Assembly (NCBI GenBank): GCA_903918195.1
Contig: CAIXDS010000258.1
Location: 62,001-126,000 of the forward strand
Direction: 5' to 3'
DNA length: 64,000 bases
Origin: an uncultured Acetobacteraceae bacterium
GTDB lineage: Bacteria; Pseudomonadota; Alphaproteobacteria; Acetobacterales; Acetobacteraceae
This document shows, piece after piece, positions 1 to 64,000 of the stretch. Made by a program: the position numbers and the translations under genes. The notes below the pieces were generated by a model. The model searched no databases. It saw nothing but the letters and a program-made list of their open reading frames with translations, and had not been told where the DNA came from. The number at the start of each line of letters is the position of its first letter. The first letter of the stretch is position 1.

Positions 1-1
1 T

Positions 2-97
2 TACGAGGTGGTTCCCGACACTGGACGCAACGCCACAGCCGGTAACGTGACGGTGCTGCGTGTGTTCGGGCCGGGACAGTCGCGCGACCGCCTGTAG
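2..97 (+). CDS. C-terminal fragment of an unidentified protein (start outside window)
   Basis: An open frame enters from the left edge and ends at the TAG at 95-97, giving 31 residues that end in GPGQSRDRL. The fragment is polar, with no membrane segment or recognisable motif, so no function is assigned. It is convergent with the response regulator that ends at 180. That this is a gene rather than a chance frame rests only on the lack of stops and on its position; it could be noise. Confidence 0.35.
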   Translation, partial: YEVVPDTGRNATAGNVTVLRVFGPGQSRDRL

Positions 98-179
98 GCC
101 GGCCTACGCCGCTGAAATGGCCATCTAAAATGGCATGCTAAATAGCGCTATTGTGGTACTCCCGCCATCGGTGCCGCGA

Positions 180-836
180 TCACACCAGGTGCCGCTGGAA
201 CTTGACGATCGCCTGCGCCCGGCTGACCACGCCGAGCTTGCGCAGGATGGCGGTGACATGCGCCTTCACGGTCATTTCGCTGATCGAAAGGTCATAGGCG
301 ATCCGTTTGTTCGACTTGCCCTCGGCCACCAGATTGAGCACCTCGACCTGACGCGGCGTCAGCGGGCCGCTGAACGGGTCGTCGGCGATGCCGCGGTCGG
401 CTGGCCGCTCGCGCGCCGGGTCCGGCTCGCCGAGCAGTTCGCGGGGCAGGTAGATGCCGCCGGCGAACACCACCTGCAGGGCGGTGGCGATCAGGTCCTT
501 GGGTGACGATTTTGGAATGAACCCGGCGGCGCCGCAGGCGAGCGCCTGGCGCACCGTCTCGGCATCGTTCAGCGACGAGATGACCACCACCGGCGTCTGC
601 GGTACCCGGCCGCGCAGTGTCATCAGGTGCGACAGGCCGTGCGCGCCGGGCATGAACAGGTCGAGCAGGATCAGGTCGATGTCCTCGTGCGCCTCGGCCA
701 GGGCGAGCAGCTCGTCCACCCGGGTTGCCTCAAGACAGATCAGTTCCCAGCCGTCCACGCCGAAAAGCCCTTCCACCACGTCGCGAATGGCTTCGCGGAA
801 CAATGGATGATCATCGGCGATCAACACCTTGGGCAT
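180..836 (-). CDS. NarL/LuxR-family response regulator (AgmR/ExaE-like)
   Basis: A 218-residue two-component response regulator. The receiver domain (about 1-125) begins MPKVLIADDHPLFREA, carries the acidic pair D8/D9, the likely phosphorylated D59 in LLDLFMPG, and a conserved lysine in FIPKSSP. A GerE/LuxR-type helix-turn-helix follows near the C-terminus (LTPRQVEVLNLVAEGKSN, then SISEMTVKAHV). The frame can begin nine codons earlier at 863, but the family N-terminus fits the ATG at 836; neither start has a strong ribosome site. It is divergent from the PQQ alcohol dehydrogenase operon. Response regulators of this type (AgmR/ErbR, ExaE) are known to switch on PQQ ethanol oxidation in Pseudomonas, so control of the neighbouring operon is a reasonable inference. 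No histidine kinase gene is adjacent. Confidence 0.9.
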   Translation of the reverse strand: MPKVLIADDHPLFREAIRDVVEGLFGVDGWELICLEATRVDELLALAEAHEDIDLILLDLFMPGAHGLSHLMTLRGRVPQTPVVVISSLNDAETVRQALACGAAGFIPKSSPKDLIATALQVVFAGGIYLPRELLGEPDPARERPADRGIADDPFSGPLTPRQVEVLNLVAEGKSNKRIAYDLSISEMTVKAHVTAILRKLGVVSRAQAIVKFQRHLV

Positions 837-1068
837 GGACGGTTTTTCTCCAGTCTGTTGCATTCTATTACAACAGGCACCGTCATTCTAGCCGGCAGGC
901 GGGAAAATGGGCATGCGCACAACGTCGCATCGTGATAAGGCCTCTCTACGACCAAATGGTGATGGCGGGGAGGAGCTTTGAGCAATTATTAATCGAGCCT
1001 GGCGGCCCGGGGGAAATCCGGTGCCGATCGTCAACGAAAAAGCGCAGTCGCCTTGGAGGTCCAAGAAA

Positions 1069-2781
1069 ATGAAATCAACAGCCGCTGCCCTTTTGGGCGG
1101 TGTGGCACTCGGTATAGGGCTGATCGGAAGCCCCGGTGCCGCCATTGCCAATGACGGGGTGATCCAGGCTGCCGCCGACCCGAATGCCTGGGCGGTCAAT
1201 GGCCGCGGCTACGACAACACCCGTTTCAGCCCGCTCACCCAGATTACCACCGGGAATGTCGGCAAGCTCCGGCTCGCCTATTCCTTCCAGCTCGGCTCGC
1301 TGCGCTCCAATGAATCCACGCCGCTGGTGATCGGCGACACGCTGTATGTCTCCACCTCGTGGGGGCCGAAATACGTCTATGCGCTGGATGCTGCTACCGG
1401 CGCGCAGAAGTGGAAATACGAGCCCGAAATTCCTGACGACGTGCTCCAGTTCGCCTGCTGCGACGTGAACAACCGCGGCGTCACCTACGCCGACGGCAAG
1501 ATTTTCGTTGGCCGGCTCGACGGTTTCCTGGCGGCGTTGGACGCCAAGACCGGCAAGGAACTGTGGTCGACCCAGGTGGTTGACTACAAGCAGGGCTCGG
1601 TGATCACCTCGCCGCCGCTGGTGGTGAAGAACCTGGTGATTACCGGCTTCGGCGGCGGCGAATACGGCGCCCGCGGCAGCCTGCAGGCGTATGATATCAC
1701 TACCGGCAAGCAGGTCTGGAAGACCTGGACCGTGCCGGGCCCGGGTGAGCCCGGCAACGAGACCTGGAAGGGCGATTCCTGGCAGCACGGCGGCGGCGCC
1801 CCCTGGCTTGTCGGCTCCTACGACCCGCACACCAACACGGTGTTCTGGGGCACCAGCAACCCGGGTCCGTGGAACACCGCGGTGCGCAGCTCCGGCAACT
1901 CCGATTACGGCAAGCTCACCAACCTCTACACGGCGAGCACGCTGGCGCTCGATGCCGATACCGGTCACATCAAGTGGCACCTGCAGACCACCCCGGAAGA
2001 TGCCTGGGACTATGACGGGGTGAACGAACTGGTGCTGGCCGATCTCACCATTGGCGGGGCCAAGGTGCCGGCCATGCTGAAGGCCGACCGCAACGGGTTT
2101 TTCTATGTGGCCAACCGCGAGACCGGCAAGCTGATCTCGGCCGAGCCGTACGTGCCGCAGAACTGGGCGAAGAGCATCGACATCGCCACCACCCGGCCGG
2201 TCGAAATCCCGGATATGCGCCCGCGCCTGGACCACAAGGTCAGCAATGTCTGCCCCAATTTGATCGGTGGCAAGAACTGGCAGCCGATGTCGTTCAATCC
2301 CAACACGGGCTTCGTGTATATCCCCAGCAACAACGTCTGCATGGACTGGGCGGTCAGCGAGGTTAATTACCACCGCGGCGTGTTCTATCTCGGCGCCGAG
2401 TTCCCGGTGCGGGAAGGGCCGGGCGGCTATCTCGGCGAGATCATGGCCTGGGACCCGGTGGCGCAGAAGAAGGTGTGGGGTGTAAAGGAAGACCTGCCGT
2501 TCAACGGCGGCACGCTGAGCACCGCGGGCGGGCTGGTCTTCTACGGCAACCTGCATGGGTTCTTTAAGGCGCTGGACGCCAAGTCCGGTGCCGAATTGTG
2601 GAAACTGCAGCTCGGCAGCGGCATCGGCGCGGCGCCGATTTCCTACGCGGTGGGCGGCAAGCAATACATCGCCGTGGTGGTCGGCCGCACCGCTTCCATC
2701 CCGGCCTTCCTCGGCGAGGTCGGCACCCGCATGGTTGCGGCCTCGCCAGAAGGCGGGGCGTTGTTTGTCTTCACGCAATAA
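1069..2781 (+). CDS. PQQ-dependent alcohol dehydrogenase, probable lanthanide-dependent type
   Basis: A 570-residue periplasmic quinoprotein of the methanol/ethanol dehydrogenase family that oxidises alcohols to aldehydes. The ATG at 1069 is preceded by GGAGGT at 1055-1060 and opens a signal peptide (MKSTAAALLGG...GAAIA); an upstream GTG at 1021 is less likely. The sequence shows the adjacent cysteine pair C130-C131 (FACCDVNNRG) that forms the family's vicinal disulfide, and likely metal ligands E198 (GGGEYGARG), N264 (GTSNPGPWN) and the catalytic D314 in WDYDG. D316, two residues after the catalytic Asp, is the extra aspartate known from XoxF, ExaF and PedH enzymes, which use lanthanides instead of calcium. 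There is no CxxCH haem motif, so electrons must go to a separate cytochrome, most likely the domain encoded by the next gene 23 bases downstream. Confidence 0.93.
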   Translation: MKSTAAALLGGVALGIGLIGSPGAAIANDGVIQAAADPNAWAVNGRGYDNTRFSPLTQITTGNVGKLRLAYSFQLGSLRSNESTPLVIGDTLYVSTSWGPKYVYALDAATGAQKWKYEPEIPDDVLQFACCDVNNRGVTYADGKIFVGRLDGFLAALDAKTGKELWSTQVVDYKQGSVITSPPLVVKNLVITGFGGGEYGARGSLQAYDITTGKQVWKTWTVPGPGEPGNETWKGDSWQHGGGAPWLVGSYDPHTNTVFWGTSNPGPWNTAVRSSGNSDYGKLTNLYTASTLALDADTGHIKWHLQTTPEDAWDYDGVNELVLADLTIGGAKVPAMLKADRNGFFYVANRETGKLISAEPYVPQNWAKSIDIATTRPVEIPDMRPRLDHKVSNVCPNLIGGKNWQPMSFNPNTGFVYIPSNNVCMDWAVSEVNYHRGVFYLGAEFPVREGPGGYLGEIMAWDPVAQKKVWGVKEDLPFNGGTLSTAGGLVFYGNLHGFFKALDAKSGAELWKLQLGSGIGAAPISYAVGGKQYIAVVVGRTASIPAFLGEVGTRMVAASPEGGALFVFTQ

Positions 2782-2804
2782 CTGACCAAGGGAGGTCCTT
2801 AAAG

Positions 2805-4121
2805 ATGCAACGCGATCGAAACGCTGGCGTAACGCCGACGCAGGCTGGCACGCCTGCCCACCGACGACGTCCAACGGTGCGGGCGCGTTGCCGATCCGCA
2901 CTGCTCGCGGCGGTTCCGTTCCTGGCCGCCATGGGCCTGGCCACCGCTCTGCCGGGCGCTCCGGCAGCGGCGGCCGCCATGGCCGTGGCAGCGCCGGCGC
3001 ACGCGCCGCTGCGGGTCTGTGCGGACCCGGACAACCTGCCCTTCAGCAGCGCCGAGGGCAGCGTGCGCGGGCTGTCGCTGGAGATCGCGCAACTGGTGGC
3101 CGACGCGCTCGGGCGGTCGCTGGAGCCGGTCTGGACCGTGACCATCTTCGGCAAGCGGTCGCTGCGCACGACCCTGCTGGCCGGGCAGTGCGACGCCTTC
3201 GTCGGGCTGCCCGAGACCACCGACTTCATGGGCAAGCGGCTGATCTACTCGCAGCCTCTGTTCACCATGGGCTATGCGCTGGTGCTGCCGGCGGACCGTG
3301 ATGCGCACGGTCTCGCCGACCTCGACGGCAAGCGCGTCGGCGTGCAGTTCGCCACCTCGCCGCAGAGCCTGCTGGCGACCCGCCCGGCGGTGACGGCGGT
3401 GACCTTCATGGACCCCGGGGCTGCGGTGGCCGCGCTGGCACGCGGCGAGCTTGACGCCGCGTTCGTGTGGGGGCCGGTGGCGGGCTATCTCGACCATACG
3501 GAACTGGCCGGCCGCTTCCATATCGTTCCGGTCGCCGGAGAGGATATGCAGTGGCCGGTCGGCATCGGCTTCGCCCGCGATCAGACCGCATTGCGTGACG
3601 CGGTCGATGGCGTGCTTGCCGGCCTGGGCGACGCGATCGGCCAGGTCGCGCAGAAATACGGCCTGCCGACCCAGGCGCCGGTCCGCTTCGCCGCCGCGGA
3701 TCGCGACTGGCCGGCCGCGCGGGAACCCGCCCGCGCGTGGGGGCCTGAGGGCGGGCGGATCGTGCTGGCCGCTGCCACCACGGAGGGGGAGCCGGCCAGC
3801 GCTTCCTCCAATCAGCTCGCCCTGGCGCGGCCGACGGGGCCGATCGATATGGGCGAGATGAGCGCCGAGGCGGTGCAGGGGCGCTCGATCTTCAACGGCA
3901 TCTGTTCGCACTGCCACGGACCGAACGCCGAGCAGGCGGTGTCGCGGATCAACCTGCGGCTGCTGCAGCGCCGCTACGGCGAGAAGATGGACGATGTCTT
4001 CATCTACACCGTCACGCATGGCCGCCCGTCGAAAGGCATGCCGAACTGGAGCGGCATCCTGACCGATGACGACTTCGTCAAGATCCGCGCTTTCCTGCAC
4101 ACCGTGCAGCAGAGCGAGTAA
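2805..4121 (+). CDS. Fused XoxJ/MxaJ-like periplasmic binding protein and c-type cytochrome
   Basis: A 438-residue secreted protein with two parts. After a long N-terminal export segment ending near APAHA (about residue 66), residues about 68-305 form a family 3 solute-binding domain (PLRVCADPDNLPFSS) like the MxaJ/XoxJ proteins found beside PQQ dehydrogenases. After an Ala-rich linker, residues about 345-438 form a small cytochrome c with haem motif C367-S-H-C370-H371 and likely axial M412 (KGMPNW). GGAGGT at 2791-2796 sets the ATG at 2805. In methanol-oxidation systems J and the cytochrome G are separate genes; here they are one chain, directly after the dehydrogenase. The likely role is to bind the dehydrogenase and accept its electrons. 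The role of the J domain is not settled in the family. Confidence 0.88.
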   Translation: MQRDRNAGVTPTQAGTPAHRRRPTVRARCRSALLAAVPFLAAMGLATALPGAPAAAAAMAVAAPAHAPLRVCADPDNLPFSSAEGSVRGLSLEIAQLVADALGRSLEPVWTVTIFGKRSLRTTLLAGQCDAFVGLPETTDFMGKRLIYSQPLFTMGYALVLPADRDAHGLADLDGKRVGVQFATSPQSLLATRPAVTAVTFMDPGAAVAALARGELDAAFVWGPVAGYLDHTELAGRFHIVPVAGEDMQWPVGIGFARDQTALRDAVDGVLAGLGDAIGQVAQKYGLPTQAPVRFAAADRDWPAAREPARAWGPEGGRIVLAAATTEGEPASASSNQLALARPTGPIDMGEMSAEAVQGRSIFNGICSHCHGPNAEQAVSRINLRLLQRRYGEKMDDVFIYTVTHGRPSKGMPNWSGILTDDDFVKIRAFLHTVQQSE

Positions 4122-4197
4122 AACAAAACGGCCGGCCTGACCGCCGGGGGCGGCGGCCGGAATTGACCGACCAAATCAAATAAGGAGGAGAGAATCC

Positions 4198-5718
4198 ATG
4201 GTTGAAAAGACCCTCGCAGAGGTCGCGCAGAGCATCGCCCTGCGCTCGCATTACGACAACTGGATCGGTGGCAAATGGGTGCCGCCGGTGCAGGGGCGGA
4301 CCTTCGAGAACGTCTCGCCGATCAGCGGCAAAGTGGTCAGCGTGCATGCCCGCTCCACCGCCGAGGATATCGAGCTGGCGCTGGATGCCGCGCACGCGGC
4401 CAAGGATGCCTGGGCCAACACCAGCCCGGCCCAGCGCGCCCAGGTGCTGAACCGGATCGCTGACCTGGTCGAGTCCAAGCTTGACCTGCTCGCCACCGTC
4501 GAGACGATCGACAACGGCAAGCCGATCCGCGAAACCAAGGCCGCCGACCTGCCGCTGGCGGTGGACCATTTCCGCTACTTCGCCGGCTGCATCCGCGCCC
4601 AGGAAGGCAGCCTCGCCGAGATCGACGGCGACACCATCGCCTATCATTTCCACGAGCCGCTCGGCGTGGTCGGCCAGATCATTCCCTGGAACTTCCCGCT
4701 GCTGATGGCGATCTGGAAGCTTGCCCCGGCGCTGGCTGCGGGCAACTGCGTCGTGCTCAAACCGGCCGAGCAGACGCCGCTGGCGATCCTGGTGCTGGTC
4801 GAGGCGATCGGCGACCTGCTGCCGCCCGGCGTGCTCAACGTGGTCACCGGCTTCGGCCTGGAGGCGGGCAAGCCGCTGGCGCAGAGCAAGCGGATCGCCA
4901 AGATCGCCTTCACCGGCGAAACCACCACCGGCCGGCTGATTATGCAGTACGCGTCGGAGAACCTCATTCCGGTGACGCTGGAGCTGGGCGGCAAGTCGCC
5001 GAACATCTTCTTCGCCGACGTGCTGGCCGAGGACGACGACTTCCTCGACAAGGCGCTCGAGGGCTTCACCATGTTCGCGCTCAACCAGGGCGAGGTCTGC
5101 ACCTGCCCGTCGCGCGCGCTGGTGCATGAGAGCATCTACGACCGCTTCATCGAGCGCGCACTGCACCGGGTGGCGAAGGTGGTGCAGGGCAATCCGCTTG
5201 ATCCGGTCACCATGCTCGGCGCGCAGGCCAGTTCCGAGCAGCTCGAGAAGATTCTATCCTATATCGAAATCGGCAAGCAGGAGGGTGCCAAGGTGCTCGC
5301 CGGCGGCGGGCAGGCCCATCTGGGCGGCGAACTGGAAGGCGGCTACTACGTCCGCCCCACCGTGTTCGAGGGCCACAACCAGATGCGGATCTTCCAGGAG
5401 GAGATCTTCGGTCCGGTGCTGTCGGTCACGACCTTCCGCAATGACGAGGAAGCGCTAGCGATCGCCAATGACACCAAATACGGCCTGGGTGCCGGGATCT
5501 GGTCGCGCGACGGCAACCGCGCCTATCGATTCGGCCGCGCCATCCAGGCCGGCCGCGTCTGGACCAACTGCTACCATCTCTATCCGGCGCATGCGGCGTT
5601 CGGTGGCTACAAGCAGTCCGGGGTCGGCCGCGAGACCCACAAGATGATGCTCGATCACTACCAGCAGACCAAGAACCTGCTGGTCAGCTACAGCCCCAAG
5701 GCGCTGGGCTTCTTCTGA
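4198..5718 (+). CDS. NAD-dependent aldehyde dehydrogenase (ExaC/AldA-like)
   Basis: A 506-residue cytosolic aldehyde dehydrogenase, the usual length for the acetaldehyde dehydrogenase II group. Visible signatures are the cofactor-site segment [21 protein letters not shown], the general base E262 in LELGGKSPN, and the catalytic C301 in [11 protein letters not shown] (aligned with the middle Cys of the classic NQGQCCC motif). AAGGAGGAG sits just before the ATG at 4198. It is the third gene of the alcohol-oxidation operon and would convert the aldehyde made in the periplasm to the acid. The substrate cannot be told from sequence alone. Confidence 0.95.
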
Positions 5719-5791
5719 CCGCGGCCGGGCGGGGCCCGATCGGGTCTCGCTCTGCTGCCCTCCCTGGTGCAGCACGCGGCCAAGCGAGACA

Positions 5792-5829
5792 AAATCCGCA
5801 GGTCCGGCATGGTCCTGCGGATTTCGTTT
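5792..5829 (+). terminator. Hairpin at the end of the alcohol oxidation operon
   Basis: An 11-base perfect inverted repeat, AAATCCGCAGG at 5792-5802 and CCTGCGGATTT at 5814-5824, with an 11-base loop, followed by CGTTTC. It lies 74 bases after the aldehyde dehydrogenase stop. The trailing T-run is short, so it is a probable rather than classic intrinsic terminator. Confidence 0.55.
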
Positions 5830-5923
5830 CCAGACGCATGGCTGCCTTATTTTCCAACTGGTGGCGCCACGACCCATCCGGACGACGTCCGGCTTGTACC
5901 GGTGTGGGCCAAGCGGGAACGGC

Positions 5924-7351
5924 ATGCAGGTACGACGGACCCTCACACGCAAGCTGCAGCGGTATGTCGTGGCGGCCACGCTCATTCTTGCCGCGCCGGT
6001 CGCTGCGCCGGCCGCGAGTCCGGAGGGAGATTCGAGTGTCTACCACAACACCCGCTACCTGGATGATTTCTCCTATCTCGCCGATCCGGCCCGGTCGAAT
6101 GACTTCTGGGATGGCGTGAAATACATCCGCCTGGGCGACGACCCGTATGGTCAGGGCATCCCCTGGCTCAGTCTTGGCGGCGAACTGCGCGAGCGCGACG
6201 AGACCTATACCTATCCCAATTTCGGCATCAAGGCGCCGGTGCGCGACAATTACGTCCTGCACCGGCTGTTGCTGCATGCCGATCTGCATGCCAGCGACTA
6301 CATCCGCGCCTTTCTGCAGCTCGGCGACTTCAACCGCCTGGATGCGCGCGCCGTGCCGTCGACCACCGATATCGACCAGCTCGACGTGATGCAGGGCTTC
6401 GTCGATGTCCACGGCCCCATGCCGCTCGGTGACGAACTCACGCTGCGCGGCGGCCGGCAGGAAGTGCTGCTCGGCTTCCAGCGCCTGGTTGCCGTGCGGG
6501 AAGGAGCGAACATCCGGCGCAGCTTCGACGGGCTGCGGATGTTCGACACATGGAACGACGTCACGGTCAACGTGTTCGCCCTTCGTCCTGTTCAGAACGA
6601 GATCGGCGCCTTTACCGATTACCCGAACCTGAGACAGTCACTCTGGGGCACCTATGCCACCGTGCCGGTCTGGGGTGCGCTGAACGCCGATCTCTATTGG
6701 CTCGGCTACGAGAACGACCACGCCACGTTCCGCGGCAAGACCGGTGAGGAGCGGCTCCAGTCCTTTGGCACCCGCCTGTTCGGCAAGGCGGGCGGATGGG
6801 ACTGGAACGAGGAGGCCGTGTTGCAGGGCGGCAGCTTTCGCGACCAGGACGTCGCCGCCTGGATGGTCGCCTCGATTGTCGGCTACACCTTCCGCGACCT
6901 TTCCTGGCAGCCGCGGATCGGCCTTGAAGGCAACGCCAGCAGCGGCGACAATCCCCGCAGCGGCACGATCGGCACCTATAACGGTCTTTACCCGCGCCTG
7001 CCCTATTTTGCCGAGACCTCCCTGCTGGTGCCCAGCAACGTCTACGACGTCCGCCCCGTCTTCAGCTTCAAGCCGCTGCCCGACGTGACGGTGGTGGCGG
7101 GGGTGGATTCGCTGTGGCGCACCTCCACGCGGGACGCGCTGTATGGCAACGGGATGGTCCCGTATCCCGGGACGGCGAAGGCGACCGGCAGACGGGTGGG
7201 CACCGAGGCGTCGCTCGACATCCGCTGGCGGTTCGACCAGCACCTGACGTTTGGCGCCATCTATGCGCGTTTCCTGGTCGGGCCGGCGCTGACGGAAGCG
7301 CTCGGCCACAACGTGAACTATGGCGTGCTGTTCGCAACGTACAAGTTCTGA
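5924..7351 (+). CDS. Alginate-export family outer-membrane porin
   Basis: A 475-residue protein with a signal peptide (MQVRRTLTRKLQRY... APAAS) followed by an all-beta sequence with alternating polar and aromatic residues. Segments such as LSLGGELRERDETY, YVLHRLLLHADLH and LTLRGGRQEVLLGF match the alginate_export (AlgE-like) beta-barrel family. The ATG at 5924 was chosen because the signal peptide begins there; the frame extends upstream to a GTG at 5861. It probably forms an outer-membrane channel. Members are often found in PQQ alcohol clusters, but the solute is unknown, and the terminator-like hairpin upstream suggests it has its own promoter. Confidence 0.8.
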   Translation: MQVRRTLTRKLQRYVVAATLILAAPVAAPAASPEGDSSVYHNTRYLDDFSYLADPARSNDFWDGVKYIRLGDDPYGQGIPWLSLGGELRERDETYTYPNFGIKAPVRDNYVLHRLLLHADLHASDYIRAFLQLGDFNRLDARAVPSTTDIDQLDVMQGFVDVHGPMPLGDELTLRGGRQEVLLGFQRLVAVREGANIRRSFDGLRMFDTWNDVTVNVFALRPVQNEIGAFTDYPNLRQSLWGTYATVPVWGALNADLYWLGYENDHATFRGKTGEERLQSFGTRLFGKAGGWDWNEEAVLQGGSFRDQDVAAWMVASIVGYTFRDLSWQPRIGLEGNASSGDNPRSGTIGTYNGLYPRLPYFAETSLLVPSNVYDVRPVFSFKPLPDVTVVAGVDSLWRTSTRDALYGNGMVPYPGTAKATGRRVGTEASLDIRWRFDQHLTFGAIYARFLVGPALTEALGHNVNYGVLFATYKF

Positions 7352-7416
7352 ACAGCAGAATTGCGGGTTCCCGGGGTGGGCTTGAACGGCCGGGGGCGGT
7401 GGGTCATGCTGGCGGC

Positions 7417-8223
7417 ATGCAACGTCCACAGCCGGCCCAGGCCGAAGTGACTTGTTCCCAGGTCCTGCCGGCGGCGCTGGAGGTGCAGGGCGTGAGCCAC
7501 GCCTATGGCGCGCGCATGGCGCTGGACAATGTGAGCCTGACCGTGCCGCAGGCGCGCTTCACCGTTCTGCTGGGGCTGAATGGCGCCGGCAAGACGACGC
7601 TGTTCTCGTTGGTCACGCGGCTGTTCCATACAAGGCAGGGCAGCATCCGCGTGCTCGGCCATCGGGTGGACCAGGCGCCGGGCGAGGCGCTGCGGTTGCT
7701 CGGCGTGGTGTTCCAGGCGCGCACGCTGGATCTGGATTTGTCAGTCCGCGAGAACCTGCTGTACCACGCCGCCCTGCACGGCATTGGCGGGCGGGCGGCA
7801 CGGCGGCAGGCCGATGCGGCCTTGCAGGAGGTGGAACTGGCTGGGCGCGCGCGCGATCCGGCCCGGCGTCTGTCGGGCGGGCAGATGCGGCGGGTGGAGA
7901 TTGCCCGCGCGCTGATGCACCGGCCGCGCCTGCTGGTGCTCGACGAGCCGACGGTCGGTCTTGATGTCGCTGCGAGGGCGGCGATTCTGCGCCACGTGCG
8001 CGGGCTGGTGCGCGAGCGCGGTGTGGCGGTGCTGTGGGCGACGCATCTGCTGGACGAGATCGAAGCGGATGATTTGATCGTGGTGCTGCACAAGGGGCGC
8101 GTGCTGGCGGCGGGAGAAATCGGCCATGTGGTGGCGGAGAGCGGTGCTGCCGACATTCATGACGCCTTCAGCCGATTGACGGGGGAAGCACGGGTGACCG
8201 GGGAAGCGCAGGAGAAAACATGA
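7417..8223 (+). CDS. ABC transporter ATP-binding protein, PQQ-alcohol-system (PedB-like) type
   Basis: A 268-residue ABC ATPase with Walker A GLNGAGKTT, signature LSGGQMRRVEIARAL, Walker B LLVLDEPTVGLD and switch histidine in WATHLLDE. It resembles the ABC-2 type exporter ATPases found in PQQ-dependent alcohol gene clusters, such as PedB of Pseudomonas putida, whose transporter PedA1A2BC has been linked to growth at low lanthanide. The start is placed at the ATG at 7417; the frame is open upstream to 7114 but that part overlaps the porin gene. The gene overlaps the permease by four bases (ATGA), indicating translational coupling. Confidence 0.9.
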   Translation: MQRPQPAQAEVTCSQVLPAALEVQGVSHAYGARMALDNVSLTVPQARFTVLLGLNGAGKTTLFSLVTRLFHTRQGSIRVLGHRVDQAPGEALRLLGVVFQARTLDLDLSVRENLLYHAALHGIGGRAARRQADAALQEVELAGRARDPARRLSGGQMRRVEIARALMHRPRLLVLDEPTVGLDVAARAAILRHVRGLVRERGVAVLWATHLLDEIEADDLIVVLHKGRVLAAGEIGHVVAESGAADIHDAFSRLTGEARVTGEAQEKT

Positions 8224-9059
8224 GCGCCGGCGCTGAGGTTGAAACAGGATTTGGCGCCGGGCAGTACCTGATCTGCCTGCGCGGCATCGTCTGGCGGGAG
8301 GCGCTGCGCTTCGTGCACCAGCGCGAGCGTTTCGTCTCGGCACTGGTGCGCCCGCTGGTGTGGCTGTTCATCTTCGCCGCCGGGTTCCGTCAGATCCTCG
8401 GCGTTTCCATCATCCCGCCTTACGAGACCTACGTGCTTTACGAGGTCTACGTCACCCCCGGGCTGATCGCGATGATCCAGCTGTTCAACGGCATGCAGTC
8501 CTCGTTGTCGATGGTCTATGACCGCGAGATGGGCAACATGCGCATGCTGCTGGTGAGCCCGTTCCCGCGCTGGTTCCTGCTGGTCGGCAAGCTGCTGGCG
8601 AGCACCGCGGTGTCGGTGCTGCAGGTCTATGTGTTTCTCATCATCGCCTGGCTGTGGGGGGTGGAAGTGCCGCCGCTCGGCTGGCTCAGCGTGCTGCCGG
8701 CGCTGCTGCTGTGCGGGATGATGCTTGGTGCGCTCGGCATGCTGCTGTCCTCGGCGATCCGCCAGTTGGAGAATTTCGCCGGGGTGATGAATTTCGTGAT
8801 CTTTCCGATGTTCTTTGCATCCTCGGCGCTGTACCCGCTGTGGCTGGTCGAGCAGTCGAGCCCGGTGGTCTATGCCATCTGCCGGCTGAATCCGTTCACC
8901 TATGCCATCGAGCTGATCCGCTTTTCCCTCTACGCCGAGGTGAACCCGATGGCCCTGGCAGTGGTCGCGGGCGCGGCGGTGCTGTTCACCGCGGGCGCGG
9001 TCCTGGCCTACGATCCGGCGCGCGGCCTGATCGCCCGCCGCGGTGGAGGCGGCGCATGA
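8220..9059 (+). CDS. ABC-2 type permease, PQQ-alcohol-system (PedC-like) type
   Basis: A 279-residue inner-membrane protein with about six hydrophobic segments, for example LVRPLVWLFIFAAGF, VLQVYVFLIIAWLWG and NFAGVMNFVIFPMFF. The conserved ABC-2 region (YDREMGNMRMLLVSPFPRW) identifies the permease partner of the ATPase encoded just upstream. The start ATG overlaps the ATPase stop and its own stop overlaps the next start, so the three genes 7417-11359 form one coupled operon. The direction and cargo of transport are not shown by sequence; metal-related or cofactor-related transport is inferred from the context. Confidence 0.9.
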   Translation: MSAGAEVETGFGAGQYLICLRGIVWREALRFVHQRERFVSALVRPLVWLFIFAAGFRQILGVSIIPPYETYVLYEVYVTPGLIAMIQLFNGMQSSLSMVYDREMGNMRMLLVSPFPRWFLLVGKLLASTAVSVLQVYVFLIIAWLWGVEVPPLGWLSVLPALLLCGMMLGALGMLLSSAIRQLENFAGVMNFVIFPMFFASSALYPLWLVEQSSPVVYAICRLNPFTYAIELIRFSLYAEVNPMALAVVAGAAVLFTAGAVLAYDPARGLIARRGGGGA

Positions 9060-11359
9060 GACGGTGCCTGCGGATCGGTTTTTGCGGGGTGCTTTTGCCG
9101 GGGGTGGCGCTGGCGCAAACCGCATCGGTCACGACGCTGCCGGAGGTCAATGTCATCGCAGCGTCGCCGTTGCTGGGCACCGGCATCGATCGCAACCTGG
9201 TACCGGCGCAGACGCAGGTGTTCACCACGCCGGACATTGCCCGCGAGGGCAGCCCCAACGCCTTGCAGACGCTCAATGACCAGGCGGCCGGGGTGACGCT
9301 CGATTCCGCCTCGGGCAATCCCAACCAGCCCACCCTGATGTATCATGGGTTCGCGGCATCGCCGTTGCAGGGAACGCCGCAAGGCGTTGCCGTCTATGTC
9401 AACGGCGTGCGTTTCAACCAACCGTTCGGCGATACGGTCAACTGGGACCTGATTCCGGACATCGCCATCGACCGGATGAATCTGGAGGGATCGAACCCGG
9501 TCTACGGGTTGAACGCGTTGGGCGGATCGCTGAATATCCAGTTGAAGAACGGCTTCACCTACCAGGGCGCCGAGGCGGTGGTTTCCGGCGGCTCGTTCGG
9601 ACAGGTGCAGGGGCAGTTCCAGGTCGGCCGACAGAGCGGCAACGAATCGGCCTATATCGGCGGCAATATCCTGCACCAGGATGGCTGGCGCGACCTGCAA
9701 TCTTCCGACATCTACAATGTCTTCGGTGATATCGGCTGGCGCGGCGACAAGGCGGAAATCCATCTCGGCATCACCGCTGCCGACACCGGGCTGAACGGCC
9801 CCGGAACGTCGCCGGTGGAATTGCTGGACGTCGCCCCGCGCGCGCTGTTCACCGCGCCGAACAACATTGCCAACACGTACCTGCAACTCAGCCTGTCCGG
9901 CACATACGATGTCAGCGACACGACGTCGCTGCAGGCGATTGCCTATTACGACAATTTCCTCCAGCGCGTCACCAACGGCAATGCGCCGAACGACACGCCG
10001 TGCAATGACGGATCGGGCCTGCTGTGCCAGGCAGGGGGCGGCGTCAGCACCACCCGCGGCGGCGGACCGATCCCGGACTTTCTGAACGGCGGGCCATATT
10101 CCCAGCTCGATAGCCAGACGACGAACACCAACGGCTATGGCGCGTCCGTGCAGGTGACCAACACCGATGATGTGTTCGGATGGAAAAACCAGCTGGTCGG
10201 CGGGATCAGCTTCGACGGGGCGCAAACCGAGTTCGATGGCGTTTCGTTCATTGGCGGCCTGACGCCGGTCACGCGGGTCTTTGTCGGACCCGGCATCGTG
10301 ATCGACGAGCCGGGCTCGAACTCTCCGGTGCGGGTCGGCATCAGCGACGCCTATTGGGGCGCCTATGCCACCGACACGCTGGAGCTGACATCGAAGCTGG
10401 CGGTGACGCTGGCCGGGCGCTTCAACGCCGCCCAGATCGACCTGAATGACCAGTCCGGCGGCGACCTGACCGGCAATCATGCCTACGATCGCTTCAACCC
10501 GGCTGTCGGCGCCACCTACAAGGTCACGTCATGGCTGATCGCCTATGCCGGGTATTCGGAGGCCAACCGGGCGCCGACGCCGGCGGAACTGTCCTGCGCC
10601 AGCCCGACGCAATCGTGCAGTCTCGCCAACTTCTTTGTCGGCGACCCGAACCTGAAGCAGGTGATCGCGCATACGGTCGAGGCCGGACTCCGTGGCAATG
10701 TCGTGCCCTTCGAGGGCGGCCACCTGACGTACAATCTCGGGCTGTACCACACCGACCTCGACGACGACATCGTCTTCGTCAACGGCCCGGTGCTCGGCCG
10801 CGCCTTCTTCACCAATGTCGGACAGACCCGCCGGCAGGGCATCGATGCCGGTCTGCAGCTCAAGACCGGGCGGCTGCTGGCCTATATCAACTACAGCTAC
10901 ACCGATGCGACGTTCCAGACCACATTCACCGAATCCGCCGGCAGCAATCCGCAGGCCGATGCCAACGGCAATATCACCGTCCATCCGGGCGACCGACTGC
11001 CAGGCATTCCGGCCAACCTCGTCAAGCTCGGCGTGCAGTACAAGATCACCGATGCCTGGACCGTCGGCGGCACCGCCGTCGCGCAGAGCGGCACCTATCT
11101 GTTCGGCGACGAGGCCAATCTGAACCCGAAGCTGCCCGCCTACGCCGTGCTCAATCTGAACACGTCCTATCAGGTGACTCCGCACATCCAGATCTTTGGG
11201 CTTTTGCAGAACGTGACCGATCAAAAATATTATACCTACGGTACGTTTTCGCCGACGTCGTCGGTGTTTCTGGCGCAGGCGCCGAACGCCAGCAATCCGC
11301 GGAGTTATAGTCCTGCCGCGCCGATTGGCGGCTTTTTGGGGCTCAGGGTGACACTGTAA
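9056..11359 (+). CDS. TonB-dependent outer-membrane receptor
   Basis: A 767-residue receptor with signal peptide (MRRCLRIGFCGVLLPG...ALA), a TonB-box/plug region (VTTLPEVNVIAA, then VAVYVNGVRFNQPFGDTVNW and NPVYGLNALGGSLNIQ) and a 22-strand-type barrel ending in GFLGLRVTL with the terminal hydrophobic pattern typical of outer-membrane barrels. GGAGG at 9045-9049 supports the ATG at 9056, which overlaps the permease stop. Receptors of this class import scarce metal chelates or cofactors. Its coupling to a PedBC-type transporter and closeness to a probable lanthanide enzyme suggests uptake of a lanthanide chelate or PQQ, but the ligand is inferred only. It ends with YTYGTFSPTSS-type loops and no plug defect is seen. 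Confidence 0.93.
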   Translation: MRRCLRIGFCGVLLPGVALAQTASVTTLPEVNVIAASPLLGTGIDRNLVPAQTQVFTTPDIAREGSPNALQTLNDQAAGVTLDSASGNPNQPTLMYHGFAASPLQGTPQGVAVYVNGVRFNQPFGDTVNWDLIPDIAIDRMNLEGSNPVYGLNALGGSLNIQLKNGFTYQGAEAVVSGGSFGQVQGQFQVGRQSGNESAYIGGNILHQDGWRDLQSSDIYNVFGDIGWRGDKAEIHLGITAADTGLNGPGTSPVELLDVAPRALFTAPNNIANTYLQLSLSGTYDVSDTTSLQAIAYYDNFLQRVTNGNAPNDTPCNDGSGLLCQAGGGVSTTRGGGPIPDFLNGGPYSQLDSQTTNTNGYGASVQVTNTDDVFGWKNQLVGGISFDGAQTEFDGVSFIGGLTPVTRVFVGPGIVIDEPGSNSPVRVGISDAYWGAYATDTLELTSKLAVTLAGRFNAAQIDLNDQSGGDLTGNHAYDRFNPAVGATYKVTSWLIAYAGYSEANRAPTPAELSCASPTQSCSLANFFVGDPNLKQVIAHTVEAGLRGNVVPFEGGHLTYNLGLYHTDLDDDIVFVNGPVLGRAFFTNVGQTRRQGIDAGLQLKTGRLLAYINYSYTDATFQTTFTESAGSNPQADANGNITVHPGDRLPGIPANLVKLGVQYKITDAWTVGGTAVAQSGTYLFGDEANLNPKLPAYAVLNLNTSYQVTPHIQIFGLLQNVTDQKYYTYGTFSPTSSVFLAQAPNASNPRSYSPAAPIGGFLGLRVTL

Positions 11360-11360
11360 G

Positions 11361-11450
11361 ACAGGCCAGGGCTCTGCCCTGGACCCGCCGTCGCGCGCAG
11401 CGCGCCTTTGGCGCGACGGCCGAGAGGCCCCTGGACCCCATTCCACAAGG
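11361..11450. repeat. GC-rich palindromic intergenic repeat, copy A
   Basis: Between two convergent stop codons. It holds the palindrome CCAGGGCTCTGCCCTGG at 11366-11382, a second long inverted repeat around 11387-11420 (CGTCGCGC...GGCGCGACGG) and a half-site GGCCCCTGGACCCCATT. The same modules recur at 25776, 31882, 38348 and 50796. It may also end transcription from both sides. Confidence 0.6.
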
Positions 11451-11795
11451 CTACAGACAGCCGGCGATGTCGGTGTCGCGGATGTCGAAACTGGTTTCCT
11501 TTGTCAGGTCCACGTTGGATTTGACGCAAGTGCGGCCTTTCTCGGTCTGCAGCTTCACATCAAACTGGCCATGCTCGATGCCGGTGATGGACAGGCGTTC
11601 GGTCACGTCGAGGCTGTGGTCCTTGTCGTTCAGCGCCTGGTTCGACCCCCAGCTCTGCGTGCCCGCGGGGGCGAGAAAAACGCCGGTGAACTCGGTCGAC
11701 GTGGTCAGGTTGTAGACGAAGAAGCGCTCGCCCGCCGCGGCGGCGCCGCACGAAGCCGCTACCAGCATGCACGCCACTTGCAGCACCCTGCGCAT
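11451..11795 (-). CDS. Small secreted protein of unknown function
   Basis: A 114-residue protein with a clear signal peptide (MRRVLQVACMLVAASCGAAAAG) and a small beta-rich mature domain. GGAGGAA lies eight bases before the ATG at 11795; an ATG at 11810 overlapping the upstream stop (TGATG) is the alternative. The mature part has the pattern FFVYNLTT...WGSNQAL...CVKSNVDLT and two cysteines likely to be disulfide-bonded (GRTCVK and AGCL). I recall similar small periplasmic proteins in Rhodospirillales but know no function. It is the last gene of the NitT/TauT-like ABC operon, so it may assist that transporter. Confidence 0.75.
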   Translation of the reverse strand: MRRVLQVACMLVAASCGAAAAGERFFVYNLTTSTEFTGVFLAPAGTQSWGSNQALNDKDHSLDVTERLSITGIEHGQFDVKLQTEKGRTCVKSNVDLTKETSFDIRDTDIAGCL

Positions 11796-11809
11796 CGCCT
11801 GTTCCTCCA

Positions 11810-12547
11810 TCACTCGCCATCATCCGTCTCGTCCGCTGCAAGAAATGCAAAGCGGGTGAGCAACTCCCCGCGCAGCCCCTCCAGCGCCGCCGCGTCGCCC
11901 CGGTCCGGCACCGCGAGGTCCGCGGCCAGGACCGCCGGCCGTCCGTGCAGCACCAGGATGCGGTCGGCAATCGCGAGCGCATGCTCGACATCGTGCATGG
12001 CGACCAGCACCAGCGTGCCTTGCTTGTGCGCCCGCGACATCAGCAGCCCGCCCAGCGTGCCCGCGAGCTGCCGGTCCAGCGAGACGAAGGGTTCGTCCAG
12101 CACGAGCACGGCGGGATCGACGGCGAGCGCGCGCGCCACCGACGCCCGGCGTGCCATGCCGAGCGAAAGCTGGGCGGGACGGCGCGACGCGGCATCGGCC
12201 AGCCCCACCGCGGCAAGCAGCGCCGGGATGTCGGGCTCCGGCACGTCCGCGGTCACCACCAGGCGCAGGTTCTCAGCCACCGTCAGCCACGGCAGCAGAA
12301 GCGGCTCCTGAAACACCACCCCGATGCGGCCCGCTGGCCGCGTTACCCGTCCGTCGAAGGCCTGATCAAGGCCGAGCGCGATCCGCAGCAACGTGCTTTT
12401 GCCTGCGCCGGATTGCCCCAGCAGGGCAACCACCTCGCCCGGTCCGGCGCTGAAATGCACGTCGCGCAGCACCGCCCGCGGCCGCGCATCGGCGGACGCG
12501 AACCGCTTTTCGCGGATGTGCAGCTCAAGCACGCCGGCGCCAGGCAT
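11810..12547 (-). CDS. ABC transporter ATP-binding protein, NitT/TauT-like
   Basis: A 245-residue ATPase with Walker A GQSGAGKST, Q-loop VVFQEPLLLPW, Walker B VLVLDEPFVSLD and switch His in AMHDVEHAL. The signature reads LSLGMARRASVARAL, with Leu-Gly where the consensus is Gly-Gly. It overlaps the permease gene by 23 bases. The set binding protein - permease - ATPase is that of nitrate/taurine/aliphatic sulfonate importers, but the same fold imports many small molecules, and a comparable set (lutA, lutE, lutF) serves lanthanide uptake in methylotrophs. Confidence 0.9.
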   Translation of the reverse strand: MPGAGVLELHIREKRFASADARPRAVLRDVHFSAGPGEVVALLGQSGAGKSTLLRIALGLDQAFDGRVTRPAGRIGVVFQEPLLLPWLTVAENLRLVVTADVPEPDIPALLAAVGLADAASRRPAQLSLGMARRASVARALAVDPAVLVLDEPFVSLDRQLAGTLGGLLMSRAHKQGTLVLVAMHDVEHALAIADRILVLHGRPAVLAADLAVPDRGDAAALEGLRGELLTRFAFLAADETDDGE

Positions 12548-13358
12548 TCGCGCGACGTTCCCAGGGCTGCAGCAAGCTTGCCTCCACTACCAGCATGATC
12601 GCGGCAAAGCTGAGCCCGTAGGCCAGGATTGCGGCCACGTCGAAGTTCTGGAACTGCAGGTTCAGCTCGAAGCCGACGCCGTTCGGCCGGCCCAGCAGCT
12701 CGACGATCAGCACGATCTTCCAGGTGATCGACAGGCCGCTGCGTCCGGCCGCGGCGATATAGGGCGCCAGTTGCGGCAGGGCGATCCGGCGCAGGCGCCG
12801 CAGCAGCGGCAGCCGGTAGATGCTGGCCAGATCGTCGAACTGGGGATCGAACGCGCGCGTTCCCTCGCGGATCGTCACCACCACCGTCGGTGTTTTCGCC
12901 AGCACCACCGCCAGCACGGCGGCCACATCGTTCAGCCCGATCCAGATATAGGTCAGCACAATCACCACCAGCACCGGCAGGTTGAGGCCAATGGTGACCC
13001 AGGAATCGATCATGGCGTCGAAGCGGGCGAAGCGGCCGGCGAGGAAGCCGAGCACGCTGCCGGCGATCATGGCGAGCCCGAAGGCCACACCTACGCGCGC
13101 GAGCGTGATGGCGGTGTTGATCGGCAGATCGCCGCTGCGCACCAGCCGCAGGAACACGGCGAGGACCTGCTCGGGCGCCGGCAGAAGCTGCGGCGAGGCG
13201 GCCAGGCGGGCGGCGATCCACCACACCGCCAGCATCACCAGCAGTGAAAGCGTCCGGTCGCGCAGCCGCGCGGCGCTACCCACCGGCGCAGTGGCCGCGT
13301 CGCGCTCCATGTCGTCACGTCCCAGCGGCGGGAGCGTTTCGGCTGGCGCATGAGTCAT
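12525..13358 (-). CDS. ABC transporter permease, NitT/TauT-like
   Basis: A 277-residue inner-membrane protein with about six hydrophobic segments and the binding-protein-dependent permease EAA-like loop around IYRLPLLRRLRRIALPQLAPY. The ATG at 13358 overlaps the stop of the binding-protein gene (ATGA), which fixes the start; the open frame upstream to 13655 is antisense-type noise over that gene. It is the membrane part of the transporter encoded by 14329-11810. Confidence 0.9.
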   Translation of the reverse strand: MTHAPAETLPPLGRDDMERDAATAPVGSAARLRDRTLSLLVMLAVWWIAARLAASPQLLPAPEQVLAVFLRLVRSGDLPINTAITLARVGVAFGLAMIAGSVLGFLAGRFARFDAMIDSWVTIGLNLPVLVVIVLTYIWIGLNDVAAVLAVVLAKTPTVVVTIREGTRAFDPQFDDLASIYRLPLLRRLRRIALPQLAPYIAAAGRSGLSITWKIVLIVELLGRPNGVGFELNLQFQNFDVAAILAYGLSFAAIMLVVEASLLQPWERRANAWRRRA

Positions 13359-14329
13359 GGCGCCTGCCAGAAGATGCCCTCCGGCAGGCGATCCATGTTG
13401 GCGGTCGCGCGCGTGCCGCCGGTGCGCAGCAGGATGTCGAACAGACGCGTCGCCGCACGCTGCTGGTCGGCGGCGGAGGGGCGCGCAATGCCGGCGATGA
13501 AGCGTCGCCGCAAATTCGCGAACAGGGCGTCGTCGGGTGCGTCCATCAACGGCCGGATGTGCTGCCATTCCGCATCGGAACCGGCGAGCAGGCGTTCGGC
13601 GTCGGTGACCGCGGCGAGGAAGCCTTCGATCCCGGCTGCGTGTTCGCGTGCCCATGCCTCGTGGAACACGAAGCCGACCAGGCTCAGCGGTTCCGGCAGC
13701 TCAAGCGCGCGGGCACATTCTTCTATCGAAATTACCTGGCGGAAGCCATCCGCTTCCAGCCGCGCGGCGAAGTTCCAGAAGGTCAGCACGGCGTCCAACT
13801 CGCCCTGCCGCAGCTTGGCGTTGAGCAGGGGAGGGGCGCCGTAGCTCAGCGACGCCGCCGCGGCGACATCGATGGCGGCAAGCTTATGGGCGGCGGCCTG
13901 GAACAGCAGCCAGGATTTGTCGAGCAGTCCGCCGGCGACGCCGAGGCGGCGCCCCTGCAGATCGCCGATGCCGCGCACGGGCGAGCCGGCCGGCACCATC
14001 AGGGCGCCGCTTGCGCTGGTGAACGGGGCGAAGCTCAGCGCGGTGCCGGCGCTGCGCTGGCTGGCGACGAAGAACCAGTCCGACACCACGATGTCCGCCG
14101 CCTGCGCCATCAGCGCCACCCGGCCGGCATCGTTGTTGGCCAGAGTGACTGTCTCCAGCGCGACGCCATGCGCCTGGTCGAGGCCATGCCGGCGGATGAT
14201 GTCGGCCACCCATTGGACGGTGCCGAACTGCAGCACGCCGAGCCGCAAAGGCGCCGCGGTGCCGGCGCCGGCCGGCGCCGCTATGGCCGCGAGCGCCGCG
14301 GCCAGGCAGGTGCGCCGTCGCATGTTCAT
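13355..14329 (-). CDS. Periplasmic substrate-binding protein, NitT/TauT-like
   Basis: A 324-residue exported binding protein. GGGAGGAA sits before the ATG at 14329, followed by a positively charged signal (MNMRRRTCLAAALAAIAAP). The mature part starts LRLGVLQFGTVQWVADII and contains GDLQGRRLGVAGG and DAVLTFWNFAARLEADGF, features of the SsuA/TauA/NrtA fold. First gene of a four-gene operon with permease, ATPase and a small secreted protein. In lanthanide-using bacteria a binding protein of comparable organisation sits beside the dehydrogenase; the ligand here is unknown. Confidence 0.85.
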   Translation of the reverse strand: MNMRRRTCLAAALAAIAAPAGAGTAAPLRLGVLQFGTVQWVADIIRRHGLDQAHGVALETVTLANNDAGRVALMAQAADIVVSDWFFVASQRSAGTALSFAPFTSASGALMVPAGSPVRGIGDLQGRRLGVAGGLLDKSWLLFQAAAHKLAAIDVAAAASLSYGAPPLLNAKLRQGELDAVLTFWNFAARLEADGFRQVISIEECARALELPEPLSLVGFVFHEAWAREHAAGIEGFLAAVTDAERLLAGSDAEWQHIRPLMDAPDDALFANLRRRFIAGIARPSAADQQRAATRLFDILLRTGGTRATANMDRLPEGIFWQAP

Positions 14330-14419
14330 CTGTTTTCCTCCCAATTGCCTCATTGTGCGTTCTTGCTCTATGCCGCCTGCGCCACACTGTGACGCTGGCG
14401 GCCAGGATGGCAAGGCCCC

Positions 14420-16150
14420 CTATTGAACGCCGCCGGCCGGACTCGCGGGGGCACGGCAGTGCTGCACATCCACCGACAGGAATTGCACGGCGACGCAATC
14501 GGATCTCGGAACGAAGATCACGTCTGTCTTACCAAGCGCCCGCAACCGTTCGCGCCAGACTTCCTCGGCGGCATGCCGGCCATTGATGGTGCTGTTCCAC
14601 AGGGTGCCCTGGGACAGATAGACGGGCTGCGCGTCACTCGCCATCGCGCGCGCCTTCCCGCGCAAATCCCTGGCCGCGGCCAGACCGTCGGTGACCGACC
14701 AATACCCCGCGATCGTCATGTTGATGGCCGCCAGGGAAAAGACGAATATCGCCGCAATGTTGATGATCGGACCCGGCCGGATCGCTGCGGCCAGCATTAT
14801 GCCCGCAAGTGGCAAGGCCCACGCCACGGGGACGAACCGGGCCCACCACGGCTCGGGAAACAGCACGGTAGCCAGCAGGGCAAACAGCATCACGGTCCAT
14901 GGAAACTCGTGGCCCCGAATGGCGACGCGACGCCATAGCGCCAGGGCCAGAGCCGCCGCGGCCATAATGATTTCCGCCCCGAAAAACGGCCCGAATCCAC
15001 CGTTGCGTGTGTCGCTTGCCATCCGCAACTCATGCGGCGTCCAGGTTCCGGGGAGCTTGTACTCGACCGGGCCGCCATCCATGTTGGTTTTTGCGAAGAA
15101 CAGCGCTTCCAGTTTCGAAATCCGCCCCGTTCCGTCCAGATTGGCAGGAACCTGACCCGGTTCGTGGGGCCGGTAGCCCAGTTCTTCCGGCGGCGGATAA
15201 ATAATACTGTGGTGTTCGATCAGGTTGGTCATATACGGGCGCCAGCCAACGAACAGAACGGCAATCAGCGCGGCTGCGGCCAGGATGAACACGTCACGGC
15301 GCCGCTCCTGCAGCCATGCCAGCGCGCCGGCCGGGCCATCCCGGAACATCAGCACCAGAAGCCATGCGGCAATCGCGAGCGGTGCGAAGAAAACCGCCGC
15401 CGATTTCGAATTTATCAGCAGGATCAAGGCGGAAGCGCCTATGAGAGGGATCGCAAGTTCGCGGCTGTAAAACAGTTGGACCAGGGCGCATATCAGGATC
15501 AAGGCAAGTTCGTACAGCGGGCCGTCGATGAAGCCGGTAAAGAACTGCGAAATGGTGACCGTGTTTCCGGCCAGGAAGATGGCCAGCAAACCGCACGTCA
15601 AGGGCCGATAGCCGGCGGAACTGAGGACAAAGGCGGTAAATGCCAGGGCGGCAGTGCCAATCAGCAGCCCGAACGCCCGTCCGCTTTCGAAACTAAAAAT
15701 GGCGTCAAACCCGGCCTGGATCAGCCAGACGCCATTTGGATAATCGTTCGACAGGGTCAGGTCGGTTGCTTCCCGTATCGGCTTCCACCCGTGCAAAAGC
15801 CGCAGGACCGAGGGCAAATGATAGCTCTGCGGATCGAAGCCGTTATCCGGCAGCGCGTGAAAGCCGATGGCGGCGGCGGCGGCGAGGATGGCCATGCCGG
15901 CGGCTATCGCTACCAGCGCCGGCGCGTGGCGCCTGCCAAAGCAGCGGACACACAGGGCCAGCGCGAGGCAGGCGGCGATGACCAGGCTGGCGCCGAGGCC
16001 GGGATCGATGCCGGCCAGTTCCATGCTGCGCCGCAGCAATAAATAGAGCGCAAAGGCAAACAGGGGGAAAGCGGTGGCAGCAAGGGCAAGGTTGAGCGTG
16101 CGTGCGGGGGGCGCCAAACAGGTCCCGGCCGTCGTGGTCGGCGTGAGCAA
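14420..16150 (-). CDS. Multi-pass membrane protein, possible GT-C type glycosyltransferase
   Basis: About 576 residues with ten or more hydrophobic segments and a short soluble C-terminus (DVIFVPRSDCVAVQF). The loop after the second or third segment, HALPDNGFDPQSYHLPSVL, and a long non-cytoplasmic loop around HHSIIYPPPEELGYRPHEP resemble the layout of GT-C lipid-linked sugar transferases, but no decisive motif was seen. The start is uncertain: TTG at 16150 has AAAGGA nine bases upstream; the frame also opens at a TTG at 16243. It faces away from the S-layer-like gene, and could help decorate surface molecules (inference). Confidence 0.65.
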   Translation of the reverse strand: MLTPTTTAGTCLAPPARTLNLALAATAFPLFAFALYLLLRRSMELAGIDPGLGASLVIAACLALALCVRCFGRRHAPALVAIAAGMAILAAAAAIGFHALPDNGFDPQSYHLPSVLRLLHGWKPIREATDLTLSNDYPNGVWLIQAGFDAIFSFESGRAFGLLIGTAALAFTAFVLSSAGYRPLTCGLLAIFLAGNTVTISQFFTGFIDGPLYELALILICALVQLFYSRELAIPLIGASALILLINSKSAAVFFAPLAIAAWLLVLMFRDGPAGALAWLQERRRDVFILAAAALIAVLFVGWRPYMTNLIEHHSIIYPPPEELGYRPHEPGQVPANLDGTGRISKLEALFFAKTNMDGGPVEYKLPGTWTPHELRMASDTRNGGFGPFFGAEIIMAAAALALALWRRVAIRGHEFPWTVMLFALLATVLFPEPWWARFVPVAWALPLAGIMLAAAIRPGPIINIAAIFVFSLAAINMTIAGYWSVTDGLAAARDLRGKARAMASDAQPVYLSQGTLWNSTINGRHAAEEVWRERLRALGKTDVIFVPRSDCVAVQFLSVDVQHCRAPASPAGGVQ

Positions 16151-16243
16151 CGGGGTGATCCTTTCCGGGAGTGCTTGTCGATGCCGCCTGCCGATTGCCG
16201 GGCAAGCGGGGGGATCGGTTTGGAGTCTGCCTTCCGTTGTCAA

Positions 16244-16696
16244 TGGGATTTCGTCTCGCGGCAGCTGATTGTCCCGTGGTGGCGAAGCACGTCTCTTGCG
16301 TCATTCAATCCGATCGGCAAGAATGTTTTGCTTGAGGGCAGCGCGTCTGCCCGCTAAGGACCGCGTGCTTCGGGGTGTTGCAGAGCCCCAGAAGGGTGTG
16401 GCGTCGGCGCAACAGTCTGGGATGATTAACCCACCCATGCGGCTCTCTGAATGTCACAATGCGGCGACTGACGGTTGCGGAAGCAAGGATAACGCTTTGG
16501 TTTTGCTGAATGTCTCCGGCCGGATCGCCACATGGGGCGCGTCCATTTATTTTCGATCCGCCCCTGAAGGCCCTCTTGATTTGACGGCCTTTTAACTGTA
16601 TGCGGTTTACTCTATAGCCTGAATGTGGATGTCGGACAGGGATTCCTGCCGATTCCCAGCCCTGCCGCGCGTGCAAACCTTGATGGAGGTACTCCA
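16244..16696. other. Intergenic region before the large surface-protein gene
   Basis: A 453-base divergent spacer between the membrane-protein gene and the S-layer-like gene. It holds short open frames without good starts or recognisable products. AT content rises near 16576-16622 (TTGACG at 16581, then TTTACTCTATAG), which is the likely promoter and leader of the large plus-strand gene, but the -10 box cannot be placed firmly. A highly expressed surface protein would be expected to have a long leader here. Confidence 0.35.
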
Positions 16697-19600
16697 GTGT
16701 CCGGTTCTCTTGCGTCGCTGACGCCTGACCAACAGATCGAAGCGATCTACATCGCCTATTACGGCCGCGGGGCTGATGTCGGTGGTGATGTCTACTGGCT
16801 CAACCGCTTTGCCGCCCTGACGAGCGCGCCCGATAACCTCACCGTCCAGCAAGCCGCGGTAAACATTTCGGAAAGCTTCGGCACGTCGCTGCAGGCCGAG
16901 ACGGTTGCGAACTATGCGTTCTTCCAGGCGCCGCCGACCATCCCCATCCCGGACCCGGCGAACCCGCCTCCTGCCGTGGCGGCTTCCATCGATGCCTTCC
17001 TGACCTCGGTCTACCAGGATCTGTTCAACCGCGCGCCGGACGCGGGCGGCGAGGCATACTGGTCGCAGCAGATTCTGAGCGGTGCGGTCACCGTCGGCGC
17101 CAGCGTGTACGACATTGCCAACGGTGCGGCGGTCGGCAGTGCCGACGCGAACGTCCTCGCCTATAAGGTCGAGGCCGCAACCTATTTCACCAGCGCAACC
17201 GGCGCCGCCAATCTTGGCACGACGTCGCCGCTGTCTAAGTCGTTCCTGGACGCGGCGCAGACTTCAGTCGCTACCGTGGTGGACGCCGCGACCGAGGCGG
17301 CCTCGCAGGCCGCGACCGACGCGTTCATCAACCCGCCCCCGCCGCCGGTCGAGCCCTACAGCGTCATCCACCTGACGACCAGCATCGATCTTCCCCCCGC
17401 CACCACTGGCGCGGCTGGCAACGACCTCTATATCGCCACCCCCTCCAACAACGGCGGCACGACGGTTCTTCTGAACGAGCTGAATAGCGGCGACACCCTG
17501 ACCGGCAGCAGCGGCGGCGCCAACGTGCTGAACGCGACGCTGACGGACGACTCGACCCTCGTCCCGACCATCGTCACCTTCACCAACTGGCTCGATGGTT
17601 CGAACGAGAATACGGGCTACAGCGGCAGCGGCGGTTTCAACGGCAACTCGCAGTACTCGTTCAACTCTCATGTCTATTCCTACTACCACGACAACGCCAC
17701 CAGCCCCGACCTGTACGGCTACTTCGTCCGGCCGAACCTGACCAACATCGAGACCTTCAATCTCCTCGCCACCCAGCAGGAGACGAGCGGCGTCACTTAC
17801 TTCGACGCGACGATCGATCTGTCCGGATCGCAGCCGACGGCGATATCGAAAGGCGTGACGACCATCAACGTGGTGGCGAGCCCGTTCGTTGACTCCACCT
17901 GGCTGAATTCCAGCTACGTGACGACGGTGACGCTGGGCGGCCTGTACTCGACCGAGAGCGCTGACTGGGCCGGCTACACCTTGCCTGCCGAACTCGTTCC
18001 GATCGATGCCACGGGCACCCAGTTCCAGAGCCTGAACGACCCGAGTTCGACGAATTCGACGATCTATCTCGACCCGAACGGCGGACCGGAAAATCCGGAC
18101 CCGGCCAACGTGCCGCTGGGCGTCACCACCGCCTCGATCCTCAACTCGAGCAATGCCGGTATCGTGTTCGGGTTCGAGACATCCGATGGCACGCAGTACG
18201 GCGTGGGGTCGCAGGATCTGACGCTGAACGTCTACAACGACGCGCAGACCAGCCCCAGCACCGCGAACAGCGCCCGCCAGTTCTTCGACATCTTCGGCTA
18301 CAGCTATGACGAACCGGCGACGCTTGGGCCGGCCACGATCAACCTGAACCTGCAGTCCAGCAACCTCGGGCAGCTGGTGCCGCGGCCGGGCAGCGCGCCG
18401 ACCAGCGTCATCGGGTCGGCAAGTCCGGGTGAGCCGCTGCAGCAGCAGATCGATCCGAGCAACCTGTGGCTGTACGACCATGCTGTTACCCAGTTCAGCA
18501 AGCCGATCCTGACCACGCTGAACCTCGACAGCATCGGCAACTTCGAAGTCATCATCCCGGAGTTCTACACGGACAGCTCCGTCGTCGATCGCAATACGTT
18601 CCTGGATGCGACGAAGATCACGATCATCGGCGGTGCTGCCGTGGGTGGCGTGGACGGGACCGTCACCGCGGGTGAGCTCGATCTGACCAACGACACGTTC
18701 GGCGCCGGCAGCTCCTATACCGGTGGCGGGTTTGGTCCGAGCAACCAGGGCGGCTTCCAGCACTTCCGCCAGGTGGTTACGCTGGACGCGCACACGTACA
18801 CCGGCAACCTGGACATCAATATCGGGGCGAATGATTTCTCGTCCCAGACGGCCAACGGGCTCGCCTCCATCGCCCTGGGCAGCGGCAACAACCACCTCGA
18901 CCTGATCAACGAGTACAGCACCGGCCACTACACGGTTACGACGGGCAACGGCGACAACGTCGTGCTGTTCGGCGCCGACAACCTGACCGCCGCGGTGACG
19001 CTGACCGGCGGCACGGGCGATAACACGCTGGGCGTGACCAACGGCGACGAGCTGAACAACAGCGACACCGCCAACGTCACCGGCTTCGATACGCTGGAGA
19101 TCGTCGGCGCGATCAAGTACTCCGGCGAATTCAGTGGCCACTTCGGGTCCGCCGTCAACGACTACAACCTGGGTGGCCTGCCGGGCGGCTCGGTGTTCGG
19201 CAACTACACCTTCCAGGCCGTAACGCTGACCGCCTACTATGACCCGAACTTCTACTTCGCCGGCGACAAGGGGACGACCGGGACGAGCAGCAATCCGTGG
19301 AACGGTGCGTTCAACGGCGGCGGCTCGGCGAACACCGACTACGTGATCGACGCGTGCGTGGCGCTGTGGGATGCGCCGTTGGTGCTGCCGTTCACCTTCA
19401 CCAACTACGCCGACGACAGCACGGCGCACCGGTTGAGCACTGGCCAAAACCCGATTTTCCTGCAGCTGGCCAGCTCGAACTACGACACCGGCGTTCTCGA
19501 CCTGAACTTCCATAACATCGACTACAACAACGATGCACAGGCCAGCTCCAAGTACTTCTGGCAGTTCATCTACCAGCTGGTTCTGGACGACAGCGCGGCC

Positions 19601-20641
19601 ATCTGGGGCGACGAAGGTCACAGCTACGGCACCGTCAACATCAACGCCGACACCACCCTGGCGGCAAACAACGCCGCGCCGACGACCTACGTGGACGAGA
19701 TCTACAAGCTGAATGACGGTCTGGGCACAGACGGGGTCAGCACGATCACGGTCACCGGCAACGCGACGCTGTGGCTTGACAACCTCGACCAGACCAAGCC
19801 GCTGACCCTGGTCGATGCCCACACATCGACCGGCAATATCGGCGCCAACTATCATGCCGGTGTCAGCGCCGCGCTGGGCGGAGCGGCAATCTCCCAGACC
19901 TACACAGGCGGCGCCAATCTCGGCTATTTCGACCTCAACCACTTCTTCAACGGTGGTTCGTCGATCACGTTCGAGAGCTCGCAGGGCCTGAACTTCGTCC
20001 AGGTCGAGGGCACCAACCGGCAGGACACGTTCGACCTGCTCGGCGGCAACAACCAGATCGTGGTGGACAACCACCACATCGGGACCAGCGGCGATTACGA
20101 CCTGTTCAACTTCTACAACAACGGCAGCGCCGCCCTCAGCAATCTGTTCGGATCGGCGACCCTTCCGACGAACTCGGTCCCGCACATCTCCGGGAAGGAT
20201 GGGAACGGGCATATCACGCTGTCCAATTCGGACAGCACCCTTGACACCACCCCGAATACCGGCGCCGCGACGATCTATGGCTTCGAGGCCGGGCCTTCCT
20301 TCAACAGCAACGGCGACCAGATCACCCTGAACTTCACCAAGCCGGATGGGACTGGCGCCATTCCGGCGGCCGGGACGGGAGGAATTCTCGACCTGACTAA
20401 CGCCAACGTTATCTCCACCACCAGCGACCTGACCAACGTCGCCGGCTTGTTCAATGGTGCCGGGAATACTCACTACGACGTGGCGGAATTCAAGGTGAAC
20501 TCGCACGACGTGTTCGTGTTCGTGGATACCGCGTATGCCACTTCCAACGGCGACTTCCACGCCAACACGGACCTGGTGATCCACCTGGTGAACAACGCGC
20601 AAGACATCCAGCTGGGGATCGGGAACTTCCACTTCGCCTGA
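16697..20641 (+). CDS. Large DUF4214 surface protein, S-layer-like type I secretion substrate
   Basis: A 1314-residue protein rich in Asn, Thr, Gly, Asp and Ser and almost free of Cys. The GTG at 16697 is chosen because GGAGGT ends six bases before it. Residues about 5-60 and 95-150 are two DUF4214-like helical units (IEAIYIAYYGRGADVGGDVY and YQDLFNRAPDAGGEAYW). The rest is beta-rich with S-layer-like phrases (LTGGTGDNTLGVTNG, NVTGFDTLEIVG). The C-terminus (DVFVFVDTAYA, then DLVIHLVN and IQLGIGNFHFA) resembles the uncleaved secretion signal of proteins such as Caulobacter RsaA. There is no Sec signal and no canonical run of calcium-binding GGxGxDxUx repeats. The type I exporter and adaptor genes follow directly, so this is probably their substrate, forming an S-layer or large adhesin. 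Confidence 0.85.
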   Translation: MSGSLASLTPDQQIEAIYIAYYGRGADVGGDVYWLNRFAALTSAPDNLTVQQAAVNISESFGTSLQAETVANYAFFQAPPTIPIPDPANPPPAVAASIDAFLTSVYQDLFNRAPDAGGEAYWSQQILSGAVTVGASVYDIANGAAVGSADANVLAYKVEAATYFTSATGAANLGTTSPLSKSFLDAAQTSVATVVDAATEAASQAATDAFINPPPPPVEPYSVIHLTTSIDLPPATTGAAGNDLYIATPSNNGGTTVLLNELNSGDTLTGSSGGANVLNATLTDDSTLVPTIVTFTNWLDGSNENTGYSGSGGFNGNSQYSFNSHVYSYYHDNATSPDLYGYFVRPNLTNIETFNLLATQQETSGVTYFDATIDLSGSQPTAISKGVTTINVVASPFVDSTWLNSSYVTTVTLGGLYSTESADWAGYTLPAELVPIDATGTQFQSLNDPSSTNSTIYLDPNGGPENPDPANVPLGVTTASILNSSNAGIVFGFETSDGTQYGVGSQDLTLNVYNDAQTSPSTANSARQFFDIFGYSYDEPATLGPATINLNLQSSNLGQLVPRPGSAPTSVIGSASPGEPLQQQIDPSNLWLYDHAVTQFSKPILTTLNLDSIGNFEVIIPEFYTDSSVVDRNTFLDATKITIIGGAAVGGVDGTVTAGELDLTNDTFGAGSSYTGGGFGPSNQGGFQHFRQVVTLDAHTYTGNLDINIGANDFSSQTANGLASIALGSGNNHLDLINEYSTGHYTVTTGNGDNVVLFGADNLTAAVTLTGGTGDNTLGVTNGDELNNSDTANVTGFDTLEIVGAIKYSGEFSGHFGSAVNDYNLGGLPGGSVFGNYTFQAVTLTAYYDPNFYFAGDKGTTGTSSNPWNGAFNGGGSANTDYVIDACVALWDAPLVLPFTFTNYADDSTAHRLSTGQNPIFLQLASSNYDTGVLDLNFHNIDYNNDAQASSKYFWQFIYQLVLDDSAAIWGDEGHSYGTVNINADTTLAANNAAPTTYVDEIYKLNDGLGTDGVSTITVTGNATLWLDNLDQTKPLTLVDAHTSTGNIGANYHAGVSAALGGAAISQTYTGGANLGYFDLNHFFNGGSSITFESSQGLNFVQVEGTNRQDTFDLLGGNNQIVVDNHHIGTSGDYDLFNFYNNGSAALSNLFGSATLPTNSVPHISGKDGNGHITLSNSDSTLDTTPNTGAATIYGFEAGPSFNSNGDQITLNFTKPDGTGAIPAAGTGGILDLTNANVISTTSDLTNVAGLFNGAGNTHYDVAEFKVNSHDVFVFVDTAYATSNGDFHANTDLVIHLVNNAQDIQLGIGNFHFA

Positions 20642-20657
20642 TCTCTCTCTGCATGAC

Positions 20658-20684
20658 CCAGCCGGCGGACTTGCCGCCGGCTGG
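20658..20684 (+). terminator. Stem-loop after the surface-protein gene
   Basis: Perfect 11-base stem CCAGCCGGCGG (20658-20668) and CCGCCGGCTGG (20674-20684) with a five-base loop, 16 bases after the stop codon. It is followed by GGATTT rather than a T-run, so it may stabilise the upstream mRNA end as much as end transcription. Confidence 0.5.
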
Positions 20685-20694
20685 GGATTTCGGC

Positions 20695-20730
20695 AGAACC
20701 CCTGGGAGGGACGCCCCCCGGGGGTTCTTT
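20695..20730 (+). terminator. Second hairpin with T-run between substrate and exporter genes
   Basis: AGAACCCC at 20695-20702 pairs with GGGGTTCT at 20721-20728, with further GGG/CCC pairing inside, and ends in CTTT. It stands between the secreted protein and its exporter, the place where partial termination is known to give much substrate and little transporter in type I systems such as hly. Confidence 0.6.
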
Positions 20731-20779
20731 CGCAACTAAGCCCCATCCACCGCGTGGCCCGGAACCTGCGAGTATTCCA

Positions 20780-22579
20780 ATGGCGAGTGCCAAGATGAAG
20801 ACACCAGACATCCTGAGCCTGGGCCGCCAGTCGAACGCCTTGAGCACGGCGCTGGAGCATTGCCGGACGGCTTTCATCGCTGTCGGCGCCTTCAGCCTGG
20901 TCGTCAATATCCTGCAACTGACGACCAGCATCTATATGTTGCAGGTGTACGATCGGGTACTATCGTCGCGCAGTACCGATACGCTGTTTTTCCTGACGCT
21001 GATTACCGTGTTTGCCCTGATGCTGCTGGCCACGATGGAGATGGCGCGCACCCAGGTCATGCAAAGGGCAGGCGCCTGGGTGGAACAGAAGCTGGCACCG
21101 GAAGGCTTCGTCCGTGGCATCGAGGGGCAGCTACAAGGGCGCGGCTACCGGATGGAAATTCTGCGCGACCTCGGCGTCGTGCGCGGCTTCCTGTCTTCGC
21201 CGACATTGATGAGCATCTACGATGTGCCCTGGGTACCGGTGTACCTGGCGGTGATCTTCCTGCTCCACCCGGTCCTCGGGGTCGTGGCGACGCTCGGCGC
21301 CGTCGCACTGGTCATCCTGACGGTGGTCAACGAAACCGCGACCACCTCACTGCTCAAAAGAACCTCCTTGCGCGGCGCGGTCGCGCAGCGGCAAAGCGAG
21401 AGCATCGTACGCAACGCCGAAGTCATCGACGCCATGGGCATGATGCCGGCCGTGCTGGAGCGCTGGCATGTCGCGAGCGTGGCGGTCGGGCCGGACCAGA
21501 AGGCGGCGTCCGACCGCGCCAGCGCCATCATGGCGGCTACCCGGTTCATCCGCATGCTGCTGCAGGTGGCCGTGCTCGGGGTGGGCGCGCTGCTGGTGCT
21601 GCGCAACGAAATGACCTCCGGCGCCATGATCGCCGCCTCGATCATCATGGGGCGGGCGCTGGCACCGGTGGAGCAGTTGATCGGCGGCTGGAAGGTCCTG
21701 GTGTCGGCGCGCAGTGCCCGCCAGCGGCTGACCATGGGCCTGTTGGTGCCGCGCATGCGCCCGGCCGGGCTGCCCTTGCCGGCGCCGGAGGGAAAGCTGA
21801 CCGTCGACCGGGTGAGCTACGCGTTCCCCGGCCAGAAGAATTTCACCATCAAGGCTGTCTCGTTCGGGCTCGAAGCGGGGGAAAGCCTGGCGGTGATCGG
21901 CCCGTCCGCGGCCGGCAAGACGACGCTGATCCGGCTGCTGATCGGGGCGGTCGATCCGTCCGGCGGCTGCGTACGGCTGGACGGCGCCGATATCTACACC
22001 TGGCAGCGCGAAGATGTGGGCCGCTACATCGGCTACATGCCGCAGGATGTGGAGCTGTTCGACGGCACCGTGTTCGACAATATCGCCCGCATGCAGCCGG
22101 ACGCGTCGCCGAATGACGTGTTCGACGCGGCCAAGCTGGCCGGCTGCCACGACATGATCCTGCGGCTGCCGGAAGGCTATGAAACCGCCATCGGCGAGGC
22201 CGGCTCGCATCTTTCCGGCGGCCAGCGCCAGATGATCGGTCTGGCGCGGGCGATGTTCGGCAACCCGAAGCTGGTCGTGCTGGATGAGCCGAACAGCAAT
22301 CTCGACAGCGAAGGCGAAGCGGCCCTGATGGCGGCTATGCTGACGCTGAAAGAGCGCAAGGCGACCGTCGTGGTCGTCTCGCACCGTCCGACGCTGGTCC
22401 AGCGGGTGGATACCATTCTGGTCCTCCGCGACGGCGCCCTCGACATGTACGGTCCCCGCCCCGAGATCATGAAGCGTCTGATGGGGCCCCGCACGGCAGA
22501 GGCGCCGCCGCCGCCGCCTCGTCCTGGCAGTGAAGGCTTCGGATCGGGGTCCAACGACAGCAGGAAGGCCGCTCCGTGA
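20780..22579 (+). CDS. Type I secretion ABC exporter (PrtD/HlyB-like), first copy
   Basis: A 599-residue inner-membrane ABC protein: about six hydrophobic segments (residues about 35-310, starting AFIAVGAFSLVVNILQLTTS) and a C-terminal ATPase with Walker A GPSAAGKTT (374-382), signature LSGGQRQMIGLARAMFG and Walker B LVVLDEPNSNLD. No N-terminal C39 peptidase-like domain is seen, which fits the PrtD/RsaD group. It would export the large protein encoded just upstream together with the adaptor encoded next. The C-terminal tail is Pro/Gly-rich. The outer-membrane TolC-type partner is not in the window. Confidence 0.95.
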   Translation: MASAKMKTPDILSLGRQSNALSTALEHCRTAFIAVGAFSLVVNILQLTTSIYMLQVYDRVLSSRSTDTLFFLTLITVFALMLLATMEMARTQVMQRAGAWVEQKLAPEGFVRGIEGQLQGRGYRMEILRDLGVVRGFLSSPTLMSIYDVPWVPVYLAVIFLLHPVLGVVATLGAVALVILTVVNETATTSLLKRTSLRGAVAQRQSESIVRNAEVIDAMGMMPAVLERWHVASVAVGPDQKAASDRASAIMAATRFIRMLLQVAVLGVGALLVLRNEMTSGAMIAASIIMGRALAPVEQLIGGWKVLVSARSARQRLTMGLLVPRMRPAGLPLPAPEGKLTVDRVSYAFPGQKNFTIKAVSFGLEAGESLAVIGPSAAGKTTLIRLLIGAVDPSGGCVRLDGADIYTWQREDVGRYIGYMPQDVELFDGTVFDNIARMQPDASPNDVFDAAKLAGCHDMILRLPEGYETAIGEAGSHLSGGQRQMIGLARAMFGNPKLVVLDEPNSNLDSEGEAALMAAMLTLKERKATVVVVSHRPTLVQRVDTILVLRDGALDMYGPRPEIMKRLMGPRTAEAPPPPPRPGSEGFGSGSNDSRKAAP

Positions 22580-23970
22580 TGACCTCATCTTCTCATGACC
22601 TGGTCGCGGAACCGAGCTTCGGCGGAGCGGCAGGGCTCGGCGTCCGACCCGAGCAACGCATTAATCTGCTGGTACCCAACCAGCCGCCGGTGCGCAGTTC
22701 CATCCTGTTCGGGACTGTCGCTGCCGCGGTGTTCCTTGGCAGTTTCGCGGCCTGGACCGTTTTCGCGCCGCTGTCACGGGCGGCGGTCGGCGACGGGGTA
22801 TTGCAGAGCTTCAATCAGCGCCGGGTCATCCAGCATCTGGAAGGCGGCATCGTCAGCGAGATTCTCGTCCGGGATGGTGTTGCGGTGAAGAAGGGCGATG
22901 TGCTGATGCGTCTGGACAGGACGCAGTCAGCGGACAACGAGGATGCCCTCAAGTACCAGATCTGGCTGCAGAAGGCGGAGCTGGCCCGGCTGCGCGCAGA
23001 ACAGAGCGGCAAGGCGGTGATCGCGTTCCCGCCTGATCTGGAGGCGGCGGCCCGGACGTCGCCGATCGCGGCCGCCGCGATAAGGAGCGAGCAGGAACTG
23101 TTCGAGGCGCGGACGGCAAGTCTCGAGAGTCAACTCAAGGTGATCAGGTCCCGGCAGGAAGAAGCGCATACGCAGATCGCTTCCGCGGAGGGACAGATGG
23201 TGTCGCTCGACCGCCAGCTGGCCTTGATCCGCGACGAGATGGGCGGCGTCCAGACGCTGTTTCACGCCGGGCTTGAGACCAAGCCGCATTTGCTGGCGCT
23301 GCAGAGAAACGAGGCGTCGATCATCGGCAACCGCAACGAGCAGCTTGCCACGAAAGCACGGGCGGAAAGCACGGTCGCCGAGCAGGAGGGGCAGGCGCGG
23401 CAGACGGTTGATCAGCGCCAGCAGGAGATCTCGACCCAGATCAGTGAGGCCACCGCGAAGTTGGCGGATACCGAGACGCGCCTGCGGTCGGCACAGAACA
23501 TCACCGGACGGACCGACATCGTCGCGCCGGATGACGGCACTGTCCTCAACCTGCATTTCTTCACGATCGGGGCGGTGGTTCGAGCCGGCGAGCCGATCAT
23601 GGATCTGGCGCCGGCGCATGAGGAATTGATCGCAAACGTCAACATCCAGCCGCAGGACATCAACGACGTTCATGTCGGATTGCCGGCGGAGGTGCGTTTC
23701 CCCGCGTTCAGTTCGCGGCTGACCCCGAATGTCACCGGGACGGTCATCGTCGTGGCCCCGGATGCGACGACCGACGACAAAACGCACACCAGCTACTACC
23801 GGGTGCAGGTCAAGATCGACGCGGACGATCTCAAGACCTTGCCGAAGGACGAGCACCTGGTTGCGGGCATGCCGGTTGCCGTGCAGATCAAGGCGGGCAG
23901 CCGGACTCTGCTGCAGTACCTGGTGAAGCCGTTCCGCGACAGTCTGTACCGGGCTTTCGTCGAGCGCTGA
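22579..23970 (+). CDS. Type I secretion membrane fusion protein (HlyD family), first copy
   Basis: A 463-residue adaptor with one N-terminal membrane segment (SILFGTVAAAVFLGSFAAW), a lipoyl/barrel-sandwich half beginning RRVIQHLEGGIVSEILV, a long periplasmic coiled coil (about 130-310), the second half of the sandwich (TDIVAPDDGTVLNL) and a beta-barrel domain. The ATG at 22579 overlaps the exporter stop; a GTG one codon earlier is possible. It links the inner-membrane ABC exporter to an outer-membrane channel. Confidence 0.93.
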   Translation: MTSSSHDLVAEPSFGGAAGLGVRPEQRINLLVPNQPPVRSSILFGTVAAAVFLGSFAAWTVFAPLSRAAVGDGVLQSFNQRRVIQHLEGGIVSEILVRDGVAVKKGDVLMRLDRTQSADNEDALKYQIWLQKAELARLRAEQSGKAVIAFPPDLEAAARTSPIAAAAIRSEQELFEARTASLESQLKVIRSRQEEAHTQIASAEGQMVSLDRQLALIRDEMGGVQTLFHAGLETKPHLLALQRNEASIIGNRNEQLATKARAESTVAEQEGQARQTVDQRQQEISTQISEATAKLADTETRLRSAQNITGRTDIVAPDDGTVLNLHFFTIGAVVRAGEPIMDLAPAHEELIANVNIQPQDINDVHVGLPAEVRFPAFSSRLTPNVTGTVIVVAPDATTDDKTHTSYYRVQVKIDADDLKTLPKDEHLVAGMPVAVQIKAGSRTLLQYLVKPFRDSLYRAFVER

Positions 23971-24002
23971 CCCGCCCGGCCATGGGCCGGCCGATCGTGT
24001 GG

Positions 24003-24035
24003 AGCTGATCGGGCTTCGAGCTCGATCAGCTTCTC
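24003..24035 (+). terminator. Hairpin after the first type I secretion operon
   Basis: Perfect nine-base stem AGCTGATCG (24003-24011) and CGATCAGCT (24023-24031) followed by TCTC. It is 32 bases after the adaptor stop and separates this operon from the next membrane-protein gene. Confidence 0.55.
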
Positions 24036-24069
24036 TGGCTGCGGTTCAAGCCAACCTGAAGGATTCTAG

Positions 24070-25725
24070 ATGGCCGATCGGCCAGTAAATCCTGCTGCCG
24101 GCACGCTCCACCCCGCTATGGGACGAACCATGCGAAGCGACGCCTCCCCTTGCGAGGCACCGGGCCGGGTTCGTCTTCGAACTGGCGGCCTCGCCGGACT
24201 GCTCACGATTATTTTCACCATGTTGCTGCTTGGCGGTCTGGCCTGGCAGGTCGCGCCATATCTGAGGGAGGTCTGGCAGGAGATCAATTTTCCGTTCGAG
24301 TTGGATTACGCCGAGGGCATCGTCTGGCAGCAGGCGCTCCTTATTCCCGGTCCGGCAATGTACGGACGAATCGACACGTTTCCCTTCATCGTTTTCGAGT
24401 ACCCGCCGATTTATCATCTGGCCGTTCGTGGCCTGATGGCGCTCGGGGCGGACCCGCTGGTGGGAGGCCGGGCACTTTCTTTTGCCTGCACGCTGGTCAT
24501 CGTCGGGCTGTGCGGCTGGCTGGTGAACCGTGCGATGACGGGTGCCACCGGGAGGTTGGCACGGTTCGCCGGCGTGGGGATCGCGATCCTGATGCCGCTG
24601 ACCTGTTATCCGGTGACCATTTGGTCGATGCTGATGCGCGTTGACATGCTGGCGATTGCGCTCAGCTTTTCGGGTGTCACGTTCGCGGTCATGGCGATTC
24701 GCCGACCGGTCTGGCTTTGGCCCGCCATGGTGGCGTTCGTTCTTGCCGTCTATACCAGACAGACCGAGATGATCGCGCCGGTGGCGGTGCTTGCCGTGTC
24801 ATCGTTGGTCAACCCACGGCAAACCCTGCTGGCCGTGTTGGGTGGGCTGGCGATGGCTGCTGTCGCGTTGCTCTCGCTCGAATGGGCAACAGCGGGGGGC
24901 TTCCTGCGGCACATTGTGCTCTACAATATCAATCCTTTTTCACTGTGGGCAGCATTTGATATTATCGCATGGATGTACGGCGTCCACGCGGTCTATTTCG
25001 CCACCGCCCTCACGGGATTGCTGGTCATCTGGTGGGCGGAGATCCGATCGGCGAGACGCACGCCGCGCGGCGAACCGCCAACCTTCGCCAACGGCTATGG
25101 CTGGTCGGTGTTCCTGCGTGGCTCGGACCGGCGGATCGTACTCGCCATTGTCACCGTCTGGTTCGTTCTGTCGCTACCGGCACAGCTCACGGTCGGCAAG
25201 TCTGGCGCGTGGGTAAATTACTTTATCGAGATGATGTGCATATGGTCCATTCCGATCGGCATGCTGGTCACGTTTGGTCTGGAGCACGGCTTCGGCGCGG
25301 TTCGTTCATCCGGCGCGGGGCTGGCGCGCGGAACGACCATCATTTTGCTGGCGGCTCTGTTCTGGCAAACCATGCATCTTTTGCCGGGTCGCGCCCTGCC
25401 TGATCCGGCTTTCGCCGCGGCGAGCCAGCGACTCGTGCAGGAAATCCGCAGCGCCACGCGACCGGTATTCTCCGAAGACATGGTGCTGCTGATGCGCAGC
25501 GGTCAGACCGTGCCGCTCGAGCCGGTCATCTTCAGTGACCTCTCGAGAACAGGGGCGTGGGATCAATCCACCTTCCTGCGCATGATCGGGGATCGGAGCT
25601 TTGCCTTCCTGGTCATGCGCGAAGAGCGACGCTACACACCTGAAATGCTTTCGGCGTTCCGCAATGCCTACCCTGTCGTCGAGACAGCCGGTTCCTTCAC
25701 GATTCTGCGACCTCGCACGCCATAG
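24070..25725 (+). CDS. Multi-pass membrane protein, probable GT-C glycosyltransferase
   Basis: A 551-residue protein with ten or more hydrophobic segments. The first periplasmic loop carries FPFELDYAEGIVWQQ, an acidic Asp-x-Glu motif in the position of the catalytic acid of GT-C enzymes (ArnT/PMT-like, using lipid-linked sugars), and EYPPIYHL follows as in that group. The C-terminal part (RPVFSEDMVLLMRSG, then EERRYTPEML) is a small soluble domain. AAGGA six bases before the ATG at 24070 supports the start. Its place between two secretion operons suggests modification of the surface protein or of the envelope glycan, which is inferred only. Confidence 0.7.
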   Translation: MADRPVNPAAGTLHPAMGRTMRSDASPCEAPGRVRLRTGGLAGLLTIIFTMLLLGGLAWQVAPYLREVWQEINFPFELDYAEGIVWQQALLIPGPAMYGRIDTFPFIVFEYPPIYHLAVRGLMALGADPLVGGRALSFACTLVIVGLCGWLVNRAMTGATGRLARFAGVGIAILMPLTCYPVTIWSMLMRVDMLAIALSFSGVTFAVMAIRRPVWLWPAMVAFVLAVYTRQTEMIAPVAVLAVSSLVNPRQTLLAVLGGLAMAAVALLSLEWATAGGFLRHIVLYNINPFSLWAAFDIIAWMYGVHAVYFATALTGLLVIWWAEIRSARRTPRGEPPTFANGYGWSVFLRGSDRRIVLAIVTVWFVLSLPAQLTVGKSGAWVNYFIEMMCIWSIPIGMLVTFGLEHGFGAVRSSGAGLARGTTIILLAALFWQTMHLLPGRALPDPAFAAASQRLVQEIRSATRPVFSEDMVLLMRSGQTVPLEPVIFSDLSRTGAWDQSTFLRMIGDRSFAFLVMREERRYTPEMLSAFRNAYPVVETAGSFTILRPRTP

Positions 25726-25775
25726 TGTTCCGATCGCGACAGATGCGTCCGCCCCGTCGCGCGAAGGAGCGGGGT

Positions 25776-25794
25776 CCAGGGGATGAGGCCCTGG
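25776..25794. repeat. GC-rich palindromic intergenic repeat, copy B
   Basis: A shortened copy with imperfect arms, CCAGGGG-ATGAG-GCCCTGG, preceded by GGGGT as in copies C and E. It lies 50 bases after the membrane-protein stop and before sapC. Confidence 0.5.
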
Positions 25795-25891
25795 CCTGTC
25801 TTCCCCCGATTGTCCTCGAGACAGGCCATGTTACACAGGCACGACGCGTGCGGCATTGCTGTCGCCGGCATGATCGGAAAGGCCTGTCGCC

Positions 25892-26686
25892 ATGGCAAAC
25901 ATCGTCCCCGTCAGCGCCAGCGGCCACGCCGGCAAGGCATGGCGACACCCTACCGGCTTCGCTTTCGCAGCCGCGCAGGCCGTGGTGCCGCTGGTGGGCG
26001 CCGAGTTCGGCAGGGCCGCGCTTTCGATGCCGATCGCCTTCGTCGAGCAGGCGGGACTGTACCTGCCGGTCGGCGTGATGTCGCCGGTATCCGGCCGGAA
26101 TTTCTTTGTTGGACCGGCAGGACAATGGCTCGGCACCTATGTGCCGGCTGCCTTGCGCAGCTACCCTTTCCGTCTTGGGCGGGTCGAGGGTGGCGAGGAA
26201 GTCGCCCTTTGCATTGACGAGGACAGCGGTCTGGTGGTCGAAGCCGACGGGGTTGCGGAAGCATTCTTCGATGCTGACGGGACCCGCTCAGCCACGAGCC
26301 AGGGCATGCTCGATTTTCTGCTGGCCATGGAACACAGCCGCACGATCACCGAATTGGCCGTCACGGCCGCCGCCGAGGCCGGATTGATCGAGCCATGGCC
26401 GATACAGGTGAAAATAGACGGCGACATGACCCCGGTGAAAGGGCTGTTCCGCATCAACGAAGCGGCGCTGAATGCGCTTGATGATGCGGCATTTCTCAAG
26501 CTTCGCAAGACGGGGGCGCTGCCGCTTGCGTATCTGCAGCTGCTGTCGATCGGCCAGATGTCCGTATTCGAGCGACTGGCCGCGACCCAGAAGCAACTAG
26601 GGCAGGCGCATCAGCAACTGCAGAGGATTTCGTCGCTGGACGAACTCTTTGCCAATGCAAAGAATGAGACGCTTCGGTTCAATTAA
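25892..26686 (+). CDS. SapC family protein
   Basis: A 264-residue protein matching the SapC family (about 250 residues): a central core with SYPFRLGRVEGGEEVALCID, a conserved acidic/hydrophobic stretch LDFLLAMEHSRTI, and the C-terminal part LIEPWPIQVKIDG, GLFRINEAALNALDD, LRKTGALPLAYLQLLS. No signal peptide or membrane segment is visible, so it is probably cytoplasmic. The family is named from the Campylobacter fetus S-layer locus, but its molecular role is not established. Its position next to an S-layer-like protein and two type I exporters supports a link to surface-protein handling. Confidence 0.85.
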   Translation: MANIVPVSASGHAGKAWRHPTGFAFAAAQAVVPLVGAEFGRAALSMPIAFVEQAGLYLPVGVMSPVSGRNFFVGPAGQWLGTYVPAALRSYPFRLGRVEGGEEVALCIDEDSGLVVEADGVAEAFFDADGTRSATSQGMLDFLLAMEHSRTITELAVTAAAEAGLIEPWPIQVKIDGDMTPVKGLFRINEAALNALDDAAFLKLRKTGALPLAYLQLLSIGQMSVFERLAATQKQLGQAHQQLQRISSLDELFANAKNETLRFN

Positions 26687-26768
26687 AATGATACCAAAAG
26701 GCGAACGGATCATAGCGCCCGAGGTGCGGTCAGCGCTTGGCGGGTCAGGCTGGGGGTAAGCAATCTGC

Positions 26769-26810
26769 TTGCCAACAGGGGGAGCATGGAGTATGCTGTA
26801 TAGCTAGCAT
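26769..26810 (+). promoter_or_regulatory. Candidate promoter and inverted repeat before the XRE regulator
   Basis: TTGCCA at 26769-26774 and TATGCT at 26792-26797 are separated by 17 bases. The -10 box overlaps an inverted repeat, ATGCT at 26793-26797 and AGCAT at 26806-26810. An XRE regulator often binds such a site in its own promoter; self-control is inferred. Confidence 0.4.
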
Positions 26811-26834
26811 GTGGTCTGGTCCAGGTTCATTCCT

Positions 26835-27155
26835 ATGTATGGTAATCCCCAGCGCAGAAGTGTTTCGGACGTGCAAGCACTGCGTCAGACAGGTGGTCAC
26901 TGGCTGAAGGAGCGGCGCGAGCAACTCGGGCTGTCACAGCGCCAGCTTGCCAAGCTGGTCGGTGCCGATTACTACACGTTCATCTCGCAGCTTGAGACCG
27001 GTCGAGGTCGAATTCCGCCGGACCGCTACAAGGATTGGGCACGCGCCTTTCAGATGCGCGAACGCGACTTCGTGCAGCAAGTTCTTCGTTACTATGATCC
27101 CGTTACCTATGATATTCTGTTTTCCCCGCCCGACGAAATGGGCGAGGCGGTCTGA
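26835..27155 (+). CDS. XRE-family helix-turn-helix regulator
   Basis: A 106-residue DNA-binding protein. The core (about 25-80) has the Cro/C1 fold: WLKERREQLGLSQRQLAKLV, DYYTFISQLETGRGRIPPD. After it comes a short C-terminal arm (REYVQQ-like, VTYDILF). The ATG at 26835 was taken; a GTG at 26811 gives eight more residues. The stop is three bases before the next gene, so the two are co-transcribed. It probably senses or controls the adjacent unknown protein and perhaps the second secretion operon. Confidence 0.85.
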   Translation: MYGNPQRRSVSDVQALRQTGGHWLKERREQLGLSQRQLAKLVGADYYTFISQLETGRGRIPPDRYKDWARAFQMRERDFVQQVLRYYDPVTYDILFSPPDEMGEAV

Positions 27156-27158
27156 TAT

Positions 27159-28598
27159 ATGCCGACCGCCCAGGTCTTCTCGTTTTTTCGGCAACCGGCG
27201 CCGCGTGACTGGTCGCCGCAGGACATTGCGGAATTCTACCGGGTCGAATCCGTCCTGATCCAGGCGGGCCTGCGGGTGGTGAGCGCGCGTGGGCTGAGCG
27301 ATGAGGGCGATCCGTGGTTTGTGTTCTGCCGCGCGGAAGATGACGAGGTCATCGTCCATTTTGCCCGCATCGACGGCTGCTATGTCATCAGTGCTCCGGC
27401 GTACTGCAGCAACGCCGTTGGCCGGGATTTCCGCAGCCTCGTGCGCGGCCTGATCGAAAACCATCCGATGCTGCAATTGCGGCCGCGCGGCGACAATCTG
27501 TACCTGCACCCCTCGGCTTTGCTCGTCGTGCTGGTTGCCACCGCGCTGTTCAAGCTCAGCCCTGCCGCGGCGGCGGCACCGGCGACGCAGGATAGCGCGG
27601 ATACGACCGCCGGGAGGTTCCTCCGGAGCGGCGGGCCGGCTGCCATGCCGGCACCGAGCCTGGCACCGCTGTCCGAGGCGGAACAGGGGACGTTGATCCT
27701 GGCGGCGATCAACGGGGCGCTCACCCTGACGGTGGTGGCCGAGCCGGTCACCGGTGTCATGTCCGCTGCCGCCCATATGCCGGAAGTTGCCGGGCCGTTT
27801 TACGCGACGGTCGTCGATACCTCGCCCGTGGAGACGTTTCACAGCGCGATGACTATCGGCACTGGCAGTGTGACGCCTCTGCCTCTGCAACACGAGTCAG
27901 CCGCTGTCGTGATGCAGGCAGACTTGACCAACCAGCCATTGACCTTCGCGGTGCTGCCGGCGGAGGCGGCCACGGTGGCCGGACCGGTCACTGCTCCGCC
28001 GCCGCTGCTTCCCGTCGTGGCGGTCGATCCCGAGGTCGGGTCCGGGGGTGGGGGCGGGGTCACATATGTATCGCTGTCCGGGCTCCCCGATATTTCCTCG
28101 GCGGACAAAGCCTTGCTGCAGACGCTGGGCCTGACCGGCGATGTGACCTACCTGAACGGGCTGCCGCCGGTCTTTTCCAACGCTGTCAAGACGGGTTCCC
28201 ATACCGTGGTTCATGCCGCCGCCGCGGCGGAGATCTCGCATGCCGCGGCAGAGACTTCGCCGAGCCCGGCGAACAACGTGACAACGCCTGTTCCGAGTGT
28301 GACGCCAGAGCCCGTCGCCACCGAAACCCCAGCGACGCACAGCGCCGCGCCCGCGACGGCGCCCGCCGCAGCGGTGCCCGATATGTCCGCGGTGATCGCC
28401 GCCGTGATGCAATTCCAGGCGGTTGAGATTCACCCGGTCGTCCTGATCACGGCGCATGCCGCCATCTTCTATGACGCGGCAGCCGTCACCACGCAGCCGG
28501 GCGCCGTCCAGTCCATAACCTACGATTTCGGGGATGGCTTCTCCATCAGCCTGGTCGGTCTTCCCGCGGAATTGGCGCATGGCGTCGTGCATGTGTGA
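27159..28598 (+). CDS. Unknown protein: conserved N-terminal domain, membrane segment and Ala/Pro-rich tail
   Basis: A 479-residue protein I do not recognise. Residues about 1-110 look like a folded cytoplasmic domain (DIAEFYRVESVLIQAGLRVV, PWFVFCRAEDDEVIVHFARI, GCYVISAPAY). A single hydrophobic segment follows (SALLVVLVATALFKLS, about 118-135). The remainder is long, low in charge, and rich in Ala, Pro, Val and Thr, and ends in a more ordered stretch with YDFGDGFSISLVGLPAEL. It has no cleavable signal peptide. It lies between an XRE regulator and the second type I exporter operon. It could be a membrane-tethered sensor, an anti-regulator partner of the XRE protein, or a secretion-linked protein; none of these is proven. 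Confidence 0.7.
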   Translation: MPTAQVFSFFRQPAPRDWSPQDIAEFYRVESVLIQAGLRVVSARGLSDEGDPWFVFCRAEDDEVIVHFARIDGCYVISAPAYCSNAVGRDFRSLVRGLIENHPMLQLRPRGDNLYLHPSALLVVLVATALFKLSPAAAAAPATQDSADTTAGRFLRSGGPAAMPAPSLAPLSEAEQGTLILAAINGALTLTVVAEPVTGVMSAAAHMPEVAGPFYATVVDTSPVETFHSAMTIGTGSVTPLPLQHESAAVVMQADLTNQPLTFAVLPAEAATVAGPVTAPPPLLPVVAVDPEVGSGGGGGVTYVSLSGLPDISSADKALLQTLGLTGDVTYLNGLPPVFSNAVKTGSHTVVHAAAAAEISHAAAETSPSPANNVTTPVPSVTPEPVATETPATHSAAPATAPAAAVPDMSAVIAAVMQFQAVEIHPVVLITAHAAIFYDAAAVTTQPGAVQSITYDFGDGFSISLVGLPAELAHGVVHV

Positions 28599-28752
28599 TA
28601 AAATTAACCCGCAGTCGATGCGGTGAACGCCTGCTGTCGCATCGCGGCAGCAATACCGAAGCACCATCCGTACTCCGGTGCGTGCCAGAGTGCCGTGAGG
28701 AATAACTTGAAGAATCAAGACGTTGATCTCATGGCCGCGGGAAACAGTGCAG

Positions 28753-30567
28753 ATGGCGTCCGTGGGACGCGCCGCTAGGGATACCTCCGGGTTGACGCCC
28801 CTGGCGGCCGGCCTGAGCGCCATCCGGCCGATGCTTGCCAGCGTGGTGGTCTTCAGCATCGGCATCAACGTCCTGATGTTCGTCAGCCCGCTCTACATGC
28901 TGCAGATCTACGACCGGGTGCTGACCGGCCGCAGCGAAGGCACGCTGATCACGATCACCATCATCGCGGGCGTGCTGCTGGCGGTGTACGGCCTGCTGGA
29001 GATGGTCCGGACCCGTGTGCTGGTCCGTGCCGGGGTACTGTTCGACGACAAGATCGCCCAGCCGGCATTCAACGCCGTGCATTGCGGCATCCTCCGCAAG
29101 CCGGAGGCCGGCCTGGTCCAGAGCCTGCGCGATGTGGACACGCTGCGGGAGTTCCTGACCGGTGCGGGGCTGATCGCTTTTTGCGACGCCCCATGGTTTC
29201 CGGTGTTTGTCTTCGCCGCCTTCCTGCTGCATCCGTGGTACGGCTGGATCGCGATTATCGGCAGCCTGGTGATCTGGTCGCTGACGCTGCTGAACGAGGT
29301 GCTGACGAAACGCGATCTGACGGAGGCCTCCAGCGCCAGCCGGGAGGCCGCGCAGCAGGCCGCCACGACGTTCCGCAATGTCGAAGTGCTGCAGGCGATG
29401 GGAATGCTGGCAGCACTCCGCTCGATCTGGTCAGGCCGGCACCTGCGCCACCTGGGCTGGCAGGCCCGCGCCAGCGATCGTGCCGGAACGCTCATTGCCG
29501 GCACCAAGTTCTTCCGCATGTTCCTGCAGATCATCATCCTGGGCACGGGCGGGTATCTGGCCATCCAACGGGAAATCTCACCCGGCGGCATCATTGCCGG
29601 CTCCATCCTGATCGGCCGCGCCTTGCAGCCGATGGAATCGGCGATCGGTCATTGGAAGGGCTTCGTGGCTGCACGGGGAGCGCTCAAACGGCTGCGGACC
29701 CTGTTCGATCTGGCCGGACCCAAGGAGGCGCGCATGTCGCTGCCGCGCCCGCAGGGAGCGGTGAGCGTGGAAGGCGTCGTGGCCGGTGCGCCGGGCGGCC
29801 GCGAGGCGATCCTGCGCGGCGTTACCTTCGCCGTGGCGCCGGGCGAGGTGTTGTGCGTCGTCGGTCCCAGTGGCGCCGGCAAGACCTCGCTGGCGCGCGT
29901 CCTGGTTGGCATCTGGCCGGTCGGCGCCGGTGCCATCCGCCTGGATGGCTATGACCTGAAGCAGTGGGATCCGCAGGAGCTTGGCCAGTATATCGGCTAC
30001 CTGCCGCAGGACGTGGAACTGTTCGCCGGCACGGCGGCCCAGAATATCGGCCGGTTCCACGACGATATCGATGCCGCGCGGGTGATTGCCGCCGCCGAGA
30101 TGGCCGGTTGCCACGAGTTGATCCAGCACCTGGACGATGGCTACAACACCCAGATCGGCGAGGGCGGCCACGCCTTGTCGGGTGGCCAGCGCCAGCGCGT
30201 GGCGCTGGCCCGGGCGCTGTACGGCAATCCCAGCCTGGTCGTGCTGGACGAACCCAATTCCAACCTGGACGCCGCCGGCGAAGATGCGCTGACGCAGGCC
30301 ATCCAGACGCTGAAGGCGCGCGGCACGACCGTGGTGCTGGTCACGCACAAGATCAACATCCTGGCCATCACCGACAGGATACTCGTGATGGGCGGCGGCA
30401 CCGTCCAGGCCTGCGGCCAGCGTGACGAGATCCTCGGCCGGCTGATCAGCCCCAGCGTCGTGCCGTCTGCCGGCCAGCCGGCCGCAGCGCCTGCCCACCC
30501 GGGTCCGGCCGCCGCGAGTCCGGCCGCCAAAGTGGTCGGGCATATTGCGTCGGGGACAGGCCGGTGA
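28753..30567 (+). CDS. Type I secretion ABC exporter (PrtD/HlyB-like), second copy
   Basis: A 604-residue ABC exporter: membrane domain (about 35-310, with VVVFSIGINVLMFVSPLYML and ISPGGIIAGSILIGRALQP), then ATPase with Walker A GPSGAGKTS (371-379), signature LSGGQRQRVALARALYG and Walker B LVVLDEPNSNLD. The start is set at the ATG at 28753; the frame begins at a TTG at 28723. It is clearly related to the first exporter but diverged, so the two probably carry different cargo. It is followed by its own adaptor. No RTX-like substrate is adjacent. Confidence 0.93.
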   Translation: MASVGRAARDTSGLTPLAAGLSAIRPMLASVVVFSIGINVLMFVSPLYMLQIYDRVLTGRSEGTLITITIIAGVLLAVYGLLEMVRTRVLVRAGVLFDDKIAQPAFNAVHCGILRKPEAGLVQSLRDVDTLREFLTGAGLIAFCDAPWFPVFVFAAFLLHPWYGWIAIIGSLVIWSLTLLNEVLTKRDLTEASSASREAAQQAATTFRNVEVLQAMGMLAALRSIWSGRHLRHLGWQARASDRAGTLIAGTKFFRMFLQIIILGTGGYLAIQREISPGGIIAGSILIGRALQPMESAIGHWKGFVAARGALKRLRTLFDLAGPKEARMSLPRPQGAVSVEGVVAGAPGGREAILRGVTFAVAPGEVLCVVGPSGAGKTSLARVLVGIWPVGAGAIRLDGYDLKQWDPQELGQYIGYLPQDVELFAGTAAQNIGRFHDDIDAARVIAAAEMAGCHELIQHLDDGYNTQIGEGGHALSGGQRQRVALARALYGNPSLVVLDEPNSNLDAAGEDALTQAIQTLKARGTTVVLVTHKINILAITDRILVMGGGTVQACGQRDEILGRLISPSVVPSAGQPAAAPAHPGPAAASPAAKVVGHIASGTGR

Positions 30568-30575
30568 GCATCGCC

Positions 30576-31877
30576 ATGTCCGATGCTCCCCCGGTCAGCG
30601 ACTGGCGTCGCTCGGCGCGGTTTGGCTATGCGGTCATCTTTCTCACCTTCGTTGTGGGAGGCGCCTGGGCCGCGGTTGCCAAGATCAACAGTGCGGTGGT
30701 GGCACCGGCGTTCGTCGCCATAGAAACCGAGAGCAAGATCGTTCAGCACCTGGAAGGCGGCATCATCGGCGAAATCCTGGTGGCGGAAAACCAGCATGTC
30801 GAGCAAGGCCAGGTTGTGCTGCGGCTGAGCGATGTGCAGCCCAAGGCCACGATGACCTCGGTGCAGAACCAGCTTCTCGCGGCCATCGTTCAGGAAGCGC
30901 GGCTGGTCGCCGAACGGGACGAGAAGTCCACGATCGATTTTCCGGTCGAGATCCGCGAACGGCTCAAGGACCCGGTCGTGGCGAATGTCGTCAGTGATCA
31001 GCAGGCGACGTTCCAGGATCGGCAACGTTCGCTGTACGGCCAGATCAGCGTGCTCAAGTCACGCATCCAGGGGCTGGAGACCGAGATCAGGGGGCTCGCG
31101 ATCGAAGAGGATTCGACCCGCAGGCAGGTCGCCTATATCGAACAGGAACTGGTCGGGCTGCATGAACTCCTGAGCCGGCATCTTGTGCCGCTTCCGCGCG
31201 TGCTGGAGGCGGAACGTGAGCGGACCCGGCTGGAAGGGGTGATCGGGCGCCAGATCGCCGATCAGGCAAAGGCGCGCAACACGATCGGCGAAACCCGGCT
31301 GAACATCGAGGAGCTGCGTCACAAGTTCCAGGAGGAGACGGCGGCGGGAATCCTCGATATTCGCCAGAAGATCGCCGATCTGCGCGAGAAGCTGTCGGTT
31401 TCCGGCGATGTCATGCACCGGGTCGAGATCCGCGCCCCGGTATCGGGCCATGTGCAGGACCTCAAGGTTCATAGCCTCGGCCAGGTGATCCGCCCCGGCG
31501 AGGCGCTGATGGAAGTCGTGCCGGATGAGGAGAGGCTCGTCATCCATGCGAATTTCGCCCCCAACGACATTGATCGCATCCGTCAGGCATCGAAGATCGA
31601 AGTGCGCTTTCCCGCGTTCCATGCGCGCACGACCCCGGTGATCCTTGGCGAACTTGCCTCGGTTTCGGCCGACCGGCTGACCGACGAGGCGACGCATCAG
31701 CCGTACTATCTTGGCCTGGTGTCGGTGAACAAGCTGGACATCCCGGAGGAGCTGCGTGGCCGGCTGCGCGCCGGCATGCCAGCCGAGGTGATTGCGCCAT
31801 TGGCTGATCGCAGCGTGCTGAGCTATCTGATTTCGCCGCTCCGGGAAGCGTGGCACAAGTCGCTGCGCGAGGAATAG
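30576..31877 (+). CDS. Type I secretion membrane fusion protein (HlyD family), second copy
   Basis: A 433-residue adaptor with an N-terminal membrane segment (FGYAVIFLTFVVGGAWAAVA), a lipoyl half (IVQHLEGGIIGEILVAENQH), a coiled coil (about 95-285), the second lipoyl half (VEIRAPVSGHVQDLKVHSLG) and a barrel domain. GGTGAG lies seven bases before the ATG at 30576; a GTG at 30564 overlapping the exporter stop gives four more residues. It pairs with the exporter just upstream and with an outer-membrane channel encoded elsewhere. Confidence 0.93.
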   Translation: MSDAPPVSDWRRSARFGYAVIFLTFVVGGAWAAVAKINSAVVAPAFVAIETESKIVQHLEGGIIGEILVAENQHVEQGQVVLRLSDVQPKATMTSVQNQLLAAIVQEARLVAERDEKSTIDFPVEIRERLKDPVVANVVSDQQATFQDRQRSLYGQISVLKSRIQGLETEIRGLAIEEDSTRRQVAYIEQELVGLHELLSRHLVPLPRVLEAERERTRLEGVIGRQIADQAKARNTIGETRLNIEELRHKFQEETAAGILDIRQKIADLREKLSVSGDVMHRVEIRAPVSGHVQDLKVHSLGQVIRPGEALMEVVPDEERLVIHANFAPNDIDRIRQASKIEVRFPAFHARTTPVILGELASVSADRLTDEATHQPYYLGLVSVNKLDIPEELRGRLRAGMPAEVIAPLADRSVLSYLISPLREAWHKSLREE

Positions 31878-31881
31878 GGGT

Positions 31882-31950
31882 CCAGGGGCCAAAGGCCCCT
31901 GGTGGGGTGCAGGGGCGAAGCCCTGCCGGGGTCCGGGGCTGCGCCCCGGC
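31882..31950. repeat. GC-rich palindromic intergenic repeat, copy C
   Basis: Three hairpins in a row right after the adaptor stop: CCAGGGGCC-AAA-GGCCCCTGG (31882-31902), GCAGGGGC-GAA-GCCCTGC (from 31909), and CCGGGGC-TGC-GCCCCGG (to about 31948). Each is separated by GTGGGGT or GGGGT. It may also serve as a transcription stop for the secretion operon. Confidence 0.6.
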
Positions 31951-32073
31951 GATGTTTCTGGCCAATTCTGACGTCCCCGTCGCTGTCCGCAGGTGGAATT
32001 TCACCGGTGACCGTCATGAGGATGCTGTGCTACGATTATAAATGTGCAACAACCCATATGGTGGAGTAAGTCA

Positions 32074-32541
32074 ATGAGGACAGGTTTTGCTAAATATCTC
32101 GTCGGCGCTTCTGTGTGTCTGATTGGCTTCATTGGCATCGCACAAGCCAACGAGTGTTCCAACAAAAAAGAAATAACTGTCCTGTTTGATAAATGGAATG
32201 AATCTTTGCAGACAGGCAACCCTGAAGCCGTTGTTGAGCTGTATTCAGAGGATGCGGTTCTTCTTCCGACAGTATCAAATAAGGTTCGCGCTGATCACGA
32301 AGCCATTGCCGATTATTTTCATCACTTTCTTGAGTTGCATCCGAAGGGAACCCTGAACGAGGTTCATTTGGCGTGCTTCGGCAATATCGCCATCAACGAA
32401 GGTATTTATACGTTCGACATCGTTCAGGACGGAAAGCCTGGAAAAGTTCAAGCCAGGTATTCGTTCGTTTACCATAATGAAGATGGCGAATGGAAGATCG
32501 TCAGCCATCATTCCTCAAAGATGCCGGAACCCGTGAAGTAA
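32074..32541 (+). CDS. Secreted SnoaL-like (DUF4440/SgcJ-type) protein
   Basis: A 155-residue protein with a signal peptide (MRTGFAKYLVGASV... AQANE) and one small alpha+beta domain of the NTF2/SnoaL fold: FDKWNESLQTGNPEAVVELY, SEDAVLLPT, ADYFHHFLELHP, YSFVYHNEDGEWKIVSHHSS. This pattern is typical of the SgcJ/EcaC and CaMKII-association-domain families, whose members bind small ligands or lack a known activity. GGAG at 32063-32066 sets the ATG at 32074. Base composition is unlike its neighbours: the 60 bases at 32161-32220 contain only 20 G or C. It stands alone, so recent transfer is likely. Confidence 0.8.
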   Translation: MRTGFAKYLVGASVCLIGFIGIAQANECSNKKEITVLFDKWNESLQTGNPEAVVELYSEDAVLLPTVSNKVRADHEAIADYFHHFLELHPKGTLNEVHLACFGNIAINEGIYTFDIVQDGKPGKVQARYSFVYHNEDGEWKIVSHHSSKMPEPVK

Positions 32542-32833
32542 ATTACCTATCGGTGATAGGGGCTGCCGAGGCACTGCGCCGATAAGATCTTCGGCACAGG
32601 TTAAGGCGGTCCCACATCAGCGTGTGACCCATAACAGCGTTCAGCACGAACCGGCTGTACTCTCCGCGCCAGCTCGACCCTGCGCGACGGAAGATGCACG
32701 ACGGAAGACGGGGACGTTCTCCAGCTCTTAACCCGGCAAGCCTAGGGTTTTGCCTTCGTGCAACACAAGCGGTCGAACCGTTGCGTGCAACATCCGGCGG
32801 CGCGCGGCCAGACCTTGCCGGAGGATACCGCCC

Positions 32834-33868
32834 ATGCGCCTGACCCGTCGCGCCACCGGTCGTGCCGCGCTCGCCGGCCTGCTCGCTGCCCCCGCGCTGC
32901 TGCGCCCCGGCAGCCTGCGGGCCGCCCCCACCGTGCTCAGGATCAGCCACCAGTTCCCGGGCGGCAGCATCGAGCAGGGCGATTTCCGCGATTGCCTGGT
33001 GCGCCGCTTCGCCGTCGCCGTACAGCAGCGCACCAACGGCGCGCTGGCGTTCGAGATCTATCCCGCTTCGTCGCTGCTGAAGACGGTGGCGCAGTTCTCC
33101 GCGCTCCGCCGCGGCACGCTAGATTTCACCCTGTATCCGCTGGCCTATGCCGGCGGCGAGGTGGCCGAGGTCAATATCGGCCTGATGCCCTGTCTGGTCA
33201 CGACCTATCAGCAGGGCCTGGCGTGGAAGACGGCGGAGATCGGCCGGCACCTGACCGACATGCTGGAGAAGCGGGGGGTGAAGATCATCACCTGGGTCTG
33301 GCAATCTGGCGGCGTGGCCTCGCGCACCGGTGCGGTGGTGCGGCCGGATGACGTGAAGGGCCTGCAGATCCGTGGCGGCTCGCGCGAGATGGACCTGATG
33401 CTGAAGGCCGCCGGCGGGATTGTGTCCGCGGTGCCGTCGAACGAGATCTGCGCGGCCATGCAGGCCGGCGTGCTGGATGCGGCGGTGACCTCGTCCACCA
33501 GCCTGGTCAGCTTCCGGACGGAGCAGGTCAGCAAGGCCGTCACCTCCGGCATCAAGGGCAGCTTCTGGTTCATGTTCGAGCCGTTGCTGATGTCCAAATC
33601 GGTCTATGACGGCCTGCCGGCCGACCAGCAGAAGGCGATCACCGAGGTGGGCGCATCGCTGGAGGCCTTCGCGCTGGAGCAGGCGATGGCCGACGACATC
33701 GAACTGGCACGGGTGTTCGGCCGCGCCGGCGCCAAGGTGGCCGAGTTCGACGCGCCGGCGCTGCAGGAATGGAAGCAGATTGCGCGCGATACGGCCTGGA
33801 AGGATTTCGCCGCCCGCAGCCCCTCCTGCGCGGCGCTGCTGACGCTGGCCGAGCAGGTGCCTGCGTGA
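32834..33868 (+). CDS. TRAP transporter periplasmic binding protein (DctP family), orphan
   Basis: A 344-residue exported protein. GGAGGA eight bases before the ATG at 32834 fixes the start. The signal peptide (MRLTRRATGRAALAGLLAAP) has a twin-arginine, and the mature part follows the DctP plan: LRISHQFPGGSIEQGDF, FEIYPASSLLKTVAQFSALR, DDVKGLQIRGGSREMD, SNEICAAMQAGVLDA, FMFEPLLMSKSVYDGLP, FDAPALQEWK. TRAP binding proteins usually capture carboxylates. The two membrane subunits (DctQ, DctM) are not adjacent, so it must work with a transporter elsewhere. Next are the mutAB genes, so a C3/C4 acid is a plausible ligand, by inference only. Confidence 0.88.
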   Translation: MRLTRRATGRAALAGLLAAPALLRPGSLRAAPTVLRISHQFPGGSIEQGDFRDCLVRRFAVAVQQRTNGALAFEIYPASSLLKTVAQFSALRRGTLDFTLYPLAYAGGEVAEVNIGLMPCLVTTYQQGLAWKTAEIGRHLTDMLEKRGVKIITWVWQSGGVASRTGAVVRPDDVKGLQIRGGSREMDLMLKAAGGIVSAVPSNEICAAMQAGVLDAAVTSSTSLVSFRTEQVSKAVTSGIKGSFWFMFEPLLMSKSVYDGLPADQQKAITEVGASLEAFALEQAMADDIELARVFGRAGAKVAEFDAPALQEWKQIARDTAWKDFAARSPSCAALLTLAEQVPA

Positions 33869-34030
33869 GGGCACAGCATGGCTCTGAACCGCCAAAGCCG
33901 GGTGTCCTGAAACGCGTTTGACGCCGCCTTTCCCTTCCTATAGGGCCGGCCCCGGCGGGGATGCGTCCGTTTCGGACGATCGATCCGCCCGACCGGCCGC
34001 CCGACCGGGACTCTTAGGAGGGTCGAGATA

Positions 34031-36144
34031 GTGACGAACGCGTTTGAGCCTGGCCCGGATTTTCCGCCCGTCGATGCCGCCACCTGGCGCAAGGGTGTCG
34101 AAGCCGACCTGAAGGGGGCGCCCTTCGAGAAGCGGATGATTTCCAGGAGCTACGAAGGGATTGACCTGCAGCCTCTTTACACCGAGGCAATTTTCCCGAC
34201 CCGTCATGACCCCGCCGGGGTTCCCGGCTTCCCTCCGTTCGCCCGGGCGGCGTCGCCGCTGGGCAATGCGGTGCATGGCTGGGATATCCGCCAGCTGCCG
34301 GATCATCCCGATCCGGCACGCGCGAACGCGCAGATTCTCGACGACCTCGCCGGCGGCGGCAGCTCGGTGGCCCTGCGCCTCGATGCGGCTGCCCGCAACG
34401 GCCATGATGCGGATGACCCGCGCGGGGAGGACGCGCGCGCGCGCGACGGCGTCATGGTCTCCAGCACGGCCGATCTGGCGCAGGTGCTCGATCGCGTGCG
34501 GCTCGACGCCGCCGGGGTATGGCTGCAGGCCGGGGCGGCGTTCCTGCCGGCCGCGGCGCTGTATGTCGCGGCGGCCGAGGCCGGCGGCGTGGGCGGCGAC
34601 AAGCTGCGCGGTGGTTTCGGGGCCGATCCGCTCGGCACGCTGATGCACCAGGGCACGCTGCCGGTGCCGGTCGCGCGTGCGCTCGGCGACATGGCCGATC
34701 TGGCAGGCTGGACCGCTGCCCACGCGCCGCACATGACCGCGGTCGCGGTGGACACCGCGCCCTATCACGATGCCGGCGCCAGTTCCGTGCAGGACCTTGC
34801 CTTCCTGCTTGCCACCGGGGTGGAGTACCTGCGGGCGCTGACCGCGGCCGGGCTCGACGTGAATGCGGCCGCCGGGCAAATCCATTTCAGCATCAGCGTT
34901 GGCGCGCGCTTTTATCAGGCGATCGCCAAGCTGCGGGCGGCGCGGGTGCTCTGGGCGGCCGTGGTGGCGGCCAGCGGCGGCGCACCGGCGGCGCAGGTGC
35001 TGCGGATGCGCGTTGCCACCGGCCGGCGGGTGCTGACCACGCGCGGCCAGTCGATCAACATCCTGCGCAACACCGTCGCCGCCTATGCCGGCGCGGTCGC
35101 CAGCGCCGAGGCGATCACCACCGTGCCGTTCGATGCGCCCACCGGCATCAGCACCGACCAGAGCCGCCGCAATGCCCGCAACACCCAGCTCATCCTGGCC
35201 GAGGAATGCCATCTGGGCCGGGTGATCGATCCGGCCGGCGGGTCCTGGTATATCGAATGGTACACCAACGCTCTGGTTGAGCAGGGCTGGGCGCTGTTCC
35301 AGCAGATCGAGGCACAGGGCGGCATGATTGCCGCGCTGACCAGTGGCTGGGTGGCGGAGCAGATTGCCGCGGTCCAGGCCCGGCGGGCGCGTGACATCGC
35401 CAGCCGCAAGGTGCCGATCACCGGCGTCAGCGAACACCCCAGCGAGCACGAGTTGCACACCGAGCAGGAGGTGATCGACCGTTCGGCGCTGGGTCGCGCC
35501 GCGGCGCAGCGTCTGGCCGAGTGGCGCCGGGCGCACGCGCCGGGCGCGGCCCTCGCGGCCCTTGCGGCTTCCAAGGATGGGCGGACGGCAGGCGCCATCG
35601 CGGCGGCGCGGGAAGGCGCCACGCTGGGCGAGATCGCGGCGGCCCTGGTGCCGGCGGGCAGCGCGCCGGTTGCGGTGCCGCCGCTCGGCGTGCATCCCTA
35701 TGACGCGGCCTTCGTGGCATTGCGTGACGCCGCCGAGGCTTTCGCCGCCCGTCAGGGTCACCAGCCGCGCGTGTGGCTGGCCGGTGTCGGCAGCATCGCC
35801 GAACAGACGGGGCGGCGGATTTTTGCCGCGAATTTCTTCGCGGCGGGCGGCTTTGATGTACTTGCCAACGATGCCGCCGCCGATGTGGACGCGGCCGTTG
35901 CCGCCTTCGCGCAGAGCGGGGCACCGGTCGCGGTGATCTGCTCGACCGACAAGCGCTATCCTGCCGCGGTGCCCGAACTGGCACCGAAGCTGAAGGCGGC
36001 CGGCGCCCGCCACGTGGTGCTGGCCGGCAACCCCGGCGCGGCCGAGGCGGACTACCGGGCGGCGGGGGTTGACCTGTTCATCCATGTCCGCAGCGACGTC
36101 GTGGAAACCCTGTGGTCCCTGCTACGGGCCGAGGAGGCGGTCGC

Positions 36145-36148
<4 letters not shown>
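34031..36148 (+). CDS. mutA: Methylmalonyl-CoA mutase small subunit
   Basis: A 705-residue subunit of the B12-dependent mutase that interconverts succinyl-CoA and (R)-methylmalonyl-CoA. GGAGGG before the GTG at 34031 supports the start. The N-terminal barrel has [14 protein letters not shown], and later [36 protein letters not shown] and [16 protein letters not shown]. The C-terminal cobalamin-like domain (residues about 565-705) lacks the DxHxxG cobalt-binding motif, as is usual for the non-catalytic subunit. It overlaps mutB by four bases, so the two are made together. It is somewhat longer than many MutA proteins. Confidence 0.93.
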
Positions 36149-38332
<2,184 letters not shown>

Positions 38333-38340
<8 letters not shown>

Positions 38341-39373
38341 AGGAAGGCCAGGGGCTCTGCCCCTGGACCCCGCTAAGGGCGGAGCCCTTAGAACCCGTTC
38401 CGTTTCTCTTGGTCCGGGGGTGGAGGAGTACTCGGCGGGGCTGCTTGGCCGCAACCGGGCGATGCTGGCCCGCGCCATTACGCTGGTGGAATCGCGCAAG
38501 CCTGAGCACGCGGCGATGGCCGCTGCCCTGATCAACCATCTGCTGCCGCACACCGGGCGCGCCATTCGCGTCGGCCTCACCGGCGTGCCCGGCGCGGGCA
38601 AAAGCGCGCTGATCGAGGCGCTCGGCAGTTGGCTCACCGCGCGCGGGCATCGCGTTGCGGTGCTGTCGATCGATCCGTCTTCCACACGGTCTGGCGGCAG
38701 CCTGCTCGGCGACAAAACCCGCATGACGCGGCTGAGCGCTGACCCCAACGCCTTCATCCGTCCCTCGCCGAGTGGCCTGGTGCTCGGCGGCACCGCGCGC
38801 ACCACGCGCGAAACCATGCTACTGTGCGAGGCAGCCGGCTACGACGTCGTGCTGATCGAGACCGTCGGCGTCGGCCAGTCGGAAGTTGCAGTTGCCGACA
38901 TGACGGATTTCCTGCTGGTGCTCATGCTGGCCGGTGCCGGCGACGAGTTGCAGGGCATCAAGCGCGGCCTGCTGGAACGCGCCGACATGATCGCCATCAC
39001 CAAAGCCGATGGCGACAACATCGCTGCCTGCCGGCGGGCCGCCACGCAGTATGGCTTCGCCATGCACCTGCTGCGCGAACCGGGCGAACCGGAACCGCCG
39101 GTGGTGACGTGCAGCGCGGTGGAGGGCACCGGCCTCGATCGCATCTGGCAGATCATTACCGAGCGCCAGGCCGAACGGGAAAGCTCGGGTGCGCTTGCCG
39201 AAAGGCGGGCGCGGCAGAATACCGTGTGGATGTGGTCCCTGGTGGACCAGCATATCCGCGCCAAGTTGATGGCCGGGCACGCCGCGGGCGAAATCGAACG
39301 GCAGGTGCACGCCGGTCGGTTGTCGCCGGTCAGCGCAGCCGACAGGATTATCGGGGCGCTGGGGTTGCCGTAA
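38333..39373 (+). CDS. meaB: Methylmalonyl-CoA mutase-associated GTPase (MeaB/ArgK)
   Basis: A G3E-type GTPase of 346 residues as read from the ATG at 38333, which overlaps the mutB stop. The GTPase core has Walker A GVPGAGKS (84-91), [20 protein letters not shown], the switch [12 protein letters not shown] and the base-specificity motif ITKADGDN. MeaB gates cobalamin delivery to and protection of the mutase. The first 30 codons are odd: they are made of the palindromic repeat family (copy D), and homology to other MeaB proteins seems to begin only around [20 protein letters not shown]. An in-frame GTG at 38420 (residue 30) is an alternative start, without a good ribosome site. Confidence 0.92.
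38348..38390. repeat. GC-rich palindromic repeat, copy D, inside the 5' end of meaB
   Basis: CCAGGGGC-TCT-GCCCCTGG (38348-38366), the linker ACCCCGC, then TAAGGGC-GGA-GCCCTTA (38374-38390) and GAACCC. The second module is shared with copy E at 50802. Here the repeat is not intergenic: it lies in the open meaB frame just after the overlap with mutB. Confidence 0.7.
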
Positions 39374-39410
39374 CCGCAACGGCCCTGCGGGCCATTGCTG
39401 CGGGACAGGT

Positions 39411-40541
39411 CTATACGGCCCTCGCCTTGGGCAACGGGAAGACCATCCGGGTCAGCGCACGGCCGAACCGCCGGAGCGGTTCCTCGGCAAGAACGCAGAC
39501 CAGGGTCGCAGTGAGGATCGCGGCGGCGACGGCGGCTGCGGAGAACAAACCGCTCGGCAAGCCCGCACTGGTGTTCAACTGGAGAAAGTAGAACACGCGG
39601 ACGATCGGATAGTGCACCATATAAAGCGAGAACGAGATCCGCCCGAGGAACATGCAGACCGGGCTTCCCAACACCATTGCGGTCGCCGGTCCTGGTCTGG
39701 CCGCCAGCAGAACGATGCAAGCCAGGACACCGAGCGAATACGCCGTATCGGCCACAAGGAGGACAATCGTCGCCGCACAGATGGCGGCCAGCATGAGCCA
39801 GTCTCCCGACAGCGATCTCGAGATGGGATGCTGGAAGCCGACCCACAGCAGGCACCCGACGAAGAAACTGCCCGCCATGCGGACGAAGGCTTCGGTTCCT
39901 GCAATCGCGGCCATGATGGGAGTTCCATTGATGGACAACAGAAAGATCTCGAGGGCGAGAATTGTCGGCACCAGAATGGCAACCACACGGAACGACCGAA
40001 TCGATAACAGCAACCAGCACAGCCAGGGGAATGCGAGATAGCCCATCCATTCGACCCCCAACGACCAGACCGGAACGTTTATGTGACGGGCGATCGGGGG
40101 GACATACCAGCTATCGAAAAAAACAATGTTTCGCGTGACCTCCAGCGCCCCAGGCCAGAAACCGAACACGATAATCGAAATGAATAGCGATATACAAATG
40201 GTAATCAAGTGGACCGGGACTGTCCTCCAGAACCGCAAATACAGAAACCGAAGCGCAAGGCTACCAGGTAGTTTTTCGAAATCACCATGATGACTATGTG
40301 TTAATACAAAGCCGCTCATCATAAAGAAAACGTCGACAGCAAGTCCGCCATAATTAAAGAGCTGAAACAAGCCGTGTCCGCCCGAGTTTGTGTGCACGGA
40401 AACCACCCAGAGCGCGAGTATTCCTCGCAAACCGTGCAGGCATGGGAAACTCAACTCGCGTCGGACAGCCGGTGTTGTCGCCCCGTACCCTAACGCGCGT
40501 TGCGCGTTTCCTGTAAGCGCCACCAACCGAAACCCTTCCAT
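39411..40541 (-). CDS. Acyltransferase 3 family membrane protein
   Basis: A 376-residue integral membrane acyltransferase. After a short N-terminal part it shows the family motif LHGLRGILALWVVSVHTN with catalytic-type His, then FNYGGLAVDVFFMMSGFVLT, PVWSLGVEWMGYLAFPWL and FLGRISFSLYMVHYPIVR, and about ten membrane segments. The family adds acetyl or succinyl groups to sugars on the outside of the cell. The start is uncertain (ATG at 40541 or 40580, neither with a ribosome site). It is on the same strand as the decarboxylase operon but 155 bases away and unrelated in function. It is convergent with meaB. Confidence 0.85.
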   Translation of the reverse strand: MEGFRLVALTGNAQRALGYGATTPAVRRELSFPCLHGLRGILALWVVSVHTNSGGHGLFQLFNYGGLAVDVFFMMSGFVLTHSHHGDFEKLPGSLALRFLYLRFWRTVPVHLITICISLFISIIVFGFWPGALEVTRNIVFFDSWYVPPIARHINVPVWSLGVEWMGYLAFPWLCWLLLSIRSFRVVAILVPTILALEIFLLSINGTPIMAAIAGTEAFVRMAGSFFVGCLLWVGFQHPISRSLSGDWLMLAAICAATIVLLVADTAYSLGVLACIVLLAARPGPATAMVLGSPVCMFLGRISFSLYMVHYPIVRVFYFLQLNTSAGLPSGLFSAAAVAAAILTATLVCVLAEEPLRRFGRALTRMVFPLPKARAV

Positions 40542-40735
40542 TGTTTTTGTGGTATCTGATCCACCGAAGATGAGCGCCATGGTAGCCAAATATCGGCAGC
40601 CGGCACATTCATTTTTCCCGCAAGCGTATCGTTGCCGTTCGTTTGCGCCGACCGGCTCTCCCCGGCCTGTGCGGCGGGCAGGATCATTGGGGTGCTCAGG
40701 CCGCGGTGACAGCCGGGGCGCTGTCCCGGATTCTG

Positions 40736-41866
40736 TTACGACGGCAGAAGCAACGCCAGCATAATCCCGCCCGACAGCGCCGTGCCGAACACGCCAGCAA
40801 GGTTCGGCCCCATGGCGTGATAAATCAGAAAATTCTCCGGATCGTCCTGCAGCGCCACCACATGCGTCACCCGCGCCGCGATCGGCACCGAAGCGATGCC
40901 GGCGGAGCCGAGCAGCGGATTGATCGGTTCCTTGAGGAACAGGTTCATGATCTTCGCCCCGATCACGCCGGACGCAGTGCCGAACACGAAGGCAAGCAGG
41001 CCGAGCGACACCACTTCGAGCGTCTGCACGGTGAGAAACCGGTCGGCCACCATGGTCGAGCCGATGGCCACCGTCAGGATCACGATCACCACGTTCATCA
41101 CGCCGTTCGCCGCCGTCCGCGCGAGGCGTTCCGTGACCAGCACTTCGCGGTACAGATTGCCCAGCATCAGCATGGTGATCAGCGGTGCCACCGGTGGCAG
41201 GAACAGGTTGACGATGATGGCGATGATGATCGGGAAACCGATTCGCTCGACGCGCGATACCGGGCGCATCTGCTGCATGCGGATCAGGCGTTCGCGTTTG
41301 CTGGTCAGCAGCTTCATCACCGGCGGCTGGATCAGCGGCATCAGCGCCATGTAGGAATAGGCGGCGACCGAGATCGGTGCCAGCAGATGTGGCGCGAGCT
41401 TGACCGCCATGAAGATTGCCATCGGCCCGTCGGCGCCGCCGATAATGCCGATGGCGCCCGCTTCGTAGATGGTGAAACCCACCAGCTTGGCACCGATCAG
41501 CGCCACGAAGATGCCGAGATGCGCCGCCGCGCCCAGAACCACCAGCTTCGGGTTGGCGATCATCGGGCCGAAATCGGTCATCGCGCCGACGCCGAAGAAG
41601 ATCAGCGGCGGCAGGATCAGCAACTCCACGCCTTTGTAGGCGTAGTGGAACAGCCCGCCCTCCAGGATCAGGTCGGAGCCCGGCACGTTGGCGACGATGC
41701 AGGAAAAGCCGATGCCGACCAGCAGCAGCGGTTCGTATTTTTTCACGACGGCGAGCCAGATCATGGTGATGCCGACGCCGATCATCACCAGATTGCCCCA
41801 CCAGATATGGGCAAGCCCGGTCTGTGCCGCGAGGGCCGCCAGGAAGGCCACGAACTGGTCGAGCAT
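40736..41866 (-). CDS. mmdB: Sodium-pumping decarboxylase beta subunit (OadB/MmdB family)
   Basis: A 376-residue inner-membrane protein with nine or more hydrophobic segments. It carries the strictly conserved region GAIGIIGGADGP with D146, matching the sodium-binding Asp of Klebsiella OadB, and the second key region NFLIYHAMGPNLAGVFGTAL near the C-terminus. Family members remove CO2 from carboxybiotin on the carrier subunit and use the energy to move two sodium ions outward. In the same operon lie the carboxyltransferase, the biotin carrier and an OadG-like subunit. The epimerase at the head of the operon points to methylmalonyl-CoA rather than oxaloacetate as substrate. Confidence 0.92.
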   Translation of the reverse strand: MLDQFVAFLAALAAQTGLAHIWWGNLVMIGVGITMIWLAVVKKYEPLLLVGIGFSCIVANVPGSDLILEGGLFHYAYKGVELLILPPLIFFGVGAMTDFGPMIANPKLVVLGAAAHLGIFVALIGAKLVGFTIYEAGAIGIIGGADGPMAIFMAVKLAPHLLAPISVAAYSYMALMPLIQPPVMKLLTSKRERLIRMQQMRPVSRVERIGFPIIIAIIVNLFLPPVAPLITMLMLGNLYREVLVTERLARTAANGVMNVVIVILTVAIGSTMVADRFLTVQTLEVVSLGLLAFVFGTASGVIGAKIMNLFLKEPINPLLGSAGIASVPIAARVTHVVALQDDPENFLIYHAMGPNLAGVFGTALSGGIMLALLLPS

Positions 41867-41884
41867 GTTTCCTGCCGGCGCCGG

Positions 41885-42043
41885 TTAGTGGTTGCGCAGA
41901 TCGTTGTCGTCGAGCCGGCCGATGCGGTTGAGCAGCGGCAGCAGCGCCAGCACCACGCCGATGCCGCCGATCATGACGATGCTGAGCAGGAAGTCGATCA
42001 GGCTCAGCACGATGGCGCCTTGCAACGTATCGGGAACGATCAT
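41885..42043 (-). CDS. 52-residue membrane peptide in the decarboxylase operon
   Basis: A short frame from the ATG at 42043 to the TAA at 41887-41885. It is preceded by GAGGAGA at the right distance, fits between the biotin-carrier and beta-subunit genes with gaps of 32 and 18 bases, and encodes a single strong membrane segment (VLSLIDFLLSIVMIGGIGVV, LALLPLL) followed by a charged end NRIGRLDDNDLRNH. It begins MIVPDTLQGAI. I know no exact family. The sodium-pumping methylmalonyl-CoA decarboxylase of Veillonella has an extra subunit of about 55 residues (MmdE), so a similar accessory role is possible, though homology is not shown. Confidence 0.75.
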   Translation of the reverse strand: MIVPDTLQGAIVLSLIDFLLSIVMIGGIGVVLALLPLLNRIGRLDDNDLRNH

Positions 42044-42075
42044 GCGTGGGTCTCCTCGCGCCGTGATGTGTGCGA

Positions 42076-42450
42076 TCAGCCCAGCGTCAGCAACACCTGG
42101 CCCGTCTCGACGTTGTCGTTGACCTTGACGGCGATGGCGGTGACGGTGCCGGCGCCCTTGGCGACAACGATGGTCTTCATCTTCATCGCCTCGATGGTGG
42201 CGATCTTGTCGCCCGGCTGCACGGTCTGGCCGATGTCGACATCGATCGTATGCACAACTCCGGCCAGCGGCGCGACCTCGCTGCCGGGGCTTGCCGGTGC
42301 CGCGGCGGGGGCGGACGGGGCCGGCTGGGGGAACGCTGTGGCCGCGGCACTGGCCGCAAGCGGCGCCTCGGGCTGGACTGGCGCGGTGAGATCCTCGACG
42401 ACGACATGGTAGCTGCGGCCATCGACGGTGATCCGGAACGTCTTCTGCAT
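42076..42450 (-). CDS. mmdC: Biotin carboxyl carrier subunit of the decarboxylase
   Basis: A 124-residue protein with a short N-terminal beta domain (FRITVDGRSYHVVVED), a flexible Ala/Pro linker (about 22-57) and a biotinyl domain with the attachment motif EAMKM, modified lysine K90. It carries CO2 from the carboxyltransferase to the membrane beta subunit. Length and linker match gamma/MmdC subunits. Confidence 0.93.
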   Translation of the reverse strand: MQKTFRITVDGRSYHVVVEDLTAPVQPEAPLAASAAATAFPQPAPSAPAAAPASPGSEVAPLAGVVHTIDVDIGQTVQPGDKIATIEAMKMKTIVVAKGAGTVTAIAVKVNDNVETGQVLLTLG

Positions 42451-42470
42451 GGCGCCTCCTTTCCCGTGGT

Positions 42471-42791
42471 CTAGTGGGGGCTATGGGACAGCTGGTTCAG
42501 CCAGCGTCCCTGGGCGGACCAGACCTGTCCGTGCGGAAGTTCCTCGATATGCACGATGTGATGGCTGTCCAGCATGGCCGCGACCGCCGCCGCGATCACC
42601 GGCAGGTCTTCCGCCAGTCCGTGCGGAACCGCGGCGGCCAGCCCCGTCACTGGCGCACCGGTGTCGATCGGCGAATTCTGCGCGTAGCGGATCAGCGCCG
42701 CGAGCAGGCGAAATCCCCAGTAGAGGCAACTGACGATGCCGATACCGGCCAGCCAGTCGGCGGCCGGACCATGGAAGATCGGCTCATACAT
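42471..42791 (-). CDS. OadG/MmdD-like small subunit of the decarboxylase
   Basis: A 106-residue protein with one membrane segment (WLAGIGIVSCLYWGFRLLAA) and a soluble C-terminal part with DLPVIAAAVAAMLDSHHIVH and the family's end signature VWSAQGRWLNQL. OadG/MmdD proteins anchor the soluble carboxyltransferase to the membrane beta subunit. It sits 24 bases after the alpha-subunit gene and 20 before the carrier gene, as in known sodium-pumping decarboxylase operons. Confidence 0.85.
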   Translation of the reverse strand: MYEPIFHGPAADWLAGIGIVSCLYWGFRLLAALIRYAQNSPIDTGAPVTGLAAAVPHGLAEDLPVIAAAVAAMLDSHHIVHIEELPHGQVWSAQGRWLNQLSHSPH

Positions 42792-42815
42792 GATGCGGCT
42801 CCGTGTTCTCGCCCA

Positions 42816-44363
42816 TCACAGCGGCATGTTCCCGTGCTTCTTCGGCGGCCGCGTCTCCCGCTTGGTCGCCGCCTTGCGCAGTGACAGCGCCACCACCCAG
42901 CGGGTCGTCGCCGGATCGATCACGTCGGTGATGTAGCCGAGGCCGGCGGAGAGATAGGGGGTGGCGAATTCCGCCCGATAGGAAGCGGCCAGTTCGGCAG
43001 CCATGGCGCGGGGGTCGGCGGCGGCTTTCAGCTCCTTGCTGTACAGCACGTTCGCCGCGCCCTCGGCGCCCATCACCGCGATTTCGGCGGTCGGCCAGGC
43101 ATAGACGAAATCCGCCCCCATCTCCTGGCTGCACATGGCGAGATACGATCCGCCATAGGCCTTGCGCATGATGACGGTGATCTTCGGCACGGTCGCCGCG
43201 GCGTAGGCGAACAGCAGCTTGGCGCCATGGCGGATGATGCCGCCGCGCTCCTGATCGATGCCCGGCAGGAAGCCCGGAACGTCCACCAGTGTCACCAGCG
43301 GAATGCTGAAGGCGTTGCAGAAGCGGATGAAGCGGGCGCCCTTGTCGGAAGCGTCGATGTCGAGCGCGCCGGCCCGCACCGCCGACTGGTTTGCCACCAG
43401 CCCGACCACGAAACCGCCGATGCGGGCGAAGCCGACGATCAGGTTGGCGGCGAAATCGGCATGCACCTCCAGCAACTGGCCGCCATCCACCAGCCGCGCA
43501 ATGATCGGGCGCACATCCATCGCCATCATCGGTTCCGCCGGGATCAGGTCGTTGATCGCCTGGTCCGGCGTTTCGTCGATATCGCCCGCCGGGCGATGCG
43601 GCGGCTCCTCGGCGTTGTTGGCCGGCAGGTAGCTCAGCAGCCGGCGCACCAGCACCACCGCATGGGCATCGTCGTTGGCGAGGAAATGCACGTTGCCGCT
43701 GACCGTGGCGTGCATGGCCGCCCCGCCCACGTCGTCCATCGTCACCGTGCGCCCGGTCACCGCCTTGATCACTTCCGGCCCGGTGATGAACATGCGGGCG
43801 TTGGTGCGGGTCATGATGACGAAGTCCATCAGCGCCGGCGAATAGGCAGCCCCGCCTGCGCAGGGCCCGCAGACCACGGCGATCTGCGGCACCACGCCGG
43901 AGAGCAGGACGTTCTGGAAGAACACATCGCCATAGCCCGCCAGCGCGTCCACCGCCTCCTGGATGCGCGCCCCGCCGGAATCGTTGAATGCGACCACCGG
44001 CATTCCGGCGCGGCCGGCGAACTGCATGGCACCGACGATCTTGCCGGCGTGGGCGCGGCCAAGCGTGCCGGCGGCGACGGTGAAATCCTGGCTGAAGGCG
44101 GCCACCGGGCGGCCATCCACATAGCCGGTGCCCACCACCACCCCGTCGGCCGGGAGTTCCTTTGCCACGCCGCCTTGCGGCCTGGCGCGGACATGCATGC
44201 CGATTTCCTGGAAGGTGCCGTCCTGGAACAGGATGGCCAGCCGTTCGCGGGCGGTCAGCTGGCCCAGTGCATGCCGCAACCTGGCCTTTTCCTCGCCGCC
44301 ACCGGCCAGAATTCTGGCGCTCCGATCGCGCATTTCCTGCAGCAGTCTGTCAGACAACGTCAT
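42816..44363 (-). CDS. mmdA: Methylmalonyl-CoA decarboxylase alpha subunit (carboxyltransferase)
   Basis: A 515-residue acyl-CoA carboxyltransferase, the PccB/MmdA family length. Two crotonase-like halves are visible: oxyanion-hole and substrate segments FNDSGGARIQEAVDALAGYG, GPCAGGAAYSPALMDFVI in the first and RKAYGGSYLAMCSQEMGADF, AWPTAEIAVMGAEGAANV in the second. By sequence alone it could be the beta subunit of propionyl-CoA carboxylase, but there is no biotin carboxylase gene nearby, while carrier, OadG-like and OadB-like genes follow. Hence the decarboxylase assignment. It transfers the carboxyl group of (S)-methylmalonyl-CoA to biotin, releasing propionyl-CoA. Confidence 0.9.
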   Translation of the reverse strand: MTLSDRLLQEMRDRSARILAGGGEEKARLRHALGQLTARERLAILFQDGTFQEIGMHVRARPQGGVAKELPADGVVVGTGYVDGRPVAAFSQDFTVAAGTLGRAHAGKIVGAMQFAGRAGMPVVAFNDSGGARIQEAVDALAGYGDVFFQNVLLSGVVPQIAVVCGPCAGGAAYSPALMDFVIMTRTNARMFITGPEVIKAVTGRTVTMDDVGGAAMHATVSGNVHFLANDDAHAVVLVRRLLSYLPANNAEEPPHRPAGDIDETPDQAINDLIPAEPMMAMDVRPIIARLVDGGQLLEVHADFAANLIVGFARIGGFVVGLVANQSAVRAGALDIDASDKGARFIRFCNAFSIPLVTLVDVPGFLPGIDQERGGIIRHGAKLLFAYAAATVPKITVIMRKAYGGSYLAMCSQEMGADFVYAWPTAEIAVMGAEGAANVLYSKELKAAADPRAMAAELAASYRAEFATPYLSAGLGYITDVIDPATTRWVVALSLRKAATKRETRPPKKHGNMPL

Positions 44364-44404
44364 TCATTCCATCCGTCAATGCATCGCGCGGTCGCGCCGG
44401 CCGG

Positions 44405-44809
44405 TCAGGCCTGCTGCAATTCCACCAGGGTGCCGTTGAGATCTTTCGGGTGCAGGAACAGCACCGGTTTGTCGTGCGCGCCGATCTTCGGCTCGCCGTC
44501 GCCCAGCACGCGCAGGCCGGCCGCCTTCAGCAGGTCGCGGGCGGCCAGGATATCTTCGACCTCGAAGCACAGGTGATGGATGCCGCCGGCCGGATTCTTC
44601 GCCAGGAATCCGGCGATCGGGGAGTTCTCACCCAGCGGGTTGATCAGCTCGATCCGGGTATTCTCGACATCGACAAACACCACCGTGACCCCGTGCGCGG
44701 GCTGCGGCAGCGGCGCGGAGACGGTGGCACCGAGCTTGTCGCGGTAGGCGCCGGCCGCCGCCTCGAGGTCGGGCACGGCGATGGCCACGTGGTTCAGCCT
44801 GCCAAGCAA
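44405..44809 (-). CDS. mce: Methylmalonyl-CoA epimerase
   Basis: A 134-residue glyoxalase-fold enzyme with the metal-binding pattern LNHVAIAVPDL, GGIHHLCFEVEDI and GTLVELQQA. It interconverts (R)- and (S)-methylmalonyl-CoA and thus joins the mutase to the decarboxylase. The start is a TTG at 44809 with GGGAGA seven bases ahead; no ATG is available nearby. First gene of the minus-strand decarboxylase operon. Confidence 0.93.
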   Translation of the reverse strand: MLGRLNHVAIAVPDLEAAAGAYRDKLGATVSAPLPQPAHGVTVVFVDVENTRIELINPLGENSPIAGFLAKNPAGGIHHLCFEVEDILAARDLLKAAGLRVLGDGEPKIGAHDKPVLFLHPKDLNGTLVELQQA

Positions 44810-44845
44810 TGGATGGTCTCCCTAGGGCTGCTTTTCGCGAAACGG

Positions 44846-44863
44846 CACGATAACACTATCGTG
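44846..44863. promoter_or_regulatory. Perfect inverted repeat between the divergent mce and nadQ genes
   Basis: CACGATA (44846-44852), loop ACAC, TATCGTG (44857-44863): a seven-base perfect palindrome 37 bases upstream of the mce start. It is well placed as an operator for the decarboxylase operon. The rest of 44810-45114 (about 300 bases) shows no gene of its own. Confidence 0.45.
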
Positions 44864-45114
44864 CGATGGCGTCCGCTCCAGGCCCGATGTCTTCCATGCG
44901 AAAAACCGCCCGCGCAATAGACGAACGACCGCAATGTCGCCGCTTTCGCCATGGCTCCGGCCGGGCCGGGCGCCCGAACGCTGCAACAGATCCGTGCTGG
45001 TGCCGCCGCGGCTGCCTGCGTTATCAGGCAGTTCATGACACCCTGCGACCCACCTGCCTGCCCGACGCGCCCGGCCATCGCCGCCGATCCGGCCAGGCCC
45101 GGAACCTGCCGCCG

Positions 45115-46044
45115 GTGGTGACCAGGATTCCTGCACCGGCGCTCCGGGCCGAGCTGATCGCCGTGCTCGTGGCGGTCACGGATGGCGAGCCGCAGGTGCT
45201 GACCATCCGTGACGGCAGCCTGCTGCCGTCCGGTCCGTTCGCCTCCGCCGACCGTTCGTTGCAGGCCAGCCTGCGGGCGTGGGTGGAACAGCAGACCGGC
45301 CATCCGCTGGGGTATGTTGAGCAACTCTACACCTTTGCCGACCGGGACCGCTCTGCCGACGATACGCAGCGCCGCGTGATCTCGATCAGCTATCTCGGCC
45401 TGACCCGCCAGGCGCTGGCGGCGGGCGGCCACGCGGCGAGCTGGCGCAGCTGGTACCGCTACTTCCCCTGGGAGGACTGGCGGGACGGCGCCCCGGCGAT
45501 GATCGGCAAGCTGATCGCACCCCGGCTGCGTGCCTGGGCCGCCGCGGCCGGAACGCCGGCGCTGAAGCGGGAGCGGCTGCAGCGGGTGCGCGTCACCTTC
45601 GGCTGCACCGATGTTCCCTGGAACGAGGACATGGTGCTGCAGCGCTACGAGCTGCTGTTCGAGGCGGGCCTGGTGCCGGAGGCTGCCGGTGCGCCGGGCA
45701 CCGGCCTGCCAGGGGCGCACATGCTGTACGATCACCGCCGTATCCTGGCGACCGGCATCGCCCGGCTGCGCGCCAAGATCAAGTACCGCCCGGTCGTGTT
45801 CGAGCTGATGCCCGAAAGCTTCACCCTGTTGCAGTTGCAGCGGGCGGTGGAGGCGCTGGCGGGGCAATTGCTGCACAAGCAGAATTTCCGCCGCCTGATC
45901 GACAGCCAGGACCTGGTGGAGGAAACCGGCGAGCTGGCCACCGAAACCGGCGGCCGTCCGGCCAAGCTGTTCCGCTTCCGCCAGCAGGTGCTGATCGAGC
46001 GCGCCATCGCCGGTAGCAAACTACCGCTCGCCCGCAGCGCCTGA
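45115..46044 (+). CDS. nadQ: NadQ-type NAD biosynthesis regulator (Nudix-related, winged helix)
   Basis: About 309 residues. The N-terminal half is a catalysis-free Nudix-like domain that would bind ADP-ribose or a related NAD product (ELIAVLVAVTDGEPQVLTIR, GYVEQLYTFADRDR, ISISYLGLTRQAL). The C-terminal part (FELMPESFTLLQLQRAVEAL, NFRRLIDSQDLVEETGE) is the winged-helix DNA-binding domain of NrtR/NadQ proteins. The start is uncertain: the frame opens at the ATG at 44866 but the first 80 codons look non-coding, so the GTG at 45115 was chosen. It lies directly before nadABC. In alphaproteobacteria NadQ is predicted to repress these genes; the paired palindromes at 46111 and 46164 are candidate sites. 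Confidence 0.85.
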   Translation: MVTRIPAPALRAELIAVLVAVTDGEPQVLTIRDGSLLPSGPFASADRSLQASLRAWVEQQTGHPLGYVEQLYTFADRDRSADDTQRRVISISYLGLTRQALAAGGHAASWRSWYRYFPWEDWRDGAPAMIGKLIAPRLRAWAAAAGTPALKRERLQRVRVTFGCTDVPWNEDMVLQRYELLFEAGLVPEAAGAPGTGLPGAHMLYDHRRILATGIARLRAKIKYRPVVFELMPESFTLLQLQRAVEALAGQLLHKQNFRRLIDSQDLVEETGELATETGGRPAKLFRFRQQVLIERAIAGSKLPLARSA

Positions 46045-46102
46045 TCGGCCATGCTGCATATGCGAACGTGACCCGCAGGAATGCGCGGGCTTGCCCGAGC
46101 GC

Positions 46103-46132
46103 TTGACACCTTATGCTCATCCCTAGCATAAT
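46103..46132 (+). promoter_or_regulatory. Probable sigma-70 promoter of nadABC
   Basis: TTGACA at 46103-46108 is a perfect -35 box. A -10-like CATAAT lies at 46127-46132 (18-base spacer). The candidate operator at 46111-46131 covers the space between them and part of the -10. Confidence 0.6.
46111..46131. promoter_or_regulatory. Candidate NadQ operator 1
   Basis: TTATGCT (46111-46117), seven-base spacer, AGCATAA (46125-46131). Written from the core it is ATGCTC-N5-TAGCAT, the same as operator 2 apart from one base. It overlaps the spacer and -10 of the nadABC promoter, so bound protein would block RNA polymerase. Confidence 0.65.
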
Positions 46133-46163
46133 TCATGATCCGGCGGACGAGGCCGGGTCATTA

Positions 46164-46180
46164 ATGCTCAGAACGAGCAT
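46164..46180. promoter_or_regulatory. Candidate NadQ operator 2
   Basis: ATGCTC (46164-46169), AGAAC, GAGCAT (46175-46180): a perfect inverted repeat just upstream of the ribosome site (GAGGAGG at 46184-46190) of nadA. Confidence 0.65.
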
Positions 46181-46196
46181 ATCGAGGAGGACGATT

Positions 46197-47174
46197 ATGT
46201 CCGCGGCCCTGGATGTCACCGCGTCGCTCTACCACAAGGTGAAGCGCGTCATCCCTCCTTTCGAGTGGCCGGTCTTCGCTGACGACATCGACGCCATTCT
46301 CCGGCTGAAGCGCGAGCGGCGGGCGGTGGTGCTGGCGCACAACTACCAAACTCCGGAAATCTTCAACTGCGTCGCCGACATCGTCGGCGACAGCCTTGCC
46401 CTGGCGCGCGAGGCGATCGGCGTGGATGCGGATGTCATTGTGCTCGCCGGCGTGCATTTCATGGCCGAGACGGCGAAGCTGCTCAATCCCGGCAAGACCG
46501 TGCTGATCCCCGATCCCGCGGCCGGCTGCTCGCTGGCCGACAGCATCACCCCGGCCGATATCCGCCTGTTGCGTCAGCGCTATCCCGGCGTTCCCGTCGT
46601 CACCTACGTGAACACCTCGGCCGCGGTGAAGGCGGAATCGGACATCTGCTGCACCTCCGGCAATGCCCGCAAGGTGGTGGAATCGCTCGGCGTGCCGCGC
46701 GTCATCATGCTGCCCGACGAGTACCTGGCGCAGAACATCGCGCGCGAGACCGGGGTGGAGATCATCACCTGGGCCGGCCACTGCGAAGTCCACGAGCGCT
46801 TCACCGCGTCGCAAATCCGCACGCTGCGGCGGGAGAATCCCGGCGTCGTCGTGCTGGCGCATCCGGAGTGCCCGCCCGACGTGGTGGCGGAAGCCGATTT
46901 CGCCGGCTCGACCGCCATGATGAGCGATTTCGTCGATACGCGGGCGCCGGCGCGGGTGCTGCTGATCACCGAATGCTCGATGAGCGACAATGTTGCGGTG
47001 CGCCATCCCGAGGTCGAGTTCGTGCGCCCCTGCAATCTCTGCCCGCACATGAAGCGCATCACCCTGCCGAAGATCCGTACCGCGCTGGAGCAGATGCGCC
47101 ACGAGGTCACCATCGACCCCGCCATCGCCGGGCGCGCCCGGCAGGCGGTCGAGCGCATGCTGGCGGTGCGGTGA
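46197..47174 (+). CDS. nadA: Quinolinate synthase
   Basis: A 325-residue [4Fe-4S] enzyme that condenses iminoaspartate with dihydroxyacetone phosphate to quinolinate. GAGGAGG six bases ahead fixes the ATG at 46197, not the frame opening at 46113 inside the operator. Likely cluster ligands are C111 ([10 protein letters not shown]), C196 (WAGHCEVH) and C282 (RPCNLCPHM). Three internal pseudo-repeats are visible through [28 protein letters not shown] and [10 protein letters not shown]. It is coupled to nadB by a TGATG overlap. Confidence 0.95.
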
Positions 47175-48697
47175 TGCAGCACGACCGCCCTATTATTATC
47201 GGTGCCGGCCTCGCCGGCCTGATGACGGCGCTGCACCTGGCGCCCATGCCGGTGCTGGTGCTGGCCCGCGCGCCGCTCGGTGACGGGGCGGCCAGCGCCT
47301 GGGCGCAGGGGGGGGTGGCTGCCTGCGTGGGCGCCGACGATGATCCCGCCCGCCATCTTGACGACACGCTGGCCGCCGGCGACGGGCTGTGCGACGCTGC
47401 CGTTGCTGCCCGCATCCTGCAGGCCGGCCCCGACAGCATCGCCACCCTCGCGCGCCACGGCGTGGAATTCGACCGCGCCGCCGATGGCCGGCTCGCCCTC
47501 GGCCTGGAGGCGGCGCATTCCCGCCGGCGCATCGTCCATGCCGGCGGCGACGGCACCGGCGCCGAGATCATGCGCGCCCTGATCGCCGCGGTGCAGCGCG
47601 CACCCTCCATTACCGTGCTGGAACAGGCGGAAGCGCGCCGCCTGGTGGTCGAGGACAACCGCATCCGCGGCGTGCTGGTTGCCGCGCCGCACGGCGCCCT
47701 GCTGTTGCCGGCCAGCCGTGTCGTGCTGGCCAGCGGCGGCATCGGCGGGCTGTTCCTGCACACCACCAACCCGCCTCAGTCCTGGGGCCAGGGCCTGTTG
47801 CTGGCGGCCCGTGCCGGGGCGGCGCTGGCCGACCTGGAATTCGTCCAGTTCCACCCGACCGCCCTCGCCGCCGGCACCGACCCGCTGCCGCTGGTCAGCG
47901 AGGCAGTGCGCGGCGAGGGCGCCATCCTGATCGACGAAACCGGCACAAGGTTCCTGGCCGACCAGCCGGGCGCCGAGCTTGGCCCGCGCGACGTGGTGGC
48001 GCGCGGCATCTTCGCTCACCTTGCCGCCGGCCATCAGGTGTTTCTCGACGCGCGCCCGGCGCTCGGCGAGCGGTTTGGCAAACGTTTCCCCGCCATCACC
48101 GCCGCCTGCCTTGCCGCCGGCATCGACCCGGTAATGCAGCCCATCCCGGTGGTGCCGGCGGCGCATTACCACATGGGCGGCGTCGCCGTGGACGCGGCCG
48201 GCCGCAGCAGCGTCGCCGGCCTCTGGGCCTGCGGCGAGACGGCATCGACCGGCCTGCACGGGGCCAACCGTCTGGCCAGCAACTCGCTGCTGGAAGCCGC
48301 CACCTGCGCCTGCTGGGTGGCCGAGGATGTCGCCGCCACGCCGCCGGTCCGCGTGCGCCCGCTCGCCGACCGGCGCCTGCCGCCGGCACCCGACCCCGTG
48401 CCGGTGCGGCCGATCCTCTCCCGCCACGCCGGCTTGCTGCGCGACGGCGACGGCCTGCTGGCGGCAATCCGCGCGCTCGCCCCGCTGGCCGCTGCCGGTG
48501 GCCCCGCCGCCGATCCGGCCACGCTCGGCCTGATGCTGGCGGTTGCCGCCCTGCGCCGGGAGGAAAGCCGCGGTGCCCACGCCCGCACCGATTTTCCCGC
48601 CCGCCGCGCCGATTTTTCCACCCGTCTGACGCTGTACCTGACTGACGCGACCGCCGCTGCCGCGCGGCTTGCCGATCCGATCGTCCGGAGGGCCTGA
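47174..48697 (+). CDS. nadB: L-aspartate oxidase
   Basis: A 507-residue FAD enzyme that oxidises L-aspartate to iminoaspartate for NadA. The FAD-binding start is [17 protein letters not shown]; further segments are [55 protein letters not shown] and [15 protein letters not shown], all typical of NadB and fumarate-reductase flavoproteins. The start ATG at 47174 overlaps the nadA stop. The C-terminal helical part is Ala-rich. Confidence 0.95.
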
Positions 48698-48702
48698 CCC
48701 CG

Positions 48703-49554
48703 ATGTCCCAGTTCCCCTTGCCCGCCATCATGACCGAACCGCTGGTGCGGGCGGCACTGCTGGAGGATCTCGGCCGCGCCGGCGACATCACCACCGACGC
48801 CATCGTCCCCGCCGGTGCCACCGCCCGGGTCGCCCTGGTGGCACGCCAGCCGGGCGTGGTGGCCGGACTCGACCTCGCCTTGCAGGCGTTCCGTCTGATC
48901 GATGCGCGCATCGACGCCACGGCGGAACGCCCGGACGGCAGCCCGCTGGCCCCCGGCGATGTCATCGCCACCCTGCAGGGTCCGGCGCGGGGGTTGCTGA
49001 CCGCCGAGCGGGTGGCGCTGAATTTTCTTTGTCATCTCAGCGGCATCGCCAGTGCGACCGCCGAGATCGTGGCGGCGGTGCGTGGCACGCGGGCGAGCAT
49101 CTGTTGCACCCGCAAGACCATGCCGGGGCTGCGGGCGGTGCAGAAATACGCCGTGCGGGTCGGCGGCGGCTCCAACCACCGCTTCGGTCTCGATGACGCG
49201 GTGCTGATCAAAGACAACCACGTCGCCATCGCCGGCGGCATCCGCCCGGCTCTGGAACGCGCCCGCGCCCATGTCGGCCATCTGGTCAAGATCGAGCTGG
49301 AAGTGGACAGCCTCGGTCAGTTGGCGGAGGCGCTGGCGCTCGGCGTCGATGCCGTGCTGCTCGACAACATGCCCCCGCCGGTGCTGCGGCAGGCGGTTAC
49401 CATGGTGGACCGGCGCGCCGTGACGGAAGCCTCCGGCCGCATTACCCCCCAGACCGCGCCGGACGTGGCGGCAACCGGCGTCGATCTGATCTCGATCGGC
49501 TGGCTGACGCACAGCGCGACGGTGCTGGATATCGGGTTGGACTATCGCGGCTGA
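48703..49554 (+). CDS. nadC: Nicotinate-nucleotide pyrophosphorylase (quinolinate phosphoribosyltransferase)
   Basis: A 283-residue enzyme converting quinolinate and PRPP to nicotinate mononucleotide. Signatures are [63 protein letters not shown] and [12 protein letters not shown]. It starts five bases after nadB and completes the de novo NAD branch in one operon. Confidence 0.96.
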
Positions 49555-49583
49555 TCAGCCGGCAAATCGGGAACATCAGGCGC

Positions 49584-50738
49584 TCAGGCCGCCTCGCGCA
49601 TCATCACGTTGCAGGCCAGGGTGCCGGCCCGCCCGGCCCAGGTTTCGACTGGCCGGAACAGGCGCGATATGAACAGGCAGAGCGCGGCCGAGGCCGCTAC
49701 GATCAGCCAGATCATGGCGGGTGACAGCACACCATACGCGTGCGCCAGCAGCGCCATGCCGGAGGTGAACGACACGATCACCGGGAAGTGCAACAGGAAG
49801 ATCGGGAACGAGATCTGGCCCAGCCACAGCGACAGGGGCGCCGAGAAGAACCGGGTGAGCCTCTCGCTCGCATAGACACAGGTGACGACCACGCCGCCGG
49901 CGATGATCGATGGCGTCAGAAACCCCTGCCACATCCGGTTGCACCAGGTGCCGATCACCAGCGCCAAGGCGAAGCCCACCAGTGCCGCCGGTTCGGTGAT
50001 GGCCTGGCGCCGCAGCCAGGCGAAGCCGCCGCGGGCACGGGCGATGCCGCACAGCATGCCAATGGGAAAGCAGGCCAGCATTGAGCCCGCCCCGAGGCAG
50101 ATGAGCAGCATGAAGATGATCGCCGTGTATCGCCGTCGGATCTCGAAATCGGCGAACAGGTAGACGAGCACGAGGAGCGAGCCGAGCATCTCGATCCGCA
50201 TGATCCAAAGGAACGGAATGAGGGCGCGCTCCGTGGGTCCGCCGAAGTAGACGGTGATGCCGGAGAACCAGAGCAGGTCGAGGATGTTGAAGTCGCCGCG
50301 CAGGAAGCTGCCAAGCCAACCGTCCACGTGCAGCATTGGGGCGGCTTCGTGGTTGAAGGTGAGGCCTGTTTTGATGAGCAGGAATACGATTGTCGAGGCG
50401 GCCAGGATCGGGATGGTCAGCCGCGCGTAGCGTTTGACGGTGTGGCGGACCAACTCGGTGCGCGACGGGTGCATCCAGTAGGAGGCCGAGAGTGCGTCGC
50501 CTGAGAGCGTGAAGAATACCGCCACCGCCAATGTGCCGCCCAGGAACGGCTCCATCAGCAGCCGCCAGTCCGGCGAGATAAAGGGGGGAGAAACGTTGAT
50601 GAACACGCCAAAGAACAGGTGCGATAGCATGACGGAGACGCAGGCCCAACCGCGCAGGCCGTCGATTTCGAGATATCGGCGCCGCGTCTGAAGTTGTTCC
50701 GGCACCTGTGCGGGAGCGGTTACTGCCGCGGCGTCCAT
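49584..50738 (-). CDS. Acyltransferase 3 family membrane protein (second)
   Basis: A 384-residue multi-pass protein with about ten membrane segments, the family entry motif EIDGLRGWACVSVMLSHLFF, EPFLGGTLAVAVFFTLSGDA and the late motif LGQISFPIFLLHFPVIV. Such proteins acylate surface glycans or small exported molecules. GGAGGA nine bases before the ATG at 50738 supports the start. Its stop faces that of nadC, and it is not obviously linked to its neighbours. Confidence 0.88.
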   Translation of the reverse strand: MDAAAVTAPAQVPEQLQTRRRYLEIDGLRGWACVSVMLSHLFFGVFINVSPPFISPDWRLLMEPFLGGTLAVAVFFTLSGDALSASYWMHPSRTELVRHTVKRYARLTIPILAASTIVFLLIKTGLTFNHEAAPMLHVDGWLGSFLRGDFNILDLLWFSGITVYFGGPTERALIPFLWIMRIEMLGSLLVLVYLFADFEIRRRYTAIIFMLLICLGAGSMLACFPIGMLCGIARARGGFAWLRRQAITEPAALVGFALALVIGTWCNRMWQGFLTPSIIAGGVVVTCVYASERLTRFFSAPLSLWLGQISFPIFLLHFPVIVSFTSGMALLAHAYGVLSPAMIWLIVAASAALCLFISRLFRPVETWAGRAGTLACNVMMREAA

Positions 50739-50795
50739 CTTTCATGTCCTCCCCCTGGGCGGGGTGTCACTTTGGCACAGCGACAAACCCGGTGT

Positions 50796-50940
50796 CCGCT
50801 CAGGGCGGAGCCCTTAGAACCCTTTCAGGTGATGGGGTCCAGGGGCCTCTCGGCCCTTGGCGGGTCCAGGGCAGAGCCCTGGCCTTTCTTCTCCCAATTG
50901 CCCTGGACCCCATTCCGTAAGGGTCCAGGGAAGCAGTAGC
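50796..50940. repeat. GC-rich palindromic intergenic repeat, copy E (longest)
   Basis: Fills most of the gap before the OmpA-domain gene. Modules: AGGGC-GGA-GCCCTTAGAACCC (50802-50822), CCAGGGGCC-TCTC-GGCCCTTGG (50839-50860), CCAGGGC-AGA-GCCCTGG (50866-50882), and half-sites CCCTGGACCCCATTCC and GGGTCCAGGG to 50930. Parts are shared with copies A, C and D. Confidence 0.65.
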
Positions 50941-50945
50941 CCCGG

Positions 50946-53900
50946 TTACCGCTCGGTCAGGCGCACTTCGACGCGGCGGTTATGTGCGTAGGCGGTCGGG
51001 TTGTCTGCCGGGTCGAGCGGCTGGGTGCTGCCGAACCCGGTGGCCAGCAGCCGGTTGGCCGGCACACCCCCCACCGCCAGCTCACGCACCACGGCGATGG
51101 CGCGGCTGGCCGAGAGGTCCCAGTTGCTGGCGAAGCGCCCGCCCGGCGGCATCGGCTGGCGGTCGGCATGACCGTCCACCCGCACGACCCAGTCCTGATC
51201 GTCCGGCGCATCCGCCAGCGCCTGCTTCAGCGCGGTGGCGAACGTGCGCAGCTGGTCGCGCCCGGCCTGGGTCAGAGTCGCCGAGCCCGGCGCGAACAGC
51301 GAATCGCTGCGCAGTACCACCCGGTCGCCCGACACATCCACCCCGGAATGCGTCCCCAGCGCGGTGCGGAGCCGCTCGCTGAAGGTGGCGCGCAGGCGCG
51401 GGACCGCGAATTTGCGGGTCGCCTCGTCCAGTTGGCTCTGCACTTCAGGCAGCGCCGCCCGCACGCGCTCCAGCTCGGAGCGTGCCTGTGCCAGCTCGGC
51501 GACGGCGCGGTCGCGGGCCGTGGTGGCGGTATCGAGGGCGCCATGTGCAAGCGCCAGCTTGGCGTCCAGCGAGGCCGCCTGCGCCGCGCGCGCCGACCGC
51601 TGTGCCTCGGCCGCGTCCGCCTGGCCCGAGACTTTGGTCAACTCGGCCTGCTTGGCGGCCAGTTCGGCCTGGGCGGCGGTCAGCCGGTCGCGGGCGTCGG
51701 CGAGGTCGTGCTCGGTGGATTTGCGCTGGCCTTCCAGCGTTGCTACCGCGGCGGTGCGCTGCTCCACCTCGGCGGCCAGTGCGGTGTTCTGGTGGCCGGT
51801 TTCCTCCGCCTTGGCCTGCACGGCGTGCAGCGCCGCCTCGGCCTGCTCGCGCGCCGTGGTGGTGCTGGCAAGCTGGGCCGACAGTTCGGCCAGCTGTTGC
51901 TTCACGGTCTCCACCTGCTTCGCCGCCGCTTCGCCCTGGCGCGTCGCCTCCTCCAGCTTTCCGCGGGTGGCAGCCAGTTCGGCCTCGGCCGCCTCGGCTT
52001 CCTGCGCCGCCTTATCGCGCCGCCCGGTCAGCGCTTCCAGCTCGCTGGTGCGCGCGGCAACGTCCTCGCTGAGCTTGGCCAGGTGCTGCGTCGCCTCCTG
52101 CGCCTGCGCAGTTGCCTCGCGCAACTCCGTCTGGGCGTGGTCGCGAGCGTCGGCGGCCGCCTTCGCGGCGGTTTCGGCCGCCTCGATGTCAGTGTGCAGG
52201 CCGCGCAGCTGCTCCTCTGCTTCGGCTTTCTGGTGCAGCGCCGCTTCCAGTTCGCGACTGGTCGTCGTGAGCTGGCCTTCCACGGCGGCGGCGTCTTCGT
52301 GGGCGCGTTGCAGCGCCGGCCCGGCATCGAGCAGGACGGGACCGATCGCAAGCCGCGCCACCTCGATCGCCTGGAGCGCGGCGGGCTGTGCCTGCTCGGC
52401 AGCCGTCAGGGCTTCCGCGGCGGCGGCGGCTTCCTGCTCCAGTTTGGCGATTTCGGCCCGCGCCGTCTCGGCACCCTGGGTCAGGCCATGCAGCGCGTCC
52501 TCGGCCTGGCTGCGGGCGGTGGCGGCATCCTCGGCGGCGGTGCGGGCGGCGGACAGCGCTGCCTCCGCCGCCTTCAGCTGCTCGGCGGTCTGGGCGGCCG
52601 TGGCGACCGCTGGCGCCAGGTCGGCGCGCGCGGCCTCCACTGCCGCACGCGCGCCGGCCACCGCTTCGCCCGCCTGACGGTGGGCTGCTTCAGCCTGCGC
52701 CGCCGCGTCTGTCACGCGCGCTTCGGCGGCGCGCAGGGCTGCGGTTGCGGCCTGGACTTCGGCGGCTTTGGCAGTGGCCTCGCCTTCCAGCCGCGTCACC
52801 GCCTCCGCCTGGCGCGCCTGCGCATCGCGGGCGGCGTCGCGCTGCCGCTCGGCAACGGTCCGCGCAGCCTGGGCGGCGTCGCGTGCCGCGGTCGCGGTCT
52901 TCAGCGCGGCCTCGATCTGGTTCTTCTTTTCTTCCGCGGCGGTCGCACGGTCGTTCTGCTGCTCGGAGGCGACCAGCGCGGCCTCGGCGGCGTCGCGCGA
53001 CTCGGTCGCACTCTTCAGGGCGGCCTCGGCCTCGGCCTTGTTGCCGTCCCCGGCGGCTTCAAGCGCCTTCTGCCGCTCGGATACCGCCGCGATGGCGTCG
53101 TCCAGCGCATCGGTCGCGGCCTGCAGGGCCGCCTCGGTTTCGTCCTTGTTGATGGTCCCGGCGGCTTCGAGCGCTTTCTGCTGCTCGGACACCGCGGCGG
53201 CAGCGTCGTTCAGCACCTTGGTGGCGCCGTCCAGCGCCTGCTGCGCGCTGGCCAGCGCGGCGGTGGCCTGGTCGCGCGCGGGTACGGCCGCGGCTGCGGC
53301 GCGGGTTGCTTCCGCCGCGCTGGCCTCGGCTGCCTGCAACTTCGCAGCGGCCTCGTCCCGGGTTTTTCCCTCCGCCGCGGCGGCGCTGTGCGCGGTGGCG
53401 TCAAGCTGCTCTGCCGCCGCCTCGGCGTCGCGCCGCTTCCCCTCGGCGGTTTCCACCGCCGCCTGCCGCGCGGCGCGGGCCTGTTCGGCCGCGGCCACGT
53501 CCTGCTGCGCCGTGGCGAAAGCGGCTTCAGCCGCGTCGCGGGCGGCCGTGCGGGCGGCAAGCTCCGTCGTGCGGGTGGCCAGGGTCGCCTCGGCGGCCGA
53601 TACCTGCCCCAGGGTCTGCGTCAGTGTGGCGCGGAGCTGCTCGGCGCGGGCCAGCGCCGCGGTGCGGAGCTCGGTCTGGTGCGCCTGGTCGTGCAACAGC
53701 GACTCGAGCTGCCGTCCGGCCTCGTTGCGCGCCTGCAGCGCCGCCTCGAGACGGCCGCGTGTCTCGGCCAGCACGTTCGCCGCGGCAGCCCCGGTCTCGC
53801 GCGCATGGGCCTGCGCCGCGGCCAGATCCTGCTGCAGCGCGGTCGTCCGTGCCTCGGCCGCGGCGAGTTTGGTCTGTGCCGCCTCCAGCTGCGCCTGCAG

Positions 53901-54257
53901 CGCGTCGCGATCATGTGTGCGGGCGGCCACCTCATCGGTCAGCCCGGCCAGCGCCGTTGCGGTGGCGGCGCGGGACTGCTCGGCCTGTTGCAGGGCGGCC
54001 TTGGCGGCGGTGATTTTCTGGTCCAGCTCGGCGAGTTGCCCGGCGGCACCGCGCTGGTGCTCGAGTTCGCTCGCCAGCCCGGCCCGTGCGGCCTCGATTT
54101 GCGCCAGTTTGGCCCCGCTGGCGTGCCGCTCGACGGAGGCGGCGTAGAAGACGTAACCGGCGCCCCCCCAGCCGAGCAAGGCAACCACCGCGAGCAGCGA
54201 GAGCGGAAGGCGGGACCGGGCAGGGGTGGGAGTGGGAACGGGGGCGTCGCTTGGCAT
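50946..54257 (-). CDS. Giant coiled-coil protein with C-terminal OmpA/MotB peptidoglycan-binding domain
   Basis: A 1103-residue protein: short Pro-rich N-terminus, one membrane segment (SLLAVVALLGWGGAGYVFYA, about 18-37), about 900 residues of Ala/Glu/Gln/Lys-rich coiled coil, then an OmpA-like domain (about 955-1103) with the motif NWDLSASRAIAVV, VRVDGHADRQPM and YAHNRRVEVRLT. The start ATG at 54257 has AAGGA upstream. Layout suggests anchoring in the inner membrane, a long periplasmic rod, and binding to peptidoglycan. The rod has tandem repeats (see 53004-53219). No partner motor or secretion gene is adjacent. Confidence 0.88.
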   Translation of the reverse strand: MPSDAPVPTPTPARSRLPLSLLAVVALLGWGGAGYVFYAASVERHASGAKLAQIEAARAGLASELEHQRGAAGQLAELDQKITAAKAALQQAEQSRAATATALAGLTDEVAARTHDRDALQAQLEAAQTKLAAAEARTTALQQDLAAAQAHARETGAAAANVLAETRGRLEAALQARNEAGRQLESLLHDQAHQTELRTAALARAEQLRATLTQTLGQVSAAEATLATRTTELAARTAARDAAEAAFATAQQDVAAAEQARAARQAAVETAEGKRRDAEAAAEQLDATAHSAAAAEGKTRDEAAAKLQAAEASAAEATRAAAAAVPARDQATAALASAQQALDGATKVLNDAAAAVSEQQKALEAAGTINKDETEAALQAATDALDDAIAAVSERQKALEAAGDGNKAEAEAALKSATESRDAAEAALVASEQQNDRATAAEEKKNQIEAALKTATAARDAAQAARTVAERQRDAARDAQARQAEAVTRLEGEATAKAAEVQAATAALRAAEARVTDAAAQAEAAHRQAGEAVAGARAAVEAARADLAPAVATAAQTAEQLKAAEAALSAARTAAEDAATARSQAEDALHGLTQGAETARAEIAKLEQEAAAAAEALTAAEQAQPAALQAIEVARLAIGPVLLDAGPALQRAHEDAAAVEGQLTTTSRELEAALHQKAEAEEQLRGLHTDIEAAETAAKAAADARDHAQTELREATAQAQEATQHLAKLSEDVAARTSELEALTGRRDKAAQEAEAAEAELAATRGKLEEATRQGEAAAKQVETVKQQLAELSAQLASTTTAREQAEAALHAVQAKAEETGHQNTALAAEVEQRTAAVATLEGQRKSTEHDLADARDRLTAAQAELAAKQAELTKVSGQADAAEAQRSARAAQAASLDAKLALAHGALDTATTARDRAVAELAQARSELERVRAALPEVQSQLDEATRKFAVPRLRATFSERLRTALGTHSGVDVSGDRVVLRSDSLFAPGSATLTQAGRDQLRTFATALKQALADAPDDQDWVVRVDGHADRQPMPPGGRFASNWDLSASRAIAVVRELAVGGVPANRLLATGFGSTQPLDPADNPTAYAHNRRVEVRLTER
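53004..53219. repeat. Tandem 108-base repeat within the coiled-coil gene
   Basis: Two neighbouring units on the minus strand (53219-53112 and 53111-53004) each encode 36 residues of the same pattern: unit 1 includes AVSEQQKALEAAG and unit 2 AVSERQKALEAAG, both followed by EAALQAAT or EAALKSAT. A diverged third unit follows. This indicates growth of the rod by duplication. Confidence 0.75.
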
Positions 54258-54637
54258 GGAGGCGGAATCCTTGCGCTTAAGGCGGGTCGATCGGAGCGTG
54301 CCGGCCAGATGCGTGCCGGCCAGACGGGCATGCCCACAAACCGAGGCCACGCGCCAACGCGCGGGCCGATTCGGTCCGAGGCCAGGCCCCCATATGCTGC
54401 ACGGCAAGATACGCAACCGCAGCGCTGTTGGACACCGGCAAGTGGCGGGCATGGCGCTGCTTTCGTGCGCCGGCAACAAATCGCGGCGCCCCGTCTTGCC
54501 ATCTGTTCGGGCCCGATCCGATCAGGCGGCGCCGCACATTTTCATGCGCATTATTTCCATGCCCGGGTGCGCGGCAAGGTCTGGCTCTTAGCCCGTAATG
54601 GCTCTATATGCGTGAGGTGCAAACCACGGTGAAAGCC
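54258..54637. other. Divergent spacer between the coiled-coil gene and mucR
   Basis: A 380-base region without a convincing gene. It contains a 14-base direct repeat (GCGTGCCGGCCAGA at 54296-54309 and 54311-54324) and an AT-richer stretch at 54538-54562 (ATTTTCATGCGCATTATTTC), a plausible mucR promoter or self-binding region since MucR proteins bind AT-rich sites in their own promoter. Confidence 0.4.
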
Positions 54638-55087
54638 ATGACCGACGAAGTCCTCAGCCTTACTGCCCAGATTGTGTCTGCCCACGCCGCACATAACACG
54701 GTGACCGCAGACGCTCTGCTGTCGTTGATACAGTCCGTCTACCGCACGCTCTCGAGCGCCGGAACCGTCGCCCCGGAACCCGAGAAGTTGCAGCCGGCGG
54801 TGCCGATTAAGAAGTCCGTCTTCCCCGACCACATCGTCTGCCTGGAGGACGGCAAGAAGCTGAAGATGCTGAAGCGGCATCTGAAAACCGCCTATGATCT
54901 GACGCCGGAGCAATACCGGGAACGTTGGGGTCTGCCGCGCGACTATCCGATGGTGGCGCCGAACTATGCCGAGAAGCGCTCGGCGCTCGCCAAATCGATC
55001 GGCCTGGGGCGCAAGCCGGCGACCACCGAGGTCAAGGCAGCCCGCAAGACCGTTGGACGGCCGCGGAAAGCCGCCAAGGCGGCCTGA
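54638..55087 (+). CDS. mucR: MucR/Ros-family transcriptional regulator, zinc-ligand-poor variant
   Basis: A 149-residue regulator. The family N-terminus (MTDEVLSLTAQIVSAHAAHN) starts at 54638, ahead of which stands GGTGAAAG; a start at 54608 is less likely. The DNA-binding part reads HIVCLEDGKKLKMLKRHLKT then AYDLTPEQYRERWGLP. In classic Ros the zinc site is C-x2-C with two His; here the second Cys is Asp and the second His is Ala, so zinc binding is doubtful, as described for some Mesorhizobium Ml proteins. The C-terminal tail is Lys/Arg/Ala-rich. MucR proteins control exopolysaccharide, motility and cell-cycle genes; a polysaccharide cluster lies 1.7 kb downstream. Confidence 0.92.
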   Translation: MTDEVLSLTAQIVSAHAAHNTVTADALLSLIQSVYRTLSSAGTVAPEPEKLQPAVPIKKSVFPDHIVCLEDGKKLKMLKRHLKTAYDLTPEQYRERWGLPRDYPMVAPNYAEKRSALAKSIGLGRKPATTEVKAARKTVGRPRKAAKAA

Positions 55088-55090
55088 TCT

Positions 55091-55114
55091 CACCCGCGCT
55101 TTTCTGAGCGGGTG
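55091..55114 (+). terminator. Hairpin after mucR
   Basis: CACCCGC (55091-55097) and GCGGGTG (55108-55114) with a ten-base T-containing loop, four bases after the stop. No T-run follows, so termination strength is uncertain. Confidence 0.4.
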
Positions 55115-55134
55115 GACACTTTGGCTGGGACATG

Positions 55135-55167
55135 AAAAAAGATGGCGGCGCCCCGTAGGGCGCCGCC
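55135..55167 (-). terminator. Intrinsic terminator for the minus-strand transporter gene
   Basis: On the minus strand a perfect ten-base stem (GGCGGCGCCC / GGGCGCCGCC, 55144-55167, four-base loop) is followed by ATC and six T. It lies about 210 bases after the MFS gene stop. The space 55168-55375 between holds nothing recognisable. Confidence 0.65.
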
Positions 55168-55375
55168 AAGTTTAGGGAGGAAACGTCCAAGAAAGCAGCG
55201 CGCCGAAGCGACGCTGCGGGACACATAGTGAGCCGCACGCGCTCAATGGCAAAGCCTTTTTTGTGCGTTGCAGCATTTTTCTGCCGGTCTGTGTGCCGTT
55301 GTGGCCGATCTGCCACGGCGATGGTGGCCGCCCCTGCGGCCAGAGGATGGCCAGGAATCGTTGATTTTCAGATCT

Positions 55376-56671
55376 CTACCGGGTAACCGCGACCTCCGGT
55401 GCCGTGTTGGCCGCGCGGCGGCCGGCGAGCCACGTCGCCAGCAGGCCGCAGCCGGCGGCGAAACTCAGCCACAGCCCGGCCATGGCACGGTTGCCGGTTT
55501 CGTGGAACAGCGCCTGGGCGATCGCCGGGGTGTTGCCGCCGAAGATCGCGGTGGCCAGGCTGTAGGCCAGCGAGAAACCGACCGTCCTGACCGCGACCGG
55601 CATGATCTCGGTCAGGTAGACCACCATGGCGCCGTTGTAGCAGCCGTACAGGAATGACAGCCACAGCTCGACCGCCAGCATGCGCTCGAACGACGGCGCC
55701 TGCACCAGCCACCACAAGGCCGGATACGCAGTGACCAACGCCAGCGACGTGCAGGCATAAAGCAGCGGCCGGCGGCCTACCCGGTCGGATACCGCGCCGG
55801 CCACCGGCAGCCAGAACAGGTTGGAGATGCCGACGCACAGCGTGACCAGCAGGCTGTCAGCATCCGACAGCTTCAGCACCGTCCGCCCATAGGTCGGCGT
55901 GTAGGCAGTGATGAAGTAGAACGACACCGTGGTCATGGTGACCAGCAGCATCCCGATCACCACGATGCGCCAGTTGGCGGTCATGGAGGCGAAAATCTCG
56001 CCCAGACTCGGATGGTGGCTGCGCGCGGCGAACGCCTCGGTTTCCTGCAGCGAGCGGCGCAGCAGAAAAATCAGTGGAATGATCATGCAGCCGATCAGCA
56101 TCGGAATGCGCCAGCCCCATTCTGCCATCTGCTCGGGCGAGAACCGGGCACTGAGCAGCGCGCCCACCAGCGCCACAAAGATCACCGCGATCTGCTGGCT
56201 GCCGGACTGCCAGGCGACGTAGAATCCCTTGTTCCCTGGTGTGGCGATCTCCGACAGGTAGACCGACACGCCGCCCAGCTCGACGCCGGCCGAGAAGCCC
56301 TGGATAAGGCGGCCGAGCACGAGCAGCAGCGGCGCGAAATAGCCGATGGTCGCATATCCCGGCACCAGCGCGACCGACGCGGTGCCGACCGACATCAGCG
56401 CGAGCGTCAGCAGCAGGCCGCGGCGGCGCCCGTAGCGATCGACATAGGCGCCGAGCACGATGGCGCCGACCGGGCGCATCAGGAACGCCAGCGCGAAGGT
56501 CATCAGCGACTGCATCAGCGAGGCGAATTCGTCGGTACTCGGGAAGAACGTCCGGCCGATCGCGCTGGCGTAGTAGCCGAACACGAAAAAGTCGTACATC
56601 TCCAGGAAATTGCCGCTGGAAACGCGGATCACCGCCTTGATCTTCTCGCGCCGTGCGGCGGGCGTCAGCAT
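55376..56671 (-). CDS. MFS transporter, metabolite:H+ symporter (MHS) group
   Basis: A 431-residue protein with twelve predicted membrane segments. The start region [20 protein letters not shown] is typical of the MHS group (citrate, alpha-ketoglutarate, proline/betaine and shikimate carriers), with the loop motif [16 protein letters not shown] in the first half and [12 protein letters not shown] in the second. AGGAAA seven bases ahead fixes the ATG at 56671. The closest recalled resemblance is to citrate/tricarboxylate carriers, but the substrate is not certain. It diverges from the glycosyltransferase gene. Confidence 0.9.
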
Positions 56672-56739
56672 GGATCGTTTCCTTTGCGTTTCTGGCGTGC
56701 CATACCAATCTTCGCCCGGCCCGGCCGGCGCCGCCAGGG

Positions 56740-56770
56740 CCTTCCTGGGCAGGCGCCTTCCTAGGCAGGC
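56740..56770. repeat. Short direct repeat in the MFS/glycosyltransferase spacer
   Basis: CCTTCCTGGGCAGGC (56740-56754) and CCTTCCTAGGCAGGC (56756-56770) differ by one base. They lie in the short divergent promoter region, so the duplication may affect expression, but its role is unknown. Confidence 0.55.
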
Positions 56771-56801
56771 TGGGCCGGAGCGCACGGCGGGGGCACGGCT
56801 G

Positions 56802-59378
56802 ATGGCTGAGAACAACGCATCGGACACCGTTGCGTGCGCCGGCGTTCCGGCTGCCGCCGAGGCGGCGCCCAGGATTGCCCCGGAGGGTACCCTGCTGGGG
56901 TATATCGACATCATCGACCGCGAAACGGTTTCCGGCTGGGCATGGAATCCGGCCGACCCGGACGAACTCCTGCAGATCGAGATCTACGAAAACGACGACT
57001 TGCTTGCCCGCGTCAGCGCCGGCCAGTTCCGCGCTGATCTGGCGAGGGCCGGCATCGGCACCGGTCGCTATGGGTTCAGCGTGCATGGTGTCGGCAACGT
57101 GATTTCCCCCGGCCCGACCGTCATTTCGCTGCGGCTGGCGAAAGGACAGAACCATCTGCGCGGCTCGCCGCGGCTGCTCGAGCCGGCCGAATCGGGGTTC
57201 AGCCCGCAGCTGCGGCGGCGGCTCGACGGGGTGATCGACGCGGTCGTCGAGAGTGCCGCCAGCGCCGCCGACCTCGAGGAACTTTATGGCTTCCTGCAGA
57301 CCCAGCTCAAGCGTGTCGTCGCTGCCCGCACCGCCCTTGCCGTCCCGCCGGGCGGCGCCGAGCTGGCCCTGATCGCCGGCAAGACGGCATCGTTCGCCCG
57401 CATCTGGTCGGCCGAGACGCAGCACTTTCTGCGCGCGGTGGCGGAGAAATATCCGGTCCTCGCAATCCCCGCCGATATCGCGCCGCACGTCTCCATCATC
57501 ATCCCCTGCCACAACAACTTCGCGCTCACCTATCGCTGCGTGGAGTCGGTCCTCGAATCCGATGCCGACACGTCGTTCGAGATCATCGTGGTGGATGACG
57601 GGTCAATCGACGAGACCATGCTGGCCGACCTGCTGTTCGTCGGCGCGGTCCGGGTGGTCCGGCACGCCGCGGCACGCGGCTTCCTGCGCGCCGCCAATGC
57701 CGGCGCCGCGGTCGCCCGCGGCGAATTGCTGCTGTTTCTCAACAACGACACCGAGTTGCGCCCCGGCGCGCTCGACGAACTGGTGCGTACCTTCGCCGAC
57801 CTGCCCGGCATCGGGGTCGCCGGCTCGAAGCTGATCAACACCGACGGCACCCTGCAGGAATCGGGCGGCATCATCCAGCGCCTGGGCAACGGGTTGAACT
57901 GGGGCTTCGGCGGCGTCGCGGCGGACCCGAAATACGGCTATCTGCGTGACGCCGACTATGTTTCCGGCGCGTCGCTGATGATCCCGCAGACGCTGTTCGA
58001 AACCGTGCACGGCTTCGACGAGACCTACGCCCCCGGCTATTACGAAGACACCGACCTTTGCTTCAAGGTCCGCCAGGCCGGCTGGCGCGTGGTGGTGCAA
58101 CCGCTGTCGGAAGTGGTGCATCACGGCGGCGCCACCGCCGGCACCACCACCGCGCAGGGTGGCGCCAAGCGCTACCAGACCATCAACCAGCGCAAGTTCC
58201 TGCGCCGCTGGAACAGCGTGCTGGCCGAGCACCACAACGCCGCCGCCTTCCTGGAACTCGATGCCGAGCGGCAGGTGACGCAGCGGGCGGTGTTCATCGA
58301 TGTCACCGTGCCGACGCCGGACCGCGATGCCGGCTCGACCGTCGCCTGGTCGCATATGCGCCTGCTTCGCCGGCTCGGCTTCAAGGTCAGCTTCATCCCG
58401 GCCGACAACATGGCGAACATCCCGCCCTACACGGCCGACCTGCAGCGCATCGGCATCGAGTGCCTCTACGCGCCGTTCACCAGCAGCGTGGAAGCGGCGT
58501 TCCGGCAGATGGCGCAGATTCCGCCGCAGCTGATCTATTTCCACCGCGTCGACAACGCCGCGCCCTATATCCCGATCGCCCGCAAGTTCTTTCCCGCCGC
58601 CCGGCTGGTGTACAACGTCGCCGACCTGCACTTCCTGCGGCTGTCCCGCCAGGCGGCGCTGGAAGACCGGCCGGAGCTGAGGCTGCGCGCGGAGGCGGTC
58701 GAGCGCGCCGAGCTGGCGGCGGCGCAGGCGGCCGATTTCGTCATCGTGCATTCCGCCCATGAGGCCGCCATCCTGCAGCAGCGCGCGCCCGGCGCGCGGG
58801 TCACGGTGGTGCAGTGGCCGGTCGCCGCGACGAAGGCCGATCCGGTGCTGCATGGCCGGTCAGGCGTGGGCTTCGTCGGTGGCTATTCGCACGTGCCCAA
58901 CGTCGATGCCGCGGTGCGGCTGGCCCGCCACATCATGCCGCTGGTCCGCCGCGAGTTGCCCGGGCTGCGACTGCGCCTGGTCGGCGCCGCCGCGCCGCCC
59001 GCCGTGCGCGAGCTGGCCACCGAGCTGGATGAGGTAACCGGCCACGCGCCGGACCTCGCCCGTGCCTTCCAGGGATTGCTGTGCACGGTGGCCCCGCTGC
59101 GCTACGGGGCGGGGGTGAAGGGCAAGGTGCTGACCAGCCTCGCACTCGGCCTGCCCTGCGTGATGAGCGAGATCGCCGCGGAGGGCATTCCACTGCCGGC
59201 CGCGCTGGCCTGGCTGGTCTGCCGGTCCGAGGCGGAGATGGCCGAACGGATCGTCGAGCTGCACCGCCAGCCCGAGCTGGCCGGAACGCTGTCGCGCGAG
59301 GGCCTGGCCTTCATCTGCGCGCAGTACAGCGAGGATGCCATCCTGCCGCGATTCGCCGCCGCGATCGGCCTGGCCTGA
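56802..59378 (+). CDS. Two-domain glycosyltransferase (GT2 plus GT4-like)
   Basis: An 858-residue cytosolic enzyme. Residues about 30-110 form a small beta domain ([18 protein letters not shown]) of the type seen at the front of rhamnan/O-antigen transferases. A GT2 (GT-A) domain begins at residue 229 ([18 protein letters not shown]) with the nucleotide-sugar Asp motif [17 protein letters not shown] and later [17 protein letters not shown]. The C-terminal 180 residues are GT-B like ([37 protein letters not shown]). Two transferase domains in one chain suggest it adds two sugars or builds a repeat. Start ATG at 56802 was chosen over the frame opening at 56610, which overlaps the MFS gene. Confidence 0.9.
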
Positions 59379-59406
59379 AAGTTTATGAAAAGCCATGAAC
59401 GCTGTC

Positions 59407-59449
59407 AGAGCAACATCGGCCAGATCGCCGGTCTGGCCGGTGTTGCTCT
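59407..59449. terminator. Strong bidirectional hairpin between convergent glycosyltransferases
   Basis: AGAGCAACA (59407-59415) pairs with TGTTGCTCT (59441-59449), with the inner stem GGCCAGA / TCTGGCC and a short loop. The stop codon of the minus-strand gene (59450-59448) lies at its edge. It can end transcription from both sides. Confidence 0.7.
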
Positions 59450-60449
59450 AGAGCGCCGCCGCTTGCATGGGCAGTGCGCTGGCATACCGGGCGTATCTGT
59501 ACATCGCCCGCGCCTTGGCCCACAGCCGCCGCCGACCCGGCAGGAATGACAGCACGCCATAGGCCACCGCCCGCAGCGCGAAGCCGGCCGCGAGCGCGGC
59601 TTTGAACAACCACCAGTGGCGGCCGCGATTCATGGCAGCATAGCAGGCTGCGAGCCCGTCCAGCCACCTGGTGGAGATGCGCGCCGGGTCGGCTCCCGTC
59701 AGGGTCCAACCCTGCAGGTGGATGACCCGCTCGCCCGGCAGATACGCCACGCGCCAGCCGTGGTCGCGCATGCGGCAGCCCCACTCGATGTCGTCACCGT
59801 ACATGAAGTAGAGGGAATCCATGCCGCCGACGGCGGCGATAACATCGCGCCGCACCAGCATGCAGGCGCCACAGATCCAGTCGACGTCCAGCACCACCGT
59901 GTCCGGACCATCGCTCCTGGGCGGCCGCACCAGGAAACAGCCGTGCAAGCGGGGGAATAGCTGCGTCAGGCCCAGGGCGTGGGCAGCGACAGTGGCAAGC
60001 GTTGGCCGGAACCCCGCATCGCCCACCTGATAGCGCCCGTCCGGGAAGATCAGCTGACAGCCGACCGCGGCGAACTCCGGACGATCCTCAAGGAAGCGGA
60101 CCAACCGTCCCAGCGTGTCGGGTCCGGTTGGGAAGGCATCGGGGTTCAGCAGCAGGACATAGCGGCCATGCGCCAGGGGGAACGCTTGGTTGTTGGCGCC
60201 GGCGAAGCCGGCATTTTCGCTGTTGCGGATCAGGCGCACCGAGGGGAACCTCTCCGCCACCAGATCAGCCGTGCCATCCCTGGACGCGTTGTCGATCACG
60301 ATGATTTCGACCGGTCCCGGCAGGTGGCTGGCCAGGGCTTCCGACAGGCAGCGCTCGATCAGCGGGCGGACGTTCCAGGTTACCACGACGATTGAGAGCA
60401 GCGGCGGCAGTGCGGCCCCGTCCATGGCCGCTTCCGGCTCAGGCGTCAT
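59448..60449 (-). CDS. GT2 family glycosyltransferase, rhamnosyltransferase-like
   Basis: A 333-residue enzyme. The GT-A domain starts LLSIVVVTWNVRPLIERCL and has VIDNASRDGT, NAGFAGANNQAF, LLLNPDAFP and MYGDDIEWGCRMRDHGWRVA, close to dTDP-rhamnosyltransferases of the WbbL type. A hydrophobic C-terminal part (WWLFKAALAAGFALRAVAYG) may bind the membrane. AAGGA seven bases ahead favours the ATG at 60449 over the one at 60464. It is last in the three-gene run with the flippase and GNAT-like genes. Confidence 0.9.
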   Translation of the reverse strand: MTPEPEAAMDGAALPPLLSIVVVTWNVRPLIERCLSEALASHLPGPVEIIVIDNASRDGTADLVAERFPSVRLIRNSENAGFAGANNQAFPLAHGRYVLLLNPDAFPTGPDTLGRLVRFLEDRPEFAAVGCQLIFPDGRYQVGDAGFRPTLATVAAHALGLTQLFPRLHGCFLVRPPRSDGPDTVVLDVDWICGACMLVRRDVIAAVGGMDSLYFMYGDDIEWGCRMRDHGWRVAYLPGERVIHLQGWTLTGADPARISTRWLDGLAACYAAMNRGRHWWLFKAALAAGFALRAVAYGVLSFLPGRRRLWAKARAMYRYARYASALPMQAAAL

Positions 60450-60474
60450 CAGCGTTTCCTTCATAGGATACCGG

Positions 60475-61935
60475 TCACAGGATGCCAGTCCTGGGGTCCG
60501 CCTCGCAGGTTATGCCGGCACATGGTGCGGCGCCGCCGCCCGGCCGGGTCCGCAGCGGGCCCAACAGCCAGGCCCCGCCGAGCAGGAGGGGCAGCATCGC
60601 CAGCGGCACCACGGCGAATCCGAATCGCCCGGCCTCCAGGTGCATGACACCGGCGACGGCCAGGTTGGCCAGCACGATCGCCAGAATCTTCCACCCGGGC
60701 AAGGCGCGCGGCAGGTACCAATGGATCGCCACGAACGTCATGCCGACCATCAGGATCTCGCTGCCGATCTGCGCCCAGGCGGACCCGACGCAACCCAGCC
60801 GCGGCACCAGCAGGGCGTTGAGCAGCAGGTTGAGCGCCACCCCGGCGCCGGTGACCCACAGCCAGTTGCGGGTGATGCTGAGCGCCAGCAGGGCGAAGCT
60901 GCTGAGCAGCGCAAAAGGCACCAGCGCGCCGACCACGGCAAGCAGATCCACGACGACCGCCGCGTTATCGTACTGGGCGCCGTAAACGAAGGTGACCACG
61001 GGTTCCGACAGGTACGGTACGACGACGAGAACAGGCAGGACCACGACCAGCAGCAACAGCAGGAACTGCTGGTAGCTCGCGGCCAGCGCGGGCCGGTCAT
61101 GGGCCATTCCGCTGAACAGCGGAATGAGTGGCCCGAGCATGATGATCATGAAATTGACGGCGATCTCAAGAAAGCGGGCCGCCGCCCCGTAAACGGCAAC
61201 CGCGTCCATCCCTTGCATCTGCATCAGGAACAGGAGGTTCGCCCGGCCGTTCACCACCGTCAGGAGCGCAGCGAGGCCGATCGGCACGGCCAGTCGCAGC
61301 GTCTGCCGGATCAATGCGGGGTCGGGGCGCAGCGAGATGCTGACGATCCGGCCCGCGAGCAAGAACGCCACGCCGACGTACAGGCCATTCGCCACCGTAT
61401 AGGCAAGGATGAACCCGTCCAGCGAGGGCCACCACAAGGCGGCAGCGGCGTTCAAGGCGATGAACGCCGCCGCGGTGACGCTAAGTGCAATAGCCGAGTA
61501 CCATGGCCGCGCGAAGACCTGGTACATCGGGTCGAAGAAGCGCGCAGACACGAAGGGTATGGAGAGACCAGCCACCAGCAGCGCGCTGCCGGTATCTGCC
61601 CATAAAAAAAACGCCGCGATCCCCGCGGCAGCGAAGGCGGGCAGCAGCAGCGCCAGACGGACCAGCAGGAAGTTGCCCCAGAACGCCTGGTAGTTGGCCC
61701 GGTGCCCCGGCGTCTGCTTGGCGAAAACGGGGGTGGTGCCGAAATCGGCGATCTGCGTGCAGATGGCAATGATGCTGAGGATGAGCACGTACTGGCCGAA
61801 GCTGGTCGGCGAGACCGCACGTGCGATCAGTGCCATGACCGCCAGGTTCGCAACCATGTTGCCAACCCGTCCGACAATCTGGGCGGCAACGGCGAGATAA
61901 TAATTCCGTTCCGCCGATACCGGCCTGTCCACCAC
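60475..61935 (-). CDS. Polysaccharide flippase (Wzx/MATE-like)
   Basis: About 486 residues with twelve to fourteen membrane segments. It begins AERNYYLAVAAQIVGRVGNM and has SFGQYVLILSIIAICTQIAD, FGTTPVFAKQ and a repeated six-helix layout, as in Wzx-type flippases that move lipid-linked oligosaccharide across the inner membrane. The start is uncertain: GTG at 61935, eight bases after the upstream stop, was chosen; an ATG at 62025 would overlap the upstream gene by 80 bases. No Wzy polymerase is seen. Confidence 0.88.
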   Translation of the reverse strand: MVDRPVSAERNYYLAVAAQIVGRVGNMVANLAVMALIARAVSPTSFGQYVLILSIIAICTQIADFGTTPVFAKQTPGHRANYQAFWGNFLLVRLALLLPAFAAAGIAAFFLWADTGSALLVAGLSIPFVSARFFDPMYQVFARPWYSAIALSVTAAAFIALNAAAALWWPSLDGFILAYTVANGLYVGVAFLLAGRIVSISLRPDPALIRQTLRLAVPIGLAALLTVVNGRANLLFLMQMQGMDAVAVYGAAARFLEIAVNFMIIMLGPLIPLFSGMAHDRPALAASYQQFLLLLLVVVLPVLVVVPYLSEPVVTFVYGAQYDNAAVVVDLLAVVGALVPFALLSSFALLALSITRNWLWVTGAGVALNLLLNALLVPRLGCVGSAWAQIGSEILMVGMTFVAIHWYLPRALPGWKILAIVLANLAVAGVMHLEAGRFGFAVVPLAMLPLLLGGAWLLGPLRTRPGGGAAPCAGITCEADPRTGIL

Positions 61936-61943
61936 AAGAACGC

Positions 61944-62588
61944 TCAGTTCGCCGCCGCCTTGCGCGCCTGCCGCTTCGCCAACGCCGTCAGGGCCGGGCG
62001 GAGTCGTCTCTCGATCATAAACCATTGAATGTGGCTGTACAAGGAGTTCTTCAGTGGGACGCATCCATTGGAAAGGTGTAACAGCAAGACCGAGAACCGC
62101 CAGGGGTCGCTTTCGCCGATCACGCGATCGTAATTGAGATCGGCAGCAACGGCCATCGTCTGGTATACGCCGTAGTGGGTTACCGGTTTCTTGCCACGAT
62201 GGGCCGGCGTGAAATAGAGGTACATCCCATGCGCGACGCGCTTGCGCCGGGTCGATGCGTCCGTCACAAAGCCGCATCCAACCGGCGTTCCCTTGTACAG
62301 CATGATCGCCCCCGCGCGCGGGTCGATCAGGCGGTCGAGCAATTCGGATTTGACCCGCTCCGCCGTCCAGGTACCAAACCCGGTATCTGCCGTGAGCAGG
62401 GTCGCAATCGCCGCACAATCGGCCTCCGTGGCCAGGCGATATTCATAGCCGTCCGGCAAAACATGCAAAGATTTTCTGCCGTTCTCGAGCATGGCGATCG
62501 GGAATTCATACGTTACGCGCGGCTGGTAGATGAAGCTGGCAATTAGTCTGGCCAGGTTCTTCGGCAACGGTATTCTCAGCGACGGCAT
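61944..62588 (-). CDS. GNAT-like acyltransferase of the polysaccharide cluster
   Basis: A 214-residue protein with an N-terminal basic part and a GNAT-like core: YEYRLATEADCAAIATLLTA, GAIMLYKGTPVGCGFV, GMYLYFTPAHRGKKPVTHYG (the region that binds CoA in the fold), YDRVIGESDP and a charged C-terminal tail. GAGGT sits four bases before the ATG at 62588. It could acylate a sugar or amino-sugar precursor. Function is inferred from the fold and the operon. Confidence 0.75.
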   Translation of the reverse strand: MPSLRIPLPKNLARLIASFIYQPRVTYEFPIAMLENGRKSLHVLPDGYEYRLATEADCAAIATLLTADTGFGTWTAERVKSELLDRLIDPRAGAIMLYKGTPVGCGFVTDASTRRKRVAHGMYLYFTPAHRGKKPVTHYGVYQTMAVAADLNYDRVIGESDPWRFSVLLLHLSNGCVPLKNSLYSHIQWFMIERRLRPALTALAKRQARKAAAN

Positions 62589-63178
62589 GTCAACCTCGGC
62601 AAAACACTGCGTTCCGCCCCCGGCTTTGGGTGCTCGTGGGAGAGTCGATGCTGGTTATAGCAACCAGACGGGCGGAACGCGACCGGTGCAGTTGACATGA
62701 TTCTTGCAGCGCGATCGGTCAAAGATTTGGCGGCACCAGGCAGGTCCTCACGCCTTCCGGCCGGTTCGCAAGGAAGCAATGGCTTGCCGGGGGCGATCTG
62801 TGAGATTTTCCTATAACTTGGAATATGAGCGGAAATTTCGACCAACCGGACATTCTGGCGCAAATGATCGGGAGCGCAACGTCCCGCAACCGCAATATCG
62901 AACCAGCACAGCTTGTTGCAGTCTCGCCTGCCGCTACGTACCGGTGGATGCAGGCTTCACATGCCCGCGTGCCATGCCATTTGTGCGCCTGAGCAGGCTT
63001 GCGCAGATTGTCAAACGAACCGGGCTGTCGGTGTGGCGGCGCCGGCACCGCGGCGGGATCGGCGACAGCCGGCCGATAAAGTTACTCGGCAAAAAAAGCC
63101 AGAGCGCTCTCAGCCTGGGCGTGGCAGGGCCTGCAACCGGACGACTTTCAGGCAGCTGCCACGCAGGGCGCTGCCGGG
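62589..63178. other. 590-base spacer with no recognised gene
   Basis: Between two minus-strand genes. Frames of about 110-170 codons cross it on both strands, but their products are Arg/Pro/Ser-rich without starts, ribosome sites or familiar motifs. The AT-richer part around 62808-62835 (TTTTCCTATAACTTGGAATATG) may hold a promoter of the GNAT-flippase-GT operon, which reads away from it. Confidence 0.35.
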
Positions 63179-64000
63179 TTACCCCCCCAGCAACCCGTAA
63201 CCGGGCGCCCATCCGACCAGGGTAACCACTTTGCCGTCGAGCGTCACCGTGGCCCCGGTCGGGAACAGGAAGCTGGGGGTGACCCCGGCGGGCGGAGCCG
63301 TCAGCGGCACCCCGCTGGGCGTGTTCGTGCTACTTGTGTACTGACCCCATCCGGTCGTCTGGGCCCCGATCAACCCCTGCCAATCATAGATCGGTCCACC
63401 AGCCAGGTTCTCGATCACGTTCGAGAGGAAGGTGTTATTGGACCCGAGCACAAAAATCGCCGGGGCCACCGACGAGGTCGACAGGATCGCGTTTCCCTGG
63501 ATCGTATTGTCATTGGTCAGGCCCAGCAAAGTGTTCAGGCAGAGGTCACCCATCGTCGTATGCGTGTGGTCCGGGTCCAGGTCGTTGCCGCCTATATCGT
63601 TGTCGCTGACGGTGTTGTTGTAGGAATCGTACAAAATGATACCCGCACCATCGTTCGCATAGCAAAAATTGTCGCTGATGGTGTTGTCATGCGTCCACTG
63701 ATCCGACTCGATGCCGTTTCCATCTTCTTCGTAGAAATCGTGGTTGTTGGTGCACACGTTTCCGGTAATGACATTGAAGGCGCCGAAGGTATCTGTTGCG
63801 CTTGAAGCGTAAATGTGAATTCCACTCGATCCAAAATCGCTCAGTCCGTTGTCGGTAACGGTGTTGTTTTTGACGGTGAACTGGTTTCCGTCGATATTGA
63901 TCCCGTCAAGGCCATTGCCGGTGACAACGTTGTTTGAGATGACGGTCCCGGACCCGGTCACTTCATTCATTGCGATGCCGTATTGGGCGTTGTTACTGAT
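63179..64000 (-). CDS. Right-handed parallel beta-helix protein, C-terminal part (start outside window)
   Basis: 273 residues from the window edge to a TAA at 63181-63179. The frame continues upstream beyond 64000. It consists of short repeats of the pattern NN.VTGNG, such as GSGTVISNNVVTGNGLDGIN, FTVKNNTVTDNGLSDFG, NTISDNFCYANDGAGIIL and NTVSDNDIGGNDLD, which form a pectate-lyase-like beta helix. Asn ladders are visible. Such proteins are often glycan lyases or epimerases, or surface adhesins. A GG-rich C-terminus (GWAPGYGLLGG) ends it. Near a polysaccharide cluster it may act on that glycan. Confidence 0.88.
   Translation of the reverse strand: MSNNAQYGIAMNEVTGSGTVISNNVVTGNGLDGINIDGNQFTVKNNTVTDNGLSDFGSSGIHIYASSATDTFGAFNVITGNVCTNNHDFYEEDGNGIESDQWTHDNTISDNFCYANDGAGIILYDSYNNTVSDNDIGGNDLDPDHTHTTMGDLCLNTLLGLTNDNTIQGNAILSTSSVAPAIFVLGSNNTFLSNVIENLAGGPIYDWQGLIGAQTTGWGQYTSSTNTPSGVPLTAPPAGVTPSFLFPTGATVTLDGKVVTLVGWAPGYGLLGG

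Follow-up and report, generated by a model that had tools for sequence, protein, structure and literature searches.

Directly behind a PQQ-dependent alcohol dehydrogenase gene, the window, i.e., the whole stretch of 64,000 nucleotides analysed here, encodes a J-type periplasmic binding domain and a mono-heme cytochrome c in one chain of 438 residues. This fusion is no artefact: it is inherited across many bacteria and conserved in 22 genomes including the source genome, a member of the Acetobacteraceae. In the best explanation, to which we assign a probability of about 0.7, the fusion acts as the single periplasmic redox partner of the neighbouring lanthanide-type PQQ alcohol dehydrogenase, with the J domain holding and maturing the enzyme and the tethered heme taking its electrons.

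Architecture of the fusion gene

The fusion gene occupies positions 2805..4121 of the forward strand, starts with ATG 23 bases behind the dehydrogenase stop codon and is preceded by a probable ribosome binding site, GGGAGG, at 2790..2795 (+). The first-pass annotation had described it as one chain in which a J-type binding domain and a CxxCH cytochrome are naturally fused, encoded immediately behind the PQQ dehydrogenase. This description stands, as both Pfam domains lie in a single frame of 438 codons: SBP_bac_3 covers residues 69-274 (E 2e-8), and Cytochrome_CBB3 covers residues 355-431 (E 5e-8). Re-reading of the linker (3690-3860) as a frameshift check revealed no stop codon.

All parts of the chain are given on the forward strand. 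The N-terminal export region (2805..2999) is recognized in the sequence by a hydrophobic stretch at about residues 31-65, has low confidence in the AlphaFold model, and represents the sole signal in the chain. It is followed by the J domain, residues 66-290 (3000..3674), with an MxaJ/XoxJ-like periplasmic binding fold, by a flexible linker, residues 291-352 (3675..3860; 34% Ala+Pro), and by the mono-heme cytochrome c domain, residues 353-437 (3861..4115). Model confidence follows these boundaries, with a pLDDT mostly over 90 in the J domain, mostly under 50 in the linker, and in blocks of 72-96 in the cytochrome. Across relatives, the linker varies between 29 and 74 residues, with a high content of Ala, Pro, Ser, and Glu.

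The cytochrome domain shows the features of a class I mono-heme cytochrome c, a CxxCH motif and a conserved Met downstream of it, here as CxHCH and KGMPNW, both invariant. The heme attachment motif CSHCH comprises residues 367-371 (3903..3917, +), of which C367, H369, C370, and H371 are invariant in the alignment of fusions. Met412 (4038..4040, +) within KGMPNW is likewise invariant and, by comparison with class I cytochromes c, is likely the second axial heme ligand. Scores against the models of known partner cytochromes are low: 21 bits for the MoxG cytochrome cL model TIGR03872 (cut-off 148) and 31 bits for the c550 PedF model TIGR04494 (cut-off 122). Within approximately 8 kb of the fusion, no other CxxCH gene was found.

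Identity of the J domain

The best NCBIfam model for the J domain is TIGR03871, the quinoprotein-dehydrogenase-associated J family, with 115 bits and thus under the cut-off of 212; TIGR03870 is matched with 49 bits, under its cut-off of 258. The domain is complete, spanning positions 2-230 of the 232 positions of TIGR03871. By sequence, the nearest solved structure is XoxJ 6onp. The structural comparison, which covered the J domain, placed MxaJ 5sv6 first (Z 22.1, 215 residues, 2.1 Å) and XoxJ 6onp second (Z 21.8, 198 residues, 1.8 Å), with amino-acid-binding domains close behind, among them 4la9 (Z 21.1), within 1 of both. Hallmarks in common with 37 stand-alone J proteins are C72, D74, P75, P79, F80, G89, C129, D130, W222-G-P, and A226-G227. 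In the J tree, the fused J domains and one unfused J (locus L049, see below) are separate from all 37 stand-alone J proteins (support 93).

The label "XoxJ-type" used in the first-pass annotation is to be used with care. The XoxJ/MxaJ-like fold agrees with it, while the TIGR03871 score (115 bits, cut-off 212) and a partner dehydrogenase outside XoxF clades 1, 2, and 5 do not.

The partner dehydrogenase and its clade

The preceding gene (1069..2781, +) encodes a PQQ-dependent alcohol dehydrogenase of 570 residues, periplasmic and of the lanthanide type by motif. It scores 684 bits against TIGR03075 (cut-off 480), and its best match among solved structures is XoxF2 4mae. Its W-D-Y-D-G motif lies at 2005-2019, and alignment to 4mae assigns the catalytic Asp314 (2008-2010) and the lanthanide-type Asp316 (2014-2016; together 2008..2016, +). 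All 24 members of the fusion-linked clade share the D-x-D pattern (WDYDG or WDFDG), where calcium-dependent MxaF has Ala, and all 24 also carry a neighbouring Cys-Cys pair. From these motifs, the partner dehydrogenase probably uses a lanthanide.

In the tree, the dehydrogenases adjoining fusions group together as a single clade with a support of 99. It is separate from the references included, i.e., XoxF1, XoxF2, XoxF5, MxaF, PedH, and a quinohemoprotein. An assignment of the dehydrogenase to XoxF was rejected by this tree for clades 1, 2, and 5.

Three clade members occur without a fusion, one followed by a J gene only (L049) and two by a cytochrome gene only (L053 and L054). As a few members do without it, the fusion is not essential for this dehydrogenase clade. 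A clade restricted to the fused loci, which would leave out the three unfused members, is rejected at p 4.5e-7, and consequently the unfused members are nested inside. The simplest reading is a single gain of the fusion with later splits. Downstream of the lone J gene in L049, no remnant of a cytochrome was found.

Two of the unfused loci belong to the same draft genome (G094), which encodes two fusion-clade dehydrogenases, one followed by J alone (L049:3578-6370) and one by a cytochrome alone (L054:5362-7548); these loci are possibly a split fusion. The third, L053:5737-7874 in genome G065, consists of a fusion-clade dehydrogenase and a cytochrome alone.

Distribution of the fusion

Among 299 genomes of the Acetobacteraceae, 15 encode a complete single-frame fusion, the source genome among them. 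G137 harbours two copies, and in G114 the fusion is interrupted by the contig end, so that it is not counted among the 15 complete ones. Phylum- and class-wide samples revealed further fusions beyond the family in G408, G488, G356, G302, G633, G805, and G974. The total of 22 genomes is thus composed of the source genome, 14 of the same family, six genomes from other alphaproteobacterial families, and one genome outside the class. The same domain order beside PQQ dehydrogenases thus recurs in 21 other genomes, each time in one frame, and in all fused loci examined the fusion adjoins and follows the PQQ dehydrogenase.

The closest relative, in G076, is 77% identical over the fusion, with 83% in the J domain, 72% in the cytochrome, and 49% in the linker. 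At the protein level, the two linkers differ by 19 gap columns, and the frame is still open.

Genomic neighbourhood and a second system in the same genome

Downstream of the fusion, an NAD(P)-type aldehyde dehydrogenase (4198..5718, +; Pfam Aldedh, 529 bits) would catalyze the next pathway step; nine further loci also have such a gene next to the fusion. Divergent from the operon, a LuxR-type response regulator with Pfam domains Response_reg and GerE is encoded at 180..863 (-), and six other loci have one near the fusion. Further downstream of the operon (5861-11359), the window encodes an outer membrane channel of the alginate-export type, an ABC ATPase with an ABC-2 permease, and a TonB-dependent receptor, which could serve metal-chelate uptake. 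L036 and L038 also have the ABC ATPase/ABC-2 permease pair beside their fusions, and this pair is reminiscent of pedB/pedC.

On contig C135, the same genome encodes a canonical XoxF5 operon with cytochrome and J as separate genes (L092:5304-8700), and PqqC on the same contig. This XoxF5 scores 1008 bits to M. extorquens XoxF, its separate cytochrome is of the methanol type (TIGR03874, above cut-off), and its separate XoxJ reaches 294 bits with TIGR03871, above cut-off. Both forms thus occur in one organism, and the fused form goes with a second dehydrogenase, from a separate clade. Judged from these sequences, the organism appears to have two lanthanide-type systems.

Comparison with known J and cytochrome systems

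In the XoxF/XoxG/XoxJ and MxaF/MxaG/MxaJ systems, dehydrogenase, cytochrome, and J adjoin as in the present locus, and the J fold is the same. In contrast to the fusion, G and J are separate genes there, as in the XoxF5 operon of the source genome. In PedE/PedH-PedF-PedG of Pseudomonas and ExaF-type systems, a PQQ alcohol dehydrogenase likewise has two partners, the cytochrome c550 PedF and the J homologue PedG, and the PedF model gives the fused cytochrome a weak score. The genes of PedE/PedH-PedF-PedG are separate, however, and PedH falls outside the fusion-linked dehydrogenase clade.

The separation of J and cytochrome (G) in methanol-type systems, on which the first-pass annotation had built, does not always hold. 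Methylacidiphilum (Verrucomicrobia, volcanic methane eaters) has a published XoxG:J fusion, cytochrome cGJ, reported as the electron acceptor of XoxF. Its gene set xoxFJG:J contains a cytochrome fused to a truncated J and a further, separate J gene (PMC6688271), and our comparison follows this published description. Like the present fusion, XoxG:J is a single chain with a c-type cytochrome and a J domain, and its gene adjoins that of a lanthanide PQQ dehydrogenase. The systems differ in three respects: the published notation gives the order cytochrome then J, whereas J precedes the cytochrome here; the fused J of Methylacidiphilum is truncated and accompanied by a second J gene, whereas the present J is complete and the operon has no separate one; and the partner of XoxG:J is a XoxF methanol dehydrogenase, whereas the present partner belongs to a different clade. 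The authors of PMC6688271 already speculate that the cytochrome is bound to the dehydrogenase through the J part, which is close to the earlier idea, put forward for the present locus, of a J that presents the dehydrogenase to the electron acceptor.

In Burkholderia multivorans, a PQQ dehydrogenase gene precedes the gene of a single chain with a J-like domain and then a cytochrome (CAKCH), as in the window (WP_006409421, plasmid NZ_CP020399). The locus, L055:4758-5996 (NZ_CP020399.1) and also L096, is annotated only as a transporter substrate-binding protein. It differs from the present one in that J and cytochrome are very distant, the dehydrogenase is outside the fusion clade, and a gene for a high-potential iron-sulfur protein (HiPIP), possibly the next electron carrier, follows the fusion. 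A placement of the B. multivorans dehydrogenase inside the fusion clade was rejected (one clade, p 0.01), a result to be read with caution regarding long branches. The B. multivorans fusion is apparently an independent event, and a fusion of J and cytochrome seems to have arisen at least three times, in the present clade, in B. multivorans, and in the published Methylacidiphilum case.

An unfused counterpart of the order J then cytochrome is seen in Mesorhizobium sp. B1-1-8 (plasmid pB1-1-8, L056:1957-6278), where a PQQ dehydrogenase gene is followed by J, then by the gene of a small cytochrome c, and finally by an operon for a cytochrome oxidase; the J stop overlaps the cytochrome start.

A fusion of J and cytochrome as such, in the opposite order, is therefore already known from XoxG:J. 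The literature searched, with most subscription papers outside its scope, does not mention a fusion of J followed by cytochrome. Within this searchable literature, we likewise did not find a complete J in such a fusion, its spread over alphaproteobacterial families, or its tie to one dehydrogenase clade.

Proposed function and alternative explanations

Deletion of xoxJ or xoxG is equivalent to loss of XoxF, and J is needed for dehydrogenase activity (PMC7391723). MxaJ/XoxJ have been proposed to bind the partly folded apo-enzyme for insertion of PQQ and metal (PMC12997753, a review), and a complex of MxaF and MxaJ has been solved (9ism). On this background, the single-redox-partner reading can be spelled out as follows. 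The fusion chain would be exported once, and one heme would be attached at CSHCH, as the motif suggests. By homology, the J domain would bind the dehydrogenase and aid its uptake of PQQ and metal, as proposed for MxaJ/XoxJ, while the flexible tether of 30-75 residues would keep the cytochrome near. The cytochrome would then take the two electrons of reduced PQQ singly and pass them to the respiratory chain, similar to what others report for cGJ. The aldehyde product would be handed to the adjacent aldehyde dehydrogenase, and the presence of this gene in many loci fits a route from alcohol via aldehyde to acid.

By analogy with cGJ, docking of the fusion via J and electron uptake by the tethered heme is the most likely mode of action. 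A role of J in presenting the dehydrogenase to the electron acceptor is plausible. In favour of a single redox partner we count the one frame, the position of the fusion behind the dehydrogenase in all fused loci examined, the dehydrogenase clade, the J tree, the hallmarks, the structural matches to MxaJ/XoxJ, the MxaF/MxaJ complex, the lack of another CxxCH gene nearby, and the published results on cGJ and on xoxJ/xoxG. Against it we count the J domain score under the TIGR03871 cut-off and the few clade members without a fusion.

The strongest competitor, which we regard as unlikely though of some weight, takes J as a one-time maturation factor for insertion of PQQ and metal with no role in electron transfer, such that the only gain from the fusion is that both parts are exported together and in equal amounts. 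The proposed binding of the partly folded apo-enzyme (PMC12997753) and the existing MxaF/MxaJ structure are in line with it, and the linker is long and variable, so that precise geometry is not required. However, each enzyme requires a maturation factor a single time and a cytochrome at every turnover, yet the fusion has apparently arisen at least three times, which would suggest a benefit in the working complex.

Far less probable is a true ABC importer solute-binding protein to which the cytochrome became attached by accident. Pfam does assign SBP_bac_3 to the domain, whose fold is common to amino-acid-binding proteins. However, the domain has the J hallmarks and is linked to one dehydrogenase clade, and among the neighbourhood genes there is no importer permease, the only nearby ABC genes being the ABC-2 exporter-type ATPase and permease. 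An amino-acid importer as the main reading was ruled out by this gene neighbourhood and the J hallmarks.

A sequencing or assembly error joining two genes is close to negligible: the source assembly is a draft of 410 contigs, but the same single-frame fusion recurs in 21 other genomes, and this conservation refutes a frameshift or assembly artefact and excludes chance.

Beyond the single-redox-partner reading, we tentatively offer a further one, which we hold to be somewhat doubtful. J may be a lasting docking subunit on the working dehydrogenase that positions the cytochrome, and selection may have fused both apparently three times, as J then cytochrome in the alphaproteobacterial clade and in Burkholderia, and as cytochrome then J in Methylacidiphilum. 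The fusion clade would then mark a clade of lanthanide-type alcohol dehydrogenases, not matched here to any named type, in which two genes make up a self-contained module for electron transfer.

Significance

The function of the J protein has long been open, and natural J-cytochrome fusions with their matched dehydrogenase constitute a simple two-protein system. In such a system, effects of J on electron transfer and on maturation are separable, e.g., by a cut in the linker. That fusion has recurred in unrelated lineages is evidence that J acts where electrons exit the enzyme.
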